From assembly GCA_030835825.1 (NCBI GenBank), contig JAURRA010000010.1, positions 1 through 64,000 on the forward strand: a stretch of DNA of 64,000 nucleotides, written 5' to 3'. The position numbers and the translations under genes are program-made. The notes under the pieces were generated by a model that was not told the DNA's origin, did no database searches, and saw only the letters and a program-made list of their open reading frames with translations. This stretch comes from Flavobacteriaceae bacterium. Lineage in GTDB: Bacteria; Bacteroidota; Bacteroidia; Flavobacteriales; Flavobacteriaceae. Shown piece after piece: positions 1 through 64,000 of this stretch. The number at the start of each line of letters is the position of its first letter. The stretch's first letter is position 1.

Positions 1-936
1 GTTAGGATTGCCTTTGATCTTGTCAAAATCCTTCTGATCGATGGTAAATAGCAATTCATAATCCTCACCGCCATTGATAGCAATGGTGGTGCTATCCACA
101 TTAAACTCTTCACAAGTCGCTATCATTTGAGGATCTAAGGGGATTTTATCTTCAAAAATGTCGCACCCTACTTGGCTGGACTTGCACAAATGGAGTACTT
201 CTGAAGATAGGCCATCACTGATATCAATCATACTGGTTGGGAGAACTTCCAGTGACTCGAGCAAGGAAACTACATCTGTTCTAGCCTCTGGCTTCAATTG
301 TCTCTCTACAAGATAAGTATATGGTTCTAAATCAGGTTGGTTGTTTGGATTGACTTTAAAAACCTCCTTTTCCCGTTCCAACACTTGAAGACCCAGATAG
401 GCCCCTCCAAGATCGCCAGTAACGACCAACAGGTCATTAGGCTTAGCCCCTGATCGGCGGACAATTTTATCTTTTGAAGCAGAGCCAATAGCTGTTATAG
501 AAATGATCATTCCACGAGTAGAAGAAGTCGTGTCACCTCCAACAACATCAACATTATAATAGGTGGCTGCTTTCTGAATTCCGCTATAAAGGGCGTCTAG
601 AGCTTCGAGAGGAAAACGATTTGAAACAGCGATGGAAACAGTGACTTGAGAGGCAACTGCGTTCATGGCGCAAATATCCGATAGATTAACCACCAAGGCT
701 TTGTACCCCAGATGCATCAAGGGCATATAACTTAAATCAAAATGAATCCCTTCAACTAATAAATCAGTAGATACAACTATTTGATTATTGGGAAAATCAA
801 GTACCGCTCCGTCATCTCCAATAGAAGTAATTGTGCTCGAATGACTAACAGAAAAGTGTTTTGTCAAGTGGTCTATAAGAGCAAACTCCCCTAAATTACT
901 TAGAGGAGTTTGCTGATCGTCTTTATTTTCAAACAT
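1..936 (-). CDS. thiL: Thiamine-monophosphate kinase, 3' end cut off by window edge
   Basis: ThiL phosphorylates thiamine monophosphate to thiamine diphosphate in the cytoplasm, the last step of cofactor synthesis. Reading from the ATG at 936 leftwards gives 312 codons without a stop before the window ends. Visible family motifs are SIGDDGAVLD near the N-terminus (the metal and nucleotide binding GDD region), STDLLVEGIHFD, VGGDTTSS and MIDISDGLSSE, all typical of the AIR synthase/ThiL superfamily; the small N-terminal acidic loop and ISDGL motif favour ThiL over SelD or PurM. The C-terminal part (INGGEDYELLF and onward) is only partly present. The start codon lies 3 bp beyond the stop of the tonB-like gene at 940, so it is the last visible gene of the minus-strand run. 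Identification is firm; the missing end is an edge effect, not a truncation. Confidence 0.93.
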   Translation of the reverse strand, partial: MFENKDDQQTPLSNLGEFALIDHLTKHFSVSHSSTITSIGDDGAVLDFPNNQIVVSTDLLVEGIHFDLSYMPLMHLGYKALVVNLSDICAMNAVASQVTVSIAVSNRFPLEALDALYSGIQKAATYYNVDVVGGDTTSSTRGMIISITAIGSASKDKIVRRSGAKPNDLLVVTGDLGGAYLGLQVLEREKEVFKVNPNNQPDLEPYTYLVERQLKPEARTDVVSLLESLEVLPTSMIDISDGLSSEVLHLCKSSQVGCDIFEDKIPLDPQMIATCEEFNVDSTTIAINGGEDYELLFTIDQKDFDKIKGNPN

Positions 937-939
937 CAA

Positions 940-1653
940 CTAATCTTGTACTTGAAAAATAATAGGAAGAGAATAGGGTACAACAACAGGCTTGCCACGT
1001 TGCTTACCAGGCTTCATCTTTGGCAGCATTTTTACCACGCGTTCTGCCTCAGACTGCAACCTTGGGTGAGGTGCTCTGGCCCTTATGCCTACTACATTCC
1101 CACCTTTGTCAATTTTAAAAATAACATTAATTCTTTGTCGCCCTGTGAGTCCAAGATCTCCCGCTAGGTCTGTATTGAATTTCCGTCTTACGAATTCACT
1201 GATTTTATCGGACATACACTTCCTTTTAGCATCGTTACTTCCTGATTCACAGCCTGGAAAAACAGGTACGTTTTCAATGACCATAAAGGGCACCTCAACA
1301 TCCTCCTCTACCTCCTCGACCTCGATATCCTCAACTACAATCTCTTCTTCCATATCGGTTTCAGTAGACTCAATAACTGTTTCCTCTATTTCCTCCTCAT
1401 CTTCTACAACTTCGATGACTTCTGGAGCTGGAGGAGGTGGCGGAGGTGGGGGTGTTTGAAGTTGTTCAGTAATCGGAATTTCCTCTTCCAATTCTTCTTC
1501 CATATTCAAACGATCTATGTCAATATCAGATTTATCATACGTTTTGAAATTGATGGCATAATTAGCCACGACCAACATTAATGTCAATCCTACTGCAAAA
1601 AAGAGCGAGCTATTTCGACTAACATCAGACTTTAAATTTTTTTTGGGTTCCAT
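940..1653 (-). CDS. TonB-like energy transducer, downstream copy of a tandem pair
   Basis: A 237-residue TonB-family protein, expected to span the inner membrane once and reach across the periplasm to energise outer-membrane receptors. In order it has a short basic N-terminus, one membrane helix (about residues 16-35), a run of eight prolines (about 68-75), a linker of about 50 residues made largely of Glu, Asp, Val and Ile, and a C-terminal TonB_C-like domain (about 130-237) ending in a PIIFQV strand. Two cysteines in the PGC and KRKCM motifs could pair. The acidic linker is unusual: classical TonB has alternating Glu-Pro and Lys-Pro repeats. It shares length, layout and many residues with the gene at 1755-2468, so the two arose by tandem duplication. 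Which receptors each serves cannot be read from the sequence. Confidence 0.88.
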   Translation of the reverse strand: MEPKKNLKSDVSRNSSLFFAVGLTLMLVVANYAINFKTYDKSDIDIDRLNMEEELEEEIPITEQLQTPPPPPPPPAPEVIEVVEDEEEIEETVIESTETDMEEEIVVEDIEVEEVEEDVEVPFMVIENVPVFPGCESGSNDAKRKCMSDKISEFVRRKFNTDLAGDLGLTGRQRINVIFKIDKGGNVVGIRARAPHPRLQSEAERVVKMLPKMKPGKQRGKPVVVPYSLPIIFQVQD

Positions 1654-1754
1654 GTGTAACTTGTTTCAATTGTGCTAAAATAACTATTAATTTAATTAAT
1701 ACGCAAGGGTTTAAATCATCTATTTGTGTTAAAGTTTTAAATGATTCATGACTT

Positions 1755-2468
1755 CTATTCTTCTACTTTAAAAATAATGGGCTGATTGAAGGTTACTCTA
1801 ACAGGATTTCCCCGTTGCATTCCAGGTTTCATTTTTGGCAATAAACCCGCAATTCTCTTAGCCTGATCAACGAGTTTTGGATGAGGAGCTCGAGCTTTGA
1901 TATCGACGATGTCACCAGTTTTACTAATGGTAAAAAACAGATCTATTCTGTGGACCCCTGTTAGTCCTAGATCAGCAGCGAGATCTGAATTGAACTTTCT
2001 ACGCACCAGTTCGCCAATTTTATCTTTCATACAGGCCTTACGTTCGGCCTTGGTGCCTATGTTACAGCCTGGATATTCTGGCGCATCCTCAATAGCAACA
2101 AAAGCCACAGGGATGTCCTCTTCAATTTCTTCCACAACCACATCATCAACAAATATTTCTTCATCTTGATCGGTATCTGTTGCCTCAATGACGGTCTCTT
2201 CAATAACTATATCATCTTCTACAATAGTTATTTCTGGGGTAGCGACAGGGGCAGGTGGTGGCGGAGGGGTTTTAATCTCTTCAACTAGAGGAATTTCTTC
2301 CTCAAATTCATGATCCATGTCAACAACTCCAATATCTAAAATTTCTTTTTCATAAGATTTGAAATTAATAGCATAATTAACCATGGTTAACATGACGACT
2401 AGACCGACAGCAAAAAACAAACTGCTATTGCAACGGACATCAATTTTTGGGTTTTTCTTAGGTTCCAT
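1755..2468 (-). CDS. TonB-like energy transducer, upstream copy of a tandem pair
   Basis: Also 237 residues, with the same plan as its neighbour: basic start MEPKKNPK, one membrane helix (about 16-35), a shorter proline run (about 68-72), a linker very rich in Glu, Asp, Ile and Val, then a TonB_C-like domain beginning near the PGC motif and ending in PIIFKVEE. The N-terminal 15 residues and the C-terminal domain are the best conserved between the copies (shared motifs VRRKFN, LGLTG, ARAPHP, LLPKMKPG or MLPKMKPG), while the linkers have drifted. It follows the VanZ-like gene by 51 bp, which contain a long inverted repeat just before this start codon. The 101-bp gap to the second copy could hold a separate promoter. 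TonB-family assignment is firm; partner receptors are unknown. Confidence 0.88.
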   Translation of the reverse strand: MEPKKNPKIDVRCNSSLFFAVGLVVMLTMVNYAINFKSYEKEILDIGVVDMDHEFEEEIPLVEEIKTPPPPPAPVATPEITIVEDDIVIEETVIEATDTDQDEEIFVDDVVVEEIEEDIPVAFVAIEDAPEYPGCNIGTKAERKACMKDKIGELVRRKFNSDLAADLGLTGVHRIDLFFTISKTGDIVDIKARAPHPKLVDQAKRIAGLLPKMKPGMQRGNPVRVTFNQPIIFKVEE

Positions 2469-2472
2469 AATT

Positions 2473-2515
2473 CAGATTTTTGGGTTAGAAGGCTTAGTAC
2501 CCAACCCAAAATCTG
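2473..2515 (-). repeat. Long inverted repeat in the vanZ-tonB gap
   Basis: The arms are 2473-2486 and 2503-2515. They pair over 13 bases with a single bulged T, around a 16-base loop. In the minus-strand transcript the hairpin begins shortly after the stop of the VanZ-like gene and ends about 4 bases before the ATG of the tonB-like gene at 2468. No T-run follows on the minus strand, so it does not look like an intrinsic terminator; a role in translation or RNA processing is inference. Confidence 0.55.
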
Positions 2516-2519
2516 GTTA

Positions 2520-2879
2520 TCACTTTATGGTCATTCGCATCACAAGAAAGGAAAGTCCAATTCCACACGCATTCGCTAACATATCGAGTGGATCAAAGAA
2601 CCTCGTATTGGTCAGGTACAATTGACTAAACTCAAGAATTATGCCAAAAGCCATTGACACCAATCCAGCCTTTAGCATAAACTGGGCAAGTCCTAACAAG
2701 CGAAATGCCAAGGCCCAAAGCCAGAAAAAACCAGCGTAGGCAAAGGCGTGTGCGATTTTATCTGCATGATTGAATGATACTGGGCTATCCCCGTCTAGAT
2801 CGGCTAAACTCAAAAAAACCAATACGGCAGAATAAACCGCAGCAAGAAAGATAAACTGATTTGACTTTGGTTTAAGCAC
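2520..2879 (-). CDS. VanZ-like small membrane protein
   Basis: A membrane protein of about 119 residues with four predicted helices (roughly 10-28, 45-60, 68-85 and 100-117). The motifs HADKIAHAFAYAGFFWLW near residues 39-56 and FDPLDMLANACGIGLS near the end are the usual hallmarks of the VanZ/YoaI-like family, named after a glycopeptide-resistance gene; the actual function of chromosomal members is not known. There is no ATG: the reading frame opens TTG-GTG, and the GTG at 2879 (or TTG at 2882) lies inside the last codons of gcvH, giving an overlap of 8-11 bp and probable translational coupling. Placing a VanZ-like gene right after gcvH is a recurrent arrangement in Flavobacteriaceae. It should not be read as a resistance determinant. 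Confidence 0.8.
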   Translation of the reverse strand: MLKPKSNQFIFLAAVYSAVLVFLSLADLDGDSPVSFNHADKIAHAFAYAGFFWLWALAFRLLGLAQFMLKAGLVSMAFGIILEFSQLYLTNTRFFDPLDMLANACGIGLSFLVMRMTIK

Positions 2880-3252
2880 CAATAAGTGTCTTATAGTCTT
2901 CAGCGGTCAAAAGATTGTCGACATCTGACATATCGCTTGGCTTGAGTTTAATCATCCAACCTTCTCCATAGGGATCGTGGTTGACAGTTTCAGGCGCGTC
3001 TTCAAGTTTGTCATTGAATTCTAGGACGGTACCTGCAACGGGTAAAAACAAATCGGAAACTGTCTTTACGGCTTCAACAGTGCCAAACACTTCCTCCTCT
3101 GCCAAGGATTCATCGATAGTTTCTACTTCAACATAAACGATATCCCCCAATTCTCCTTGGGCGAAATCTGTAATACCAACTACGACAAGATCGCCGTCAA
3201 TTCTGACCCATTCATGGTCTTTGGTGTATCTGAGATGATTAGGAATTTCCAT
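2872..3252 (-). CDS. gcvH: Glycine cleavage system H protein
   Basis: GcvH carries the aminomethyl group between the P, T and L proteins of the glycine cleavage complex on a lipoyl arm. The 126-residue length is normal. The lipoylation site is Lys63 within GTVEAVKTVSDL; other signatures are the N-terminal KDHEWV, GITDFAQGELGDIVYVE, and NHDPYGEGWMIKL. No gcvT or gcvP lies in this window, so the partners are encoded elsewhere. The gene sits 21 bp downstream of sprA and overlaps the VanZ-like gene by a few bases. It is likely co-transcribed with both, although a house-keeping carrier protein and a secretion translocon have no evident functional link. Confidence 0.97.
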   Translation of the reverse strand: MEIPNHLRYTKDHEWVRIDGDLVVVGITDFAQGELGDIVYVEVETIDESLAEEEVFGTVEAVKTVSDLFLPVAGTVLEFNDKLEDAPETVNHDPYGEGWMIKLKPSDMSDVDNLLTAEDYKTLIGA

Positions 3253-3273
3253 GTTAAATTTGATTAGTTTGAA

Positions 3274-6200
3274 TTAATTGCCAAAGTTATATTTTAAAGT
3301 AATACCAGAGCGTATAGTTGTTTGGGGAAAAACAGTTGAGATGGCATATTCAGAAAAATTGTAATCAAAATATAATATCCCTGTAAGGTTTTTACTGAAG
3401 GCATAGTCTGCCTGATATTTTATGGACCAAATTGTTTGTCCAGCGGTCACCTGACTTTGATCTAAATCGAGATAACGAATTGTGGTCAAATTGTCTCTAA
3501 CTGACACATCGGCTTTCATATTTAAATCACTTTTTAGTGTCCGGGATTGACCGCCTCCAATCTTAGTTCTGAACTTGAGGTCTTTAATGCGATAGCCCAG
3601 ACCAAAGGTGTATTGTTTGCCTTTTATCTCAGTTAATAAGTTATTGTCAAAACTCAACATCATTGTCCGATCTGTTCTTATTTCACCAAGCAATTTTAGG
3701 GAGCTTTTGAGTTCCATGTCAACTTTAATCAAAGGGCTAAATTGCTCCATCAAATTAACATTACCTAATAAATTTTCATTTTTATAGTTGCCCGATTGAT
3801 CTAATACCTCTTGTGGCTGGCTATTGTAGGGCTCAAGAAAATCGATGTCGTTATAATCGAGATTTCTTTGAAATTGATTGATCGTGTAGGTAGCCATGTA
3901 GCCGTGAGTCATAGAAAAACGATTGAAGTTTTTCTTAAACCAATTTAGTTTCATCAGGCCAGTATACCTCATAGTCCAATTTGGAATTGGTGTATCTCGC
4001 CAAGGAGAGGTTGAAATCTTATTGGCGTCTTTACCCGAATAAGCCGCTAAAAAAGCAGGCAGTAAAACCGCTTGATTGGTTTTTCCAAAACCTAGAGGAT
4101 ATCCGTTAAGGTCACCGTTCTCGAAATTTAAAGGGTTTGAAAAATTAACACCTGCCGACGCTGCCAAACGACGGGCAATGATTAATCGGTTAGCCCTAAA
4201 TTCATCGAAAGGCAAAGACCGCGTACCATCGCTTTGCTGAAAAGCGGTTTTGATGATAGAGGTTGAAATATTGAAATTCCCGAAACTATTAGTGGTAAGA
4301 CTATTATAAGAATCGCTCAAGCCATCGCCGTTACTATCTGTTGTATTGAAGTTTTCAGTCGAGTTAAAGGCGTAAGACCGGCCGCCATTGAAGTCGATTC
4401 TCAAATCTGTTAGTGGAGTTACGTTGATGACATAGTCTAAATTAGTGGTGGTATTGGTGGTGTACTGTTGGTTAAATTCAGGAAAAATAGTCAGCCAACC
4501 ATTTTGAGCTGCCAATTGCCTGATATCTCGCTGACTTCCCAAGGTATATCCCAAAGTCGGCTCCACCGTACCCCATAAGCCTGGAGACGGCAAGAACCCG
4601 GGCAAAGCACTCCCATTAGTCTCAGTATAATTGAGTTGCATCCGTTCAACACTCGTAAGAAGTCCTGTTAGCTTGGAAAGGAAATCGTCTTTTTTATTAC
4701 CTCTTGCCGTTCCTGGTTTTCGACGCTTGTTAGACTTTATATTTCTGTAAAATTTCTTCAAGTCCAAATTCGCATTCAAATTGTGTGAATTTGAATTAGA
4801 TATTGAATTTCCCAAATCATAAGTAACGCCATCTTCTGCCGTAAAATTACCAAACAAGTCCGATCCTTTTTGCCATTGAAAATCGCCATTATAGGCATAG
4901 CTGGCGCGTATAAAATCCAATATTGGAAGTTTGTCGAAAGGCAAAGTATAGGTCAGTCCCAGTTGCTGATAATAGCGGTTAGGATCCCCAACATCAAAAA
5001 AACCGTCCCACACATCTCTGGAGGGATCTTGATTGCCCATGAGATTATTGTCAATGAAATAATTGCGGACTATGCGATTGCTTGATGCCGCGAAATTAAA
5101 CTGAAGTGCCTTAGTTAAATTATAATTGACTCTATACTCTAGGTCAAACGTGTAATTTCGTCGGAACACCTCATCGATACCTATATTGCCGGCACCCAGA
5201 TCAAAGTCTCTGAATTTCTGTTTAAAAAACTGTCTATTGTAATTAGCGCTAAGCGAAATATTACTAGGCAAAAGACTTAGATTAAAGTCTTTTAATAGTC
5301 TCAAATATTTACTTCTAAAAATAGAATCATTCTTTTTAAACGGCTCGAGAACTAGTGGGTTGAAAGCAAAATTATAGGTAGCCCCAACCCTAACATTTTG
5401 ATCTTTTGCGGCCTCAATCTCAAAATCTCTGTGTTCAGTAAGGTTGTAAGAATAGTTGAGGGTCAAATTTTCAACGTTATAAATTCTTGGTTTTTGGTCT
5501 GCACCCAATTGCTTTCTTACTCCAATAAAATTGATACTTTGACGGCGCGTGTAGTCTTCCGATTGCCGCAATATCTGTTCTCTTTCTTGGCTAGAGTCGG
5601 CAGCATTCAATCGATTTTCTAATTCAAGGTCTTGATATTGTTGGTCGAATTTTGGGGTTATCAAGGCCTCACTCTGACCGTAATTAAAGGGCAATTGAAC
5701 ACCCCATTTTTTTGGAAGCAATTGCCCCAAATTCATGTTAGTTACCACGTCGTATTGATTTACATCCTCTTGACTTCTTTCATTTGGCCCTTGCTCTACA
5801 GAGCCAAAACCAGATGTAGCATGTCTGGCTGTAAGGCTCATGGTCATAAAATCGGCCACGTTTGAATCCATGCTCAAGATAGCAGCCCATCCCCCTTCGT
5901 TGTCCATATCGGATATGCGCAACTCGTTAAACCAAACTTCTGGACAAATGCTGGTATTATCAGGCCTGCCATTCTTAATACCAACCATCAACGTTCTTAC
6001 CTCTCCAAAGTTCGGATTCCCCTTGATCGACACTCGTTGCTGTCCTAAAATATAAGGAGAATCTTCAGCGACAGGAGTGTCAATTAATTGACCATTAACG
6101 ACTTCGTAATATTTAGGAATAATATTGCTCAAACTCCCTTCTGATATACCAATAGACTTGATTTGCTGCCAGACGTCTAAGGGTAAGTTTATTTCGTTGA

Positions 6201-9200
6201 TTTCAGGCCACAAGCCAGCTGCTGAGCTAGCGTTTGGTGAAGACACCTGTAGCGGTATTTCCACCTGATAATAATTCTGGGTCACATCATTACCCATTCG
6301 AATGAATCCTACAGCATCGCCATCGGCCAAACCAGCAATTTTTCCTTCCTCAGCGTGCAAAAACATTCGCAGTTTATTAAACTGACGCATATCGATACTA
6401 ATATTTTTGAACACCGCCCGAGAATCTCCCGATTCCAAATCACAGGCTTTCAAAACAAGTGACTGCTCATTTTGGCGTATGATACTATTGTTGTTGTTAA
6501 TCTCTTCTCTATAGATACCGGGCGGTGAGGCATAGCTGCCATCATTTTCTTGAATTCCTACCACGCCAATAGAAAATTCAGTGGGATCATTGTCGTTATT
6601 TGGCTCGTCGTCCAGGGACAATCGGTATTGTCTCCAATCACTTGAAACCAAATCGAAAGAAGCAAATCTGAGGGTAGTTTTTCGGTCGAAATCTGTCAGG
6701 ACTAGACGTGCAAAGCGAATTGATCTGAAATCGGTTATACCTCCAACGGTATTGGTTGCCTCTGACAGCGGTATTCTAAATTGGTACCATGTGGCATTGG
6801 AGCTCGTGCCGTTTTCCATGGTGACAGGTATTTCTTTTTTGTCTACAATAAAAGGATTGTCATCATCTGAGAGGGCAATCGGACTTAGGTTGATTTCGTA
6901 TTCAAAATAACTGTCAATGGTATTCATTGTATTATCGCGGTTGATGTCCTCGACATCGGGAAAAGTAGTTGAGCCTCTATTGGTGTCCGAAAAGGTGTCT
7001 GGAGAATTTCCGTCCAGGCCATTGTAGCGCTTATACCTTTCGAAAATATCCCCTTCGGTATTAAGAAAGTAATTGTAGTTGTCATTTGCGGGATCAGGTC
7101 CAAAATTAGCACCTGGCGCTATTGTTTGCGCAAAGGAACTTTCTTCAAGATCGTCAAAACCGTCTAAGCCGACATCCTGATTAGTACGATTTTCGCCCTG
7201 AGAAGTAAAGGCGTAAACCAATGACTGGTTTTGTGGCACCACAGTTCCCCATTGCGTAGGCTGGGCCAGTAAAGCGGAAATATCGCCATCCTCAGGTAAT
7301 CCGTTTTCAAATTGCTTTCTACCATCTTTTAGTACATCTTCCGAAATATTTCCCAAATTGATGGTCAGCTTTCCACCTTGATTGGCAGCGTCTTCAAGGA
7401 ATGGGTCCAAAAGCCAAAATTCAATATATTCCACATTAGATTGTTCGAAATCAGTTGTAGTCAATTGTCGAGAAATCCCAGCCCAAGCGCGATTGGGGTC
7501 AACACCATTTTCTGATCCTAAGCGAAAATTATAGGGCCCTCGCTCTGTAGGATAATATGTCAAGTCTAGCGAATTAATGACTGTAGTTTGACCCTGAACT
7601 AAATCTAAAGCAGGAAATACCTCATTGACATAAATCCGCCGGGTATACAAACTTGATAAATCGTCGTCTGTAATTCCAGCAGGTCTTTGATTGGTATAAA
7701 AAATGGGATCAATAGAATACCAGTTTAGGAATGCTCTGTCATAACCATTCTGCACGCCAGCATTGTCCAAAGAAGGGTCATTAAAAAGGTTTAATGGTCG
7801 GCTAGACAGTTGCCATGAGAATGGGGACAGCAAACTAATACCATTTTGGGTTCCCTCAAAATCATCGATATATGACGTTGCTTCGCCTTGTAGTTGTGTT
7901 CCCTTAGGAGAGCCTGGAGCCAAATAGGCAAACTCGCCTCTAACGGACATTTTTGATTCCACATCGGTGTCAATGTTAGGTAATTTATTAATCAAACGGG
8001 TCAAAACGGGCACCTCAGTAGCGAAGTTTCCGTTCAAACCTAAAACGGTATTATTGATTGGCTCTGTGCCTAAATTAGCTTTTTGGGTGAATGGTCTTTC
8101 GTTTAGGTTTAAAAAAGTAGCTCCCAATAAAAAGTTATCATTGAATTGATGTTCGACATTGATACCTGTAAATCGCTTGGTTTGTTGCCCAAAAAGGGTG
8201 CTGTTTTCAACAGTAACGTCAATAGGAACATTGGAAGCTTCGAGAGCTGGATCTAAAATTTGGACCACCCCAGCCTGATAATTGACAGTATAATCGACAC
8301 CTTCGACCAGCACTCTCCCACCAGCCGTGACCTTCACTGATCCTCTGGGCGCATTAAAACCAATGGGGATACCAGAATTTCCTGTGGATTTGTAGCGACC
8401 TTTGAATTGAAATTTATTTTTTTCACTGTCTTCTAGGGCAGCCGTTTTAGTTTGCTTGTAAAGTTTGTCATAAACGTATTTGGCTTGATTGGGATTGTAA
8501 GAACTTGGGGTGTCATAGTCAAATTGGTTGTCCGTTGGATTGTTGTCATCATCAAGAATATCGAATAGATATCTACCAAAAGGCTCTACCTTAGTAAAGA
8601 TAATTTTTCCATTTAAAGGAATTACCGTGATATTTGGCACATAATCAAAGAATCCATCGCCACCACCTTGCGGATCATTATTAAAATTGAGCTTGTCAAA
8701 ATTAAAAACTCTAAGCAAAGGGAGATCTTCAAGAGCAGTATCTCCACCTTCAAAGTCAGGAAAAGAAGTGCCTTCCACGGGAGAAATATAATTTCGAGGT
8801 GCTGTTTCTGTATAAAAAATGTTCAGTCTAAAATCTTCCTGAGATAACTGGTATGCTCCAGTGGAGTAAATGTTTTTCATCATCAAATCCCAAAGCGGTT
8901 CATTGACATTGGTAACAGTACTCTTCAACATTTTTAGAATCAAATTGTTGTTATTCACAATCTGAAACTCATCATTTGCTCCTCCAGTTGAAACATCAGT
9001 CGCATTCACTCCATCGTTGGCAAATTCACCAACTTGATAGACTTCACCACCCACGGTATATTGGAATGCTACCGCTAAAATCTCGTCATTTTGCAACCTC
9101 TGATTTAAGGATATATAACCTAATTGTTGGTGAAACTGATAATCCGTTCCTTGATTCAATTTTCGGGCATTTTCTAACTTCCCATAATCTAATCCTTCAC

Positions 9201-10608
9201 TGATATCAGTGAGTAAAATTCCTGATTGAACGGTTGCAATGTCGCGAACCGCATCGGTCAATGCTGAACCCGATCCGCCAATATTCGTCGGATTAAAGCC
9301 ATTGTTGCCATTACTTGGATAAGCGCCTGGACCGACCAATACGTTTACCGTTGACCCCAGAACCTCAGATTCACCTAAATCTTGAAGCGCCAAAATATTT
9401 CTGACATTTTGCGTTTGATTGGATCTATTGGTAACCCAAACTTCAAGTCGTGTAATTTGAACGTTAGAATTTATGTAGGGGTAGTTGGATAATGCTTGAT
9501 CGTATTGACTTCGAAAGTATTGGGCCAAAAAGAAATGTCTGTTTTCCTCATAATCTAAACTAAAAAAATCAAAGTTCTCTAATGTACCGCCTCCCTGAGC
9601 TGTCACAGCTCTAGTTTGTGATTTCTGCTCCGAAAAAACAGCTTGAATTCTAGTTTTTCCGAGTTTCAATTCTGTTCTAAAGCCAAATAAACTTTGAGCA
9701 CCAGATATCAAAGAACTATTGAGAGGCATGCTGACATTTCCAACTTCAATTTTTTGAATGATACTGTCTTCACTGCCGTCTATCCCTTTATTGAAGCCAG
9801 AAGATTTATTCTTGAAGCCTTCCAAATCACTTTGCAAGCCTTGTCCTTTATTTAAAATATCTCCCGCTTTTTGCGATACATTGCCCAATTTATCTTGTAT
9901 ACCCGAAGCCTTGTCTAAAATGTTTTGAACACCCTCACTTGGATTTGCCAAGGGGTTGAACTCTAGTTTGAAAATATTTTGAAAATCAAAAGTTGATTCG
10001 GTATCGTAATTAGCATTTACTAATAATCTGGTCCCTACTTTACCCAACAGGCTTAATTGAATTCTTTGATCAAAATCGAAAGTCAAATTACTTCTGTTGC
10101 GCGGCGAAAAAGTTGGATTATCTTGTCTTGAATACAAAATACCCAAATCCATCTCTACAGATCCTTGAGGGGCAACAGAAATTGTATTGCTTCCAAACAA
10201 AGTTTCGAAAAACCCAGAATTGACGTACAAGTCGGGAATTAAATTCCTTCGTTGATCTGACGAGCCCGATTTCAAACCCTCCAAGGCATCTATTTTATCT
10301 TGATAATAATTCTTTGCCGCTTCTTTCAACATCAAAGTCTCAAATTCTTCTGGTGTAAGGATTACCGGGACGTTTATTCTGATGTTCCCAGTGGTTTCAG
10401 CATAAATATATCGATCCGTTAGAGGATCGTAAGTGTAAAGAGCCGAAATACTTGGCGGATTGTTAAAGGACAAGTTCCCAAAAAGTGAAGGTGGACTTAT
10501 TGAATCTTGAACCGCCGAAATATCATCTTGAGCCGACCCAAACAAGGGAACCAAAAGCAGCAGGTTGAGCTTCAAGAAAAATCTAATTATTTTTGGGGTT
10601 TTTGTCAT
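3274..10608 (-). CDS. sprA: Type IX secretion outer-membrane translocon SprA (Sov)
   Basis: SprA is the giant outer-membrane beta-barrel through which type IX cargo leaves the cell in Bacteroidota; it is needed for gliding and secretion in Flavobacterium. The product is about 2,444 residues, as expected. The first codon of the open frame is TTG, but the next codon is ATG (10608), which begins a normal signal peptide (MTKTPKIIRFF, hydrophobic LLLLVPLFG, cleavage at SAQ). The body is rich in Asn, Asp, Tyr and aromatic beta-strand patterns and ends with a strand closing in Phe-Gly-Asn, typical of outer-membrane barrels. SprA-type segments are visible, for example NLIPDLYVNS and SLFGFRTELKLG near the N-terminus and EGTQNGISLLSPFSW mid-protein. 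The other T9SS genes are not in this window. ruvA ends 23 bp upstream. Confidence 0.96.
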   Translation of the reverse strand: MTKTPKIIRFFLKLNLLLLVPLFGSAQDDISAVQDSISPPSLFGNLSFNNPPSISALYTYDPLTDRYIYAETTGNIRINVPVILTPEEFETLMLKEAAKNYYQDKIDALEGLKSGSSDQRRNLIPDLYVNSGFFETLFGSNTISVAPQGSVEMDLGILYSRQDNPTFSPRNRSNLTFDFDQRIQLSLLGKVGTRLLVNANYDTESTFDFQNIFKLEFNPLANPSEGVQNILDKASGIQDKLGNVSQKAGDILNKGQGLQSDLEGFKNKSSGFNKGIDGSEDSIIQKIEVGNVSMPLNSSLISGAQSLFGFRTELKLGKTRIQAVFSEQKSQTRAVTAQGGGTLENFDFFSLDYEENRHFFLAQYFRSQYDQALSNYPYINSNVQITRLEVWVTNRSNQTQNVRNILALQDLGESEVLGSTVNVLVGPGAYPSNGNNGFNPTNIGGSGSALTDAVRDIATVQSGILLTDISEGLDYGKLENARKLNQGTDYQFHQQLGYISLNQRLQNDEILAVAFQYTVGGEVYQVGEFANDGVNATDVSTGGANDEFQIVNNNNLILKMLKSTVTNVNEPLWDLMMKNIYSTGAYQLSQEDFRLNIFYTETAPRNYISPVEGTSFPDFEGGDTALEDLPLLRVFNFDKLNFNNDPQGGGDGFFDYVPNITVIPLNGKIIFTKVEPFGRYLFDILDDDNNPTDNQFDYDTPSSYNPNQAKYVYDKLYKQTKTAALEDSEKNKFQFKGRYKSTGNSGIPIGFNAPRGSVKVTAGGRVLVEGVDYTVNYQAGVVQILDPALEASNVPIDVTVENSTLFGQQTKRFTGINVEHQFNDNFLLGATFLNLNERPFTQKANLGTEPINNTVLGLNGNFATEVPVLTRLINKLPNIDTDVESKMSVRGEFAYLAPGSPKGTQLQGEATSYIDDFEGTQNGISLLSPFSWQLSSRPLNLFNDPSLDNAGVQNGYDRAFLNWYSIDPIFYTNQRPAGITDDDLSSLYTRRIYVNEVFPALDLVQGQTTVINSLDLTYYPTERGPYNFRLGSENGVDPNRAWAGISRQLTTTDFEQSNVEYIEFWLLDPFLEDAANQGGKLTINLGNISEDVLKDGRKQFENGLPEDGDISALLAQPTQWGTVVPQNQSLVYAFTSQGENRTNQDVGLDGFDDLEESSFAQTIAPGANFGPDPANDNYNYFLNTEGDIFERYKRYNGLDGNSPDTFSDTNRGSTTFPDVEDINRDNTMNTIDSYFEYEINLSPIALSDDDNPFIVDKKEIPVTMENGTSSNATWYQFRIPLSEATNTVGGITDFRSIRFARLVLTDFDRKTTLRFASFDLVSSDWRQYRLSLDDEPNNDNDPTEFSIGVVGIQENDGSYASPPGIYREEINNNNSIIRQNEQSLVLKACDLESGDSRAVFKNISIDMRQFNKLRMFLHAEEGKIAGLADGDAVGFIRMGNDVTQNYYQVEIPLQVSSPNASSAAGLWPEINEINLPLDVWQQIKSIGISEGSLSNIIPKYYEVVNGQLIDTPVAEDSPYILGQQRVSIKGNPNFGEVRTLMVGIKNGRPDNTSICPEVWFNELRISDMDNEGGWAAILSMDSNVADFMTMSLTARHATSGFGSVEQGPNERSQEDVNQYDVVTNMNLGQLLPKKWGVQLPFNYGQSEALITPKFDQQYQDLELENRLNAADSSQEREQILRQSEDYTRRQSINFIGVRKQLGADQKPRIYNVENLTLNYSYNLTEHRDFEIEAAKDQNVRVGATYNFAFNPLVLEPFKKNDSIFRSKYLRLLKDFNLSLLPSNISLSANYNRQFFKQKFRDFDLGAGNIGIDEVFRRNYTFDLEYRVNYNLTKALQFNFAASSNRIVRNYFIDNNLMGNQDPSRDVWDGFFDVGDPNRYYQQLGLTYTLPFDKLPILDFIRASYAYNGDFQWQKGSDLFGNFTAEDGVTYDLGNSISNSNSHNLNANLDLKKFYRNIKSNKRRKPGTARGNKKDDFLSKLTGLLTSVERMQLNYTETNGSALPGFLPSPGLWGTVEPTLGYTLGSQRDIRQLAAQNGWLTIFPEFNQQYTTNTTTNLDYVINVTPLTDLRIDFNGGRSYAFNSTENFNTTDSNGDGLSDSYNSLTTNSFGNFNISTSIIKTAFQQSDGTRSLPFDEFRANRLIIARRLAASAGVNFSNPLNFENGDLNGYPLGFGKTNQAVLLPAFLAAYSGKDANKISTSPWRDTPIPNWTMRYTGLMKLNWFKKNFNRFSMTHGYMATYTINQFQRNLDYNDIDFLEPYNSQPQEVLDQSGNYKNENLLGNVNLMEQFSPLIKVDMELKSSLKLLGEIRTDRTMMLSFDNNLLTEIKGKQYTFGLGYRIKDLKFRTKIGGGQSRTLKSDLNMKADVSVRDNLTTIRYLDLDQSQVTAGQTIWSIKYQADYAFSKNLTGILYFDYNFSEYAISTVFPQTTIRSGITLKYNFGN

Positions 10609-10631
10609 CAATACAAAATGTTCCTTGAAGC

Positions 10632-11213
10632 TTACAGTCTTTTAAGTGCTTCCTTAATCAAGGTTTCAACTTTCAGGTTAGGATCGACTTTCAAGACATG
10701 ATCCAAAGCTGTTCCAGCGGCCTTTCTTGAAAATCCAAGCACCTCTAAAGCAGATAACGCTTCATCTTTAAAAGTATTGTTAATTTTTAAGCTTGATTGA
10801 TCAGTATCCTCGACACCTATTACCTTATCCTTGAGTTCTATGATCGTTCTCTGGGCTGTTTTAGCCCCAATACCCTTGATAGCTTGTATCGAAGCGATAT
10901 CCTCATGGCTAATGGCCTGAACGATTTGAGCGGGGGTCATGGACGACAACATGGTTCGTGCGATACTTGCACCTATACCGCTTACTGATATCAATAGACG
11001 AAAAACATCTCTTTCAACCGTGCTTGAAAAACCAAATAGAGTATGGGAGTCTTCTTTGACCTGCAAATGGGTGTATATCATTATCGACTCGTCATCAGAC
11101 ACTTGGGAAAAAGTGTTCAGTGAAATATGCAGCAAATACCCAACTCCATTGCATTCCACAATAACTTGCGTTGGATTTTTCTCTACCAATCTACCTTTTA
11201 AAAATGTAATCAT
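10632..11213 (-). CDS. ruvA: Holliday junction DNA helicase subunit RuvA
   Basis: RuvA binds four-way DNA junctions and loads the RuvB motor for branch migration. The 193 residues show the N-terminal OB-fold (MITFLKGRLVEKNPTQVIVE, GVGYLLHIS), the helix-hairpin-helix region (LLISVSGIGASIARTMLS and IQAIKGIGAKTAQRTIIELKDK split over about 75-130), and a C-terminal domain III (DEALSALEVLGFSRKAA) that contacts RuvB. ruvB lies in the same direction 3.3 kb upstream, separated by queG and maeB. A TACATTTG -7-type element at 11234-11241 suggests a promoter of its own. Confidence 0.97.
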   Translation of the reverse strand: MITFLKGRLVEKNPTQVIVECNGVGYLLHISLNTFSQVSDDESIMIYTHLQVKEDSHTLFGFSSTVERDVFRLLISVSGIGASIARTMLSSMTPAQIVQAISHEDIASIQAIKGIGAKTAQRTIIELKDKVIGVEDTDQSSLKINNTFKDEALSALEVLGFSRKAAGTALDHVLKVDPNLKVETLIKEALKRL

Positions 11214-11233
11214 ATCAAAGTGGTGCTATGTCT

Positions 11234-11241
11234 CAAATGTA
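11234..11241 (-). promoter_or_regulatory. Candidate -7 element upstream of ruvA
   Basis: On the minus strand this reads TACATTTG, a full match to the Bacteroidota -7 consensus TAnnTTTG, 21 bases before the ruvA start. No good TTG is seen at the -33 spacing, so the call is tentative. Confidence 0.35.
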
Positions 11242-11282
11242 ACGATTTTAGATAGACTATAAGTCTCCGAGGATTCAAGGGA

Positions 11283-13568
11283 TTAATTTCTTGTGCGGCG
11301 TTTTTGCTTTTTCTGAGCGTGAATTACCGCAATAGCACTCATATTGACAATCTCGTCAACACTCGCGTCGAGTTGCAAAATGTGTACAGGCTTTTTAAGT
11401 CCCATCATGATTGGCCCTATGTTTTCGGCCTTATTAATTTCCTTTATAAGCTTATAGGTGATATTGGCTGCATCTAGATTGGGAAATACTAAAGTATTAA
11501 CCTTTTTTCCTGCCAATTTCGAAAATGGAAATATGTCTTGTAGCATCTCATTGTTTAAAGCAAAGTCTGTTTGTACTTCGCCATCTACGATCAAATTGGG
11601 ATAATACTGGTGTAAATAAGACACTGCCTCCTTAACCTTTCGAGGAGATGTGGTGTGGGATGAACCGAAATTTGAATAAGATATCATAGCGACAATTGGT
11701 TCAAGCCCAAACATTTTCACCGTTGTAGCTGTCATTCTAGCAATAGTAGCCAAATCCTTTGAACTGGGATCAATATTTATAGAAGTGTCACTTAAAAACA
11801 AAGGGCCTCTTTCAGTAATAAGCAAGTTGGTAGTCGCTACTCTTGTTGCGCCATAATCTAAACCTATGAGTTCAAGCATCGGCTTGATCACTGAAGGAAA
11901 GCTGCGAGAAAACCCAGTAATTAGGGCGTCGGCATCACCTTCATTGACCATCATAGCGGCAAAATAGTTGCGTTCACGCATTAATTTTTTGGCTGAGATG
12001 AGTGTCAATCCATTTCTTTTTCTTTGCTGCCAGTAGATCTCTGCATATCGATTTCTTCGCTCTCTTTCTTGGTTAGATTTTGGATCGATAATGGGTACTT
12101 GTTCATGGAAATCAATTTCAGCTTTCAAGGCTTCAATTTTCAATTGGTCTCCCAAAAGAATAGGATGGGCTATACCCTCGTCATGAGCAATTTGAGCCGC
12201 CTTCAATACTGGCAAATGATCTGCCTCGGCAAACACCAGACGCTTAGGGTCTGATTTGGCTCTGCTGTGCAATAGGCGCACGAGTTTGCTGTCATTCCCC
12301 AACCGCTCCATCAAAATCTCTTCATATTTGTCCCAATCTACAATGGGCTCCCTTGCCACGCCCGTTTCCATTGCGGCTCTTGCTACGGCTGGTGGCACCA
12401 CAGAAATTAATCGGGGGTCGAATGGCTTTGGAATGATATAATCTCTACCATAGATCAATTTTGTCTGATCGTAGGCTATATTCACTTGCTCGGGAACCGC
12501 TTCTTTGGCCAAATTGGCTAAGGCCTCGACCGCTGCCATTTTCATGGCTTCGTTAATTGTTGTCGCCCTGACATCCAAGGCCCCTCTGAATATAAAAGGA
12601 AACCCTAGGACATTATTCACTTGGTTTGGATGATCAGTCCGCCCAGTAGCCATTATGAGGTCTTCTCGGGTAGATACTGCCAAATCGTAAGGAATTTCAG
12701 GGTCAGGATTTGCCATGGCAAAAACTATGGGATTTGCAGCCATTGACAACAACATCTCTGGAGTTACGATATTCGAAATTGATAAACCTATAAAAACATC
12801 GGCGCCTTTCATAGCATCCTCGAGAGTATAGAGATCGCGATCGGTGGAAAACTCTAACTTCTCACTACTCAGATTCTCTCTGTCGTTGCGAATGACTCCC
12901 TTGGAATCGAGCATGACCATGTTATCTCGTTTTGCTCCAAACGCACGATAAAGTCGAGAACATGATATGGCCGCAGCACCTGCTCCACTAATGACGATCT
13001 TGACCTCGTCTAATTGTTTGCCAGCCAATTCAACAGCATTGAGCAATGCCGCAGCAGAGATAATGGCAGTGCCGTGTTGATCGTCGTGCATTACTGGGAT
13101 ATCGAGTTCTTCCTTGAGTCTTCTCTCAATTTCAAATGCTTCAGGGGCCTTGATGTCTTCTAAATTGATTCCACCAAAAGTTGGGGCAATACGTTTTACA
13201 GTTTCGACAAATTCATCGATATTTTCAGTATCGACTTCGATATCAAAGACGTCGATATCAGCAAAAATCTTAAATAAAACGGCCTTCCCTTCCATTACTG
13301 GTTTAGAAGCCTCTGGGCCAATGTTGCCTAGACCAAGCACGGCAGTACCGTTAGTAATCACGGCTACAAGATTACCCTTAGATGTGTACTTATAGGCGTT
13401 ATTCTTATCCTTTTCTATTTCGAGACAGGGTTCAGCTACACCAGGGGAATAGGCCAGAGCTAAGTCTCTTTGGGAAGTGTATTTTTTTGTCGGGACAACC
13501 TTAATTTTGCCAGGTATTGGTTTCGCATGATAAATCAGTGCCTCATGTCTTTTGCGTTGCTCGCTCAT
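11283..13568 (-). CDS. maeB: NADP-dependent malic enzyme with phosphotransacetylase-like C-terminal domain
   Basis: MaeB oxidatively decarboxylates malate to pyruvate and CO2, making NADPH. The 761-residue product has the two-part MaeB architecture: a malic-enzyme catalytic half (about 1-430) with [22 protein letters not shown] and the nucleotide-binding [13 protein letters not shown], then a phosphate acetyltransferase-like half (about 435-750) with [22 protein letters not shown] and [12 protein letters not shown]. In known MaeB proteins the second half is not catalytic and serves oligomerisation and acetyl-CoA regulation; that is family knowledge. The tail is basic (KKQKRRTRN). It lies between queG and ruvA; the metabolic link to those DNA and tRNA genes is positional only. 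Confidence 0.96.
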
Positions 13569-13591
13569 AAATTTAAGTCTATTGAAGTTTA

Positions 13592-13599
13592 CAAAGTTA
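13592..13599 (-). promoter_or_regulatory. Candidate -7 element upstream of maeB
   Basis: The minus strand reads TAACTTTG, matching TAnnTTTG, 24 bases before the maeB ATG in the 63-bp gap after queG. The -33 region is weak (CTG in place of TTG), so maeB may still rely partly on read-through from ruvB-queG. Confidence 0.38.
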
Positions 13600-13631
13600 A
13601 GCCGTTGCTTCTTATTGACAGCCTTAGTTTA

Positions 13632-14558
13632 TTAATCTTTTAAAAAATTGATATTCCGCTGTAGTCCTTTAAATTTGGTTCTCTGTACTGCCGAATTTTG
13701 AAATAAATCGCTAAAAACCGACTCGGTAAGTTCTTGCCAATCGCTTTTGGTCATCGTTAATAAATCATGGTGTGGATTGAATAACGGCTCTTGATGGGGC
13801 TTTGAAAAACGATTCCAAGGGCATACATCTTGGCATATATCACAACCAAACATCCAGTCTTCAAATTTCCCCTTCATTGAGTCGGGCAAATTGTCTTTTA
13901 GTTCGATGGTAAAATAAGATATACATTTGCTACCATCCACAACATAGGGGGCGACAATAGCCTCTGTTGGGCAAGCATCCAAGCAAGCTGTGCAACTGCC
14001 ACAATGATCAGTAATAGGCGTGTCATATTCCAAATCGATATCCAGAATGAGTTCAGCGATAAAGTAAAACGACCCTACTTGCTGGGTGAGTAAATTGCTA
14101 TTTTTGCCAATCCACCCTAAACCACTTTTTGCCGCCCAAGCTTTATCTAATACAGGAGCAGAATCGACAAATACTCTTCCTCCTACCTCTCCAATTTCTT
14201 GGTGAATAAAATGCATCAACGATTTGAGCTTGTCCTTGATGACAAAGTGATAGTCTGTGCCAAAAGCATATTTTGACAATTTGGGAGCTTCAGGATCCGA
14301 TTGCAATTCGTTTGGAAAGTAATTCAATAATACTGAAACCACACTTTTGGCACCATCGACCAATTTTGTTGGGTCCAATCTCTTGTCAAAATGATTGGCC
14401 ATGTATCCCATCTCCCCCTGATGGTTGTTGTTCAGCCAACGTTCGAGTCGCGGCGCTTCTTCTTCTAAAAATCCTGCTTTACTTACACCACAAGATAAAA
14501 AACCGAGGCGTTTAGCTTCGGCTTTTATTAATGACGTATTCTTAGATGTTGCATTCAA
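13632..14558 (-). CDS. queG: Epoxyqueuosine reductase
   Basis: QueG performs the final reduction of epoxyqueuosine to queuosine in the wobble position of certain tRNAs, using cobalamin and two [4Fe-4S] clusters. At 308 residues it is the short form without the C-terminal HEAT repeats of longer homologues. Both cluster motifs are present: [15 protein letters not shown] near residue 190 and [13 protein letters not shown] near 238; [19 protein letters not shown] (about 138-156) is the conserved cobalamin-side region. The frame starts with TTG (14558), overlapping the ruvB stop by 4 bp in the sequence TTGA, which suggests translational coupling; no in-frame ATG lies near the N-terminus, so the TTG start is favoured. 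Confidence 0.94.
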
Positions 14559-15577
14559 AATAGGCCGCCCTGAACATTTGAACGCACTTTTCCAAGGTGT
14601 TTGTAAGCTAAATCTGTTACCTCACGACCTCGTGGAGTTCTCATAATAAAACCCTGTTGAATTAAGAAAGGCTCATAGACTTCTTCAATAGTTTCAGGGC
14701 TTTCGCTAACGGCAGTAGCAATTGTAGTAATTCCTACTGGTCCACCTTTAAATTTATCTATGATGGTTGATAGAATTTTATTATCCATTTCGTCAAGGCC
14801 ATAGGCATCAACATTGAGTGCTTGTAGGCCGAAACGTGCAATAGTCATGTCAATTTTACCATTTCCTTTGATTTCAGCAAAATCTCGTATTCGGCGCAAT
14901 AATGCGTTTGCGATTCGAGGAGTACCCCTACTTCTGCCAGCAATCTCAATAGCGGCCTCTTGAGAGATAGGTACTTTTAATATTTCGGCACTCCTTTGAA
15001 CGATTGTCGAAAGTAATTCTGTGTCATAGTATTGTAATCTGCTGCTGATCCCAAATCTTGCTCTCATTGGCGCTGTCAATAATCCAGAACGCGTTGTTGC
15101 ACCTACTAAAGTAAATGGCTCAAGATTCAATTGTACCGATCTGGCATTGGGACCTGATTCGATCATGATGTCAATTTTGAAGTCTTCCATTGCTGAGTAT
15201 AAGTACTCCTCCACAATTGGGCTAAGGCGATGTATTTCATCAATAAAAAGAACATCTCGATATTCCAGATTGGTCAAAAGTCCAGCCAAATCACCGGGCT
15301 TATCCAGCACTGGCCCCGAAGTTACTTTGATACCTACTTCCAGTTCGTTAGCTAAAATATGAGCTAAAGTCGTTTTTCCTAAACCCGGTGGACCGTGAAA
15401 TAGGGTATGATCAAGAGCTTCGCTGCGCCGATTGGCTGCCTCGACAAAAATCTCTAGATTTTCTAATACTTGAGCTTGTCCAGTAAAATCGTCAAAACTC
15501 AGAGGTCTAAGAGCTCTTTCGATATCCTGATCTTCTGGAGTAAACTGATCGCCTGTAGGATCCAAATGTTCATTCAT
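14555..15577 (-). CDS. ruvB: Holliday junction branch migration ATPase RuvB
   Basis: RuvB is the hexameric AAA+ motor of the RuvAB complex. The 340-residue sequence has Walker A ([13 protein letters not shown], about residues 63-75), Walker B ([10 protein letters not shown]), sensor I with [18 protein letters not shown], the arginine-bearing [16 protein letters not shown] segment, and the C-terminal winged helix ending [17 protein letters not shown]. It starts 44 bp downstream of ctaD, but a strong intrinsic terminator lies in that gap, so it is probably the first gene of its own unit. A near -7 element (TATCTTTA, minus strand, 15583-15590) is close to the start. Confidence 0.98.
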
Positions 15578-15592
15578 GTGGATAAAGATACT

Positions 15593-15617
15593 AAAAAAGC
15601 CCTCTTGTGAGGGCTTT
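15593..15617 (-). terminator. Intrinsic terminator closing the act-cox operon
   Basis: On the minus strand a 9-bp stem, AAAGCCCTC with GAGGGCTTT around a 4-base loop (15596-15604 and 15609-15617), is followed directly by further Ts. It starts 5 bp after the ctaD stop. Because the other side is also A/T-rich it could act in both directions, but only the minus strand has a gene ending here. Confidence 0.88.
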
Positions 15618-15621
15618 CTTT

Positions 15622-17409
15622 TTAGTGTTGAAGTTCTTCTTCTCCTTCTTTAAGAGGAACATTTTGAGGCACATAGTCCTCGTCATGTCCTGGCTTAGAA
15701 TAATCGTATGACCATCTGTAAACGTGAGGAATATCTCCCTCCCAGTTTCCATGAATGTGCTTGACCTCGGTAGTCCATTCCAAAGTATTCGAGCGCCAAG
15801 GATTCTTGGGTGCCTTTTTACCATAGAACATACTATGAATAAAGTTGTAAAGGAACACGATTTGAAAAACACCGCCTACTAGAGCAAAAATTGTAATCAA
15901 TACATTGACGTTTGACAAATCATCAAAGAGCGGAAAATTACTGTTGGTGTAATAACGTCTTGGTAATCCCGCCATTCCAATAAAGTGCATTGGGAAGAAC
16001 ACTCCATAGGCTGAAATTGCCGTTACCCAAAAATGCAGATAGCCCAAGTTTTTGTTTAACATGCGACCAAAGAGTTTGGGGTACCAATGATATATCCCTG
16101 CGAACATTCCATATAGGGCAGAAATACCCATCACTAAATGGAAGTGAGCTACCACAAAATAGGTGTCATGAACATTAATATCTAAAGCGCTGTCTCCTAA
16201 AATGATACCAGTGAGACCACCTGTGATAAACGTGGAAACCAAACCAATGGAAAATAACATGGCAGGGTTAAATTGTAAGTTACCCTTCCACAGCGTTGTA
16301 ATATAATTGAATGCTTTAACAGCTGAAGGAATTGCAATCAACAGTGTAGTAAAAGTAAATACAGATCCCAAGAATGGATTCATTCCTGAGATAAACATGT
16401 GATGGCCCCAAACAATAGTAGACAGAAAAGCAATAGCTAAAATCGACAATACCATTGCGCGATAGCCGAAAATCGGTTTTCTAGAGTTGGTGGCGATGAC
16501 CTCCGAGGTAATTCCTAACGCAGGCAGTAAGACTATATAAACTTCTGGGTGACCCAAGAACCAAAACAAATGCTCGAACAGAACGGGGGAACCACCTTGG
16601 TAGTGCAATACTTCTCCTTGAATAAAAATATCAGACAAAAAGAAAGACGTACCAAAACTTCTGTCCATAATCAATAACAGAGCAGCCGAAAGTAATACGG
16701 GAAAAGAAACAACCCCAATAATGGCTGTTACAAAAAAGGCCCAAATAGTCAAAGGCAGTCTGGTCATGGACATGCCTTTAGTCCTCAAGTTAATAACCGT
16801 AACGATGTAGTTTAGCGACCCCAACAAGGAGGAGGCGATGAATATCGCCATGGAAACTAACCAAAGGGTCATACCCGCGCCAGAACCACTCTGAGCTAAT
16901 GGTAGTGCACTTAAAGGTGGGTAAATAGTCCAACCTGCTGCTGCAGGTCCAGAGGCTACAAATAGTGATATTACCATGACTACACTGGAGACGAAAAAGA
17001 GCCAATAGGAAATCATGTTCAAAAAACCTGAAGCCATGTCACGAGCACCAATTTGCAAGGGAATAAGGAGATTGCTAAATGTCCCACTCAATCCAGCGGT
17101 CAAAACAAAGAAGACCATGATAGTGCCATGAATAGTTACCAAGGCCAGATATATATCGGCATCCATAACGCCATCAGGAGCCCATTTTCCGAGCAGCGCT
17201 TTGAAAATGACATTGGGTTCTCCAGGCCACGCTATTTGAGTACGCATCATTAAAGACATCAAAACTCCAATGACACCCATTATGGTTCCAGTGATCAAAT
17301 ATTGCTTAGCAATCATTTTATGATCTTGACTGAAGATATACTTTGTTACAAAGGTTTCTTTGTGGTGGCCGTGATCTTCGTGATCGTGCGTATCTACATG
17401 TGCTGACAT
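15622..17409 (-). CDS. ctaD: Cytochrome c oxidase subunit I
   Basis: Catalytic haem-copper subunit that reduces O2 to water and pumps protons across the inner membrane. The 595 residues contain about twelve helices and the expected ligands: [10 protein letters not shown] (low-spin haem His), [14 protein letters not shown] (CuB His and cross-linked Tyr), [10 protein letters not shown] (two CuB His), and [15 protein letters not shown] (haem a3 and haem a His). The N-terminus has a soluble stretch rich in His and Asp (about residues 4-16). This is the last gene of the alternative complex III-oxidase operon. No subunit III gene is adjacent, so it must be elsewhere if present. Confidence 0.97.
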
Positions 17410-17428
17410 AAGATGTGTTTTCTAATTT

Positions 17429-18502
17429 TTAGTTGGGTAGCAATGATGATGCAAAGTCTTTCTGCTGAGACATCCATGCATTAAATTCGTCCTCTGTTTC
17501 TACAACAATTTTCATTTGCATATTGTAATGTGATTTACCACAAATTTTGTTGCACAGTAAAAGAAAATCAAAGTCGTATCTATCCAAAGCTTCTTCACCC
17601 TTGGCCGCTAATTTCTCTGACTTCTTGATTCGAATCTTGTTAATATTATTGATTTTCTCAACAATATTTGGACGCAAACGCATTTCTTCCGTCGTAATTG
17701 TAGGCGTGAAAGCGAATTGAGTTATCATGCCTGGAACACAATTCATTTGCGCTCTAAAGTGAGGCATATAGGCCGAATGTAACACATCCTGTGATCTCAT
17801 TTTAAACAAAATTGGACGGTTTACTGGCAGGTGCAATTCCGTTACAATCACATCATCCTGAGCATTTGGATCTGAGGTATCTAGTCCTAAAATGTTTCCT
17901 GTATTAAGATCAATTAAACGAACATTAGCTTTCCCTAGCGCATTGTCCTCACCGGCGTATCTCGCTTTCCAATTAAATTGTTGAGCGTATAACTCAATAA
18001 CAATAGGATCATCGTCTTCATCGATGGTCATAATCTCTGTCCAAGTGAATAAACCCGACAGAATCAATCCTGCGAGGACCACCACAGGTATAATGGTCCA
18101 AATAAACTCTAGTCTATCGTTATCAGCGAAGAATAGTGCTTTCTTTCCTTTTTCACCGCGGTATTTAAAGGAAAAATAATGCAGTAAAAATTGAGTAATG
18201 GTCTGTACGATGAAGATAATTACTAAAGAAACAATAAATAGTGAATCAACGCCAGGGCCGTGTTCAGAGGCCGCATCGGACAATAATGGTAAGTCTCCCC
18301 AAAGTGCGAAACTAATTATTGTTATGACATAGATAAAGATCAAAAAGCCCATCATCATGTAGCCGTTGACCTTGTTGTCCTTGTCGGTAGCTATTTCTGA
18401 ATCGTCTGTACTAGGTTGTCTAGAAAGATCAAAAATCTTGACCATTTGCCAAATTGCAACTGATATGGAAATTAAAACTAAGATGGTTAAAAAGGTAGTC
18501 AT
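17429..18502 (-). CDS. coxB: Cytochrome c oxidase subunit II
   Basis: Subunit II receives electrons from cytochrome c through the binuclear CuA centre in the periplasm. The 357 residues begin with an extra hydrophobic helix (about 3-22), then helices near 48-70, 88-112 and 133-153, then the cupredoxin-like domain. CuA ligands are visible as VLHSAYMPHFRAQ (His) and CNKICGKSHYNM (Cys, Cys, His, Met). The position between the cysteines that is usually Glu is Lys here; in the family this residue binds CuA through its backbone and its side chain holds a nearby metal, so the change is notable but need not abolish CuA. No cytochrome c domain is fused at the C-terminus. It lies 19 bp before ctaD. Confidence 0.96.
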   Translation of the reverse strand: MTTFLTILVLISISVAIWQMVKIFDLSRQPSTDDSEIATDKDNKVNGYMMMGFLIFIYVITIISFALWGDLPLLSDAASEHGPGVDSLFIVSLVIIFIVQTITQFLLHYFSFKYRGEKGKKALFFADNDRLEFIWTIIPVVVLAGLILSGLFTWTEIMTIDEDDDPIVIELYAQQFNWKARYAGEDNALGKANVRLIDLNTGNILGLDTSDPNAQDDVIVTELHLPVNRPILFKMRSQDVLHSAYMPHFRAQMNCVPGMITQFAFTPTITTEEMRLRPNIVEKINNINKIRIKKSEKLAAKGEEALDRYDFDFLLLCNKICGKSHYNMQMKIVVETEDEFNAWMSQQKDFASSLLPN

Positions 18503-18524
18503 CGCCTTTGATATGCTTTATATG

Positions 18525-19877
18525 TTAATAGTGATAATACTCACTTTCTTTTACAAATGGGTTTCCTTTGGCCAATAAAGGCGCTTTTGACAATGCCAGT
18601 TGAACAATGAATAGGAAAAGTCCTAGGAATAATAAAACTGCACTGATTTCTGGCAATCCAATTCCCCAACGGTCTCCGACAGTCGCTGGCATAATCATAT
18701 TGAATACATCGATATAATGTCCAAATAAAATCACAATTCCTGTCATGACAATAAACCATGGCACGCGTTTGTAATCGCTATTCATTAACAGTAACATTGG
18801 AAACAAAAAGTTCAGTGCTACCATGCCCAAAAACGGCAACTTGTAATCTGCTAATCGGGTGACAAAATAAGTCACTTCCTCTGGAATGTTTGAATACCAG
18901 ATCAGCATAAATTGTGAAAACCACAAATAGGTCCAGAATATACTAATCCCAAACATGAATTTAGCCAGATCATGTAAATGGCTGTCATTCACCAATTCGA
19001 GGTGTCCTTTTGTTTTGAGATAGAGGGTCAAAAGAGCGATTACAGTAATACCACTAACAAACATGCTAGCAAATACATACCATCCAAACAGGGTACTAAA
19101 CCAGTGTGGGTCAACACTCATAATCCAATCCCAAGACATCATGGATTCTGTGTAGAGATAAAACACGAGGAATCCAGCGGAAAGACGGAAATTTCGTTTA
19201 AAGTTTTTAGCATCATCAGCACTATCTTGAGCGATAGAATAGCGGCGTGACAAATAGCGGTAGGCGCTCCAACCTCCAATGAAAATCAGACCGCGAATTA
19301 AAAATCCAGTTTTATTAAGCCATGAGGTTTTTCCTTGAATTAAAGCATCGTGAGCCACTACTTCTGGATCCATCCAAATAAACAAGTGATCACCCGCGTA
19401 GAGTGCAATGGCTAAAACAATGAGTGAGCCTGGCAACAAATAAGCCGTGATGGCCTCCATAACTCTGTGTAAAACGACAGACCAGCCCGCTTGAGCAGCA
19501 TATTGCACTGCATAAAAGGCAAGTGTACCGAGAGAAATCATCATAAAAAAGAAGGCTGCTACGTAGAGTGCTGCATAAGGACGATTATGTGTTTGATGCA
19601 TCACGTGCTCAGCGTGTTCATCTGCATGAGCATCTTCGGTGCCGTGTTCGGCACTATGACTGTCCATACTGGCATGGTCAGTAGATTCTGCATGATTATC
19701 GGAACTATGCTCTGTGGCGATAACTGCTTCACCGTGGTGGCTGTCTTCTTCCGCTAGCATCACTTTAATCTCCTCTAAAGATTTTTTGGAATTGACATAG
19801 CTATAACCCCACCCTAAAGCACCTAAAAATACCAGAGAGAGGGCTATCAGTTTTAAACGGTTTGTAAAAATATACAT
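18525..19877 (-). CDS. actF: Alternative complex III subunit ActF
   Basis: ActF is an integral membrane subunit of alternative complex III, the quinol:cytochrome c oxidoreductase that replaces bc1 in many Bacteroidota. The 450 residues form about ten helices. Between helix 1 (about 9-26) and helix 2 (about 103-125) is a strikingly His-, Glu-, Asp- and Ser-rich loop (about 40-95) with many single and paired histidines. The membrane part carries AYLLPGSLIVLAIALY, MSWDWIMSVDPHWFSTLFG and the LWFSQFMLIWYSNIPEE segment typical of ActF. It lies between actE and coxB in a tight operon. The role of the His-rich loop is not known; metal binding is a guess. Confidence 0.94.
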   Translation of the reverse strand: MYIFTNRLKLIALSLVFLGALGWGYSYVNSKKSLEEIKVMLAEEDSHHGEAVIATEHSSDNHAESTDHASMDSHSAEHGTEDAHADEHAEHVMHQTHNRPYAALYVAAFFFMMISLGTLAFYAVQYAAQAGWSVVLHRVMEAITAYLLPGSLIVLAIALYAGDHLFIWMDPEVVAHDALIQGKTSWLNKTGFLIRGLIFIGGWSAYRYLSRRYSIAQDSADDAKNFKRNFRLSAGFLVFYLYTESMMSWDWIMSVDPHWFSTLFGWYVFASMFVSGITVIALLTLYLKTKGHLELVNDSHLHDLAKFMFGISIFWTYLWFSQFMLIWYSNIPEEVTYFVTRLADYKLPFLGMVALNFLFPMLLLMNSDYKRVPWFIVMTGIVILFGHYIDVFNMIMPATVGDRWGIGLPEISAVLLFLGLFLFIVQLALSKAPLLAKGNPFVKESEYYHY

Positions 19878-19891
19878 GGTCCTGTTAGTCT

Positions 19892-20476
19892 TTAGTTTTG
19901 AGTTAACGCATTGCGAAGATTCATGACATAGGCCGACACTTGCCAGCGCTCTTCTTCGTTCAATTGATTGGCATAAGATCCCATAGTGTTCCTACCAAAA
20001 TATATCACGTGATAGACACTGCCTTCAGTAATTTCTCGAGCGTCATAACTTGGCACGCCCAAAATCTTTTCATTTTTAACTAAATATCCATCGCCTTTTC
20101 CTTGGCTGCCATGACAAATAGCACAGTAAATATCATACGCGGCCTTACCTCGTTCAAAATCGACTGCGGCGGCATCTGGATTGGTTAAAGTAGCCCTTGC
20201 CAAGTCGTAGCCTGCGTTGGTGTTGTCGTAACCATAAAGACTATGCCCTCGAGCGATAGTGTTATCTGCCGGTGCCATAGCTTCTAGACCTCCTGCAAAA
20301 ACTTCATATTCACCATACGTCTCATAGCCTACCGATGTGTACATATTGGGCATGTACTGATAGTTAGGTCTCGAGTTTTTTTGACATGAGGCTAAACTCG
20401 CAACTACTAGGATAACACTTAGTGTGGTGCTAGGCCTTGTCATTCGTTTTAAAATATTGAGCGTCTTGTAAATCAT
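19892..20476 (-). CDS. actE: Alternative complex III subunit ActE, monohaem cytochrome c lipoprotein
   Basis: ActE is a small c-type cytochrome of alternative complex III facing the periplasm. The frame is open from a TTG at 20506, but the ATG at 20476 comes just 4 bp after the actD stop and gives a better N-terminus: a basic stretch, a hydrophobic helix, and the lipobox LASC, so the mature protein is probably anchored by lipid at that Cys. One haem-binding motif, CAICH, followed by GSQGKGDGY, and a distal region with NTMGSYANQL that supplies the Met ligand, are present. Length with this start is 194 residues. Confidence 0.93.
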   Translation of the reverse strand: MIYKTLNILKRMTRPSTTLSVILVVASLASCQKNSRPNYQYMPNMYTSVGYETYGEYEVFAGGLEAMAPADNTIARGHSLYGYDNTNAGYDLARATLTNPDAAAVDFERGKAAYDIYCAICHGSQGKGDGYLVKNEKILGVPSYDAREITEGSVYHVIYFGRNTMGSYANQLNEEERWQVSAYVMNLRNALTQN

Positions 20477-20480
20477 GGGA

Positions 20481-21017
20481 TTAGTGACTTGCTTCTTGTT
20501 CAACAAGGTGCATTTCTACTGCACCAGTTTCGGTTAATAGTTTTTTGAGTTCCTTTTCGTTGTCTCCAACAGACACGGCTACTAAAAAATGATCGTCTGT
20601 AGTTCTTGGATCAGGGTTTTCTGCATTTTTAAACGGCCACATACGGCTTCTTAAATAGAAAGTAATCACCATAAGGTGAGCGGCAAAAAAGACAGTCATT
20701 TCAAACATAATTGGCACAAAGGCAGGCATATTTTCCAAATAACTAAAGCTTGGCTTACCTCCAATATCTTGAGGCCAGTCCTGAATCATGATAAAATTCA
20801 TCATCAGAATAGCTACGGTCAATCCAACACATCCATACAAGAATGAAGTAATTGCTATTCTTGTGGGCGCAAGACCCATAGCCTTATCTAGTCCATGTAC
20901 AGGAAAAGGCGTGTATACCTCTTCAATGGCATGCTTGGCTGCGCGTAATTTTTTTACAGCACCCATTAAGACATCATCGTCGGTGTACAGTGCGTGAATA
21001 ACTTTCGAACTTTTCAT
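20481..21017 (-). CDS. actD: Alternative complex III subunit ActD
   Basis: A 178-residue membrane subunit (DUF3341 family) of alternative complex III. It has an N-terminal soluble part (about 1-55) with YTPFPVHGLDKAMGL, two helices (about 57-78 and 98-120), and a cytoplasmic C-terminal part with DPRTTDDHFLVAVS. The family has no known cofactor; in solved complexes it packs against ActC and ActF. The gene is 23 bp after actC and 4 bp before the preferred actE start. Confidence 0.93.
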   Translation of the reverse strand: MKSSKVIHALYTDDDVLMGAVKKLRAAKHAIEEVYTPFPVHGLDKAMGLAPTRIAITSFLYGCVGLTVAILMMNFIMIQDWPQDIGGKPSFSYLENMPAFVPIMFEMTVFFAAHLMVITFYLRSRMWPFKNAENPDPRTTDDHFLVAVSVGDNEKELKKLLTETGAVEMHLVEQEASH

Positions 21018-21040
21018 AAGTTAATGTATTAGTCGCCTAT

Positions 21041-22495
21041 CTATTTTTTCGATTTCTTTTTTGCGAGATCTGTTGCCACTGCATCTACTGATCCAGTTCC
21101 TACCAGGCTTTCGCCCGATTCTCTCAATCTTTTGTAACGCTGTCCAGATGATTTCAGAATGGTTTTTACCTCGGCTTGAGCTATCACCGGGAAGGTTCTA
21201 GCGTATAAGAGAAATAGGACGAAGAAAAAACCAATAGTTCCTATAAATATACCAATATCCACAAATGTTGGAGAGAACATTGTCCATGAAGACGGTAAAT
21301 AGTCTCTATGTAAAGAGGTTACAATGATAACAAAACGCTCAAACCACATACCAATATTTACCACAATTGAAATGAAAAAAGAGAACATGATGCTGGTGCG
21401 CAATTTTTTAAACCACATGAATTGAGGGGAAAAGACGTTACAACTCATCATACACCAATAGGCCCAAGCATAAGGTCCCGTTGCACGATTTAAAAAGGCA
21501 TATTGTTCATATTCTACGCCAGAATACCAAGCTATAAATAACTCTGTAATATACGCCACGCCAACAATTGACCCTGTAATCATGATGACAATATTCATCA
21601 ATTCGATATGCTGTACGGTGATATAGTCTTCCAAATGACATACCTTTCTCATAATGATAAGCAAGGTGTTTACCATAGCGAATCCTGAGAAAATAGCCCC
21701 AGCGACAAAGTACGGTGGGAAAATAGTGGTATGCCAACCGGGAATGACCGAGGTAGCAAAATCGAAAGATACAATGGTATGCACTGACAATACTAAGGGG
21801 GTTGCCAATCCAGCTAATACAAGAGACACTTCTTCAAATCGTTGCCAATCCTTAGCCCGACCAGACCAACCAAAGCTCAACAAGCTGTAGATCTTTTTTT
21901 GAAATGGCTTAACTGCTCTATCGCGAATCATTGCAAAATCAGGAAGCAATCCCGTCCACCAAAATACCAAAGAAACAGACAAATAGGTAGATATTGCAAA
22001 AACGTCCCAAAGCAAAGGCGAGTTGAAATTAACCCACAATGAACCAAATTGGTTTGGAATAGGAAGAACCCAATACGCTAGCCATGGTCGTCCCATGTGA
22101 ATAATTGGAAAAAGTCCCGCTTGAATAACCGAAAATATGGTCATTGCTTCAGCAGAACGGTTAATGGCCATCCGCCACTTTTGACGGAAGAGTAAAAGTA
22201 CCGCCGAGATCAATGTTCCAGCGTGACCAATACCTACCCACCAAACGAAATTGGTGATGTCCCATGCCCATCCGACAGTTTTGTTCAATCCCCAAACGCC
22301 GACACCGGTTCCAATGGTATAGATAATACATCCAACGCCCCACATAAATGCAGTTAAGGCAATTGAGAAAACAATCCACCATTGCTTATTGGCTTTGCCT
22401 TCAACTGGACGTGCAACGTCCACAGTCACATCGTGGTAAGATTTCTCACCAGTAACAAGCGGTCTTCTGATTGGTGCTTCGTAATGCGAGGCCAT
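21041..22495 (-). CDS. actC: Alternative complex III subunit ActC, NrfD-type quinol-binding membrane protein
   Basis: ActC belongs to the NrfD/PsrC family and is thought to hold the quinol site of alternative complex III. The 484 residues show about ten helices. Family features include WWVGIGHAGTLISAVLLL, MGRPWLAYWVLP, HTIVSFDFATSVIPGWHTT (split by helices near residue 245) and the FSPTFVDIGIFIGTIGFF region near the end. A basic C-terminal tail ends in KKKSKK. It lies between actB and actD with 20-25 bp gaps, all on the minus strand. Confidence 0.95.
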   Translation of the reverse strand: MASHYEAPIRRPLVTGEKSYHDVTVDVARPVEGKANKQWWIVFSIALTAFMWGVGCIIYTIGTGVGVWGLNKTVGWAWDITNFVWWVGIGHAGTLISAVLLLFRQKWRMAINRSAEAMTIFSVIQAGLFPIIHMGRPWLAYWVLPIPNQFGSLWVNFNSPLLWDVFAISTYLSVSLVFWWTGLLPDFAMIRDRAVKPFQKKIYSLLSFGWSGRAKDWQRFEEVSLVLAGLATPLVLSVHTIVSFDFATSVIPGWHTTIFPPYFVAGAIFSGFAMVNTLLIIMRKVCHLEDYITVQHIELMNIVIMITGSIVGVAYITELFIAWYSGVEYEQYAFLNRATGPYAWAYWCMMSCNVFSPQFMWFKKLRTSIMFSFFISIVVNIGMWFERFVIIVTSLHRDYLPSSWTMFSPTFVDIGIFIGTIGFFFVLFLLYARTFPVIAQAEVKTILKSSGQRYKRLRESGESLVGTGSVDAVATDLAKKKSKK

Positions 22496-22517
22496 AATTC
22501 TTATTTACGTTACTTTC

Positions 22518-25500
22518 TTAAACTTCTTTTGTATTGCGAACCTTTACTTGATACATCACGTTTGGTTTTGTCCCAATATGATCTAACAAATAATAGGCGC
22601 GCTCATCATTTTTCTTTGAGACAATCTGGTTGGTCTTTTCATTGATGTCTCCAAATACTAAAGCCCCATTATTACATGCTGATGAACAGGCCGTTTGGAA
22701 TTCATCTGTTTTGACAACTCTACCGTCACGTTTAGCGTCAAGAATTGTTTTCTGTGTCATTTGAATACACATCGAACATTTTTCCATCACACCACGTGAA
22801 CGCACTGTTACATCTGGATTGATTACCATTCTTCCCAAATCATCGTTCATGTGGTAATCAAATTGGTCGTTGTTATTGTACAAGAACCAATTGAATCGTC
22901 GCACCTTGTAAGGGCAGTTATTTGCGCAATAACGGGTTCCCACACAACGGTTATAGGCCATATGGTTTTGACCTTGTTTACTGTGCGAAGTTGCTGCAAC
23001 AGGACAAACCGTTTCACATGGCGCATGATTACAATGCTGACACATGATTGGTTGAAAAGCCACTTGCGGATTTTCTGATGGTTGTTCCATTTTACCGAAA
23101 ACAGAAAGCGAATCGGATAAGCCACTAATGTTGTCTTTACGCTCGTCGTCCCCTACAAAGGAGTCCTCGGAGGAATAATACCTGTCAATACGCAGCCAGT
23201 GCATGTCGCGGCTTCGTCGAATTTCTTCTTTTCCTACAACAGGCACATTGTTCTCGGCATGACAAGCAATGACACAGGCTCCGCATCCCGTGCAAGCATT
23301 GAGATCTACAGATAAATTGAAATGATGACCGATAGAACGATCAAATTCATCCCACAAATCTACATCTGGTGAATCAACAGGTGTTTCCACGTGATCCAAG
23401 GAGACCATGGTCATGGCATTCCATTCTGTGGCAGATTTTGTATTGAATACTTCTAAGGTGGTTTCCTTGATAATGTCTCCACGACCCATCAAGGTATTAT
23501 GTAACTGAACACATGCAAATTCATGCTTTCCTTCAGCAGCTTTAATACTTACGGTTTGAGTTGCACTAAATCCATCATATAAAGGATAGGCATTCACTCC
23601 TGTTTGCAGTTCTTCTTTGACTCCCGCAGTACGTCCATAACCTAATGCCAATCCTACAGTACCCTTGGCTTGTCCGGGTTGGATAATTACTGGCGCAATG
23701 ACACTTTTTCCATTAACTGAAATTTCGGCATAACGTCCGTTTAGACCTCCAGTAGCGTCTGTGCCCCCCGATTCCATAAATAAACCCAATTCTTTGGCAT
23801 CAGAAATCGCCATAGTGAGATAATTATCCCATGTTACTCGGGTCAAAGGATCTGGGAACTCTTGTAACCAAGGGTTGTTAGCCTGCTGGCCATCGCCCAT
23901 ACCTATTTTTGGATAGAGTGTAAGCACCATGCCTTCATCCTTGGCCGCAGCCAATGTGGTCAGGCTATCACTGAGGTCAACCGATTGCTCTTTTGCTACA
24001 GTATTGGTTTCAGTTGAAAAATAGCCATCATGCAGTGCTTGATTCCATTCAGAACCATTCAAGACATTTGCAGCCCAATAGGTTTTGAGGTAATCATAAT
24101 AAGCTACCGAACTACCCATCCAAGACAATAGTGCATCCTGAAATTGCATAGTATCAAACAATGGTCTGATGGTAGGTTGCATCAATCCATAATGACCTGC
24201 TTTTCGCTCTACATCGCCCCAAGATTCTAAATAATGAGGAGCTGCAGCCAAATATGTCACTTTCGAAGCCGTCTCATCCAATTTCAAAGAGAAATCGACT
24301 GTTAGCTCAACTTTTGCTAAGGCGTCGTTAAATGCAGCAGCGTTAGGCAATGTGTAGGATGGATTTACGCCAGCCATAATAACCGCTCCAACTGCTCCAC
24401 TATTCATTTGATCTACTAAATTATTGATAGAAGCATCATTACCACTTCTCACTAAAAGCGGTGTATTTGGATTGAAAGATTTACTCTCAAGTAGTGTATT
24501 CATTTCGAGCACCAAGGCTTGTGCATCCGCATCGTCAAGACCGGTGACGACAACAGCATTACTGCCAGACTTCTGTAAAGACTTGGCTGTTTGATTTACT
24601 ATGGCCAGTACACCTTCAGGAAGGTCCGTTTGAACTGATGTACCTTTCAATTTGGCATATAGTGCTGCTAAAACTTGTTTTTGGTGTGCAGGCTTGAGCG
24701 GCACACGTTGATCCGCATTGGCTCCGGAAAGGCTCATGTTGGACTCAAATTGGACGTGTCTTGACATCATTCCGTTTTGAGGAATTCGGCTTTTTGAGTA
24801 ACCTCCGTCAAACCCTCCTCCTTGCCAATCGCCAAGAAAATCGGCTCCAATACTGACAATCAATAAGGCTTTCGAAAAGTCGTAATCTGCCATGGCTCTT
24901 TTACCATAGCGTTGCTCAAAAGCATCAAGAGCGGCTGACTGTGAAATAGCATCATAGGTCACATGCTTTGTCGTAGGGAATTTGGCAACAAATTCGTTGA
25001 CTAAAGCTGCTGTCGAAGGACTGGCAAAAGTCTGAGTCAATAAAACAATGGGTTTCAGTTGTGCCGACAAGTCGCTTAACTTTTGGCCAACCTCACTGTT
25101 GAAAGTTGCCCAAGACGTTGGCGCACCGCTAATCTGAGGTGCTTTAAGTCTTTGACTGTCATACAAGTCGAGAACAGAAGCGTTTACCCTTGCATTGGCT
25201 CCCACTCCAGTTTTATCTAAACTGTTGTTATTGATCAAAATCGGGCGGCCTTCGCGCGTTTTAACCAAAACACTCGCAAAATCATATCCGTTAGCGATAC
25301 TTGTGGCGTAATAGTTAGCAATACCAGGTATTATAGACTCTGGCTGCACAACGTAAGGTATCGACTTGATTACAGGACCCTCACAGGCAGCTACAGTGGC
25401 AGCGGCGGTACTAAAACCGACGTATTTCAAGAAATCTCGTCTGGAAGTTTGAGAATTCTCTAAGGTTCCTTTGTCCCCTAAAAATTCGTCCACGGGTATG

Positions 25501-25592
25501 TGTTCCACAAATTCGTTGTGACGCTTTGGATCTAATTCAGGATTCGACGCAAGGTCGGCTATATTTTTCCAGTATGTTTTACTTGTTGACAT
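22518..25592 (-). CDS. actB: Alternative complex III subunit ActB, iron-sulfur and molybdopterin-like fusion
   Basis: ActB is the large periplasmic iron-sulfur subunit of alternative complex III. Near residue 50 there is a twin-arginine motif (SRRDFLKYVGFS), followed by a hydrophobic stretch and a lipobox-like VAAC, so export as a folded, possibly lipidated protein is likely. Residues about 60-700 resemble the molybdopterin oxidoreductase fold, which in this family has lost its cofactor. The C-terminal quarter carries four cysteine clusters: CTGCGACVIACHAENN, CQHCNHAPCETVCP, CVGTRYCANNCP and CSMC with a later CSSAC, matching three [4Fe-4S] and one [3Fe-4S] centre. At 1,024 residues it is of the usual size. 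Confidence 0.96.
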   Translation of the reverse strand: MSTSKTYWKNIADLASNPELDPKRHNEFVEHIPVDEFLGDKGTLENSQTSRRDFLKYVGFSTAAATVAACEGPVIKSIPYVVQPESIIPGIANYYATSIANGYDFASVLVKTREGRPILINNNSLDKTGVGANARVNASVLDLYDSQRLKAPQISGAPTSWATFNSEVGQKLSDLSAQLKPIVLLTQTFASPSTAALVNEFVAKFPTTKHVTYDAISQSAALDAFEQRYGKRAMADYDFSKALLIVSIGADFLGDWQGGGFDGGYSKSRIPQNGMMSRHVQFESNMSLSGANADQRVPLKPAHQKQVLAALYAKLKGTSVQTDLPEGVLAIVNQTAKSLQKSGSNAVVVTGLDDADAQALVLEMNTLLESKSFNPNTPLLVRSGNDASINNLVDQMNSGAVGAVIMAGVNPSYTLPNAAAFNDALAKVELTVDFSLKLDETASKVTYLAAAPHYLESWGDVERKAGHYGLMQPTIRPLFDTMQFQDALLSWMGSSVAYYDYLKTYWAANVLNGSEWNQALHDGYFSTETNTVAKEQSVDLSDSLTTLAAAKDEGMVLTLYPKIGMGDGQQANNPWLQEFPDPLTRVTWDNYLTMAISDAKELGLFMESGGTDATGGLNGRYAEISVNGKSVIAPVIIQPGQAKGTVGLALGYGRTAGVKEELQTGVNAYPLYDGFSATQTVSIKAAEGKHEFACVQLHNTLMGRGDIIKETTLEVFNTKSATEWNAMTMVSLDHVETPVDSPDVDLWDEFDRSIGHHFNLSVDLNACTGCGACVIACHAENNVPVVGKEEIRRSRDMHWLRIDRYYSSEDSFVGDDERKDNISGLSDSLSVFGKMEQPSENPQVAFQPIMCQHCNHAPCETVCPVAATSHSKQGQNHMAYNRCVGTRYCANNCPYKVRRFNWFLYNNNDQFDYHMNDDLGRMVINPDVTVRSRGVMEKCSMCIQMTQKTILDAKRDGRVVKTDEFQTACSSACNNGALVFGDINEKTNQIVSKKNDERAYYLLDHIGTKPNVMYQVKVRNTKEV

Positions 25593-25612
25593 TGACTACA
25601 AGATTATTGCTT

Positions 25613-26908
25613 TTAATAATGACATTTTCCGCATTCCAACCCACCCATTTGAGCAGCTGTCAATTCTTTTACTCCATATTTCTTCGATAACTCATCATGA
25701 ATTTTATCATAATAAGCATTGTCAGCAACCTTTACATTGGTTTCGCGGTGACAATTGATACACCAGCCCATAGTGAGAGGAGCAAATTGAGACATGATTT
25801 CCATTTCTTGAACCGGACCGTGACAGGTTTGACATTCAATACCGGCAACCGTGACGTGCTGTGAGTGATTGAAATAGGCAAAGTCTGGCAAATTGTGAAT
25901 ACGCACCCATTTTACAGGTTGTGTTTTTCCGGTATAAGCTTGGTTCGTATCATCCCATCCGACGGCCTTGTAAAGTTTTTTAATTTCATTGTCATAAAAC
26001 TCCTTAGTATATTCGGCCGTTGTAGGACCGTTGTATTCATAAATGGACTTGTGACAATTCATACAGATATTGAGGGATGGAATCCCCGAATGCTTACTTA
26101 CTCGAGCCGAGGAATGACAATAATTACAATCAATTTTGTTGTCTCCAGCATGAATCTTGTGCGAGTAGTGAATAGGCTGAACCGGCTCGTATCCTTGATC
26201 TATTCCAATTTGCATCAAATAGCCATAGACAAAGTAACCACTTGCTAAAAGAAGGAATATGGCAGTGACCAATACTAAAAATTGATTTTGAGCAAAGGCC
26301 ACCCAAAGCGGCGTACTCTTGGGTTTTTCGGCAGGTATCTCAACCTCATTGGCCACAGCAAATCTGTGAAGGGTTTGACGAACCATTAATAACCCAATTG
26401 CTAGAAGAGCAAATAATAGAGCTAAACCAGCGAGTAAGATAAGGTTATTGTCTTGCCCAGCGTTGGGGACTCCTCCCTGAGCTCCGGCTGCAGCAGCTAC
26501 CGCAACAGGTTCTGCTTTCGGCTGAGCAGTGTAAGCCAAAATATCGTTCAGCTCAACATCGGAAAGTTGAGGGAATGCTGTCATCGCAGAATTATTATAT
26601 TCCGCGTATATTTTATTGGCGTATGAATCTCCCGATTTAATGACTGCGTTACTATTTCTGATCCAAGCGTAAAGCCAAGTTCTATCTAAACCTTCCGTTT
26701 CGCTCAGACGTGTTTCCACATTGCGAAGCGCTGGTCCAGTCATCTTTTTATCTAACTGGTGGCAAGCAGCACAATTGGTATTGAATAAAGATTTTCCTTT
26801 AACGGGATCACCATCTTGAGCCCAAAGGTTTGAGACTAAAAGAGTTAAGATGAGGAAACCAGAAAGGCGTGTTCTGCGGTTTGAATTTAGTCTCAAGCTA
26901 TGCGTCAT
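25613..26908 (-). CDS. actA: Alternative complex III subunit ActA, multihaem cytochrome c with extra N-terminal monohaem domain
   Basis: ActA is the multihaem cytochrome of alternative complex III. The frame opens with TTG at 26920, but the ATG at 26908 is preferred because it leads straight into a signal peptide ending near LWAQ. Next comes a monohaem cytochrome c domain (CAACH near residue 46), a membrane helix pair around 155-240, and a pentahaem region with CNYCH, CMNCH, CQTCH, CINCH and CGKCH. That makes six CxxCH motifs, one more than the classical five, owing to the fused N-terminal cytochrome, a layout common in Bacteroidota. It is the first gene of the act-cox operon. Confidence 0.95.
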   Translation of the reverse strand: MTHSLRLNSNRRTRLSGFLILTLLVSNLWAQDGDPVKGKSLFNTNCAACHQLDKKMTGPALRNVETRLSETEGLDRTWLYAWIRNSNAVIKSGDSYANKIYAEYNNSAMTAFPQLSDVELNDILAYTAQPKAEPVAVAAAAGAQGGVPNAGQDNNLILLAGLALLFALLAIGLLMVRQTLHRFAVANEVEIPAEKPKSTPLWVAFAQNQFLVLVTAIFLLLASGYFVYGYLMQIGIDQGYEPVQPIHYSHKIHAGDNKIDCNYCHSSARVSKHSGIPSLNICMNCHKSIYEYNGPTTAEYTKEFYDNEIKKLYKAVGWDDTNQAYTGKTQPVKWVRIHNLPDFAYFNHSQHVTVAGIECQTCHGPVQEMEIMSQFAPLTMGWCINCHRETNVKVADNAYYDKIHDELSKKYGVKELTAAQMGGLECGKCHY

Positions 26909-26975
26909 AACTTCTATCAATGGTTATCTAAATTTCGGATTATTTTGGAACTACACAGCCCCAATAATTTTGTCG

Positions 26976-26983
26976 CAAAAGTA
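26976..26983 (-). promoter_or_regulatory. Candidate -7 element of the act-cox operon promoter
   Basis: The minus strand reads TACTTTTG, a full TAnnTTTG match, 67 bases before the preferred actA ATG. At the 19-base spacing seen at the best promoters of this window the -33 position reads TTTT instead of TTTG. The 195-bp gap between actA and the SPOR gene holds divergent promoters and no other gene that I can see. Confidence 0.45.
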
Positions 26984-27081
26984 CGCCATAAACTCCATTT
27001 TGAAAATGAGTTGATAATGATACTTTTTAATTTATATTTATTCTAAATAAGGAGGGGTTTTATCAATTGGCACATAAAGTG

Positions 27082-27089
27082 TAACTTTG
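27082..27089 (+). promoter_or_regulatory. Candidate -7 element of the SPOR-domain gene
   Basis: TAACTTTG on the plus strand matches TAnnTTTG and ends 26 bases before the ATG at 27116. The -33 position at 19-base spacing is TTTA, a near match. Confidence 0.42.
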
Positions 27090-27115
27090 GAACGAAACAA
27101 TAAAATTCATGTCCT

Positions 27116-27499
27116 ATGAAGTTGAAAAACCTTGGTTTAGCAACTATTATGTTTTGCTCATTGAGCGCTGTGTGTCAGGAAGATAACATCATTATTAATC
27201 GCGATGCTAGAATCGACCAATTACTTGAAACCCGAGAGAAAATTCTCAAGGAGAATATGGGGTTCCAAATCCAAATTTTTAGCGGCAACAGGGAGAGCGC
27301 CTTCACATTGATCTCCGAAGCCCGACTTTTATATAAAAATAACGAGGTAACCTTGCAATATCAAACTCCCAATTACAAGGTGTGGATTGGAAAATTCTTT
27401 GATAGGCTAAGTGCCGATAAATTTCTGATGGAAGTCAAAAAAACTTATCCCAACGCCTTCGTTCTAAGGCCTATTGATCGGGAAAAAAATAAATTATAA
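27116..27499 (+). CDS. Secreted SPOR-domain protein
   Basis: A 127-residue protein with a signal peptide ([20 protein letters not shown], cleavage around residue 20) and a SPOR-like domain (about 50-120). The segment [19 protein letters not shown] followed by [16 protein letters not shown] shows the two-repeat beta-alpha-beta pattern of SPOR domains, which bind peptidoglycan strands stripped of stem peptides at division sites. So a periplasmic, cell-wall-associated role is likely. It stands alone on the plus strand, convergent with infB; their stop codons lie side by side in the palindrome TTATAA. Confidence 0.8.
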
Positions 27500-30151
27500 C
27501 TTCTTCTTCACTTCAACCTCCTGGAATGCCTCGATCACGTCTTCAAGTTGAAGGTCATTGAAGTTCTTGATTTGAATACCACAATCGTACCCTTTACTGA
27601 CTTCTTTGGCATCGTCTTTGAAACGCTTTAAAGAGGTGAGTGAACCAGAGTGAATCACAACACCGTCGCGAATAACTCGGACACCTGAGTTCCTGAAAAT
27701 TTTACCTGTGGTGACCATACAACCTGCAATGGTTCCAATTTTGGATATTTTAAAGGTCTCCCGAACTTCAGCATTTCCTGTTATTTCTTCCTTGAACACC
27801 GGCGACAACATGCCTTCCATAGCATCCTTCAATTCATTGATGGCATCATAAATGATGGAGTACATCCGGATATCAATTTCTTCTTTATCGGCAATGGCTC
27901 TAGCATTCCCAGTAGGACGTACATTAAATCCAATAATGATAGCCTCTGAAGCTGTTGCCAATAGCACATCGCTTTCGGTAATTGCACCGACCCCCTTGTA
28001 AATAATATTCACCTGAATTTCTTGAGTAGATAACTTTTGGAACGAATCGGTTAAGGCTTCTACCGAGCCGTCCACATCTCCCTTAAGGATAATATTGAGC
28101 TCCTTAAAGTCACCCAATGCGATACGGCGACCGATTTCATCTAGGGTAATATGACGTTGCGTTCGTACGGACTGTTCGCGTCTCAATTGCGTTCTTTTTG
28201 CCGCTATTTGCTTGGCTTCTCGTTCGTCGGCAAAGACGTTAAACTTGTCTCCAGCTTGCGGCGCACCATCCAATCCTAAGAGTGAAACTGGTGTGGCAGG
28301 ACCTGCTTCCATCAGCGCTGCACCCCTTTCGTCGTGCATGGCTTTCACTTTACCGCTATTTTTTCCCGCTAATACAAAGTCTCCGATTTTCAGGGTTCCA
28401 GCACTAACCAAAACTGTGGATATATAGCCACGTCCTTTGTCCAAAAACGCTTCGACTACTGTTCCAACGGCTGGTTTATTTGGATTCGCTTTAAGTTCTA
28501 ATAACTCGGCTTCCAACAATACCTTTTCGAGAAGTTGATCTATCCCCTGTCCAGTTTTAGCTGATATATCTTGGGATTGAATTTTTCCACCCCAATCCTC
28601 TACTAATAGGTTCATAGCTGCTAATCCTTCTTTTATCTTATCGGGATTAGCTGCTTCTCGGTCTACTTTATTTATCGCAAAGACTATAGGAATTCCAGCT
28701 GCTTGAGCGTGGGCTATGGCCTCCTTGGTTTGCGGCATGATATCATCATCTGCTGCAATGACAATGATCGCCAAATCAGTCACCTGAGTACCTCTTGCCC
28801 GCATGGCTGTAAAGGCCTCGTGACCCGGTGTATCGAGGAAGGTGATATTTTGACCTGTTTTTAGCGTCACACCATAGGCGCCAATGTGTTGGGTAATCCC
28901 TCCTGATTCTCCAGCAATAACATTCTCCTCCCTGATAAAATCAAGTAAAGATGTTTTTCCGTGATCAACGTGCCCCATGACCGTCACAATAGGTGCTCTT
29001 GGCAACAAATCTTCTGGATTATCATCTTGCTCTTCCAAGGCTTCATCCAATCCAGCAGTAGTAAATTCTATTTCAAAACCGAATTCTTCTGTAACAATAG
29101 AAAGCGTTTCGGCATCTAAACGTTGATTCATCGTCACCATCATTCCCAGTGACATACAGGCCGAAATGATTTCGGTTACGGGCACTTCCATCATGGTGGC
29201 TACCTCACTCACTGTTACAAATTCTGTAAGTTTCAGCAATTTGTTGTCGGCCTCGATGGCAGCTTGCTCTTCTTCCGATTTTTGCCTGTGTTGATCACGC
29301 TTGTCACGGCGGTACTTGGCACCTTTACCTTTTGACGACTTACCTTGAAGTTTTTCTAAGGTTTCACGCACTTGACGTTGCACTTCTTCAGCACTTGGCT
29401 CTTCCTTTACAACTTGACGCGTCTTCGCTTGTCCTGGTTTATTGCCACCGCGATTATCACCACCACGCGGCGAACCACCCACTTTACTGATTCGTTTGCG
29501 TTTTATGCGCGTATCGGCTGATGATTCGGTCTTTTTCTTCTCTGCAAATTTGGTCAAATCTATGGTTTCACCCGTCTTTTTGGGCTGAACCAATTTTTGA
29601 TAGATAGTCGTGTGTGTTTCTGGAGAAGCGTCGGCTTCAGGAGTTGCCTTTTTTGGTGCTTCAACAACTGGAGAATCGACCTTAGTTTCAGGCGCTTTCT
29701 CTTCAATTTTTTCAACTGCTGGCGCTTCAGATACTGGCTCCGCTGGTTCTGGTTTTTCGTCAGCAACAGCTGCTGTCTCCGCCTGTTTTTTCGGTGGATT
29801 TAAGTCAATCTTCCCGACTTGCTTTAGTCCCGCCAAACTTTGTCTGGCTTTGACCACGGGCTCGGGTGTTTGGACAGGATCGGCCTTTTCCTCGGGGACG
29901 CTCTTGGGCTCCACCTCACTGAGCAGCGCCTCTTTCTCTTTTTGTTTGGCTTCAATAACCTCAATCGAAGCTACTTTTTTACTAGCATCGGATTGAAATT
30001 CATCCGAAAGCATGGCATAGATTTCTGACGTTATTTTAGTGGTAGGACGTTTTTCTATTTCAATACCATGACCCTGCAGGAATTCCACAGCACGGTCGAT
30101 TGAAATATTCAACTCCCTTAAAACCTTATTAAGTCTAATAGTTTCTGCCAT
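27494..30151 (-). CDS. infB: Translation initiation factor IF-2
   Basis: IF-2 is the GTPase that brings initiator tRNA to the 30S subunit and promotes subunit joining. The 885 residues contain a short N-terminal IF2 domain ([20 protein letters not shown]), a long low-complexity linker of Ala, Glu, Pro and Lys (about 75-290), a basic RGGDNRGG stretch, then the G domain with [17 protein letters not shown] and NKVD (about 385-500), domain II, and the C-terminal initiator-tRNA binding domain with DVDGSVEAL and [13 protein letters not shown]. It is the third gene of rimP-nusA-infB, 17 bp after nusA. There is no rbfA or truB downstream, because the convergent SPOR gene follows. Confidence 0.98.
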
Positions 30152-30168
30152 AAATAAATTTATATTGT

Positions 30169-31407
30169 CTATTGCTCTCCGTCAAATTCTAATTTAAGGA
30201 TTCTAATCACTTCGAGTATAGTTTCTTCTTCTAAATCGATACGCTTGATTAAATCTTGAACATCCTGCTCGAGAACGCTCTTTGCTGTATCTAACCCAAC
30301 CTTAGAGAATTCTTCAATGATCCAAGCTTCGATTTCATCCGAAAATTCTTTCAATTCCACGTCTTCTTCAACACCTTCTCTAAATACATCAATTTCGTAA
30401 CCAGTCAGCTGACCTGCCAATCTGATGTTGTGTCCGCCACGGCCAATAGCCTTGCTCACCTCCTCTGGCTTGAGAATGACCTCAACGCGTTTGGTTTCTT
30501 CATTGATTTTCAATGAAGTAACCTTGGCAGGACTTAGGGCGCGCGTAATGAATAGTTGAAGATTATTGGTGTAATTGATCACGTCAATATTTTCATTGCC
30601 TAATTCTCTGACAATACTGTGAATTCGAGATCCTTTCATCCCCACACAAGCCCCAACGGGATCAATGCGATCATCATAGGAGTCAACAGCCACTTTGGCT
30701 TTTTCACCAGGAATTCGAACAACCTTTTTAACAGTAATCAATCCGTCAAATACTTCAGGAATTTCCTGTTCAAATAATTTCTCTAGGAAAGCTGGCGCTG
30801 TTCTCGACATGACTATGGCTGGCTTGTGGCCTTTCAATTCTACACTTTCAATGACCCCTCGGACACTGTCACCCTTTCTAAAAAAATCGGACGGTATTTG
30901 TTTGTCTCTTGGAAGAATGATTTCATTCCCATCATCATCGACAAGGATAATTACTCGTTGACGCACGTGGTGCACCTCAGCCGTATATATTTCGCCAACC
31001 AATTGCACAAAATGCTTGTAGATGTTGGTGCTGTCATGCTCGTGAATCTTAGCAATTAAGTTTTGACGCAGCGACAAAATTGAGCGACGACCCAAATCCA
31101 TTAATTTCACTTCTTCAGACACGTCCTCCCCAACTTCAAAATCGGGCTCAATTTTTCGTGCTGCCGATAATTCAATTTCTTGATTTTCATTTTCCACTTC
31201 GCCATCGGCCACTACCACACGATTTCTCCAGATTTCGAAATCTCCCTTGTCAGGATTGATAATAATATCGAAATTGTCGTCGTCACCAAATTTACGTGTT
31301 AAGGTATTTCGGAATACTTCCTCCAAAATGGCCATCAGGGTGACTCTGTCAATAAGTTTGTCGTCTTTGAATTCGGAAAAAGAATCGATCAAAGCTATAT
31401 TTTCCAT
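30169..31407 (-). CDS. nusA: Transcription termination/antitermination protein NusA
   Basis: NusA binds RNA polymerase and nascent RNA, strengthening hairpin-dependent pausing and termination. The 412 residues comprise the N-terminal polymerase-binding domain (about 1-130), an S1 domain (about 135-205), and two KH domains; the KH regions show [17 protein letters not shown] and [19 protein letters not shown]. After KH2 there is an acidic tail of about 60 residues, without the two acidic repeats of E. coli NusA. Gene order rimP-nusA-infB is near universal. The hairpin in the operon leader (31895-31915) is a possible autoregulatory target. Confidence 0.97.
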
Positions 31408-31413
31408 AGGACT

Positions 31414-31881
31414 CTAATTAAATTTCAATTTTACCTTTGCTGCCACAATGTCGTTATAATCGAGGTCAGCTGTTTTTTCAACAGTTATTTTTCCTTTGCC
31501 TACTGGCTTGGGCTCTCTTGCCTTCCATCCAATAGTGATACAGTTGTCAGTAGCTGATTGCAAAATACCTTCTATTTTCCCTCTGTTTTTGGTAGTTACC
31601 TCGAGGGTTTTTCCAATATTCTTAGCATATTGTCGCTTCATTACAATGGGCGAAGCGGCGCCTGCCGATGCTACTTCTAGTGAGAAATCTACTGCCTCGC
31701 GATCGAGATTATGCTCGATAGCTCTGCTTATAAAAACACAATCTTTTACAGTTACACCTTGATCTCCGTCCAACACCACATTGATGTGATTGGCGCTGGA
31801 GATGTCGAATTCAACTAGAAACAAATCTTGCCGTTCTTGCAATGCGTCATTGAGCAATATTTGTACCGTTTCTTTCAGCAT
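31414..31881 (-). CDS. rimP: Ribosome maturation factor RimP
   Basis: RimP is needed for late 30S subunit maturation. The 155 residues show the two-domain layout, with LFLVEFDISSANHINVVLDGDQGVT near the start shortened here to its key blocks (LVEFD, VVLDGD), DCVFISRAIEHNLD, and SLEVASAGAASPI marking the end of the N-terminal domain; a C-terminal SH3-like domain follows (GKTLEVTTKNRGKIEG). It is the first gene of its operon, with a clear promoter at 31944-31974 and a strong GC hairpin between that promoter and the ATG. Confidence 0.95.
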   Translation of the reverse strand: MLKETVQILLNDALQERQDLFLVEFDISSANHINVVLDGDQGVTVKDCVFISRAIEHNLDREAVDFSLEVASAGAASPIVMKRQYAKNIGKTLEVTTKNRGKIEGILQSATDNCITIGWKAREPKPVGKGKITVEKTADLDYNDIVAAKVKLKFN

Positions 31882-31894
31882 AGTGGTAAAAGAA

Positions 31895-31915
31895 GGGGGG
31901 ACTTTTTGTCCCCCC
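31895..31915 (-). promoter_or_regulatory. Strong GC hairpin in the rimP-nusA-infB leader, possible attenuator
   Basis: In the minus-strand transcript GGGGGGAC pairs with GTCCCCCC (31908-31915 with 31895-31902) around a loop of five A. It is followed by TTCTTTT and then the rimP ATG 13 bases after the stem. The stem lies inside the 5' leader, downstream of the promoter at 31944-31974. The shape, a perfect 8-bp GC-rich stem plus a U-rich tract, resembles an intrinsic terminator; position near the start codon also allows translational control. Confidence 0.6.
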
Positions 31916-31943
31916 TACCTGTCCTTTATATGTTTCTCGAGTG

Positions 31944-31974
31944 CAAAGATAATGATTTTGAAATACGACGCAAA
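31944..31974 (-). promoter_or_regulatory. Promoter of the rimP-nusA-infB operon
   Basis: On the minus strand TTTG (31971-31974) is followed by a 19-base spacer and TATCTTTG (31944-31951), a full match to the Bacteroidota housekeeping promoter. Predicted transcription starts near 31936, giving a leader of about 55 bases. Confidence 0.72.
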
Positions 31975-32006
31975 TCTATTTTGTCAATCTCACATTGCAC
32001 TTGAAC

Positions 32007-32035
32007 AAAAAATCCGCAAAATTGGCGGATTTTTT
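32007..32035 (-). terminator. Intrinsic terminator of tRNA-Gln
   Basis: An 11-bp stem, AAAAAATCCGC with GCGGATTTTTT (32007-32017 and 32025-32035) around a 7-base loop, sits 2 bp beyond the 3' end of the tRNA on the minus strand. The U-tract is formed by the descending arm. It separates the tRNA transcript from the rimP promoter region. Confidence 0.82.
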
Positions 32036-32037
32036 AG

Positions 32038-32110
32038 TTGGCCTACTAGGGCTCGAACCTAGACTCTTCTGAACCAAAATCAGACGTGTTGCCAGTTACA
32101 CCATAGGCCA
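32038..32110 (-). tRNA. tRNA-Gln (anticodon UUG)
   Basis: The minus strand folds into a standard 73-nt cloverleaf. The acceptor stem TGGCCTA pairs with TAGGCCA, the discriminator base is A, the anticodon stem TCTGA pairs with TCAGA around loop TTTTGGT, and the T stem CTAGG pairs with CCTAG around the T loop with TTCGAGC. The anticodon TTG reads CAA, so glutamine. The 3' CCA is not encoded. A dedicated promoter lies upstream and an intrinsic terminator directly downstream. Confidence 0.96.
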
Positions 32111-32123
32111 ATTTTAGAGCGAG

Positions 32124-32154
32124 CAAATTTAGTACAAAGTTTTGGTTGAGCAAA
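32124..32154 (-). promoter_or_regulatory. Promoter of tRNA-Gln
   Basis: The minus strand shows TTTG (32151-32154), a 19-base spacer and TAAATTTG (32124-32131), followed 13 bases later by the first base of the tRNA. The same spacing and motif are found before rimP and rplM. Confidence 0.75.
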
Positions 32155-32184
32155 CTTTTTGAATAAATATGCGCTTGAATATCT

Positions 32185-33252
32185 TTAAGAAGATCGTTCC
32201 GCCTGTTGAACTACGATTGATTGGTAGTATTTCTTTCTCAACCAAAAAGATGCACGCACTAACAATATCAGTGCAGGAACCTCAACTAAGGGGCCAATAA
32301 CGCCGGCAAACGCCTGGCCAGAATTTAACCCAAAAACTGCAATTGAAACAGCAATAGCCAATTCAAAATTGTTACCAGCTGCTGTAAAAGCTACCGAAGT
32401 AGTTTTGTCATATGCCGCCCCAGTGGCTTTGGTGACAAAAAATCCAATGATAAACATCAGTGCAAAATAGATGAGCAAAGGCACTGAAATAATGAGTACA
32501 TCCATTGGAATTTCAACAATCAATTCTCCCTTTAACGAAAACATGATTACGATGGTAAACAACAAAGCTATCAAGGTCAATGGTGAAATAGCAGGAATAA
32601 AGATTTGGGTGTACCATGCGTCACCTTTTATTTTTACCAATATCCATCTGCTCAGAATGCCCAACAGAAAAGGAATGCCTAAATATATAGCCACACTTTC
32701 TGCAATGGTCGCAATAGAAATATCCACTACGGCACCATCAAAACCGAAATAAGGGGGGAGCACAGTAATAAATATCCAGGCGTAAAAACTGTAGGCACAG
32801 ACTTGAAAAATACTATTTAGTGCCACCAAGCCAGCACCGTACTCGCTGCTCCCTTCAGCCAGGTCGTTCCATACCAATACCATAGCGATACAGCGCGCCA
32901 AACCTATTAAAATCAACCCAACCATATATTCAGGGTAGTCACGTAAAAAAGTAATAGCCAAGACAAACATCAATACGGGTCCAATGACCCAATTGAGCAG
33001 CAAAGAAATAGATAGGATTTTGGTGTTTTTAAAAACCGTTGGCAAAAGAGCGTAATTCACTTTGGCTAGCGGTGGGTACATCATCAGAATCAAACCAATG
33101 GCAATGGGAATATTGTTCGTTCCGCTATTAAAACGATTAATGACATGTGGAAAATCAGGGGCAAAATACCCCAAGCCAATACCAAATGCCATCGCTGAAA
33201 AAATCCAAAGGGTTAAATTCTTATCTAAAAAACCCAGCTTTTTTGCCGCCAT
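32185..33252 (-). CDS. arsB: ACR3-family arsenite efflux permease
   Basis: An inner-membrane exporter of arsenite (and probably antimonite) driven by the proton gradient. The 355 residues make about ten helices. The family hallmark [20 protein letters not shown] near residue 118 is intact, including the conserved Cys in helix 4 needed for transport in studied ACR3 proteins, and [14 protein letters not shown] with [11 protein letters not shown] near the end are also typical. It lies 37 bp downstream of arsR and is likely co-transcribed. No arsenate reductase (arsC) is adjacent, so the cassette as seen handles arsenite only unless arsC is elsewhere. The symbol arsB is used in the broad sense; acr3 is equally apt. 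Confidence 0.93.
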
Positions 33253-33289
33253 AATTTGATGAAATATTAATTATTTTAAAATAAACGAA

Positions 33290-33622
33290 CTAACAACAGG
33301 AGCTGTTTATTGAACTATCTTGGTTGAGGAAATCCGACATCAGGGCTTTCATACGGGTCCAATTGTCCTTGTCGATACAATAGCAGACACTGGTGCCTTC
33401 CACATTACCCTTAATCAATCCTAATTGTTTGAGTTCCTTTAAGTGTTGCGAAATGGTCGGTTGTGCCAACCCGATTTCATGGACTAAATCCCCACAAACG
33501 CAAGAATCAATTTTGAATAGATGCTGTAAAATGGCGACTCTGGCCGGATGCCCAAACGCCTTAGCGATTAAAGCAATCTCATTGTCCCGAGTGCTAAACA
33601 ATTCGGTTTTGACTAATCCCAT
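33290..33622 (-). CDS. arsR: ArsR-family metalloregulatory repressor
   Basis: A 110-residue winged-helix repressor expected to release DNA on binding arsenite. The recognition region is IGLAQPTISQHLKELKQLG (about 49-67), followed by the wing (GLIKGNVEGTSVCYCI). Cysteines that could bind As(III) are Cys41 and Cys43 in SCVCGDL at the start of the DNA-binding unit, Cys83 and Cys85 in CYC, and a terminal Cys109-Cys110 pair. The CVC placement matches the classical ArsR sensor site. A 28-bp near-palindrome overlaps the promoter just upstream, which fits autorepression of arsR and the exporter. Confidence 0.93.
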   Translation of the reverse strand: MGLVKTELFSTRDNEIALIAKAFGHPARVAILQHLFKIDSCVCGDLVHEIGLAQPTISQHLKELKQLGLIKGNVEGTSVCYCIDKDNWTRMKALMSDFLNQDSSINSSCC

Positions 33623-33631
33623 ATCTTTTTT

Positions 33632-33659
33632 TTATTCATTGCAATATTACGATGAATAA
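33632..33659. promoter_or_regulatory. Candidate ArsR operator
   Basis: TTATTCAT (33632-33639) and ATGAATAA (33652-33659) form a perfect 8-bp inverted repeat with 12 bases between. The centre AATATT is itself symmetric, so only three base pairs on each side are mismatched in a 28-bp palindrome. It begins 10 bp before the arsR ATG and covers the candidate -7 element. Confidence 0.6.
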
Positions 33660-33675
33660 TTGTAACAGACAAAAA
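33642..33675 (-). promoter_or_regulatory. Candidate arsR promoter overlapping the operator
   Basis: The minus strand shows TTTTTG (33670-33675), a 20-base spacer and TAATATTG (33642-33649), one mismatch from TAnnTTTG. The -7 element lies within the palindrome at 33632-33659. Confidence 0.45.
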
Positions 33676-33771
33676 GCATCTGATGTTGTCACATTGCTTT
33701 CCTTATAGCCGCTGGTAAAGATGAGTGGCTCTATCGCTTGTCAACCCCGAAACTTAGGTGGCAGGCCCCGT

Positions 33772-34245
33772 TTAGATTCTATTGAACCTCAAGTAATAGG
33801 ATCCCGCACAGTAGATAGTCAAGGTGTCCCCGTGCATGACAAATTCATTTTCAAAATGGTGACCGTGGTGACCGTAGTTTGAAACCAATTTGTCAAAAAA
33901 TAAATCCCCCAATTCAGTCTCTGTAACTTCTGAACAGTTTAGACTTGAAAACACCAAAGTGTTTTGAGAATCATTACAGGAAAACCGGCCTTCAAAAGTG
34001 TTTCTACTGGTTGAGCCTCGATACATTTTACCCTCATTAAAATCCATGATAATGGCTACGGCTTTATTGGTAGCCGGATCATAATATTTGGGGTCAGAGG
34101 CTGCTATCGTGGTATCATTCTGATCGTTCACAATAGCTTTCAGCTGCCAAGCACCGCTTTGAAGAGCCTCCAAGGTGCTGCTGGTTGGTTCTTTGCTGCA
34201 ACTCGCAATGAATAAACAACTTAAAAGGAAAATTACATTTCTCAT
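33772..34245 (-). CDS. Small lipoprotein of unknown function
   Basis: A 157-residue protein with a lipoprotein signal: MRNVIFLLSCLFIASC, lipobox IASC with Cys16 as the likely lipidated residue. The rest looks like a small beta-rich domain: GAWQLKAIVNDQND, AIIMDFNEGKMYRGS, FEGRFSCND and HGDTLTIYCAGSYYLRF, a strand pattern similar to lipocalin-like or META-type lipoproteins, though I cannot assign a family. Four cysteines follow Cys16, and NYGHHGHHFEN near residue 123 is a His-rich patch that could bind a metal. It lies 149 bp upstream of arsR on the same strand, with the ars operator between, so co-regulation with arsenic genes is unproven. Confidence 0.75.
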   Translation of the reverse strand: MRNVIFLLSCLFIASCSKEPTSSTLEALQSGAWQLKAIVNDQNDTTIAASDPKYYDPATNKAVAIIMDFNEGKMYRGSTSRNTFEGRFSCNDSQNTLVFSSLNCSEVTETELGDLFFDKLVSNYGHHGHHFENEFVMHGDTLTIYCAGSYYLRFNRI

Positions 34246-35024
34246 AGTACCTGATTTTTAAATTATACTTATTATTAAGGTAGCCCTCTTTAGTTTGAAG
34301 GGCATGGTGATATTAATTTTATACTGATCCTGCCCGCAGGCACAAACATCTATCCGTTGACAGACCATGGGGTAAACCCAGAGGTCCCAACCCCATCGAA
34401 AAACTCAAAAAATTGTGCTGTTTCAGTTAAGCTGCTTTTGTAGACTTCGATTTGGGGTCAAATTCCTATTACAATAATACCGTTCGTGCATTCAGATAAA
34501 ATGGTCGTTCGAAATGAATTTTAGGAACAACCCGTTTAATATTAGTATCGTGAAATAAGAATTTTGTTTGAAATTCAGTTCGCGATACGATTTAAATCGA
34601 TCTTCATTGCCTTCGACTTAAACGCACTCCTGATACACAACGATATAAAATTAATAAATATATTTCAAATAAAAAACTGGTCAGCAGGCAGGAAAGTCGT
34701 TAATTATACTCGGTGTGCTATCGCTTTTTTATTCATTTTGGTATTTTCTTGCCAAATGTGGCTTTTGATTCAGGGATAAACAAGCGCGCGGCTTAGCACG
34801 GCAGCTCTGTTTTCAAATATTTTACAAGCGTGCCATGCCAGAACAAATCCCAGCACATTGCCTCAGACACTTTTGAGTAATTCCATCTTATTGAAACACG
34901 TTCATTTTGGACAGTAGATTTGCAATTGGGCATTACTAAAATACAAAAAATTGTTAAGCCAAAACAACTTTAGGAACACTTTGAATATTATGTGTATTTT
35001 CGTGAAGTAAATGTTAACGCTCAT
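34246..35024. other. About 780 bp without a convincing gene
   Basis: This is the largest gene-free stretch in the window. Short frames exist (for example 34564-34779, plus) but they show low complexity, no start context and no family motif. There is a weak inverted repeat GCCCT with AGGGC (34283-34287 and 34299-34303) and a small palindrome CTGCCCGCAG near 34335. The right end holds a candidate promoter for the GT117 gene (34891-34922). I see no insertion-sequence ends, no tRNA and no recognisable RNA family. Confidence 0.6.
34891..34922 (+). promoter_or_regulatory. Candidate promoter of the GT117/DUF2723 gene
   Basis: TTG (34891-34893), a 21-base spacer and TAGATTTG (34915-34922), a full -7 match. 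Transcription would start near 34929, leaving a leader of about 95 bases before the ATG at 35025. Confidence 0.5.
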
Positions 35025-38000
35025 ATGACCCCTCAGAAATTCAAAACTTGGAACTTAGTCTTAGGCTGGACAGCCTTTGCCGTTGCCTTTATCACCTATA
35101 CTTTAACCGTTGAACCAACCGTAAGTTTTTGGGATGTCGGCGAGTACATGCTCACCTCAGCTAAGCTACAAGTGGGACATCCTCCAGGAGCGCCCTTGTT
35201 TCAGATGATTGGTGCAGTTGTTTCAAATTTTTCCCCCAACCCAGAGTCTATTGGGTTTACACTAAATTTGATGAGTGGTCTTGCGGCAGCTTTGACCATT
35301 TTGTTTTTATTTTGGACACTTGTACGTTTGTTGCTCAAGCTTGTTGGACCAGACCACGCCGCTCATTCTTCCAAACAAGTGGCCATATTGGGAAGTGCTT
35401 TTGTAGGGAGTTTAGCCTTTGCCTTCACTGATTCGTTTTGGTTTAACGCAACAGAAGCCGAGGTATATGCGATGGCTACCCTAATCATGTCGGCCTTATT
35501 TTATTTGGGACTTCGTTGGGAAGCTGACATGGATGAGCCAAGAGGTAACCGTTGGTTGCTGCTCATTGCTTTTATCATTGGCTTGTCTTTCGGTGTACAT
35601 TTTATGGGTTTGCTGACCATACCAGCTATAGGGTTGATCTATTTTTACAAACGTTATCCATCGGTAACTCCCAAATCTTTTGTTTTGGCTAATGTGGCTG
35701 TGGTGGCCCTCTTGGCCTTCATCTTCAAATTGTTACTCCCCACTGCCTTGTGGTGGTTTGGTTGGATGGAGGTGACCATAGTCAACGCCACAGGATTGCC
35801 TTTCCATTCGGGAACCATTTTAGCAGGCCTGATTTTGATATTAGGATTTTTCTACGGCTTGCATTATGCTATGCGCCACAACAAACCCCAATTGCAAACT
35901 GGCCTTTTGTGCTTTTTGTTTGTTTTTGTCGGCTTTTCATCTTGGCTCATGTTACCTATTAGAGCTAATGCCGAGGTGAATATTAATGAAAACGACCCAT
36001 CCAATGCGCGTGAGCTTTTGGCTTATTACAATTTAGAACAATATCCTAAAACCTATTTGTTTTACGGACCGCTTTTTACCGATCGCTATGCCCCTTTAGA
36101 TGAGTTGAATCCCTATCGGGATGCCCCACCCAAATACGAGCGTAATTTCGAAACTGGCCAATACGATATTGTCAACGATTATGTCAATGCCATTCAAAAT
36201 TATAACCACGAGCAGGCTGCTCTACTACCCAGAATGCACAGTCCCGATCACGCTCGTAACTACATGCGTTACACTGGACTTCTCGATTTTTATGTGAGGC
36301 CCGAATACCAAAGTGAAAACCAGTTACTCAGTATTGTAGACGATTTTAAATCCGAAATGACCGCCGGAAATGTATCCTACGAGGACTACGAAAGCTTTTT
36401 GCAACAATTTGGATCCTATTTAATTATTGAAAAGCCCAGCTTGGCAGATAATCTCTTTTTCATGATTGATTATCAATTTGGCTATATGTACTGGCGCTAC
36501 CTGATGTGGAATTTTGTAGGACGTCAAGACGATATTCAAGGAGAATTGAACAATCATGGCAATTGGATCAGTGGGATAAATCCCATCGACGAATGGCATT
36601 TGGGAGTCTCGCAAGAAAACCTCCCATCCGATGTCTTGAATAACAAGGCGCGGAACACCTATTACTTCCTCCCATTTTTGCTGGGAATCATAGGATTGCT
36701 GTTTCTTTACCAAAAAAGCAAACCGCAGTTCTGGGTTTTACTGGTTTTCTTTTTGTTTACAGGTCTCGCCATTCAATTCTATACCAATGTCCGACCCTTT
36801 GAGCCACGAGAACGCGACTACTCCGTTGTGGGGTCTTTCTATGTATTTGCCATCTGGATTGGCTTCGGAGCCTATGCGCTTTTTGAATTGATTCAAAGGA
36901 AATGGAATTCTAAAGCGACTGTACCCGTTGTAGTTGGTGCACTAATCATTGCCGTTCCCGGACTTTTAGTGTCACAAAACTGGGACGATCACGATCGGTC
37001 CAATAGAGAAACGGCGCATGCTATGGCCGTTAAATATTTAGAGTCCTGTGCTCCCAATGCTATTTTATTCTCCATAGGTGATAATGACTCTTTCCCGCTT
37101 TGGTACGCTCAAGAAATAGAAGGTATTCGTACCGATGTTCGCGTTGTGAATACCTCCCTATTACAGACCGACTGGTATATCGATCAAATGAAACGCCAAT
37201 CCTACGAAAGCGCACCGATTCCTTCGACCATTGACCACTACGAATACAGATATGGCACCCGCGATTACATCATCAAGGAGCCCATTTCTGAAGACACCTT
37301 CGCCCTAGCAGAGGTTATAGATTTTATCACCAGCGATGTTGATCGTGCCAAATACGGCAACTTTCTCAAGCAAAGAGGAAGAGATTTAAGACTGTACAGG
37401 AGTCAAGACTTAGCCATGAATTTTTTGCCGACAGAGAATATAAGAATCCCTGTCAATAAAGACAATGTGTTAAAATCAGGATTGGTAAAAGCCAAGGACT
37501 CGAGTTTGATTGTTCCTTTTATTGATATTAAAATTACCGATCAGGCTATTTACAAAAATCGTTTGATTATGCTAGACATCATCAACAACAACGCTTGGGA
37601 AAGACCTATTTATTTCACAGGAGGCGCTTTTGGCAACGACGACTATATTTGGATGAAAGACTACCTCCAGTTGGAAGGCATGTGTTATAAATTAGTTCCC
37701 ATTCAAACACCTGTGGATTCTCGAAATCCTTACGAAATGGGCCGAATAGACACTGATATTATGTTTGATATGGTTATGAATTGGGACTGGGGTAATAGTG
37801 GTGATCCAGCAGTATATCACGATGTACAATCCCGACGCAACAGCATCAGCTATCGGGGAAATATTGCCCGCTTGGCCGAGCAATTGCTTCGCGAGGAACA
37901 ATTTGAAAAAGCCGAACAATTGGCAGATTTGGCCATAACCAAAATGCCAGTAGATATTTTTGGTTACTACGCCTTGGTCGAGCCCTTCATCTTAACTTAT

Positions 38001-38327
38001 TACAACGCTGGTGCCACTGAAAAAGCCCGTGCCTTGTTTGAGGAAGTAGCTGAAAAACACCAAGATTATTTGATCTACTACAGCAGCCTTAAATACGATC
38101 AACAAGAGGCCTACTTCGAAGAGATCTATGGTAGAATTGAGCAGTATCGCAGTTTAGTCGATACCGTTATTGTTGAGGACAACAACAATGATTACATCAC
38201 CTCAGCGATGACTACGTTTAACGATTTGGTTGGAAAATTCACCTATTTCATGGGTGAGGAAAAGGACATAGAGAGCGAGCTTACAACAGAGGAAGGCCTG
38301 ACCGAGAACGTTGAGCCTAAATCTTAA
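35025..38327 (+). CDS. GT117-family (DUF2723) membrane glycosyltransferase-like protein
   Basis: A large membrane protein of about 1,100 residues of the DUF2723 family, now grouped with GT-C fold glycosyltransferases (family 117; the human relative TMEM260 is a protein O-mannosyltransferase). The first luminal loop carries FWDVGEYMLTSAKLQVGHPPGAPLF with the acidic D-x-x-E pair expected for GT-C catalysis (quoted blocks: FWDVGEY and GHPPGAPLF). About twelve helices span residues 10-680, followed by a soluble region with SIGDNDSFPLWYAQE and NTSLLQTDWYI, and TPR-like helices near the end (about 955-1060). A GTG at 34992 would add 11 residues, but the ATG at 35025 fits the first helix better. Substrate is unknown. 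Confidence 0.85.
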   Translation: MTPQKFKTWNLVLGWTAFAVAFITYTLTVEPTVSFWDVGEYMLTSAKLQVGHPPGAPLFQMIGAVVSNFSPNPESIGFTLNLMSGLAAALTILFLFWTLVRLLLKLVGPDHAAHSSKQVAILGSAFVGSLAFAFTDSFWFNATEAEVYAMATLIMSALFYLGLRWEADMDEPRGNRWLLLIAFIIGLSFGVHFMGLLTIPAIGLIYFYKRYPSVTPKSFVLANVAVVALLAFIFKLLLPTALWWFGWMEVTIVNATGLPFHSGTILAGLILILGFFYGLHYAMRHNKPQLQTGLLCFLFVFVGFSSWLMLPIRANAEVNINENDPSNARELLAYYNLEQYPKTYLFYGPLFTDRYAPLDELNPYRDAPPKYERNFETGQYDIVNDYVNAIQNYNHEQAALLPRMHSPDHARNYMRYTGLLDFYVRPEYQSENQLLSIVDDFKSEMTAGNVSYEDYESFLQQFGSYLIIEKPSLADNLFFMIDYQFGYMYWRYLMWNFVGRQDDIQGELNNHGNWISGINPIDEWHLGVSQENLPSDVLNNKARNTYYFLPFLLGIIGLLFLYQKSKPQFWVLLVFFLFTGLAIQFYTNVRPFEPRERDYSVVGSFYVFAIWIGFGAYALFELIQRKWNSKATVPVVVGALIIAVPGLLVSQNWDDHDRSNRETAHAMAVKYLESCAPNAILFSIGDNDSFPLWYAQEIEGIRTDVRVVNTSLLQTDWYIDQMKRQSYESAPIPSTIDHYEYRYGTRDYIIKEPISEDTFALAEVIDFITSDVDRAKYGNFLKQRGRDLRLYRSQDLAMNFLPTENIRIPVNKDNVLKSGLVKAKDSSLIVPFIDIKITDQAIYKNRLIMLDIINNNAWERPIYFTGGAFGNDDYIWMKDYLQLEGMCYKLVPIQTPVDSRNPYEMGRIDTDIMFDMVMNWDWGNSGDPAVYHDVQSRRNSISYRGNIARLAEQLLREEQFEKAEQLADLAITKMPVDIFGYYALVEPFILTYYNAGATEKARALFEEVAEKHQDYLIYYSSLKYDQQEAYFEEIYGRIEQYRSLVDTVIVEDNNNDYITSAMTTFNDLVGKFTYFMGEEKDIESELTTEEGLTENVEPKS

Positions 38328-38620
38328 ACAAATTCCTTGACACGACTGATCAGTGTATTGGCGTCGAGTTCGCCACTTTGCCGCCATTTCATTTCACCAT
38401 TTCTGTAAATGATCAATGTTGGCAACCCTTTGATTCTCAAGGCTTCGCCAAGCGACTTGTTTTTTTCAATGTCGATTTTAATCACCTTGGCTTTATCGCC
38501 AAGGGCTGCTGCCACATCTTTTAAGACAGGATGCATGGCTTTGGACTCCTCACTCCATTCGGTATAAAAATCGAAGAGCACAGGAACGTCATTGTCAATA
38601 AGATCTCCAAATTTTGGCAT
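38324..38620 (-). CDS. Thioredoxin-fold protein lacking the CxxC active site
   Basis: A 98-residue protein with a clear thioredoxin fold: VPVLFDFYTEWSEESKAMHP at about residues 12-31, KVIKIDIEKN, ALRIKGLPTLIIYRNGE with the cis-proline, and a C-terminal helix. Where thioredoxin has WCGPCK this protein has WSEESK, so both redox cysteines are gone; in fact no cysteine is present in the whole chain. It cannot act as a disulfide reductase and may instead be a binding or scaffold protein. The open frame begins with GTG at 38623, but ATG at 38620 is the natural start. Its stop overlaps the stop of the GT117 gene within TTAA. Confidence 0.85.
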   Translation of the reverse strand: MPKFGDLIDNDVPVLFDFYTEWSEESKAMHPVLKDVAAALGDKAKVIKIDIEKNKSLGEALRIKGLPTLIIYRNGEMKWRQSGELDANTLISRVKEFV

Positions 38621-38650
38621 CACTTAAAGTTTAATTTAAGTTCTATTGTG

Positions 38651-38658
38651 CAAAGATA
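38651..38658 (-). promoter_or_regulatory. Candidate -7 element of the thioredoxin-fold gene
   Basis: The minus strand reads TATCTTTG, a full TAnnTTTG match, 30 bases before the ATG at 38620 and just after the metallophosphoesterase stop. No good TTG is seen at -33. Confidence 0.4.
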
Positions 38659-38666
38659 GCATTTCC

Positions 38667-39926
38667 TCACAACTGAGACACGTTAACGCCTTTTTTCAAA
38701 CGAATTACCGTAATTTCTGGCCAAATTCCAATTCTGCCCGGAAAACCAAGACAACCCAAGCCACGATTAACATTTATGTACCGATTGTTCTCGCTATAGA
38801 CTCCAGCCCAGTATTTGTATCGTGCTTGTATCGGACTCCATTTGATCCAGCCTGGAATTTCGATTCCAAATTGCATCCCGTGAGTATGTCCGCTCAAAGT
38901 GAGGTGGTGTTTAACTGGATGATCTTTTACGATTTGTTCCCAATGTGAGGGATCATGACTCATTAGTATTTTAAAGTCATTAACAGCCACTTGCTTGTTA
39001 GCCAAATCCAAGTCCCCTTTTTTGACAAATCGGTCGCCCCAGTTTTCGACACCTACAATGGCAATCCGCTCAGCCCCGCGGTCAATCAAAACAGATTCAT
39101 TGCGAAGCAAACGAAAGCCCATGGCATTCTGTAATCGCAACAAATTTTCAAAGTCCGCCTGTTTGTCTTCTGGAGTTTCCCACCGTTTATAATCACTGTA
39201 ATCGTGATTACCGAGTACTGAAAACACGCCGTCAGGAGCCGACAATTTAGACAATATATCTTGCCATGGCACAACCTCAGTGGACTCATTATTGACCAAA
39301 TCTCCTGTAAATAATACAACATCTGATTGCTGTTTTTGAATCAAATCTATGGCATAATTAACCTTTTCCTTGTTCTCAAATGTGCCCATATGTAAATCAC
39401 TGATATGGGTTATTTGAAAGCCGTCGAAAGCTTGAGGTAAATCATCAAATGTTAGCGTGTGAGTTATCACCCTAAAGTCGTAACGCCCTTTGAATACACC
39501 ATAGAGCACGCTCGCAAAAGGCAAACCTGTTAATCCGAGGGCTATTTGACTGATGAATTTTTTCCTTGATGGCAAATATTGCTCTGACCTTGAAAACCAT
39601 CCAAACTTGCGCCCGATGGCCACCGTGAACCTGACAATATCCTCCGCAAATAGCACCAAAATAATTAACCACTTTGCAATGGAAAGGGTTATAAATGCGG
39701 CAAAAGACATGCCAATCATACCCCGGTACTTGGCGCCAAGAATAAACAGCACCAACTGGGCTAAAAAAATGGCATAAACCAAGATAGTAATGGCCCAATA
39801 AAGCCTTCGGGACCAATCCTTTTTTGTCGCCGTTTTTAGGGCCTGATAGGCATAAAACTCAACGGTGATAATGCTTAAAACAAAAAGGAGAAGAAATATA
39901 GCCATTTGCTGTTTGTCAATTGGCAT
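38667..39926 (-). CDS. Membrane-anchored calcineurin-like metallophosphoesterase
   Basis: A protein of about 419 residues with four N-terminal helices (within about 5-140) and a C-terminal calcineurin-type phosphoesterase domain (about 165-415). The metal-binding motifs are all present: ITHISDLHMG, VLFTGDLVNN, VLGNHDYSDY, LMSHDPSH and LSGHTHGMQFG. Membrane-linked members of this kind resemble YkuE and related phosphohydrolases, some acting on lipid-linked phosphates; the substrate here is unknown. A TTG at 39929 opens the frame, ATG follows at 39926, and another ATG at 39905 (MAIFLLLFVLS) is also credible because a -7-like element abuts 39926. Confidence 0.86.
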   Translation of the reverse strand: MPIDKQQMAIFLLLFVLSIITVEFYAYQALKTATKKDWSRRLYWAITILVYAIFLAQLVLFILGAKYRGMIGMSFAAFITLSIAKWLIILVLFAEDIVRFTVAIGRKFGWFSRSEQYLPSRKKFISQIALGLTGLPFASVLYGVFKGRYDFRVITHTLTFDDLPQAFDGFQITHISDLHMGTFENKEKVNYAIDLIQKQQSDVVLFTGDLVNNESTEVVPWQDILSKLSAPDGVFSVLGNHDYSDYKRWETPEDKQADFENLLRLQNAMGFRLLRNESVLIDRGAERIAIVGVENWGDRFVKKGDLDLANKQVAVNDFKILMSHDPSHWEQIVKDHPVKHHLTLSGHTHGMQFGIEIPGWIKWSPIQARYKYWAGVYSENNRYINVNRGLGCLGFPGRIGIWPEITVIRLKKGVNVSQL

Positions 39927-39934
39927 CAAAAGTA
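39927..39934 (-). promoter_or_regulatory. -7-like element abutting the metallophosphoesterase start
   Basis: TACTTTTG on the minus strand touches the ATG at 39926. If it is a real promoter, transcription would start inside the annotated N-terminus and translation would begin at the ATG at 39905. No matching -33 TTG is seen at 19 bases. Confidence 0.3.
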
Positions 39935-40000
39935 ATACAATGTTGAAAAGTATAATCCCAAGAATAGGTTAAGATTTTCTATCTTGTGGCTTCGATTTAA

Positions 40001-42934
40001 ATGCCGTTTGAAGTTTTGAAAAAATATTTCTTTTCCAATAGTTGCTTTGCGCTCTCATTAGTGATCTGTTTCATTTTGGCATCTTGTCAAAAAGATCAAT
40101 CTCAATTAAACTATACGGATTTTGTGAACCCATTTATTGGAACAGGAGGTCACGGACATACATATCCGGGTGCCACCATGCCTTTTGGCATGATGCAGTT
40201 GAGTCCCGATACCCGTTTAGACGGTTGGGATGGTTGTTCAGGATATCACTACAGCGACCAATATATTTACGGCTTTTCTCATACCCACCTGAGTGGAACT
40301 GGAGTTAGTGATTACGGAGATATTCTTTTAATGCCTACAACCTCTGTAACATTCAACAATGGTGCAGATGGTCAGCAAGGCTATAAAGCACCTTTTTCTC
40401 ATGATAATGAAAAAGCCTCTCCTGGCTATTACGCCGTTCATCTCGACAGTTTAAATATAGATGTCCAACTCACAGTATCTGAGCGCAGTGGGATACATCA
40501 GTATAAATTTGGAAAAAACAGCCCTCAGGTCGTTATTTTAGACCTGGCACATCGCGATAAGGTCCTGGATTCCAAAATTAATGTTCGAGACAACAGGCAT
40601 ATTTCTGGCTACCGACACTCGAAGGCGTGGGCTGAAAACCAAATGCTCTTTTTTGATTTTGAATTCTCTCGAGCCTATTCAGAAGTCTTGTTTTTGGACA
40701 GCCAAAATGAGGGAACGACAGTAAAAGCCGCTTTTATTTTTGACAAAAATCAATCGGACACCATTGAGGTAAAAATTGGCATATCTGCGGTTGATGAAAA
40801 TGGCGCCCTATCCAACCGCGTCGCAGAAATTGGCGACAAAACATTCGAAGTAGTAAAATCCCAAGCAACCGAAAAATGGAATAAGCAGTTAGGAAAAATT
40901 GCTGCAGAAACAAAGGATAGGGACACCAAAGTGAATTTCTACACCGCTATGTATCACAGCATGATTGCACCCAATATATATCAAGATGTGGATGGTCGTT
41001 ACAGAGGGATGGATTTGAAAATTCATGAAACCCAAGATTTCAATTACTACACTGTTTTTTCCTTGTGGGACACCTACCGCGCCGCTCACCCCCTTTATAC
41101 GATTATTGAAACCAAACGGACCGAAGACTTTATAAATACATTTTTGGCCAAATATGACGAAGGAGGTATAATGCCAATTTGGGATTTATCTGGCAATTAT
41201 ACGGGCTGCATGATTGGATACCACGCTGTTCCTGTTATTGCCGACGCCTATTTAAAGGGCCTTCGTGGTTTTGACCAAGAAAAGGCTTTAGAAGCTATGG
41301 TCCACAGCGCAACCCGCGATAAATTAGGCTTAGAATCCTATAAATCTTTTGGGTTTATACCCATGGAAAACGAAAGCGAATCAGTCTCAAAAACCTTAGA
41401 ATATGCCTATGACGACTGGACGATTTATAAAATGGCCTCTGAGATGGGAAAAAATGAAATTGCTCAAGCGTTTTTAACAAGGGCTCAGTCGTTTAAAAAC
41501 GTTTACGATCCTGAATCAGGTTTCATGCGAGGCCGATTAAACAATCAATGGTTTGCTCCGTTTGACCCCTTCGAAGTGAATTTCAATTATACAGAGGCCA
41601 ATGCTTGGCAATACCGATTTGCGGCACCCCAAGACATCAGTGGTCTCATTGATTTGATGGGTGGTCCAAATCAATTTGAGCAGGCACTCGACAATTTGTT
41701 CCAAGCCGATAATTCTACAACTGGTCGCGATCAGGCCGATATAACGGGGCTCATTGGCCAATATGCACATGGCAATGAACCTAGTCACCATATGGCCTAC
41801 TTGTATAATTTTGTCGATAGACCGGATAAAACCCAACAAAGAGTTGCTGAAATCATGTCTGATTTATATGCCAATACTCCCGATGGTATTTCTGGTAATG
41901 AGGACTGTGGTCAAATGAGTGCATGGTATATTTTTAGCAGTCTTGGTTTCTATCCCGTAACCCCTGGATCCAATACCTATATCATTGGCACGCCAACTGT
42001 TTTATCGGCTAACATTAATTTGGAAAGTGGCAATCAATTTATAATCAAAACCCACAAAGAAACGGACAGTTCGATTTATATCGAAAAAGTATTGCTCAAT
42101 GGACAGGTCTTAACATCTACAGAAATAGAACACAGTAAAATCATGGCTGGTGGCCTGCTCGAATATTTCATGACTGATGAACCCACAAAATGGCAAGCTC
42201 AAGCGCCTCAAACCAAAATAACAGACGACACCTTTGTCGCGGTACCCTTTATCAATGGCGACCCCACCTTTAAAAAATCAACAGCTATTGCCTTAGGACA
42301 TATAGATTTGGATGCCCAAATTTTCTACAGTCTTAATAACGCTGAATTTGAACCCTATCAAACGCCATTGACCATTTCCGAATCATCGATCTTGCAGGTG
42401 TATGCCGCTGTTGGTGACAATAAAAGCGCGATTGTCACCTCCGAGTTGGTAAAAATAGATGCCAACCTAAGTATTAAACTAGGAAGCTCCTACGCTAATC
42501 AATATAATGCTGGCGGAGATAATGCCCTGATAGACGGTCGCCGAGGAGGTACAGATTTTAGATCGGGAGCATGGCAAGGGTTTCATGACAAAGACTTTGA
42601 AGCTACAGTATACTTGAATCAAGCAAAGCCCCTGGCACAGGCAGAAATCTCCTTTCTTATGGATCAAAAATCGTGGATATTCTACCCTTCGACAGTCGAA
42701 GTCCTTATTTCATCTGATGGACTTCAATTTAAGTCGATTGGCAAAAAAACCATACTAACCAATACCCCCTCTGACACACCAGAAATTAAACACATACCTA
42801 TGACTTGGGCCAAACAACCCGTCAAAGCAGTGAAAATTGTTGCGACCAACCTAGGTGCATTACCCGAATGGCATTTAGGATACCCGCATGACGGACGGAG
42901 TTGGATTTTTACTGACGAAATAATATTAAACTAA
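40001..42934 (+). CDS. GH92 alpha-mannosidase lipoprotein with C-terminal accessory domains
   Basis: A glycoside hydrolase of family 92, calcium-dependent exo-alpha-mannosidases that trim N-glycans. The 977-residue product has a lipobox (LASC near residue 29), so it is probably anchored to a membrane. Conserved blocks are FVNPFIGTGGHGHTYPGA, YGFSHTHLSGTG, LWDTYRAAHPLYT, HGNEPSHHMAYLY (with the Glu taken as general acid in studied GH92) and GNEDCGQMSAWYIFSSLG. After the catalytic part (about 35-740), residues about 755-820 look like a chitobiase C-terminal type domain (IFYSLNNAEFEPY, SILQVYA) and about 825-975 like an F5/8 type C (discoidin) domain. It starts the set with the transporter and asparaginase downstream, 3 bp away. 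Confidence 0.93.
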   Translation: MPFEVLKKYFFSNSCFALSLVICFILASCQKDQSQLNYTDFVNPFIGTGGHGHTYPGATMPFGMMQLSPDTRLDGWDGCSGYHYSDQYIYGFSHTHLSGTGVSDYGDILLMPTTSVTFNNGADGQQGYKAPFSHDNEKASPGYYAVHLDSLNIDVQLTVSERSGIHQYKFGKNSPQVVILDLAHRDKVLDSKINVRDNRHISGYRHSKAWAENQMLFFDFEFSRAYSEVLFLDSQNEGTTVKAAFIFDKNQSDTIEVKIGISAVDENGALSNRVAEIGDKTFEVVKSQATEKWNKQLGKIAAETKDRDTKVNFYTAMYHSMIAPNIYQDVDGRYRGMDLKIHETQDFNYYTVFSLWDTYRAAHPLYTIIETKRTEDFINTFLAKYDEGGIMPIWDLSGNYTGCMIGYHAVPVIADAYLKGLRGFDQEKALEAMVHSATRDKLGLESYKSFGFIPMENESESVSKTLEYAYDDWTIYKMASEMGKNEIAQAFLTRAQSFKNVYDPESGFMRGRLNNQWFAPFDPFEVNFNYTEANAWQYRFAAPQDISGLIDLMGGPNQFEQALDNLFQADNSTTGRDQADITGLIGQYAHGNEPSHHMAYLYNFVDRPDKTQQRVAEIMSDLYANTPDGISGNEDCGQMSAWYIFSSLGFYPVTPGSNTYIIGTPTVLSANINLESGNQFIIKTHKETDSSIYIEKVLLNGQVLTSTEIEHSKIMAGGLLEYFMTDEPTKWQAQAPQTKITDDTFVAVPFINGDPTFKKSTAIALGHIDLDAQIFYSLNNAEFEPYQTPLTISESSILQVYAAVGDNKSAIVTSELVKIDANLSIKLGSSYANQYNAGGDNALIDGRRGGTDFRSGAWQGFHDKDFEATVYLNQAKPLAQAEISFLMDQKSWIFYPSTVEVLISSDGLQFKSIGKKTILTNTPSDTPEIKHIPMTWAKQPVKAVKIVATNLGALPEWHLGYPHDGRSWIFTDEIILN

Positions 42935-42937
42935 GCA

Positions 42938-44254
42938 ATGACAACAAAAAATTCTTATCGATCCGCCTTTTTACTGGTTACCGTTTTGTTCTTTCTCTGG
43001 GGATTCATAACTGTACTGGTTGATTCTTTAATTCCGCGATTGCGTGAACTGTTTACGCTGACCTATTTTCAAGCAGGCTTGGTCCAATTCGCCTTCTTTG
43101 GAGCGTACTTTGTACTTTCTGTTCCCGCCAGTTATTTACTGACTAAAATAGGATACAAACGAGGTATCATACTTGGTTTAGCCACAATGGCCACAGGTTG
43201 CTTACTGTTTTATCCTGCTGCCTCCTATCGTGTGTTTGGAGTGTTTATGTTAGCCTATTTTGTCTTGGCTGGGGGCATGACCATTTTACAAGTTGCGGCC
43301 AATCCGTATGTTGCCGTTTTGGGAAGTGAAGCGAGTGCTTCAAGCCGACTCAATCTATCTCAAGCCTTCAATTCTCTTGGAACCGCCATTGCACCTGCAG
43401 TAGGAGCCTTATTTTTATTGAGTGATAAGGTGCTAAACAGCGGCTCTATCGAAGCCCTGACTGAGGCAGAAAAAACAACCTATTATGCCTCTGAGGCCGC
43501 AGCGGTGCAAATGCCATTTTTAGGCTTGGCTGCTTTTATTGGCGCCATTGCAGTCATCTTCCTTTTGGTTCAATTACCGAAACTAATTGAAAACAATCAT
43601 ACCGGCACATATTTAGAAGCACTAAAAAACAAAGGCTTACGACTGGGCGTTTTGGGTATTTTCTTTTATGTGGGTGCCGAAGTTGCTATCGGTAGTTATT
43701 TGGTCAATTATTTTTTAGAACTCAATGTCATTGAGGCCATTAGAAATAGTGATGCTTTGATGGGTATTGCCAACACTGTCGCAACCATATTTTCTAAAAG
43801 TTTAGAAGGTGCCGACGACAAAGCATTGTTGGGTATTTTTGTTATTTGCTATTGGTCAGGTGCTATGATCGGACGGTTTATCGGTTCTGGAGTAATGAAA
43901 TATGTCCAGCCCGCCAAAGTTTTGGTCTTTTTCTCGGGTCTTGCCATTACGAGTATCGTGATTTCCATGAGTTCGACTGGCCTTGTGGCGATGTGGAGTA
44001 TTTTGGCGGTTGGCTTGTTTAACTCAATTATGTTCCCAACCATTTTCACCTTATCGATAGATGGTATAGGTGACTTAAAACCAAAAGCTTCAGGACTGCT
44101 GTGTACAGCGATCGTCGGGGGCGCAATCATCCCTCCTCTCTACGGCCTCATCACAGACTTCGTAGGGTTTCAAGTAGCCTATTTGCTCGTTATTTCTTGT
44201 TATACCTATATCCTTTATTTCGCATCAACCAAAATTAAATCACGCCTATCATGA
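42938..44254 (+). CDS. FucP-type sugar MFS transporter
   Basis: A 438-residue, twelve-helix major facilitator of the fucose/glucose/galactose-H+ symporter group. Signatures include FFLWGFITVLVDSLIPRLRE in helix 1, KRGIILGLATMATGCLLFYPA, QVAANPYVAVLG and LNLSQAFNSLGTAIAP, and YVGAEVAIGSYLVNYF in the second half. It lies 3 bp after the GH92 gene and overlaps the asparaginase start by 4 bp (ATGA), so the three genes form an operon. Together they suggest uptake of a sugar freed from N-glycans, such as mannose or GlcNAc; the exact sugar cannot be read from sequence. Confidence 0.92.
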   Translation: MTTKNSYRSAFLLVTVLFFLWGFITVLVDSLIPRLRELFTLTYFQAGLVQFAFFGAYFVLSVPASYLLTKIGYKRGIILGLATMATGCLLFYPAASYRVFGVFMLAYFVLAGGMTILQVAANPYVAVLGSEASASSRLNLSQAFNSLGTAIAPAVGALFLLSDKVLNSGSIEALTEAEKTTYYASEAAAVQMPFLGLAAFIGAIAVIFLLVQLPKLIENNHTGTYLEALKNKGLRLGVLGIFFYVGAEVAIGSYLVNYFLELNVIEAIRNSDALMGIANTVATIFSKSLEGADDKALLGIFVICYWSGAMIGRFIGSGVMKYVQPAKVLVFFSGLAITSIVISMSSTGLVAMWSILAVGLFNSIMFPTIFTLSIDGIGDLKPKASGLLCTAIVGGAIIPPLYGLITDFVGFQVAYLLVISCYTYILYFASTKIKSRLS

Positions 44255-45213
44255 CAGATGTTTTCATTTACGCTAAAAGGCTTTTTTCAATAATCTTTAT
44301 TTCAACCCTGATTGGTTGTCAGCCTAAAGCAGAAGAAGTAATCTTTAAAGGCCCTGTTGTCATAGGCACTTGGAATGTACCCGAGGCCACCACCGAAGCC
44401 TATCAAGTATTAGCGTCTGGCGGTTCTGCTATTGATGCTGTTGAAGCTGGATGCAGACTTGAGGAAGCTAACGAACAAGGTCAGTCTGTTGGCAAAGGAG
44501 GCCTACCAGACCGAGATGGACAGGTAACTTTGGATGCCTGTATCATGGACAGTAAGGGAAATAGTGGCGCAGTGGTCTACTTAAAAGACGTCGTTCATGC
44601 TGTTTCAGTTGCACGGAAAGTAATGGAAGAAACACCTCATGTGATGTTGGCTGGCGCAGGAGCCAAACAATTTGCCATAGAACAAGGCTTTCCCGTTGAA
44701 AATTTGCTTACTGAAAGATCAAAAGCAGACTGGGGAAAATGGAATGAAACATCGTTTTACAAGCCTATTATCAATATTGAAAATCACGACACAATTGGCA
44801 TGCTGGCCATTGATGAAAACGGAGATTTGTCAGGTGCTTGTACCACTAGCGGTTTGGCTTATAAAATGGCCGGACGGGTTGGTGACTCGCCAATTATCGG
44901 TGCTGGACTCTATGTTGACAATAAGGTTGGGGCTGCTACAGCCACCGGTTTAGGGGAGGAAATTGTAAAAAACGTAGGGAGTTTTCTGATCGTTGAGCTT
45001 ATGCGACAAGGCAAGTCCCCTCAAGAAGCTTGCGAAATAGCGGTCCAAAGAATTGTAGATCGCTCCGGTGATCGCATAAAAGACTTTCAAGTTGGGTTTA
45101 TCGCTTTGAATAAGAAAGGTGAGTATGGATCATTTGCCATTCATCCTGGGTTTAGCATCACTAAACACGATGTGTCTGGTAATGAAAATATACCTTCACC
45201 CTCATATAACTAA
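44251..45213 (+). CDS. N4-(beta-N-acetylglucosaminyl)-L-asparaginase lipoprotein
   Basis: An Ntn-hydrolase that cuts the GlcNAc-asparagine bond, the last step of N-glycoprotein breakdown. The 320-residue precursor has a lipobox (LIGC, Cys23). The self-cleavage site is HDTIGMLAID with Thr181 as the new N-terminal nucleophile; RVGDSPIIGAGLY and ATATGLGEEI are the substrate-pocket segments typical of the glycosylasparaginase branch rather than isoaspartyl peptidases. It overlaps the transporter stop by 4 bp and ends 8 bp before polA. With GH92 upstream the enzyme set is coherent, but no endo-glycosidase or hexosaminidase is adjacent. Confidence 0.92.
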   Translation: MTDVFIYAKRLFSIIFISTLIGCQPKAEEVIFKGPVVIGTWNVPEATTEAYQVLASGGSAIDAVEAGCRLEEANEQGQSVGKGGLPDRDGQVTLDACIMDSKGNSGAVVYLKDVVHAVSVARKVMEETPHVMLAGAGAKQFAIEQGFPVENLLTERSKADWGKWNETSFYKPIINIENHDTIGMLAIDENGDLSGACTTSGLAYKMAGRVGDSPIIGAGLYVDNKVGAATATGLGEEIVKNVGSFLIVELMRQGKSPQEACEIAVQRIVDRSGDRIKDFQVGFIALNKKGEYGSFAIHPGFSITKHDVSGNENIPSPSYN

Positions 45214-45221
45214 TACCTAGC

Positions 45222-48047
45222 ATGTCAACCCAAAAACGCCTCTTTCTTCTCGATGCCTTTGCGCTTATCTTTAGGGGTTACTACGCTTTTATTAAAAACC
45301 CGAGAATCAATTCGAAAGGGCTTAATACCTCAGCCATTTTGGGCTTTACCAATTCTCTGCTCGACGTCATCAAAAGGGAGCGTCCCGACCATTTAGCCGT
45401 TTGTTTCGATCGTGGCGGAAGTGATGCCCGCAACGAAATGTTTGATTCCTATAAAGCTAATCGAGACGAAACACCCGAAGCCATTTCCCTTGCCGTACCC
45501 TATATCGAAAAGATACTTGAGGCAATGCATATACCCGTGGTTGTAGTGCCTGGCTTTGAAGCAGATGACATTATTGGCACATTGGCGAAAAAGGCAGAAA
45601 TAGCTGGCTATAAGACTTTTATGGTCACCCCAGATAAAGATTTTGCGCAGCTGGTTAGCGAGAATATATTCATGTATCGACCGCGATTTGGGGGAGGTTA
45701 CGAGGTATGGGGAGTAGATGAAGTTAAACAAAATTTTGAAATTGAACATCCTGCCCAAGTTATCGATTTCTTAGCCATGAAAGGTGATGCGGTGGACAAC
45801 ATACCTGGTCTTCCTGGTATTGGAGATAAAACCGCAAAAAAACTCCTTGCAGAATACGGTAGTGTTGAAAACTTACTAGATCACGCTCACGAACTCAAGG
45901 GTAAGATGAGAGAAAAGGTAGAGGCAAATAAAGACATGGGCTTACTTTCAAAAAAACTTGCTACTATCATATTGGACGTACCCGTAGAGTTCAATGAGAA
46001 AAACTATGAATTGGATACACCAGACTTTGATGCTGTAGAAGCCATATTTGTAGATTTAGAATTTAGACGACTTCTTGAAAACCTTAAAAAAACTTTCCAA
46101 ACACCATCGATCGAACCAGTCAACGAAAAGACCGCTTCCACCCCAGTTGCGCCATCCGCTGGACAAGGTCAATTTTCATTATTCGATGCACCCTCCTCTG
46201 GAACTGAAGAAAATACTGGAACACCATTTAGCAGAAACACTCTTGACAATACACCCCACTTCTACCAACTCATAAATCCCGGAATGGGGCTTGATTTATT
46301 TGTAAACAAACTCATGAGTCAGACGTCAGTGTGTTTTGACACTGAGACAACAGGGCTCGATCCTATCACTGCTCATTTGGTTGGCATTTCTTTTTCTTGG
46401 GAACCTAAAAAGGGATATTATGTCCCCTTCCCCGAACAATTTGACGAAGCCCAAAACACCATCGACAAATTAAGACCCTTCTTTGAGTCGGAAACTATCG
46501 AAAAAATTGGACAAAATCTCAAATACGACATCAAAGTCTTGAACAAATACAAGGTAGATGTTAAGGGACCTTTGTTCGACACCATGATTGCGCACTATTT
46601 GATTAATCCAGATATGAGGCACAATATGGATATTCTCGCAGAAACCTATTTGAACTACAGTCCTCAACCCATATCTGATCTTATAGGGAATAAAGGAAAA
46701 AACCAATTGTCCATGCGCGATGTTCCGTTAGACAAACTAACCGAATATGCGGTAGAAGATGCTGATATTACCCTTCAACTCAAACACCATTTTGAGCAAG
46801 AATTGAATCAAGCGAACACCAAAGCATTGTTCAACACCATTGAAATGCCTCTAGTTAAGGTTTTGGCTCATATGGAATTGGAAGGTATCAAGTTGGACAG
46901 CAATTTTCTGAATTCTTTATCTGTTGATTTGAATCAAGATATTCTGAATCTGGAGCAGGAAATCTATCGCTTAGCAGATGAGGAATTTAATATCGCTTCA
47001 CCCAAACAATTGGGTATTGTACTATTTGAAAAAATGAAATTGGTAGACAAGCCAAAAAAAACCAAAACAGGCCAATATTCAACGGCAGAGGATGTTTTAT
47101 CCTATTTAGCGAAAGATCACCATATCATTGAAAAAATATTATCCTATCGCGGACTCAGCAAACTCAAGAGCACCTATGTCGATTCCTTACCCGAACAAGT
47201 ATTAGATATTACAGGCAGGGTTCATACGCAGTACTTACAAACTGTAGCGGCTACGGGAAGATTGAGTAGTAATAATCCTAATTTACAGAATATCCCAATC
47301 CGGACAGAGCGCGGCAAACAAGTTCGAAAGGCCTTTATTCCCAGAGATGAGGAGTTTGTTCTGCTGGCTGCCGATTACTCTCAAATTGAACTGAGGGTAA
47401 TTGCTGCCTTGAGTGAAGAAAACAATATGATTTCTGCATTTGTCAATGGCGAAGACATCCATGCCGCTACCGCCTCGCGGGTATTTGGCGTTCCCATTGG
47501 AGAAGTGACCAGAGAGCAAAGAAGTCAGGCCAAAACAGTTAATTTTGGCATCATCTATGGAGTATCCGCTTTTGGGCTGAGTAACCAAACTGATCTATCG
47601 AGAAGCGAATCGAAAGATCTCATTGACTTGTATTTCGCAACCTACCCCAAGCTTCAGGACTATATTCAAAATCAAATTGAGTTTGCTCGAGAAAATGGTT
47701 ATGTTCAAACCGTTTTGGGCAGAAGACGCTATTTGAGGGATATCAATGCTGGCAATGCTGTTGTTCGAGGTGCAGCCGAACGCAATGCTGTCAACGCTCC
47801 TATTCAAGGTAGTGCCGCAGATATCATTAAAATTGCCATGATAAATATCCACAGATCACTTTCTGAGCGTTCATTTAAAAGTAAAATGTTACTACAAGTT
47901 CATGATGAACTGGTGTTCGACGTTTTCAAGCCCGAATTAGAAGAAATCAGGGTATTGATCAAAAGTGAAATGGAAAATGCCTTCACACTAAAGGTGCCTC
48001 TCGTTGTAGATATCGATACAGGAAATAATTGGCTTGAAGCCCATTAA
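45222..48047 (+). CDS. polA: DNA polymerase I
   Basis: PolA fills gaps and removes RNA primers during replication and repair. The 941 residues have three domains: 5'-3' exonuclease (about 1-290; LLDAFALIFRGYYAF, VVPGFEADDIIGTLA, FLAMKGDAVDNIPGLPGIG in blocks), 3'-5' exonuclease (about 340-525; CFDTETTGLDP and the later YAVEDADITL, so proofreading residues look intact), and polymerase (about 530-941; motif A DYSQIELRVIAALS, motif B RSQAKTVNFGIIYG, motif C LLQVHDELVFD). Its 8-bp spacing to the asparaginase gene suggests read-through from the glycan operon, unusual for a housekeeping gene. Confidence 0.98.
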   Translation: MSTQKRLFLLDAFALIFRGYYAFIKNPRINSKGLNTSAILGFTNSLLDVIKRERPDHLAVCFDRGGSDARNEMFDSYKANRDETPEAISLAVPYIEKILEAMHIPVVVVPGFEADDIIGTLAKKAEIAGYKTFMVTPDKDFAQLVSENIFMYRPRFGGGYEVWGVDEVKQNFEIEHPAQVIDFLAMKGDAVDNIPGLPGIGDKTAKKLLAEYGSVENLLDHAHELKGKMREKVEANKDMGLLSKKLATIILDVPVEFNEKNYELDTPDFDAVEAIFVDLEFRRLLENLKKTFQTPSIEPVNEKTASTPVAPSAGQGQFSLFDAPSSGTEENTGTPFSRNTLDNTPHFYQLINPGMGLDLFVNKLMSQTSVCFDTETTGLDPITAHLVGISFSWEPKKGYYVPFPEQFDEAQNTIDKLRPFFESETIEKIGQNLKYDIKVLNKYKVDVKGPLFDTMIAHYLINPDMRHNMDILAETYLNYSPQPISDLIGNKGKNQLSMRDVPLDKLTEYAVEDADITLQLKHHFEQELNQANTKALFNTIEMPLVKVLAHMELEGIKLDSNFLNSLSVDLNQDILNLEQEIYRLADEEFNIASPKQLGIVLFEKMKLVDKPKKTKTGQYSTAEDVLSYLAKDHHIIEKILSYRGLSKLKSTYVDSLPEQVLDITGRVHTQYLQTVAATGRLSSNNPNLQNIPIRTERGKQVRKAFIPRDEEFVLLAADYSQIELRVIAALSEENNMISAFVNGEDIHAATASRVFGVPIGEVTREQRSQAKTVNFGIIYGVSAFGLSNQTDLSRSESKDLIDLYFATYPKLQDYIQNQIEFARENGYVQTVLGRRRYLRDINAGNAVVRGAAERNAVNAPIQGSAADIIKIAMINIHRSLSERSFKSKMLLQVHDELVFDVFKPELEEIRVLIKSEMENAFTLKVPLVVDIDTGNNWLEAH

Positions 48048-48051
48048 TCTT

Positions 48052-50676
48052 TTAAAGTAAGAAGCGATAAGTTGCCTTAACCAAAAAAGAATTACTTGGC
48101 TTTTGAGCGATCCAGTATTCATGGAGATTATCTGTTAGTCCCTCATTATAATCTCCCGATGCGGAAACCCCCTGCGACCAAACCAGAAAAAGTTCTGATC
48201 CAGGAATGTATTCCCACCTCAAAACCAAATTAGACCGGAATTGTACTACTGAAAAATCAGGCTTCCCAAAGCTGTAATCTGTAGCACCATCACGATCTTC
48301 ATCAATCTGATATGAATTTGAAGTATTTGAATATTCAATTTGAGCACTGTCAAACAATTGAAAACGGTCGCTCAATTGGTCTGCAGTAGCGTCGGTAACA
48401 TACTTGAAATTACTGTAAATTCCATTACTCACAAACGGCTGACCATAATATTGAATGGTCAAATTGGGATTAACTGTATAATTGATTCGCAAAGAAGCAG
48501 AAAGGGTGTTGTTGTCAATGGTTCCCATGATATATCTTGGCTCAGAATTTATACTGGTCTCTGTAACATATTGCGTTTTGTTTGGCCTAATGGAGTACTC
48601 TGGACTGAAAGTCAATGCTAGCGCATCAATGGGCTGATAAGTCAATCCAAATTGGAATTGCTTCATAGAAAAATGATTTTCTTTAGCCTGAGAGTATATA
48701 AATCCTACGAATCCACTTAGTCGCTTGCGTTCATCTGTCCTAGTCGCAAATGAAACAGCATTTTCTTCTGAAAAACGCCACATGGGTCCACCTCTTAAGG
48801 TAGTGCTCTCGTAAATTCTAGGTTTGTGGATGAGGCCTACATCATAATTCCAATTATTGAGCAACCCGACGTCAAAATTTAATCTGTATTCCATTCTGTT
48901 AAAATTCCCTTGAAAGTCGTGGGAGCTAAACTGTAGAATTCTGGTCGAAAAGTTTCTAAATTGAACGATTGGTTTAAGCGTTTTATATCTCAATGATATA
49001 TATTGTCGTATAAAATCTGACTGTCTCAAAAAACCAATGTCGTTCAGTTCAATTTCTGGCGATCTATAATGAAACCCTATACTGTATCCGAAATTTCCAC
49101 CACCTCTTTTATTGAATGAGAAGCGACCTCCCGATCCAGTCAATGAGGTGCGCGTTGGATCTACAGAAACGTGATCGGCATCTGTACGCTGAAATAAATG
49201 CACCTGAGAGGTTTGGGTATTCAATATGGCCTGAGCGCTTCCAGTCACATGACTAAATACCATTTTACCCTCCAAAGAATATTCTCGATTTTGCCACTGA
49301 TGCTGAAAGTCAATACCTCCAGAATAGGCTGAGGTATGCAAATCATCCAAATGATCGGGCAACTCTCCTCGATTGACAGAAGTAAACATGGCACCGATAA
49401 AAGAATTATCATCATTAAAGTCTTTTTGAGCTCTAGCCACTGCATAATTGGTTAAAGGTTCTACCTCTACTTCGTAACGATCGTTACCCTCCTGTACTTG
49501 GGCATATTCTCTTCTGGTCAAGCTTTCCAAAAGACCAATAGACCAGCCATTTTGTGTCTTACCTGAAAATTTAGCTGCTCCCAATATGGCGGTATTAACT
49601 GGTTGATCAATGTAACCACTTGTGTCAGGAAAGCCTTGAGGACTTCGCCCAATTCGTCGGGAATAAAAGAGATTGTCACTTTGGCCTCCAAAACCAAAAT
49701 CGAATATGGCCTTATTCTCTACAAAAAAGGGGCGTTGTTCTCTAAAAAAGATTTCAAAGCCATCTAAAGCTATTTGGGCAGGATCGGCTTCCACTTGTCC
49801 GAAGTCGGGATTGACTGTAAGGTCCAGTGTTAAGTCATTTGTAATGCCAATTTTAGCGTCCAAACCAGCGTTTACACTAAAGTCTTTCCCGTCACGGTAA
49901 GGATTACCCTCTTCTGCAGGGTAGTTGTCCAACTGTGTCAATAAGAAAGGTTGTATCTCTAACTGCTTCTGTGGTTCCAAATTATCTAACCCCTTTAAGA
50001 CCCCCGATTCGCTTACAAATCCGGCGGCGTCTACTGGAATTCTTTGCCACAATGAAAATTCATTCAATCTGAAATTTTGTCTTCCGAAATTTAAACCCCA
50101 TTCTTGTTGTGGCCCCTTGCCGAAGCGAAGTTGCGAAAAAGGAATTTTCATTTCTGCTGTCCAACCTTGGTCATCAATAACGGCATTTGTATACCAAATT
50201 GGGTTCCAACTGTCGTCGAAATTATCGCCATTACGCGTTACTATCTCATCGCCCTTTACACCTGCGGCAGTGACGGTAAACATAAACCCCGTGCGCTGGT
50301 CATTATAACTGTCAAATAAAATATTGGCCCTGTCACCAACAAAGCCATCCCGTCGCGACAGGCGACGAACAATGCGCTCTGGTTCAGAATCAAAAGCCCG
50401 AAATGCTACGTAAAGATATTTATCGTCGTAAATAATTTTAAATTGAGACTGATGCTCAGGGGCAGTGTTTTCGTTCGGTTCATATTCAACAAAATCACCT
50501 GACCACGCTACTTCGTTCCAAACCTCATCATTCAACATTCCGTCTATTTCGGGAACGCCGCCAATGATGTGTTTGGTTGTATAAGATTTAACTGGAACTT
50601 GGGTTTGGCTAAAGCCTAAGGCTGTGAACACTAAAGAATGTAGAAGGAAAAAAGCAGTTCTTGAACGATTTAACAT
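48052..50676 (-). CDS. DUF5916 outer-membrane protein with CBM9-like N-terminal domain
   Basis: A protein of about 874 residues when started at the ATG at 50676, which opens a signal peptide (MLNRSRTAFFLLHSLVF, cleavage near GFSQ); the longer frame from 50706 has a poor N-terminus. Residues about 35-220 look like a family 9 carbohydrate-binding/DOMON-type domain (GGVPEIDGMLNDEVW, YDDKYLYVAFRAFDSEP), and the rest (about 220-874) is a DUF5916 region with many alternating aromatic strands ending in a Leu-Leu strand, consistent with an outer-membrane barrel. The family is widespread in Bacteroidota but its function is unknown. It converges on polA with 4 bp between the stops. Confidence 0.85.
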   Translation of the reverse strand: MLNRSRTAFFLLHSLVFTALGFSQTQVPVKSYTTKHIIGGVPEIDGMLNDEVWNEVAWSGDFVEYEPNENTAPEHQSQFKIIYDDKYLYVAFRAFDSEPERIVRRLSRRDGFVGDRANILFDSYNDQRTGFMFTVTAAGVKGDEIVTRNGDNFDDSWNPIWYTNAVIDDQGWTAEMKIPFSQLRFGKGPQQEWGLNFGRQNFRLNEFSLWQRIPVDAAGFVSESGVLKGLDNLEPQKQLEIQPFLLTQLDNYPAEEGNPYRDGKDFSVNAGLDAKIGITNDLTLDLTVNPDFGQVEADPAQIALDGFEIFFREQRPFFVENKAIFDFGFGGQSDNLFYSRRIGRSPQGFPDTSGYIDQPVNTAILGAAKFSGKTQNGWSIGLLESLTRREYAQVQEGNDRYEVEVEPLTNYAVARAQKDFNDDNSFIGAMFTSVNRGELPDHLDDLHTSAYSGGIDFQHQWQNREYSLEGKMVFSHVTGSAQAILNTQTSQVHLFQRTDADHVSVDPTRTSLTGSGGRFSFNKRGGGNFGYSIGFHYRSPEIELNDIGFLRQSDFIRQYISLRYKTLKPIVQFRNFSTRILQFSSHDFQGNFNRMEYRLNFDVGLLNNWNYDVGLIHKPRIYESTTLRGGPMWRFSEENAVSFATRTDERKRLSGFVGFIYSQAKENHFSMKQFQFGLTYQPIDALALTFSPEYSIRPNKTQYVTETSINSEPRYIMGTIDNNTLSASLRINYTVNPNLTIQYYGQPFVSNGIYSNFKYVTDATADQLSDRFQLFDSAQIEYSNTSNSYQIDEDRDGATDYSFGKPDFSVVQFRSNLVLRWEYIPGSELFLVWSQGVSASGDYNEGLTDNLHEYWIAQKPSNSFLVKATYRFLL

Positions 50677-50817
50677 AAACACAAATTTGGGACAAAATTG
50701 GGGCATTTATTTAAATTTGGCAATTCATTAACAAAATTAATGTCATGGCATTGATTGACATTGAACGCTTGTGAAACAAGTGGAATATTAATAATGAAAA
50801 AAATAGCAGTTCGGCGA

Positions 50818-50848
50818 TTTGCTAATCAAATTTATAATTGTAGATTTG
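50818..50848 (+). promoter_or_regulatory. Promoter of rplM-rpsI
   Basis: TTTG (50818-50821), a 19-base spacer and TAGATTTG (50841-50848), a full consensus match. Transcription would start near 50855, leaving a leader of about 36 bases before the GTG start. Confidence 0.72.
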
Positions 50849-50852
50849 CAAG

Positions 50853-50867
50853 CCGTTTTCAGAACGG
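50853..50867 (+). promoter_or_regulatory. Small hairpin at the start of the rplM leader
   Basis: CCGTT pairs with AACGG around a 5-base loop at the predicted 5' end of the rplM transcript. Leaders regulated by L13 are known in Bacteroidia, but this short stem cannot be assigned to that family by eye. Confidence 0.3.
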
Positions 50868-50890
50868 ATTTTAATTGAAATTTTTACACA

Positions 50891-51346
50891 GTGGATACAC
50901 TTAGTTATAAAACCATTTCAGCCAATAAAGCAACGATTGAAAAATCGTGGGTATTGGTTGACGCCGAAGGCCAAGCTTTAGGCCGTTTGTCATCTGTCGT
51001 TGCCATATTGTTGCGCGGCAAGCACAAAACAAATTATACACCTCATACAGACTGTGGTGACAACGTCATTGTTGTCAATGCGGATAAAATTACCTTGTCT
51101 GGTAAAAAATGGTCTGACAAATCTTACATCCGCCACACTGGATATCCAGGTGGGCAGCGGTCTCTAACAGCTGAAGAGATGTTCAAGAAAGATCCTACCC
51201 GTTTGGTAGAGAAGTCGGTAAAAGGTATGTTGCCTAAAAATAAACTTGGGGCTGAACTATTTCGCAACCTTAAAGTTGTAGCAGGGACAGATCACAAATA
51301 CGAGGCACAACAACCTAAGGTCATTAACCTTAACGATATCAAATAA
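50891..51346 (+). CDS. rplM: 50S ribosomal protein L13
   Basis: L13 is an early-assembling large-subunit protein. The 151 residues carry VLVDAEGQALGRLSSVVA, LLRGKHKTNYTPHTDCGDN, and KSVKGMLPKNKLG, all diagnostic. The start codon is GTG; the N-terminus MDTLSYKTISANKAT matches the form usual in Flavobacteriia, so the GTG is trusted. The stop and the rpsI start share one base (TAATG). The promoter at 50818-50848 drives the pair. Confidence 0.98.
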   Translation: MDTLSYKTISANKATIEKSWVLVDAEGQALGRLSSVVAILLRGKHKTNYTPHTDCGDNVIVVNADKITLSGKKWSDKSYIRHTGYPGGQRSLTAEEMFKKDPTRLVEKSVKGMLPKNKLGAELFRNLKVVAGTDHKYEAQQPKVINLNDIK

Positions 51347-51732
51347 TGGAAGTAATACACAAAATTGGACGTCGTAAGACAGCAGTTGCTCGTGCTTATG
51401 TCTCTAAAGGTAAAGGAAACATCACTATTAATAAGAAGGATATGGCAGACTATTTTGCCACTGCTCCTCTTCAATACAAGGTGACACAACCTCTAATGCT
51501 AACCGATAACGAAACATCTTTCGATATTAAAGTTAGTGTGTTGGGCGGCGGCGTTACAGGACAGGCAGAAGCCGTTCGATTAGCCATTTCTCGTGCTTTG
51601 TGTGAAATTAATGAAGACTATAGATCTATTCTAAAACCAGAAGGCTTATTGACTCGTGACCCAAGAATGGTGGAGCGTAAGAAATTTGGTCAGAAAAAAG
51701 CCCGTAAGAAATTCCAATTCTCTAAACGTTAA
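51346..51732 (+). CDS. rpsI: 30S ribosomal protein S9
   Basis: S9 reaches the ribosomal P site with its basic C-terminal tail. The 128 residues show IGRRKTAVARAYVSKGKG at the start, VLGGGVTGQAEAVRLAISRAL in the middle, and the basic end KKFGQKKARKKFQFSKR. It follows rplM in the universal L13-S9 order. Beyond it lies a 121-bp gap with a hairpin and the rpsB leader. Confidence 0.98.
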   Translation: MEVIHKIGRRKTAVARAYVSKGKGNITINKKDMADYFATAPLQYKVTQPLMLTDNETSFDIKVSVLGGGVTGQAEAVRLAISRALCEINEDYRSILKPEGLLTRDPRMVERKKFGQKKARKKFQFSKR

Positions 51733-51738
51733 TTGGAT

Positions 51739-51759
51739 AACAGTGTCAAAAACACTGTT
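51739..51759 (+). repeat. Hairpin after rpsI
   Basis: AACAGTGT (51739-51746) pairs perfectly with ACACTGTT (51752-51759) around a 5-base loop, beginning 7 bp after the rpsI stop. There is no T-run after it, so it may be a weak terminator, an RNA stabiliser or part of the rpsB leader. Confidence 0.5.
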
Positions 51760-51775
51760 GACTATTTAAACTCAA

Positions 51776-51848
51776 TTAGTTTAGCATCTAAATGGTCCAG
51801 GCCGCAACAAGCGCCACTAGATCATTGCTAAATCAGAACGTAAACTAA
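51776..51848 (+). promoter_or_regulatory. Structured rpsB leader with two alternative pairings
   Basis: One folding pairs TTTAGC (51780-51785) with GCTAAA (51827-51832), ATCTA (51786-51790) with TAGAT (51818-51822), TGG with CCA (51793-51795, 51814-51816) and CGC with GCG (51803-51805, 51811-51813). The other pairs TTAGTTTA (51776-51783) with TAAACTAA (51841-51848), ending 5 bases before the rpsB ATG. The two share 51780-51783, so they exclude each other. Also possible: TAGTTTAG at 51777-51784 as a -7-like promoter element. Confidence 0.5.
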
Positions 51849-51853
51849 ACACA

Positions 51854-52654
51854 ATGAAAAAAGTAGATGTAAAATCACTTCTAGAGGCAGGCGTACATTT
51901 TGGCCACCTCACCCGTAAATGGGACCCAAACATGGCACCATATGTCTATATGGAGCGCAATGGCATTCACATTATCAATCTTTACAAAACAGCCGCAAAA
52001 ATAGAAGAGGCCGCAACCGCAATGGCTAAAATTGCTTCTTCGGGTCGCAAGATTTTATTCCTTGCCACTAAAAAACAGGCTAAAGATATTGTTGCTCAAA
52101 CAGCATCGGACCTCAATATGCCTTACATCACCGAGCGTTGGCCTGGTGGGATGTTGACCAATTTTGTCACTATTCGTAAAGCGGTCAAGAAAATGTCTAT
52201 GATTGACCGTATGAAAAAAGACGGCACCTTCAACACATTGTCGAAAAAAGAAAGATTGCAAGTTGATCGTTTGAGAACAAAGCTCGAGAAAAACTTAGGA
52301 TCCATCTCAGAAATGACTAGACTGCCTGCAGCCCTTTTTATAGTCGATATCAAAAGAGAGCATATCGCCGTAAAAGAAGCTCAAAAACTGAACATTCCCA
52401 TCTTCGCCATGGTGGACACCAACTCTGACCCACGTCAAGTGGATTATGTCATACCAGCAAACGACGATGCTTCAAAATCTATCAGTAAGGTATTAGAATA
52501 CATCGCCTCCGGAGTAACTGAAGGACTTGCCGATCGCAAAGCCGAAGCAGATGAAGGTCAAACAGCAACAGCAGAGGCTGCAACAGAACCAGTAGCGGTC
52601 GTTAAAGCGACTAAAGCTAAAGCTCCAGAAGTTGAAGCTAAAGAAGAAGAATAA
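51854..52654 (+). CDS. rpsB: 30S ribosomal protein S2
   Basis: S2 joins the small subunit late and is needed for S1 binding. The 266 residues include LLEAGVHFGHLTRKWDPNM, ERWPGGMLTNFVTIR, and FAMVDTNSDPRQVDYVIPAND, all diagnostic. The C-terminus is extended by about 35 residues rich in Ala, Glu and Lys (from DEGQTATAE on), common in this phylum. It pairs with tsf 40 bp downstream. A structured leader precedes it. Confidence 0.98.
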   Translation: MKKVDVKSLLEAGVHFGHLTRKWDPNMAPYVYMERNGIHIINLYKTAAKIEEAATAMAKIASSGRKILFLATKKQAKDIVAQTASDLNMPYITERWPGGMLTNFVTIRKAVKKMSMIDRMKKDGTFNTLSKKERLQVDRLRTKLEKNLGSISEMTRLPAALFIVDIKREHIAVKEAQKLNIPIFAMVDTNSDPRQVDYVIPANDDASKSISKVLEYIASGVTEGLADRKAEADEGQTATAEAATEPVAVVKATKAKAPEVEAKEEE

Positions 52655-52694
52655 TATAGAGTTCAATTTATAACCACCACAACATTTTTATACC

Positions 52695-53519
52695 ATGACT
52701 AAAATTACAGCAGCCGAAGTCAATAAACTAAGACAGACAACAGGTGCCGGAATGATGGATTGCAAAAAAGCTTTAGTTGAAGCTGATGGCAATTTTGAAA
52801 CAGCCATTGAAATTTTAAGAAAGAAAGGTCAAAAAGTAGCCGCCAATCGTGCTGATCGTGAATCGAGCGAAGGTGTAGCTATGGCCAAAGTCAATGACAC
52901 CGCTACTCGCGGAGTTGTTGTTTCTCTCAACTGTGAAACTGATTTTGTTGCAAAGAACGATAGTTATGTTGCCTTAGCAACACGCATGTCAGAAATTGCT
53001 TTAAATCACGATAGTCTTGAAGCCTTTCTTGGAGCCGACTACGACGGAATGACTGTCGCTGAGAAGTTAACAGAACAAACTGGAGTCATTGGAGAGAAGA
53101 TTGAGATTGGCTCATTTAAAGTTTTAGAAGCGTCATTTGTGGGTTCATATATTCATGCTGGTAATAAGATTGCTACAATAGTTGGTTTGTCAGCCAATGT
53201 CGATGGTGCAGCAGTAGCTGCTCGAGACGTTGCCATGCAAGCCGCAGCTATGGATCCAATTGCATTAGATGAGCACGGTGTAGATGCAGCTACAATTGAA
53301 AAAGAAATTGAAATTGCGAAAGACCAGTTACGTCAAGAAGGTAAACCAGAAGCTATGTTAGATAATATTGCTAAAGGTAAACTCAATCGTTTTTTCAAGG
53401 ACAATACTCTGGTTAACCAAGATTTCATTAAGGACAGTAAAGTATGCGTAGCTGATTATGTGAAGTCAGTTAATGCAGACTTAAAAGTTGTTAGTTTTGC
53501 AAGGGTTGCACTCGGTTAA
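52695..53519 (+). CDS. tsf: Translation elongation factor Ts
   Basis: EF-Ts recharges EF-Tu by exchanging GDP for GTP. The 274 residues begin with a UBA-like domain (VNKLRQTTGAGMMDCKKAL), followed by NCETDFVAKNDSYVALA, which contacts EF-Tu, and a C-terminal segment with KVCVADYVKS. It is the last gene of rpsB-tsf; a strong intrinsic terminator follows 19 bp after its stop. Confidence 0.98.
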   Translation: MTKITAAEVNKLRQTTGAGMMDCKKALVEADGNFETAIEILRKKGQKVAANRADRESSEGVAMAKVNDTATRGVVVSLNCETDFVAKNDSYVALATRMSEIALNHDSLEAFLGADYDGMTVAEKLTEQTGVIGEKIEIGSFKVLEASFVGSYIHAGNKIATIVGLSANVDGAAVAARDVAMQAAAMDPIALDEHGVDAATIEKEIEIAKDQLRQEGKPEAMLDNIAKGKLNRFFKDNTLVNQDFIKDSKVCVADYVKSVNADLKVVSFARVALG

Positions 53520-53538
53520 ATAACGTTTTACTTTTGTT

Positions 53539-53567
53539 AAAGCTCCGTTTTGCGGAGCTTTTTTTTT
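53539..53567 (+). terminator. Intrinsic terminator after tsf
   Basis: A perfect 9-bp stem, AAAGCTCCG with CGGAGCTTT (53539-53547 and 53553-53561) around a 5-base loop, runs directly into a T-tract. This is the clearest terminator in the window. Confidence 0.92.
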
Positions 53568-53620
53568 ACTAAAAAAACAAGATCTCTTTCAACCTATCTT
53601 AGCATTATCAAAATGAATCT

Positions 53621-53628
53621 TATATTTG
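53621..53628 (+). promoter_or_regulatory. Candidate -7 element of pyrH-frr
   Basis: TATATTTG is a full TAnnTTTG match, 19 bases before the GTG start of pyrH and after the tsf terminator. The -33 region is weak (TTAG). Confidence 0.42.
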
Positions 53629-53647
53629 TTATTCAATTCGACCAATC

Positions 53648-54355
53648 GTGAAATATAAACGCATTCTTCTTAAACTCTCTGGCGAAGCGCTAATGGGTTC
53701 CAATCAGTATGGCATCGATTCTGATCGTCTGACAGCATATGCCTCTGAAATAAAAAACATCGTAGCTTCGGGTATAGAAGTTGCCATTGTTATTGGTGGC
53801 GGGAATATCTTTAGAGGAATTGCTGGCGCAAGCAAGGGCATGGATAGAGTACAAGCCGATCACATGGGTATGCTCGCAACCATCATCAATGGGTTGGCGC
53901 TTCAATCGGCTTTAGAAAATCTAGACGTCCCGACACGGATGCAAACAGCCATAGCAATCAATGAAGTGGCAGAGCCATTTATTCGCCGAAGAGCCATGCG
54001 CCATTTGGAGAAAGGACGAGTTGTCATATTCGGCGGAGGTACTGGCAATCCATATTTTACTACCGATTCGGCAGCAGTACTAAGAGCTATTGAAATAGAG
54101 GCCGATGTTATCCTCAAAGGCACCCGAGTTGATGGTATCTACAACGAAGATCCAGAAAAAAACGCAGCTGCTATTAAGTTTGACCAAATTAGTTTTGAAG
54201 ACGTTTTGAAAAAAGGCTTAAAGGTTATGGATACGACGGCCTTTACCCTAAGTCAAGAAAACAACCTACCCATCATTGTATTTGACATGAACAAGAAAGG
54301 CAATTTGCTTAAAGTTGTATCGGGAGACAAAGTTGGGACAACAGTTAATTTATAA
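53648..54355 (+). CDS. pyrH: UMP kinase
   Basis: PyrH phosphorylates UMP to UDP for pyrimidine nucleotide supply. The 235 residues show the amino-acid-kinase fold: [14 protein letters not shown] at the start, [45 protein letters not shown] and [15 protein letters not shown]. The start is GTG (53648), the only start in position for the [10 protein letters not shown] core. frr follows after 31 bp, the usual partner. Confidence 0.97.
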
Positions 54356-54386
54356 TTATCGTTTGATTCAATAAAGACAAAAAATC

Positions 54387-54944
54387 ATGGAAGAAGAAAT
54401 TTCTTTTATCATTGAAAGCACCGAAGAATCCATGTCTAAATCACTGGAATTTCTAAAAAAAGAATTTACCAATATCCGAGCTGGTAAGGCCAGTCCTGCC
54501 ATGCTAGGCAGTATTGTAGTAGAGTATTACGGAACGCCCACACCCTTAAACCAAATGGCTAATGTGAATGCTCCGGATGGCCGAACAATCGTAGTACAGC
54601 CTTATGAAAAATCATCGCTTCAAAATATTGAACACAGTATTATGGTTGCCAATTTGGGGTTTAATCCGATGAATAACGGCGAGGCACTGATTATCAATGT
54701 GCCCCCTTTAACTGAAGAACGTCGACGAGAATTGGCAAAAATGGCCAAAGCAGCCAGCGAAGAAGCTAAAATTCTGATTCGCAACGCCAGAAAAGAAGCC
54801 AATTCTGATACTAAAAAATTAGAGAATGCCTCTGAAGACCTCAAAGCCAATACTGAAATTGATATCCAAAAAATTACGGATGACTACATCAAAAAAGTAG
54901 ATGCCATGTTTTCACAGAAAGAGCAGGAAATTATGACGGTTTAA
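54387..54944 (+). CDS. frr: Ribosome recycling factor
   Basis: RRF splits post-termination ribosomes together with EF-G. The 185 residues have the tRNA-like shape signature: LKKEFTNIRAGKASPAML near residue 23, VEYYGTPTPLNQMANV, and the long helical part with PPLTEERRRELAKMAKAASE and EDLKANTEIDIQKITDDYI. It is transcribed with pyrH; the MMPL transporter follows after 59 bp that contain a separate -7 element. Confidence 0.97.
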   Translation: MEEEISFIIESTEESMSKSLEFLKKEFTNIRAGKASPAMLGSIVVEYYGTPTPLNQMANVNAPDGRTIVVQPYEKSSLQNIEHSIMVANLGFNPMNNGEALIINVPPLTEERRRELAKMAKAASEEAKILIRNARKEANSDTKKLENASEDLKANTEIDIQKITDDYIKKVDAMFSQKEQEIMTV

Positions 54945-54977
54945 TCCAAATTAACCGCTTATTTATATTGTTATCCT

Positions 54978-54985
54978 TACCTTTG
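54978..54985 (+). promoter_or_regulatory. Candidate -7 element of the MMPL transporter gene
   Basis: TACCTTTG matches TAnnTTTG fully and ends 18 bases before the GTG start at 55004. No TTG at the 19-base spacing is seen. Confidence 0.38.
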
Positions 54986-55003
54986 CAGCTATAAAAAATC
55001 ACT

Positions 55004-57394
55004 GTGAAGAGGTCCTTTTCTTTCGAATTTTGGAGTAGTCTTGCTAGAATCATTCTTCGAAACAGAATCGGTATCTTAATTGGCATGGCCCTTATCACTT
55101 TCTTGTCTACTACCCAGTGGAATAAGATGCGGTTTTCCTATACTGAGGCCAATTTACTTCCCGACAATCACATTGTTAATACTAATTATAACAATTTTCT
55201 TGAAGAATTTGGAGAAGAAGGAAATGTCGTTGTTATCGCTGTCAAAGACACTACCCTCTTCAATTTGCCTATTTTTCAAGATTGGCAACATCTAGGGCAA
55301 CAATTCAAGTCTAATGAGGCTGTTGATTTGGTCATTTCAATAGATCAATTACAGCGTCTGTCAAAAGAATCTGACAATAGTAAATTTGTTTCTTCGCCCC
55401 TTTTAGAAGGTGACATTACCCAAGAAAAAATTATTGAATTACAAGAAGAATTAAAAAGTCAACTTCCAGTTTATGAAGGCTTGTTTTTCAACGCAGCATC
55501 TGGCACCGTTCAAACGGCCATCTATCTTGACAAGAGTATTGTAAATTCTGCCTTGCGAAAAGAATTTATCGTCAATGACCTGATTCCTTCTATTGAAACA
55601 TTTAAAGCAAAACACGGCTTAGATGTGCGGATATCAGGCATGCCTTATATCAGAACGCTCAATTCACAGTATATTATAGATGAAATTGGAGGTTTTATCA
55701 TTGCGGCCATTCTGGTAACCTGTTTTTTGTTTTTTGCTTTTTTCCGCTCATGGCGTGCCACTTTTATTTCGTTGGTCGTTGTTGTCATAGGAGTGATGTG
55801 GACCTTTGGGATACTCGGATTCTTAGAGTACGAGATAACTGTATTGACAGCGCTTATTCCCCCTGTGATAATTGTAATTGGCATCCCCAATTGTATCTTC
55901 CTGATCAACAAGTATCAACATGAGGTCAATGCACACGGTAATAAAGCCAAATCGTTACAGCGGGTGATCACCAAAGTTGGAAATGCCACACTGATGACTA
56001 ATGTCACCACCGCTTCTGGATTTGCAACCTTTACCATCACCCAAAGCCGCCTGTTGATTGAATTTGGGGTCGTAGCTTCACTCAGTATTTTAGCTATTTT
56101 TATAATTTGTTTGTTAATCATACCGATCAGTTATAGCTTTCTGCCTAAGCCCAAACCAAGGCACCTAGAGCATTTGAATCGGAAATGGACGAGTTATGTC
56201 ATTGGCTGGATGACTCATAATGTAAAAGAAAGAAGATGGGTCATTTATACCGCTAGCACCTTTGCCGTGATTTTGGGTGCTGTTGGCATTTATCAAATGA
56301 GGATATCTGGCAGTCTATTGGAAGACATGCCCAAAAATGCCCCGTTTTATCAAGACATCCGATTTTTTGAAAATGAATTTGACGGCATTATGCCTATTGA
56401 AATTATCATTGATACCAAACAAGACAAGGGCGTCACCAAGCGGTCAACCATCGTAAAAATGGCACAACTAGAGGATTATCTCAATGATATTCCACAGCTT
56501 TCAAGACCTGTTTCTATAGTAAGTATGGTGAAATATGCCAAGCAAGCCTTCTATAATGGCGATCCAAGGTATTACGATTTGCCCACCGCTCAAGAAAACA
56601 ATTTCATCATGAGCTATCTCAATAAGGGTAGCGATCAAGTAGATTTTCTTAAAAGCTTTGTGAGTCCAAATGGCAGGATGGCGAGAATATCTGTTTTCAT
56701 AAAAGACGAGGGAATTGATCAGTTGGATGACATCGAAATTGATATTAGAAATCAATTGGAACACATTTTTCCAAGCGAACGATTTGAAGTTACCATAACG
56801 GGCAAAGCCTATATGTTTGAAAAAGGCACCAAGTACTTGGTCCGAAATCTATTGATATCCCTTTCACTAGCTATTGTCCTCATTTCATTGTTCATCGCTT
56901 ATATGTTCAGATCCTTTAGGATGATTCTAATTTCTGTCATACCCAACCTCATTCCTCTCATTATCACGGCAGGACTAATGGGGTATTTAGGTGTGCCTAT
57001 AAAGCCATCGACTGTGTTAGTGTTCAGTATTGCCTTTGGTATTTCGGTTGATGACACCATTCATTTCTTGGCAAAATATCGGCAAGAACTGCAGAGTCAT
57101 AATTGGAAAATCAAACGGTCTGTTTTTGCTGCTTTGAAAGAAACTGGGATCAGTATGCTCTACACTTCAGTTGTTCTTTTCTTTGGATTCTCAGTGTTCT
57201 TGACTTCGGATTTTGGTGGAACTGTAGCCCTAGGCGCTTTGATTTCAGGTACCTTACTCGTTGCCATGTTATCAAATCTCATGCTATTGCCCAGCATGTT
57301 ACTTACGCTCGAAAAGTTGATTGCCAACAAAACAGTGCTGAAAGAACCGACTCTAAAGATTATTCCCGACGAAGAAGAAAGCTCCAACAGCTAA
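55004..57394 (+). CDS. RND/MMPL-family membrane transporter
   Basis: A 796-residue transporter of the RND superfamily, MMPL branch, with the duplicated layout: helix 1 near 20-40, a large periplasmic loop (about 45-215), five helices (about 225-375), helix 7 near 420, a second loop (about 440-615), and five more helices. The second-half motif FGISVDDTIHFLAKYRQE, with paired Asp, is the proton-relay signature; its first-half counterpart shows VIGIPNCIFLINKYQHE with Asn instead, which is usual in this group. Members export lipids or hydrophobic compounds. No periplasmic adaptor or TolC-type gene is adjacent, so it probably acts alone. Substrate is unknown. Start is GTG. Confidence 0.88.
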   Translation: MKRSFSFEFWSSLARIILRNRIGILIGMALITFLSTTQWNKMRFSYTEANLLPDNHIVNTNYNNFLEEFGEEGNVVVIAVKDTTLFNLPIFQDWQHLGQQFKSNEAVDLVISIDQLQRLSKESDNSKFVSSPLLEGDITQEKIIELQEELKSQLPVYEGLFFNAASGTVQTAIYLDKSIVNSALRKEFIVNDLIPSIETFKAKHGLDVRISGMPYIRTLNSQYIIDEIGGFIIAAILVTCFLFFAFFRSWRATFISLVVVVIGVMWTFGILGFLEYEITVLTALIPPVIIVIGIPNCIFLINKYQHEVNAHGNKAKSLQRVITKVGNATLMTNVTTASGFATFTITQSRLLIEFGVVASLSILAIFIICLLIIPISYSFLPKPKPRHLEHLNRKWTSYVIGWMTHNVKERRWVIYTASTFAVILGAVGIYQMRISGSLLEDMPKNAPFYQDIRFFENEFDGIMPIEIIIDTKQDKGVTKRSTIVKMAQLEDYLNDIPQLSRPVSIVSMVKYAKQAFYNGDPRYYDLPTAQENNFIMSYLNKGSDQVDFLKSFVSPNGRMARISVFIKDEGIDQLDDIEIDIRNQLEHIFPSERFEVTITGKAYMFEKGTKYLVRNLLISLSLAIVLISLFIAYMFRSFRMILISVIPNLIPLIITAGLMGYLGVPIKPSTVLVFSIAFGISVDDTIHFLAKYRQELQSHNWKIKRSVFAALKETGISMLYTSVVLFFGFSVFLTSDFGGTVALGALISGTLLVAMLSNLMLLPSMLLTLEKLIANKTVLKEPTLKIIPDEEESSNS

Positions 57395-57436
57395 TTTATT
57401 TCAATCCGCTATCTTTACAGCGAAAAATAACTACCC

Positions 57437-58870
57437 ATGAAGCATCACGCTATTGTTACCCTTCTCGACATGCAGCCTACACCATCTGATGTTGTAGTCA
57501 AAGGATGGGTAAGAACTTTTAGAGGAAATCGATTTATTGCTCTAAATGACGGATCTACTTTAAGGAATTTGCAATGTGTTATCGACTTTGAGAACACAGA
57601 CACCAACTTGCTCAAACGTATTACTACTGGAGCAGCACTCTCAGTCCAAGGAACTTTAGTCGAGAGCCAAGGAGCTGGACAGCGGGTAGAAGTGCAAGTA
57701 TCTCAATTTGAGGTTTTAGGAGATTCAGATGCCGATTTATATCCGATTCAGCCCAAGAAGCACTCTTTTGAATTCTTGAGAGAAAATGCCCATTTACGGG
57801 TGCGTACAAATACCTTTGGGGCGGTAATGAGACTCCGATCTGCCTTGGCGTTTGCTGTACATCGCTATTTTAATGAGAAAGGATTCTTTAACTTACATTC
57901 ACCCATTATTACGGGAAGTGACGCTGAAGGTGCTGGCGAATTGTTTCGCGTCAGCCATCTTGACCCAAAATCTCCACCACTCCAAGACAATGGTGAGGTT
58001 GATTTTTCCAAAGATTTTTTTGGTAAAGAAACCCATTTGACTGTGTCTGGCCAATTGGAAGCCGAAACGTTTGCCATGGCGCTGAGTAAGGTGTATACCT
58101 TTGGCCCCACCTTTAGGGCAGAAAATTCTAATACAGCACGACATCTTGCAGAATTTTGGATGATAGAACCTGAAGTCGCCTTTATGGATCTGTCAGGAAA
58201 TATGGATCTTGCCGAAGATTTTCTAAAATATGTCATCAATGATATGCTCACCAACCATGCCGAGGATTTAACCTTTTTAGAAGATCGTTTAATTCAAGAA
58301 GACAAATCGAAACCCGAGCGTGAAAGACAAGCCATGACCTTAACAGAGAAATTGAAATTTGTTGTCGAAAACAATTTCACACGCTTGAGTTATACTGAGG
58401 CAATTGATATTCTCAAAAACTCAAAACCTAATAAAAAGAAAACCTTCAAATACCCAATTGATGCTTGGGGAGCCGATTTACAAAGTGAACATGAGCGCTA
58501 TTTGGTCGAAAAACACTTCGAAACTCCGGTAATACTTTTCGATTATCCAGCCCATATCAAAGCCTTTTACATGCGTTTGAATGAAGATCAAAAAACAGTA
58601 AGAGCGATGGATATTTTGTTCCCAGGCATTGGGGAAATGGTTGGAGGGTCACAGAGAGAAGAGCGCCTCGATGTTTTAGAGTCCAAGATAGATCAATTGA
58701 ACATTCCTCGTGAGGACTTAGATTGGTATCTTGACTTAAGAAGATTTGGTACCGCTGTTCATTCGGGTTTTGGTTTGGGATTCGAAAGACTAGTTATGTT
58801 TGTTACAGGCATGAGTAACATTCGCGATGTCATTCCATTTCCAAGAACTCCCGGTAACGCCGAATTCTAA
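57437..58870 (+). CDS. asnS: Asparaginyl-tRNA synthetase
   Basis: Charges tRNA-Asn with asparagine. The 477 residues have an N-terminal OB-fold anticodon domain ([20 protein letters not shown], about 18-100) and a class II catalytic domain with motif 2 [20 protein letters not shown] and motif 3 [15 protein letters not shown] near the end. [14 protein letters not shown] and [17 protein letters not shown] are typical of bacterial AsnRS rather than AspRS. It lies 42 bp after the MMPL gene, with a near-consensus -7 element (TATCTTTA, 57410-57417), and 68 bp before rpoN. Confidence 0.97.
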
Positions 58871-58938
58871 CTTTTTCAATTGTTTTGATTGGCACGGATT
58901 ACAGTATCTTTTACTAACTTTATCCCAAACCCAATGGC

Positions 58939-60396
58939 ATGCTCAAACAATATCTACATTTAAAGCAAACGCAAAAATTATCGCCTCAACAAATACAGTT
59001 GATGAAGATGATCAAATTGCCGACGCTAGATTTTGAGCAACGTATAAAGCAAGAATTAGAGGAAAATCCAGCACTCGAAAGCGGCAAGGAAAGTGATAGT
59101 CTCGAAGAGCAAGACAATCTTGATCAAGCCAACGATTACGACGACAACGAGCATATCGAGGCCGAGGATATCAACGTCGATGAGTATTTGAGTGACGATG
59201 ATATTCCGGAATACAGAACAAAATCGAACAATTATAGCGATGATGATCAGCAAAAGGTTATTCCAGTCGCGGCAGAAACATCTTTATCACAGCATTTAAT
59301 CAATCAGTTGTATGGGTTCCGTTTCGACAATCAAGAATTAGAAATTGCTGAATTTCTCATTGGGAGTATCGACGATAGCGGGTACCTTCGCAGAGAACTC
59401 AGTCAAATCGTCGACGACTTGGCTTTCACACAGAACATCATGGTCGACCTAGAAACCGTCGAACGCGTTCTTAAGCAAATTCAACAACTCGACCCAAGCG
59501 GCATAGGCGCGAGAGATTTACAAGAGTGTTTAAGCATCCAACTGCACCGAAAAGATAAAAACAAGGATCAAATCTGCGCGCGCTCTATTATTGACAACCA
59601 CTTCGACTTATTTTCTAAAAAGCATTATGAGCGATTGATGACCAAATTGCATATAACAGAGGGCCAGCTAAAAGCAGCCATTGGCGAAATAGAGCGACTC
59701 AATCCAAAGCCAGGAAGTTCCTTTGCCGGACAAAATAAAAACATTGAACAGGTTATCCCAGATTTCACTTTGAGTATCATCGATGGGGAATTGGAATTGA
59801 AATTGAACGGCCGTAATGTGCCAGAATTACACGTTTCACAATCTTACAACGAGATGCTTAAAGGCTATAAGGCAGCAACGGAAAAATCTAAAGCACAGCA
59901 TGATGCTGTGATGTTTATTAAGCAAAAACTCGATGCGGCTAAGTGGTTTATAGAGGCCGTACAGCAACGACAACAAACCTTATTGCTAACCATGAGCGCC
60001 ATCCTTGAACACCAGAAGGATTACTTCTTGTCTGGAGACGACAGGGATCTGAAACCCATGATTCTCAAAGATATAGCTGACGAAATTGGAATGGATGTAT
60101 CTACCATATCCAGGGTTGCCAATGGCAAGTATATCGACACACCCTATGGGACAAAAATCCTGAAAAGCTTTTTTAGTGAGTCCATGACTAACGATCAAGG
60201 TGAGGAAATTTCGACTCGTGAAATCAAAACTATTCTTCAAATTCTCATTGACAAAGAAGACAAGAAAAAACCCATTACAGACGAGCAATTAGCTATGGAA
60301 CTCAAAAAAGAAGGTTATCTAATCGCAAGACGAACCGTTGCAAAGTATCGAGAACAATTGGATATCCCGGTAGCCAGACTGCGCAAACAACTTTGA
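58939..60396 (+). CDS. rpoN: RNA polymerase sigma-54 factor
   Basis: Alternative sigma factor that recognises -24/-12 promoters and needs AAA+ activators. The 485 residues comprise the Gln- and Leu-rich region I (LKQTQKLSPQQIQLMKMIKL), an acidic region II (about 50-100), the core-binding domain (about 110-290), the helix-turn-helix with DVSTISRVANGKYIDTPYG, and the C-terminal RpoN box in the form ARRTVAKYREQL. No activator gene is nearby and I did not find a convincing -24/-12 promoter in the window. Confidence 0.97.
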   Translation: MLKQYLHLKQTQKLSPQQIQLMKMIKLPTLDFEQRIKQELEENPALESGKESDSLEEQDNLDQANDYDDNEHIEAEDINVDEYLSDDDIPEYRTKSNNYSDDDQQKVIPVAAETSLSQHLINQLYGFRFDNQELEIAEFLIGSIDDSGYLRRELSQIVDDLAFTQNIMVDLETVERVLKQIQQLDPSGIGARDLQECLSIQLHRKDKNKDQICARSIIDNHFDLFSKKHYERLMTKLHITEGQLKAAIGEIERLNPKPGSSFAGQNKNIEQVIPDFTLSIIDGELELKLNGRNVPELHVSQSYNEMLKGYKAATEKSKAQHDAVMFIKQKLDAAKWFIEAVQQRQQTLLLTMSAILEHQKDYFLSGDDRDLKPMILKDIADEIGMDVSTISRVANGKYIDTPYGTKILKSFFSESMTNDQGEEISTREIKTILQILIDKEDKKKPITDEQLAMELKKEGYLIARRTVAKYREQLDIPVARLRKQL

Positions 60397-60397
60397 T

Positions 60398-60988
60398 TTG
60401 AATATTATATTTCACTTCATTTCGAGGTTATTTCACCCCATAATGGTGCCTTTATATGGCACCCTAGTGTTCTTAAATGTCGACTCCCCAGTAAAGGAAA
60501 GTTTAAGTAAGATGCTTCTCATTGTTGGAGGACTTACTTTCGTTGTTCCAATTTTTACTTACTATTATCTGAAACAAATAGGAAAAATTACATCCACCAA
60601 CTTACCCCATACTAGAGAAAGATGGATTCCACTTCTCATCAACGCCATTCTACTATTGATTTTAGCAGCGGTGTTTCGCCATTTGCTCTATGACAAATTA
60701 AGTGATTGGTTTATTCTGTTGGCCATTCAAAACTCGATTGCAATGTTATTGCTATTGGTACCCTTTAAAACGAGTATCCACTTGTTTAACAATATGTCTC
60801 TCATTCTGTTTCTTGGGTTTTTGTCCCTTGAAATCACAACAATCAATTTCATAATGCTATCATGCCTTTGGATAAGCTTGATTGGCATGGCACGACTGAT
60901 GCTAAAAGCTCACCGCCCTTTGGAACTATTGATCGGGGGCAATTTGGCAATCGGTGTGCATGCCAGCTATTTTTTTTGGTTTAATTAA
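60398..60988 (+). CDS. Conserved membrane protein of unknown function
   Basis: A 196-residue integral membrane protein with about six helices (near 5-25, 33-58, 73-95, 102-122, 126-165 and 172-195). The start is TTG at 60398, one base after the rpoN stop; the N-terminal HFISRLFHPIMVPLYGTL looks like a conserved part of the protein, so the later ATG at 60440 would cut it. The pattern FHPIMVPLYG with a later LPHTRERWIPLLINA recalls PAP2-like membrane proteins lacking the catalytic motifs, but I cannot assign a family. Coupled to rpoN; its stop overlaps that of the next gene within TTAA. Confidence 0.72.
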   Translation: MNIIFHFISRLFHPIMVPLYGTLVFLNVDSPVKESLSKMLLIVGGLTFVVPIFTYYYLKQIGKITSTNLPHTRERWIPLLINAILLLILAAVFRHLLYDKLSDWFILLAIQNSIAMLLLLVPFKTSIHLFNNMSLILFLGFLSLEITTINFIMLSCLWISLIGMARLMLKAHRPLELLIGGNLAIGVHASYFFWFN

Positions 60989-61683
60989 AGGATATAAAGT
61001 ATTATCCCTAGTTTGATTTTACTTATCCCTGACGGGGCACCTCTATCTATTGCTTCTGGCGTAAACATTTCATTGAGTCCATAGTATAGATTCAAGTTAA
61101 ACTGGGCATAGCCTACGCTGAGGGTTGGGCCATATTCCAAGGATTGTATCCCGATATTAGAGGTGTATTTTAATTTTTCCGAATTCAAGGAAAAGGAGGC
61201 TCTATTTGAAAATATTTTACTCAATCTAAAACCTGGATATATTCTAAAAAAATTATATTCCGCTGGTGTAGCCGTGCGCCATCGCAATTCCACAGGAAGA
61301 CTAATAGCATGAGTAACCAGTTTATTGCTGTCAAATGCGTTAAGAGACAAAATATTGTACTCGGGTTGACCATTGGCATTTTTAGAAATCTGAATATTGT
61401 GATTCAAATAGTCTAAGGCATAACCCAAGCCAATACCAAAAGACCAGCGTCGGTTTTTTGAGATGGGCATATCACGAATTATTCCTAACTGAATTCCTCC
61501 CGATAAGCCGTACTGTGCAATTCCTTGTGGTGGATTATTCAACAAGTTGTATTGGAACCCTACAAAAAATTGATCTTCTCTAAAAAGACTATCGACCTCC
61601 TGAACATTGGTTTGACTAGAGGCAGATATCCAAGTAAATAGTCCAAGCAGTAAAGAAAGCCTTAAGGAATTGAGTGAAAACAT
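60985..61683 (-). CDS. Outer-membrane beta-barrel protein, PorT-like
   Basis: A 232-residue protein with a signal peptide (cleavage near ISASSQ) and an eight-stranded barrel pattern: QFFVGFQYNLLN, GLSGGIQLGIIRDMP, WSFGIGLGYALDYLNHNIQ, AISLPVELRWRT, LEYGPTLSVGYAQFNLNLYYG and a final KIKLGIILYIL strand. This is the layout of small Bacteroidota barrel proteins often labelled PorT or porin-family. PorT itself belongs to type IX secretion, but barrels of this size are too alike to tell apart by eye. An intrinsic terminator separates it from the exbD operon upstream. Confidence 0.75.
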   Translation of the reverse strand: MFSLNSLRLSLLLGLFTWISASSQTNVQEVDSLFREDQFFVGFQYNLLNNPPQGIAQYGLSGGIQLGIIRDMPISKNRRWSFGIGLGYALDYLNHNIQISKNANGQPEYNILSLNAFDSNKLVTHAISLPVELRWRTATPAEYNFFRIYPGFRLSKIFSNRASFSLNSEKLKYTSNIGIQSLEYGPTLSVGYAQFNLNLYYGLNEMFTPEAIDRGAPSGISKIKLGIILYIL

Positions 61684-61710
61684 TTGCGTCGAAGCTGGTT
61701 GGTTTTAGGT

Positions 61711-61741
61711 AAAAAAAAAGCACCCCGAGTCGGCGTGCTTT
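61711..61741 (-). terminator. Intrinsic terminator of the exbB-exbD operon
   Basis: On the minus strand AAAGCAC pairs with GTGCTTT and CCG with CGG around a 3-base loop, with one G-G mismatch between the two blocks, and a T-run of nine follows (61711-61719). It starts 20 bp after the exbD stop. Confidence 0.88.
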
Positions 61742-61760
61742 AAATGTGTTAAATCAATCT

Positions 61761-62240
61761 TTAAAAATTAGTAGATACATCGCCTTGACGGGTTGTATAG
61801 TTGATTTTTAAGGCATTAACTTTTCTCAATTCTTGCTTAATATCTCCTACAATACCCATATTGGCCTTTTTGTCCACTTTCAAAGCAGTGATGAGAAACG
61901 GCACCAATTCTTCCCGTTTTGAAGCACGTTCAGACGCCACAAAAGCGGCGATATCTCTAACCTCAGCGAATTTATCATTCAATTGAATCCTCGCTTCTGT
62001 CCCATACTGCTGAACGTAGTTTTTACTTGGCTTACCAGCATAGATATACATGATTAAATCCTTTTTACCGAGCTTTTCAACTTGATCTGCACTTGGCAAA
62101 ACATTCTCAATTTTGAGGGTAGTATCACGCATGACTGTTGCTACCATGAAAAAGAACAATAGCATGAATACAATGTCTGGTAAAGACGCTGTTGAAATAG
62201 CTGGTAATTCACCTCCTGTTTTCTTTTTAAATTTTGACAT
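61761..62240 (-). CDS. exbD: ExbD/TolR-family protein, second copy
   Basis: A 159-residue ExbD/TolR-type protein: short cytoplasmic N-terminus (MSKFKKKTGGELPAIS), one helix (about 25-42) starting SLPDIVFMLLFFFMVATVM with the conserved Asp26 that carries protons in this family, and a periplasmic domain (about 45-159). It works with ExbB to harness the proton gradient. It is the last gene of the operon, 14 bp after the first exbD. Two different ExbD proteins in a row are common in Bacteroidota and may form a heteromeric pair. Confidence 0.93.
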   Translation of the reverse strand: MSKFKKKTGGELPAISTASLPDIVFMLLFFFMVATVMRDTTLKIENVLPSADQVEKLGKKDLIMYIYAGKPSKNYVQQYGTEARIQLNDKFAEVRDIAAFVASERASKREELVPFLITALKVDKKANMGIVGDIKQELRKVNALKINYTTRQGDVSTNF

Positions 62241-62254
62241 CTTTTCGAGTTTTA

Positions 62255-62860
62255 TTATTGTACTTCGGACAATTTCTGAGGATATTCTATTTTAATCTGC
62301 TCAATAACTTCTTTCAACTTGGTTTTGTTACCACTCCAATTGACGTTATTATAGTTGTTCTCCATATCTGAAAAATTCATATTTGGAAAACCCTTAGACG
62401 ATCCTATCTGAAGCGCACGACGGTTTCTCAACTCGCTGTAAGCAGCTACTAATTCATTTTGAACGGAAATATAAACGCCATAGGTGGTCTCTCTATCGTT
62501 CTTCAGCGAAATGATAGCCTTATCAGGGTTATCAGACGATGTCGGGTCCTTGGCCCCGGAACAATAATTACATGTACCATCTCCACCATTGTCCAAAAAC
62601 TTGACCGCCTCCGATCTCAAATCTTCCAATTCCATGAGTTCGTCTTCAACCAGCAATTGATCTTTACCGTTTAATAAAACGGTAAAGATGTTCTTTTGCT
62701 TGATGACAACATCCTCTTGATTGTCTTCAATGGGTGGTAATTTCCGGCTAATACCACTATCTGTTTCAATGGTTGTTGTAACCAAGAAAAAGATGAGGAG
62801 CAGGAAGGCAATGTCCGCCATAGATCCAGCGTTTACTTCTGGTGCTGATCGTTTAGCCAT
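62255..62860 (-). CDS. exbD: ExbD/TolR-family protein with CxxC insertion
   Basis: A 201-residue ExbD/TolR-type protein: KRSAPEVNAGSMADIAFLL leads into one helix (about 15-33), with the proton-carrying Asp in SMADIAF. The periplasmic part is about 40 residues longer than in the second copy and includes GTCNYCSGAKDPTSSDNPDK near residue 97-116, where two cysteines form a CxxC. That could be a disulfide or metal site. The segment TTYGVYISVQNELVAAYSEL resembles the ExbD periplasmic fold. It lies 3 bp downstream of the small membrane protein. Confidence 0.93.
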   Translation of the reverse strand: MAKRSAPEVNAGSMADIAFLLLIFFLVTTTIETDSGISRKLPPIEDNQEDVVIKQKNIFTVLLNGKDQLLVEDELMELEDLRSEAVKFLDNGGDGTCNYCSGAKDPTSSDNPDKAIISLKNDRETTYGVYISVQNELVAAYSELRNRRALQIGSSKGFPNMNFSDMENNYNNVNWSGNKTKLKEVIEQIKIEYPQKLSEVQ

Positions 62861-62862
62861 AA

Positions 62863-63309
62863 TTACTTAATCGATTTTTTGATGCTAGCAAACGCCATAG
62901 CGCCAACCGCAACAACAGTTAGAATGTAAAACATATATAACCCTGTGTCAATCAATTTTGAGCCTGTTGCAGACAAGATGTCGCCATCACGCAATTCCGT
63001 TTCTACACCTTCTGATAAGGCGAAAAAGGAGAAAATCGCTAGGACGGCGAACGCCCCAATATTGATGGCAAATTGTTTTAAGGTATCCTTGTTTGAAAAG
63101 ACGTTCTTCAGTGTGAAAAACAATACAAACGCAACAACTACCCCCAAAATAAGATAGGCGATAAACATAAAAGGCGTGACCAAACTATTCTGCAAATCCT
63201 CTGACGTTTCCAATGCATCATCTCCAGCTCCAATGATACGAGCTAAGAATACAATAGCAACCAAACCTATAAGTCCTACGACAATTTTAAATACTTTTTG
63301 AAAATCCAT
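62863..63309 (-). CDS. Small membrane protein between exbB and exbD
   Basis: A 148-residue protein with four predicted helices (about 7-25, 44-68, 82-100 and 122-142). No catalytic motif is visible and I do not recognise a family. Its stop is 3 bp before the first exbD and its start 25 bp after exbB, so it is embedded in the operon and probably linked to the ExbB-ExbD complex. Whether it is a structural subunit or a regulator cannot be told from sequence. Confidence 0.75.
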   Translation of the reverse strand: MDFQKVFKIVVGLIGLVAIVFLARIIGAGDDALETSEDLQNSLVTPFMFIAYLILGVVVAFVLFFTLKNVFSNKDTLKQFAINIGAFAVLAIFSFFALSEGVETELRDGDILSATGSKLIDTGLYMFYILTVVAVGAMAFASIKKSIK

Positions 63310-63334
63310 AATTATAGTATTTTTAGGTGGTTGA

Positions 63335-64000
63335 TTATTTTTTGTTTTTTACCAACAAGTCCATTAAAGAAATTGATGCATCTTCCATATCATTCACAAT
63401 ACTGTCAATTTTAGCAATGATGTAGTTGTAAAATATTTGCAAAATAATTGCAACAATCAGACCAAACACTGTGGTAAGAAGTGCTACTTTAATACCTCCT
63501 GCTACCAATGCAGGCTGCATATCACCGGCTGCTTCAATTTTATCGAAGGCTTGAATCATCCCAATTACAGTTCCCATGAAACCAAGCATAGGTGCCAAAG
63601 CGATAAAAAGTGAAATCCAAGAAACGTTTTTCTCAAGTTGTCCCATTTGTACACCACCGTAGGCCACAACCGCTTTTTCAGCAGCTTCTAGATCTTCATT
63701 GGCTCGGTCTAGTCCTTGATAAAAAATTGAAGCTACAGGACCCTTAGTATTTCTACAAACCTCTTTGGCTGCATCGACACCACCTGAAGCTAGAGCATCT
63801 TCTACTTCCTGGGTTAATTTTTTTGAGTTAGAGGTTGACAGGTTTAAATAAATGATGCGCTCAATTGCGATAGCCAATCCTAGGATCAAACACAATAAAA
63901 CGATGCCCATAAATCCTGGGCCTCCTTCTATAAATCGCTTCTTTAACTCTTGATGAAATCCAACGCTACTTGCATCGTCGGCAGTGGTTACATCATCTTG
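63335..64000 (-). CDS. exbB: ExbB/TolQ/MotA-family proton channel, 5' end cut off by window edge
   Basis: ExbB forms the pentameric core around ExbD and couples proton flow to TonB. The frame remains open to the window edge for 222 codons, so the start lies outside. The visible N-terminal part, with HQELKKRFIEGGPGFMGIVL, leads into helix 1, and a short upstream Asp/Ala-rich stretch suggests a preceding signal or linker. The central WISLFIALAPMLGFMGTVIGM (quoted as WISLFIALAPMLG and GTVIGM) is the TolQ/ExbB signature with the channel helices. It is the first visible gene of exbB-membrane protein-exbD-exbD. Confidence 0.94.
   Translation of the reverse strand, partial: QDDVTTADDASSVGFHQELKKRFIEGGPGFMGIVLLCLILGLAIAIERIIYLNLSTSNSKKLTQEVEDALASGGVDAAKEVCRNTKGPVASIFYQGLDRANEDLEAAEKAVVAYGGVQMGQLEKNVSWISLFIALAPMLGFMGTVIGMIQAFDKIEAAGDMQPALVAGGIKVALLTTVFGLIVAIILQIFYNYIIAKIDSIVNDMEDASISLMDLLVKNKK

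Follow-up and report, generated by a model that had tools for sequence, protein, structure and literature searches.

The window, by which we mean the whole stretch of 64,000 nucleotides analysed here, contains 4 consecutive genes, rplM, rpsI, rpsB and tsf, which form an apparent operon (Table 1); the names rplM, rpsI and tsf are those that we presume for the respective open reading frames from our knowledge of such sequences. The rplM frame starts with GTG (position 50891), and tsf is followed by a terminator-like hairpin, AAAGCTCCGTTTTGCGGAGCTTT with a T-run, read from the sequence at approximately 53539-53568. Direct reading places the end of rpsI at 51732 and the rpsB ATG at 51854, with 121 nt between them, and it is in this interval that the leader described below is located.

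Table 1. Genes and leader parts in the window, with the basis or a remark for each.
Feature	Coordinates	Strand	Basis or remark
rplM	50891-51346	+	ORF; upstream gene, same apparent operon as rpsB
rpsI	51346-51732	+	ORF; upstream gene, same apparent operon as rpsB
9-bp hairpin of the window's genus	51738-51760	+	Predicted fold; occupies the place of the A-hairpin 1 module of relatives
P1, 5' strand, UUAGUUUA	51776-51783	+	R2 match and P1 covariation
P2, 5' strand, GCA	51784-51786	+	Partner UGC 51826-51828; R2 match
5' bulge UCUAA	51787-51791	+	Order-wide UCNAA; alignments A1-A3
P3, 5' strand	51792-51804	+	A51792-G51800, then G51801, C51803, G51804; C51802 opposes C51814
P3, 3' strand	51812-51825	+	A51816 bulged; A2 covariation and R2 match
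P2, 3' strand, UGC	51826-51828	+	R2 match
3' linker, UAAAUCAGAACG	51829-51840	+	Holds conserved GAACG 51836-51840
P1, 3' strand, UAAACUAA	51841-51848	+	5 nt before the start codon; direct reading and R2 match
rpsB (ribosomal protein uS2)	51854-52654	+	Gene presumed to be regulated by the leader
tsf (elongation factor Ts)	52695-53519	+	ORF; presumed to be co-regulated with rpsB

The initial annotation had read this interval as an RNA-level leader of rpsB in which a branched stem (51780-51832) competes with an 8-bp helix, and both pairings are present: TTAGTTTA (51776-51783) is perfectly complementary to TAAACTAA (51841-51848) over 8 bp, with 5 nt separating the helix from the rpsB ATG, and shares with the stem the UUUA at 51780-51783, which can alternatively pair with the linker UAAA (51829-51832). 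The covariance model R2 (see below) matches positions 51776-51848 with an E-value of 2.7e-16, and P3 of the window has a single mismatch, C51798 opposite A51819. The 138-nt leader has a predicted folding energy of −29.0 kcal/mol, compared with −20.2 ± 3.3 for shuffled sequences (z = −2.69; 1 of the 200 shuffles was as good), and its minimum-free-energy fold contains the stem, with UUUAGCA paired to UGCUAAA followed by the P3 hairpin. This open fold is more favourable than the fold closed by the 8-bp helix (P1); the margin is approximately 2 kcal/mol (−17.3 vs −15.3) when 73 nt are folded and 2.1-2.8 kcal/mol when 141 nt are. Across 227 sequences, predictions place the closed form a median of 3.1 kcal/mol above the open one in energy and favour it in 12%. 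The 9-bp hairpin at 51738-51760 is private to the genus of the window, the second genome of which (L002) retains it with a G-U pair.

Covariation of the leader core

Comparison of homologues supports a core consisting of one nested irregular stem, made up of P1, P2 (GCA/TGC), the 5' bulge UCNAA and P3. Alignment A2, from which R2 was built, comprises 58 of the 94 distinct cores and spans diverse sequences; the 36 cores left out were near-duplicates, carried an altered P3 tip or large insertions, or were others of the same genera. In A2, 91.8% of the cells are paired, changes on both sides occur in 15 of the 23 pairs, and double-change cells number 226, compared with 77 in shuffles and a maximum of 69 in slid versions. 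Alignment A3 (loci L149-L248, 100 of the 119 listed) was made to R2 and contains 458 double-change cells vs 148 expected, counts that lean towards the R2 structure. Absence of covariation had been put forward in the initial annotation as an argument against a leader; the base pairs of homologues covary strongly, and the proposal of an RNA-level rpsB leader withstood this test. As in r-leaders, the secondary structure has covariation support.

The signal is unevenly distributed over the core. In P1, the 4 outer pairs covary in A2 and the 4 inner pairs are invariant; the 5 central pairs never vary in A3, which is unable to test the 5 core P1 pairs because the DNA pattern itself fixes them. The invariant central pairs give no covariation evidence and could instead represent a sequence signal. 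Beyond the core, P1 extends outwards by a mean of 1.83 pairs, compared with 0.88 in shuffles (0/500; 179 distinct sequences). P2 is paired in 98.3% of cells in A2, with one-sided changes only, and in 89.6% in A3, whereas 11 of the 12 pairs of P3 covary in A2, with the bulged A and the C.C opposition being constant. The near-invariant letters of the element are GUUUAG-YAUCNAAA, UUG, and GAANGUAAAC. In approximately one-third of the first 30 loci of the family (L004, L006, L009, L010, L012, L017, L023, L026, and L030), AAGCC...GGAA and A-rich repeats, in some cases much expanded, stand in place of the P3 tip, with the extreme cases being L145 and L285; the P3 tip, including the bulged A and the C.C opposition, therefore seems dispensable.

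The suggested mutual exclusion of the 2 pairings held in part. It is real in the window, but it is lineage-specific, lacks compensatory support and is not supported as a conserved switch; moreover, formation of P1 rules out no more than the lowest pairs of the stem, whereas GCA/UGC and P3 can coexist with P1 in a nested arrangement, and it is this P1-P2-P3 form that is supported across the order. The extra pairs of the alternative (A2 columns 6-73, 7-72, and 8-71) fail in 9, 18, and 7 of the 58 sequences, respectively, with no compensation, and are near-constant within the family. RNAalifold applied to A1 (30 family sequences) returned only 6 pairs, those of the alternative stem and without compensatory change, a result which counts against the nested model within the family. 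Judging from these alignments, the UUUA-linker pairing may represent a local refinement rather than the core device. A local hairpin, UUUAG/CUAAA, was also considered and rejected, as it shows no change on both sides and is broken in 11 of the 58 A2 sequences.

In the family of the window, the core is preceded by a hairpin (hairpin 1), all 5 pairs of which covary. The sequence flanking this hairpin on the 5' side (A, usually UGUUG) pairs with A' in the linker (usually CAACA), and this pairing crosses P1, thereby forming a pseudoknot. Among the 72 sequences with CAACA, UGUUG stands upstream in 69 and CGUUG in 1; among the 14 with CAACG, CGUUG does so in 11 and UGUUG in 5 (counts that ignore relatedness). 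UGUUA is combined with UAACA in L066, L071, and L086. In the genus of the window, which has a different hairpin, A/A' is weak (approximately 4 pairs, read by eye) and the pseudoknot is degenerate, and in many other families there is no room for the module.

Distribution and association with rpsB

Within the Flavobacteriaceae, rpsB was detected in 145 of the 149 genomes, and the same leader is present in all 30 rpsB loci first listed for the family. R1, a covariance model built on the form seen in the family, had a single match in the genome of the window and matched 111 of the 296 genomes of the order; 40 of these matches, mainly from other families, were taken for further comparison. R2 found matches in 53 of the 345 genomes of the class and in 35 of the 296 drawn from the phylum. 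Scanning GTDB genomes with a DNA pattern yielded at least 119 stretches, with Bacteroides, Prevotella, Muribaculaceae, Capnocytophaga, and Chryseobacterium being represented among the matches listed. Titles of 80 of the 119 listed matches (L149-L228) all refer to Bacteroidota lineages, except for one metagenome-assembled genome labelled Chlorobiota (L187), in which the element also precedes rpsB and which reflects either a mislabelled bin or a wider spread. R3, a covariance model derived from 100 of the 119 listed pattern loci, matched 215 of the order's 296 genomes (170 of the 226 of high quality and 77 of the 91 genera) and, under strict filters, 63 of the 345 genomes of the class. Nearly all genomes have one match and a few have 2. 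Among 30 genomes of the class without a hit, 29 were found by protein search to encode rpsB, and a model search restricted to these rpsB loci recovered the copy of a single genome (G318), with the element not being found at the other 28 of 28. Other lineages of the class thus appear to lack the element, which is not universal in the class.

The gene next downstream of the element is rpsB in 69 of the 70 loci L031-L100 (L070 being cut before the gene is readable), in all 48 loci L101-L148 and in 116 of the 119 listed loci L149-L267, with the remaining 3 cut by locus or contig ends; the 3 locus sets overlap in some genomes. Upstream, rpsI precedes the element in 224 of the 225 distinct loci with enough upstream DNA. 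The element is, like other r-leaders, a conserved RNA structure consistently found upstream of an r-protein gene. The distance from the end of P1 to the rpsB start codon is 0-26 nt, with a median of 10 nt, which lies inside the expected initiation footprint, and is at most 20 nt in 225 of the 232 loci. In one small-genome family, with the sequence GUAAACAUG, P1 abuts the start codon and is able to include it. The rpsB AUG directly follows GUAAAC in L067, L072, L073, L075, L077, L083, L084, L087, L091, L092, L116, and L117, and P1 can therefore take in bases of the start codon.

Putative function and related leaders

We consider it likely that the element is an autogenous uS2 leader which represses translation by closing P1. 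In this mechanism, uS2 in excess over 16S rRNA would bind the leader stem, most likely in the neighbourhood of P1, P2, the UCNAA bulge and the GAANG linker, where the sequence is invariant, and would stabilise P1, which is otherwise weaker than the open fold. The closed P1 would place a helix in the initiation region and reduce translation of rpsB and probably also of tsf, whereas without free uS2 the leader would stay open and be translated. The 5' hairpin and the A/A' pseudoknot of the Flavobacteriaceae-type form would add stability to the closed state. A helix that is conserved despite not being the predicted minimum fits a state that needs a protein for its stabilisation, and it is for this reason that we infer a protein-stabilised P1. 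As regards the ligand, uS2 is suggested by position: rpsB is adjacent, uS2 represses rpsB-tsf translationally in E. coli (PMC10931766, partial text), and rplM-rpsI have a reported L13 candidate leader (PMC7247131, partial text).

The core was further compared with h26 and h35-h37, the regions of 16S rRNA contacted by uS2, and no conserved match was found in 4 Bacteroidota 16S genes, which were taken from other genomes; likeness to the rRNA site of the protein is frequent among r-leaders but is no requirement. In these same 4 genes, GUAAAC occurs 2-3 times per gene. AGUAUCC matches the 3' side of h26 in 1 of the 4 genes; since this match falls in a variable helix and is missing from the same place in the other 3, mimicry of 16S rRNA was rejected. 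In the assembly of the window itself (G000), no 16S rRNA gene was found.

Several other readings of the locus deserve consideration. It is very unlikely that the interval merely holds a promoter, or a site of RNA processing or stability, with no protein sensing. TAGTTTAG (51777-51784), raised in the initial annotation as a potential −7 box, does resemble the Bacteroidota −7 box, and scoring placed a sigma-70-like site at 51758-51787 (2 such sites were found where approximately one is expected by chance); in addition, the sequence core may be invariant because it serves as a nuclease or start signal. However, when the TA of the supposed box is exchanged in other families, the bases with which it pairs change as well (A2 pair 3-111 is AU in 34 and UA in 15 of the 58 sequences), its spacing from an upstream TTG differs as hairpin 1 becomes longer or shorter, and covariation is seen in the P3 pairs, for which a promoter has no need; the −7 box was accordingly abandoned. 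A regulator of rpsB-tsf that responds to another ligand, such as uS9, uL13, EF-Ts, a uS2-bS1 complex or an assembly factor, is also unlikely, if less so. The order rplM-rpsI-element-rpsB is nearly invariant, and because rpsI almost always precedes the element, the arrangement of the genes gives no means of telling uS2 from uS9, uL13, or EF-Ts as the ligand; furthermore, E. coli uS2 requires bS1 for good repression (PMC10931766, partial text). Against this, the element abuts rpsB, and rplM-rpsI appear to have a regulator of their own, given the L13 candidate leader reported in Bacteroidia (PMC7247131, partial text).

Possible, although doubtful, is a two-state switch in which UUUA exchanges the linker (open) for the start-proximal UAAA (closed), with this exchange being the regulatory step. 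Both pairings can form in the window and are nearly constant in the 30 family sequences, and their predicted energies in the window lie within 2-3 kcal/mol of each other, but the linker pairs break without compensation as detailed above, and an open form without linker pairing would do equally well. Such a switch can be regarded as a refinement of the uS2-leader reading, and both can hold together.

With regard to known leaders, the initial annotation could name no family, and Rfam 15 indeed has none that matches. At the gathering score, the window contains only a tRNA, and at relaxed E-values nothing meaningful was found in the window and 38 related loci. Among the closest known systems, the rpsB motif or t44 RNA (RF00127; Proteobacteria, Cyanobacteria, and some Firmicutes; the E. 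coli uS2 leader) is likewise located upstream of rpsB; RF00127, whose position in E. coli leads us to equate it with the published rpsB motif, has no match in the window or the 38 related loci, and R2 has none on the E. coli leader. The L13 r-leader of Bacteroidia (Eckert and others 2020; PMC7247131, partial text) shares the operon (rplM and rpsI, plus rpsB) and part of the lineage; however, it is assigned to L13 with rplM as the first regulated gene, whereas the present element lies not upstream of rplM but between rpsI and rpsB. The same source describes candidate r-leaders of the same kind in Flavobacteria and Bacteroidia for other genes (S4, S15, S16, and L19), and its table contains no S2 leader. 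More broadly, no Bacteroidota rpsB leader appears in the literature covered, in part, here (including PMC7247131, PMC2704228, PMC8040213, PMC2864571, PMC9723704, and PMC9976891), and an earlier report may exist.

A broader proposition, which we put forward as rather doubtful, is that a uS2 sensor RNA spread across much of Bacteroidota is unrelated in sequence to the rpsB motif and has arrived at, or retained, the same pseudoknot layout, with start-codon pairing being repressive in some clades and Shine-Dalgarno sequences playing no part. Bacteroidota ribosomes fail to recognise Shine-Dalgarno sequences (PMC9976891, partial text), and repression by such a leader would therefore have to use another route. 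The Flavobacterium johnsoniae rpsB reporters described in that source, which have no Shine-Dalgarno sequence, offer a ready test bed. If the uS2-leader reading is right, the element would supply a uS2 leader that had been missing from Bacteroidota, which hold a central place in the gut and in marine ecosystems; under the broader proposition, its family form would link the Bacteroidota and proteobacterial leaders through convergent or deeply related sensing of free uS2. The apparent likeness in layout poses a clean question, namely, convergence of protein sensors or common origin. In the rpsB motif, stem P1 is closed over 2 hairpins and the junction between them pairs with a 3' extension (PMC2704228, partial text); in the window's family the parts appear to follow one another in a matching order (A, hairpin 1, B, P2-P3, A', B'), with compensated A/A' that is degenerate in the window itself. 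Most of the other Bacteroidota families seen lack A/A', and B/B' in them forms a simple nested stem. The B/B' sequences are GUUUA/UAAAC in the present element and were read as GGGGU/ACCCC in the E. coli sequence.
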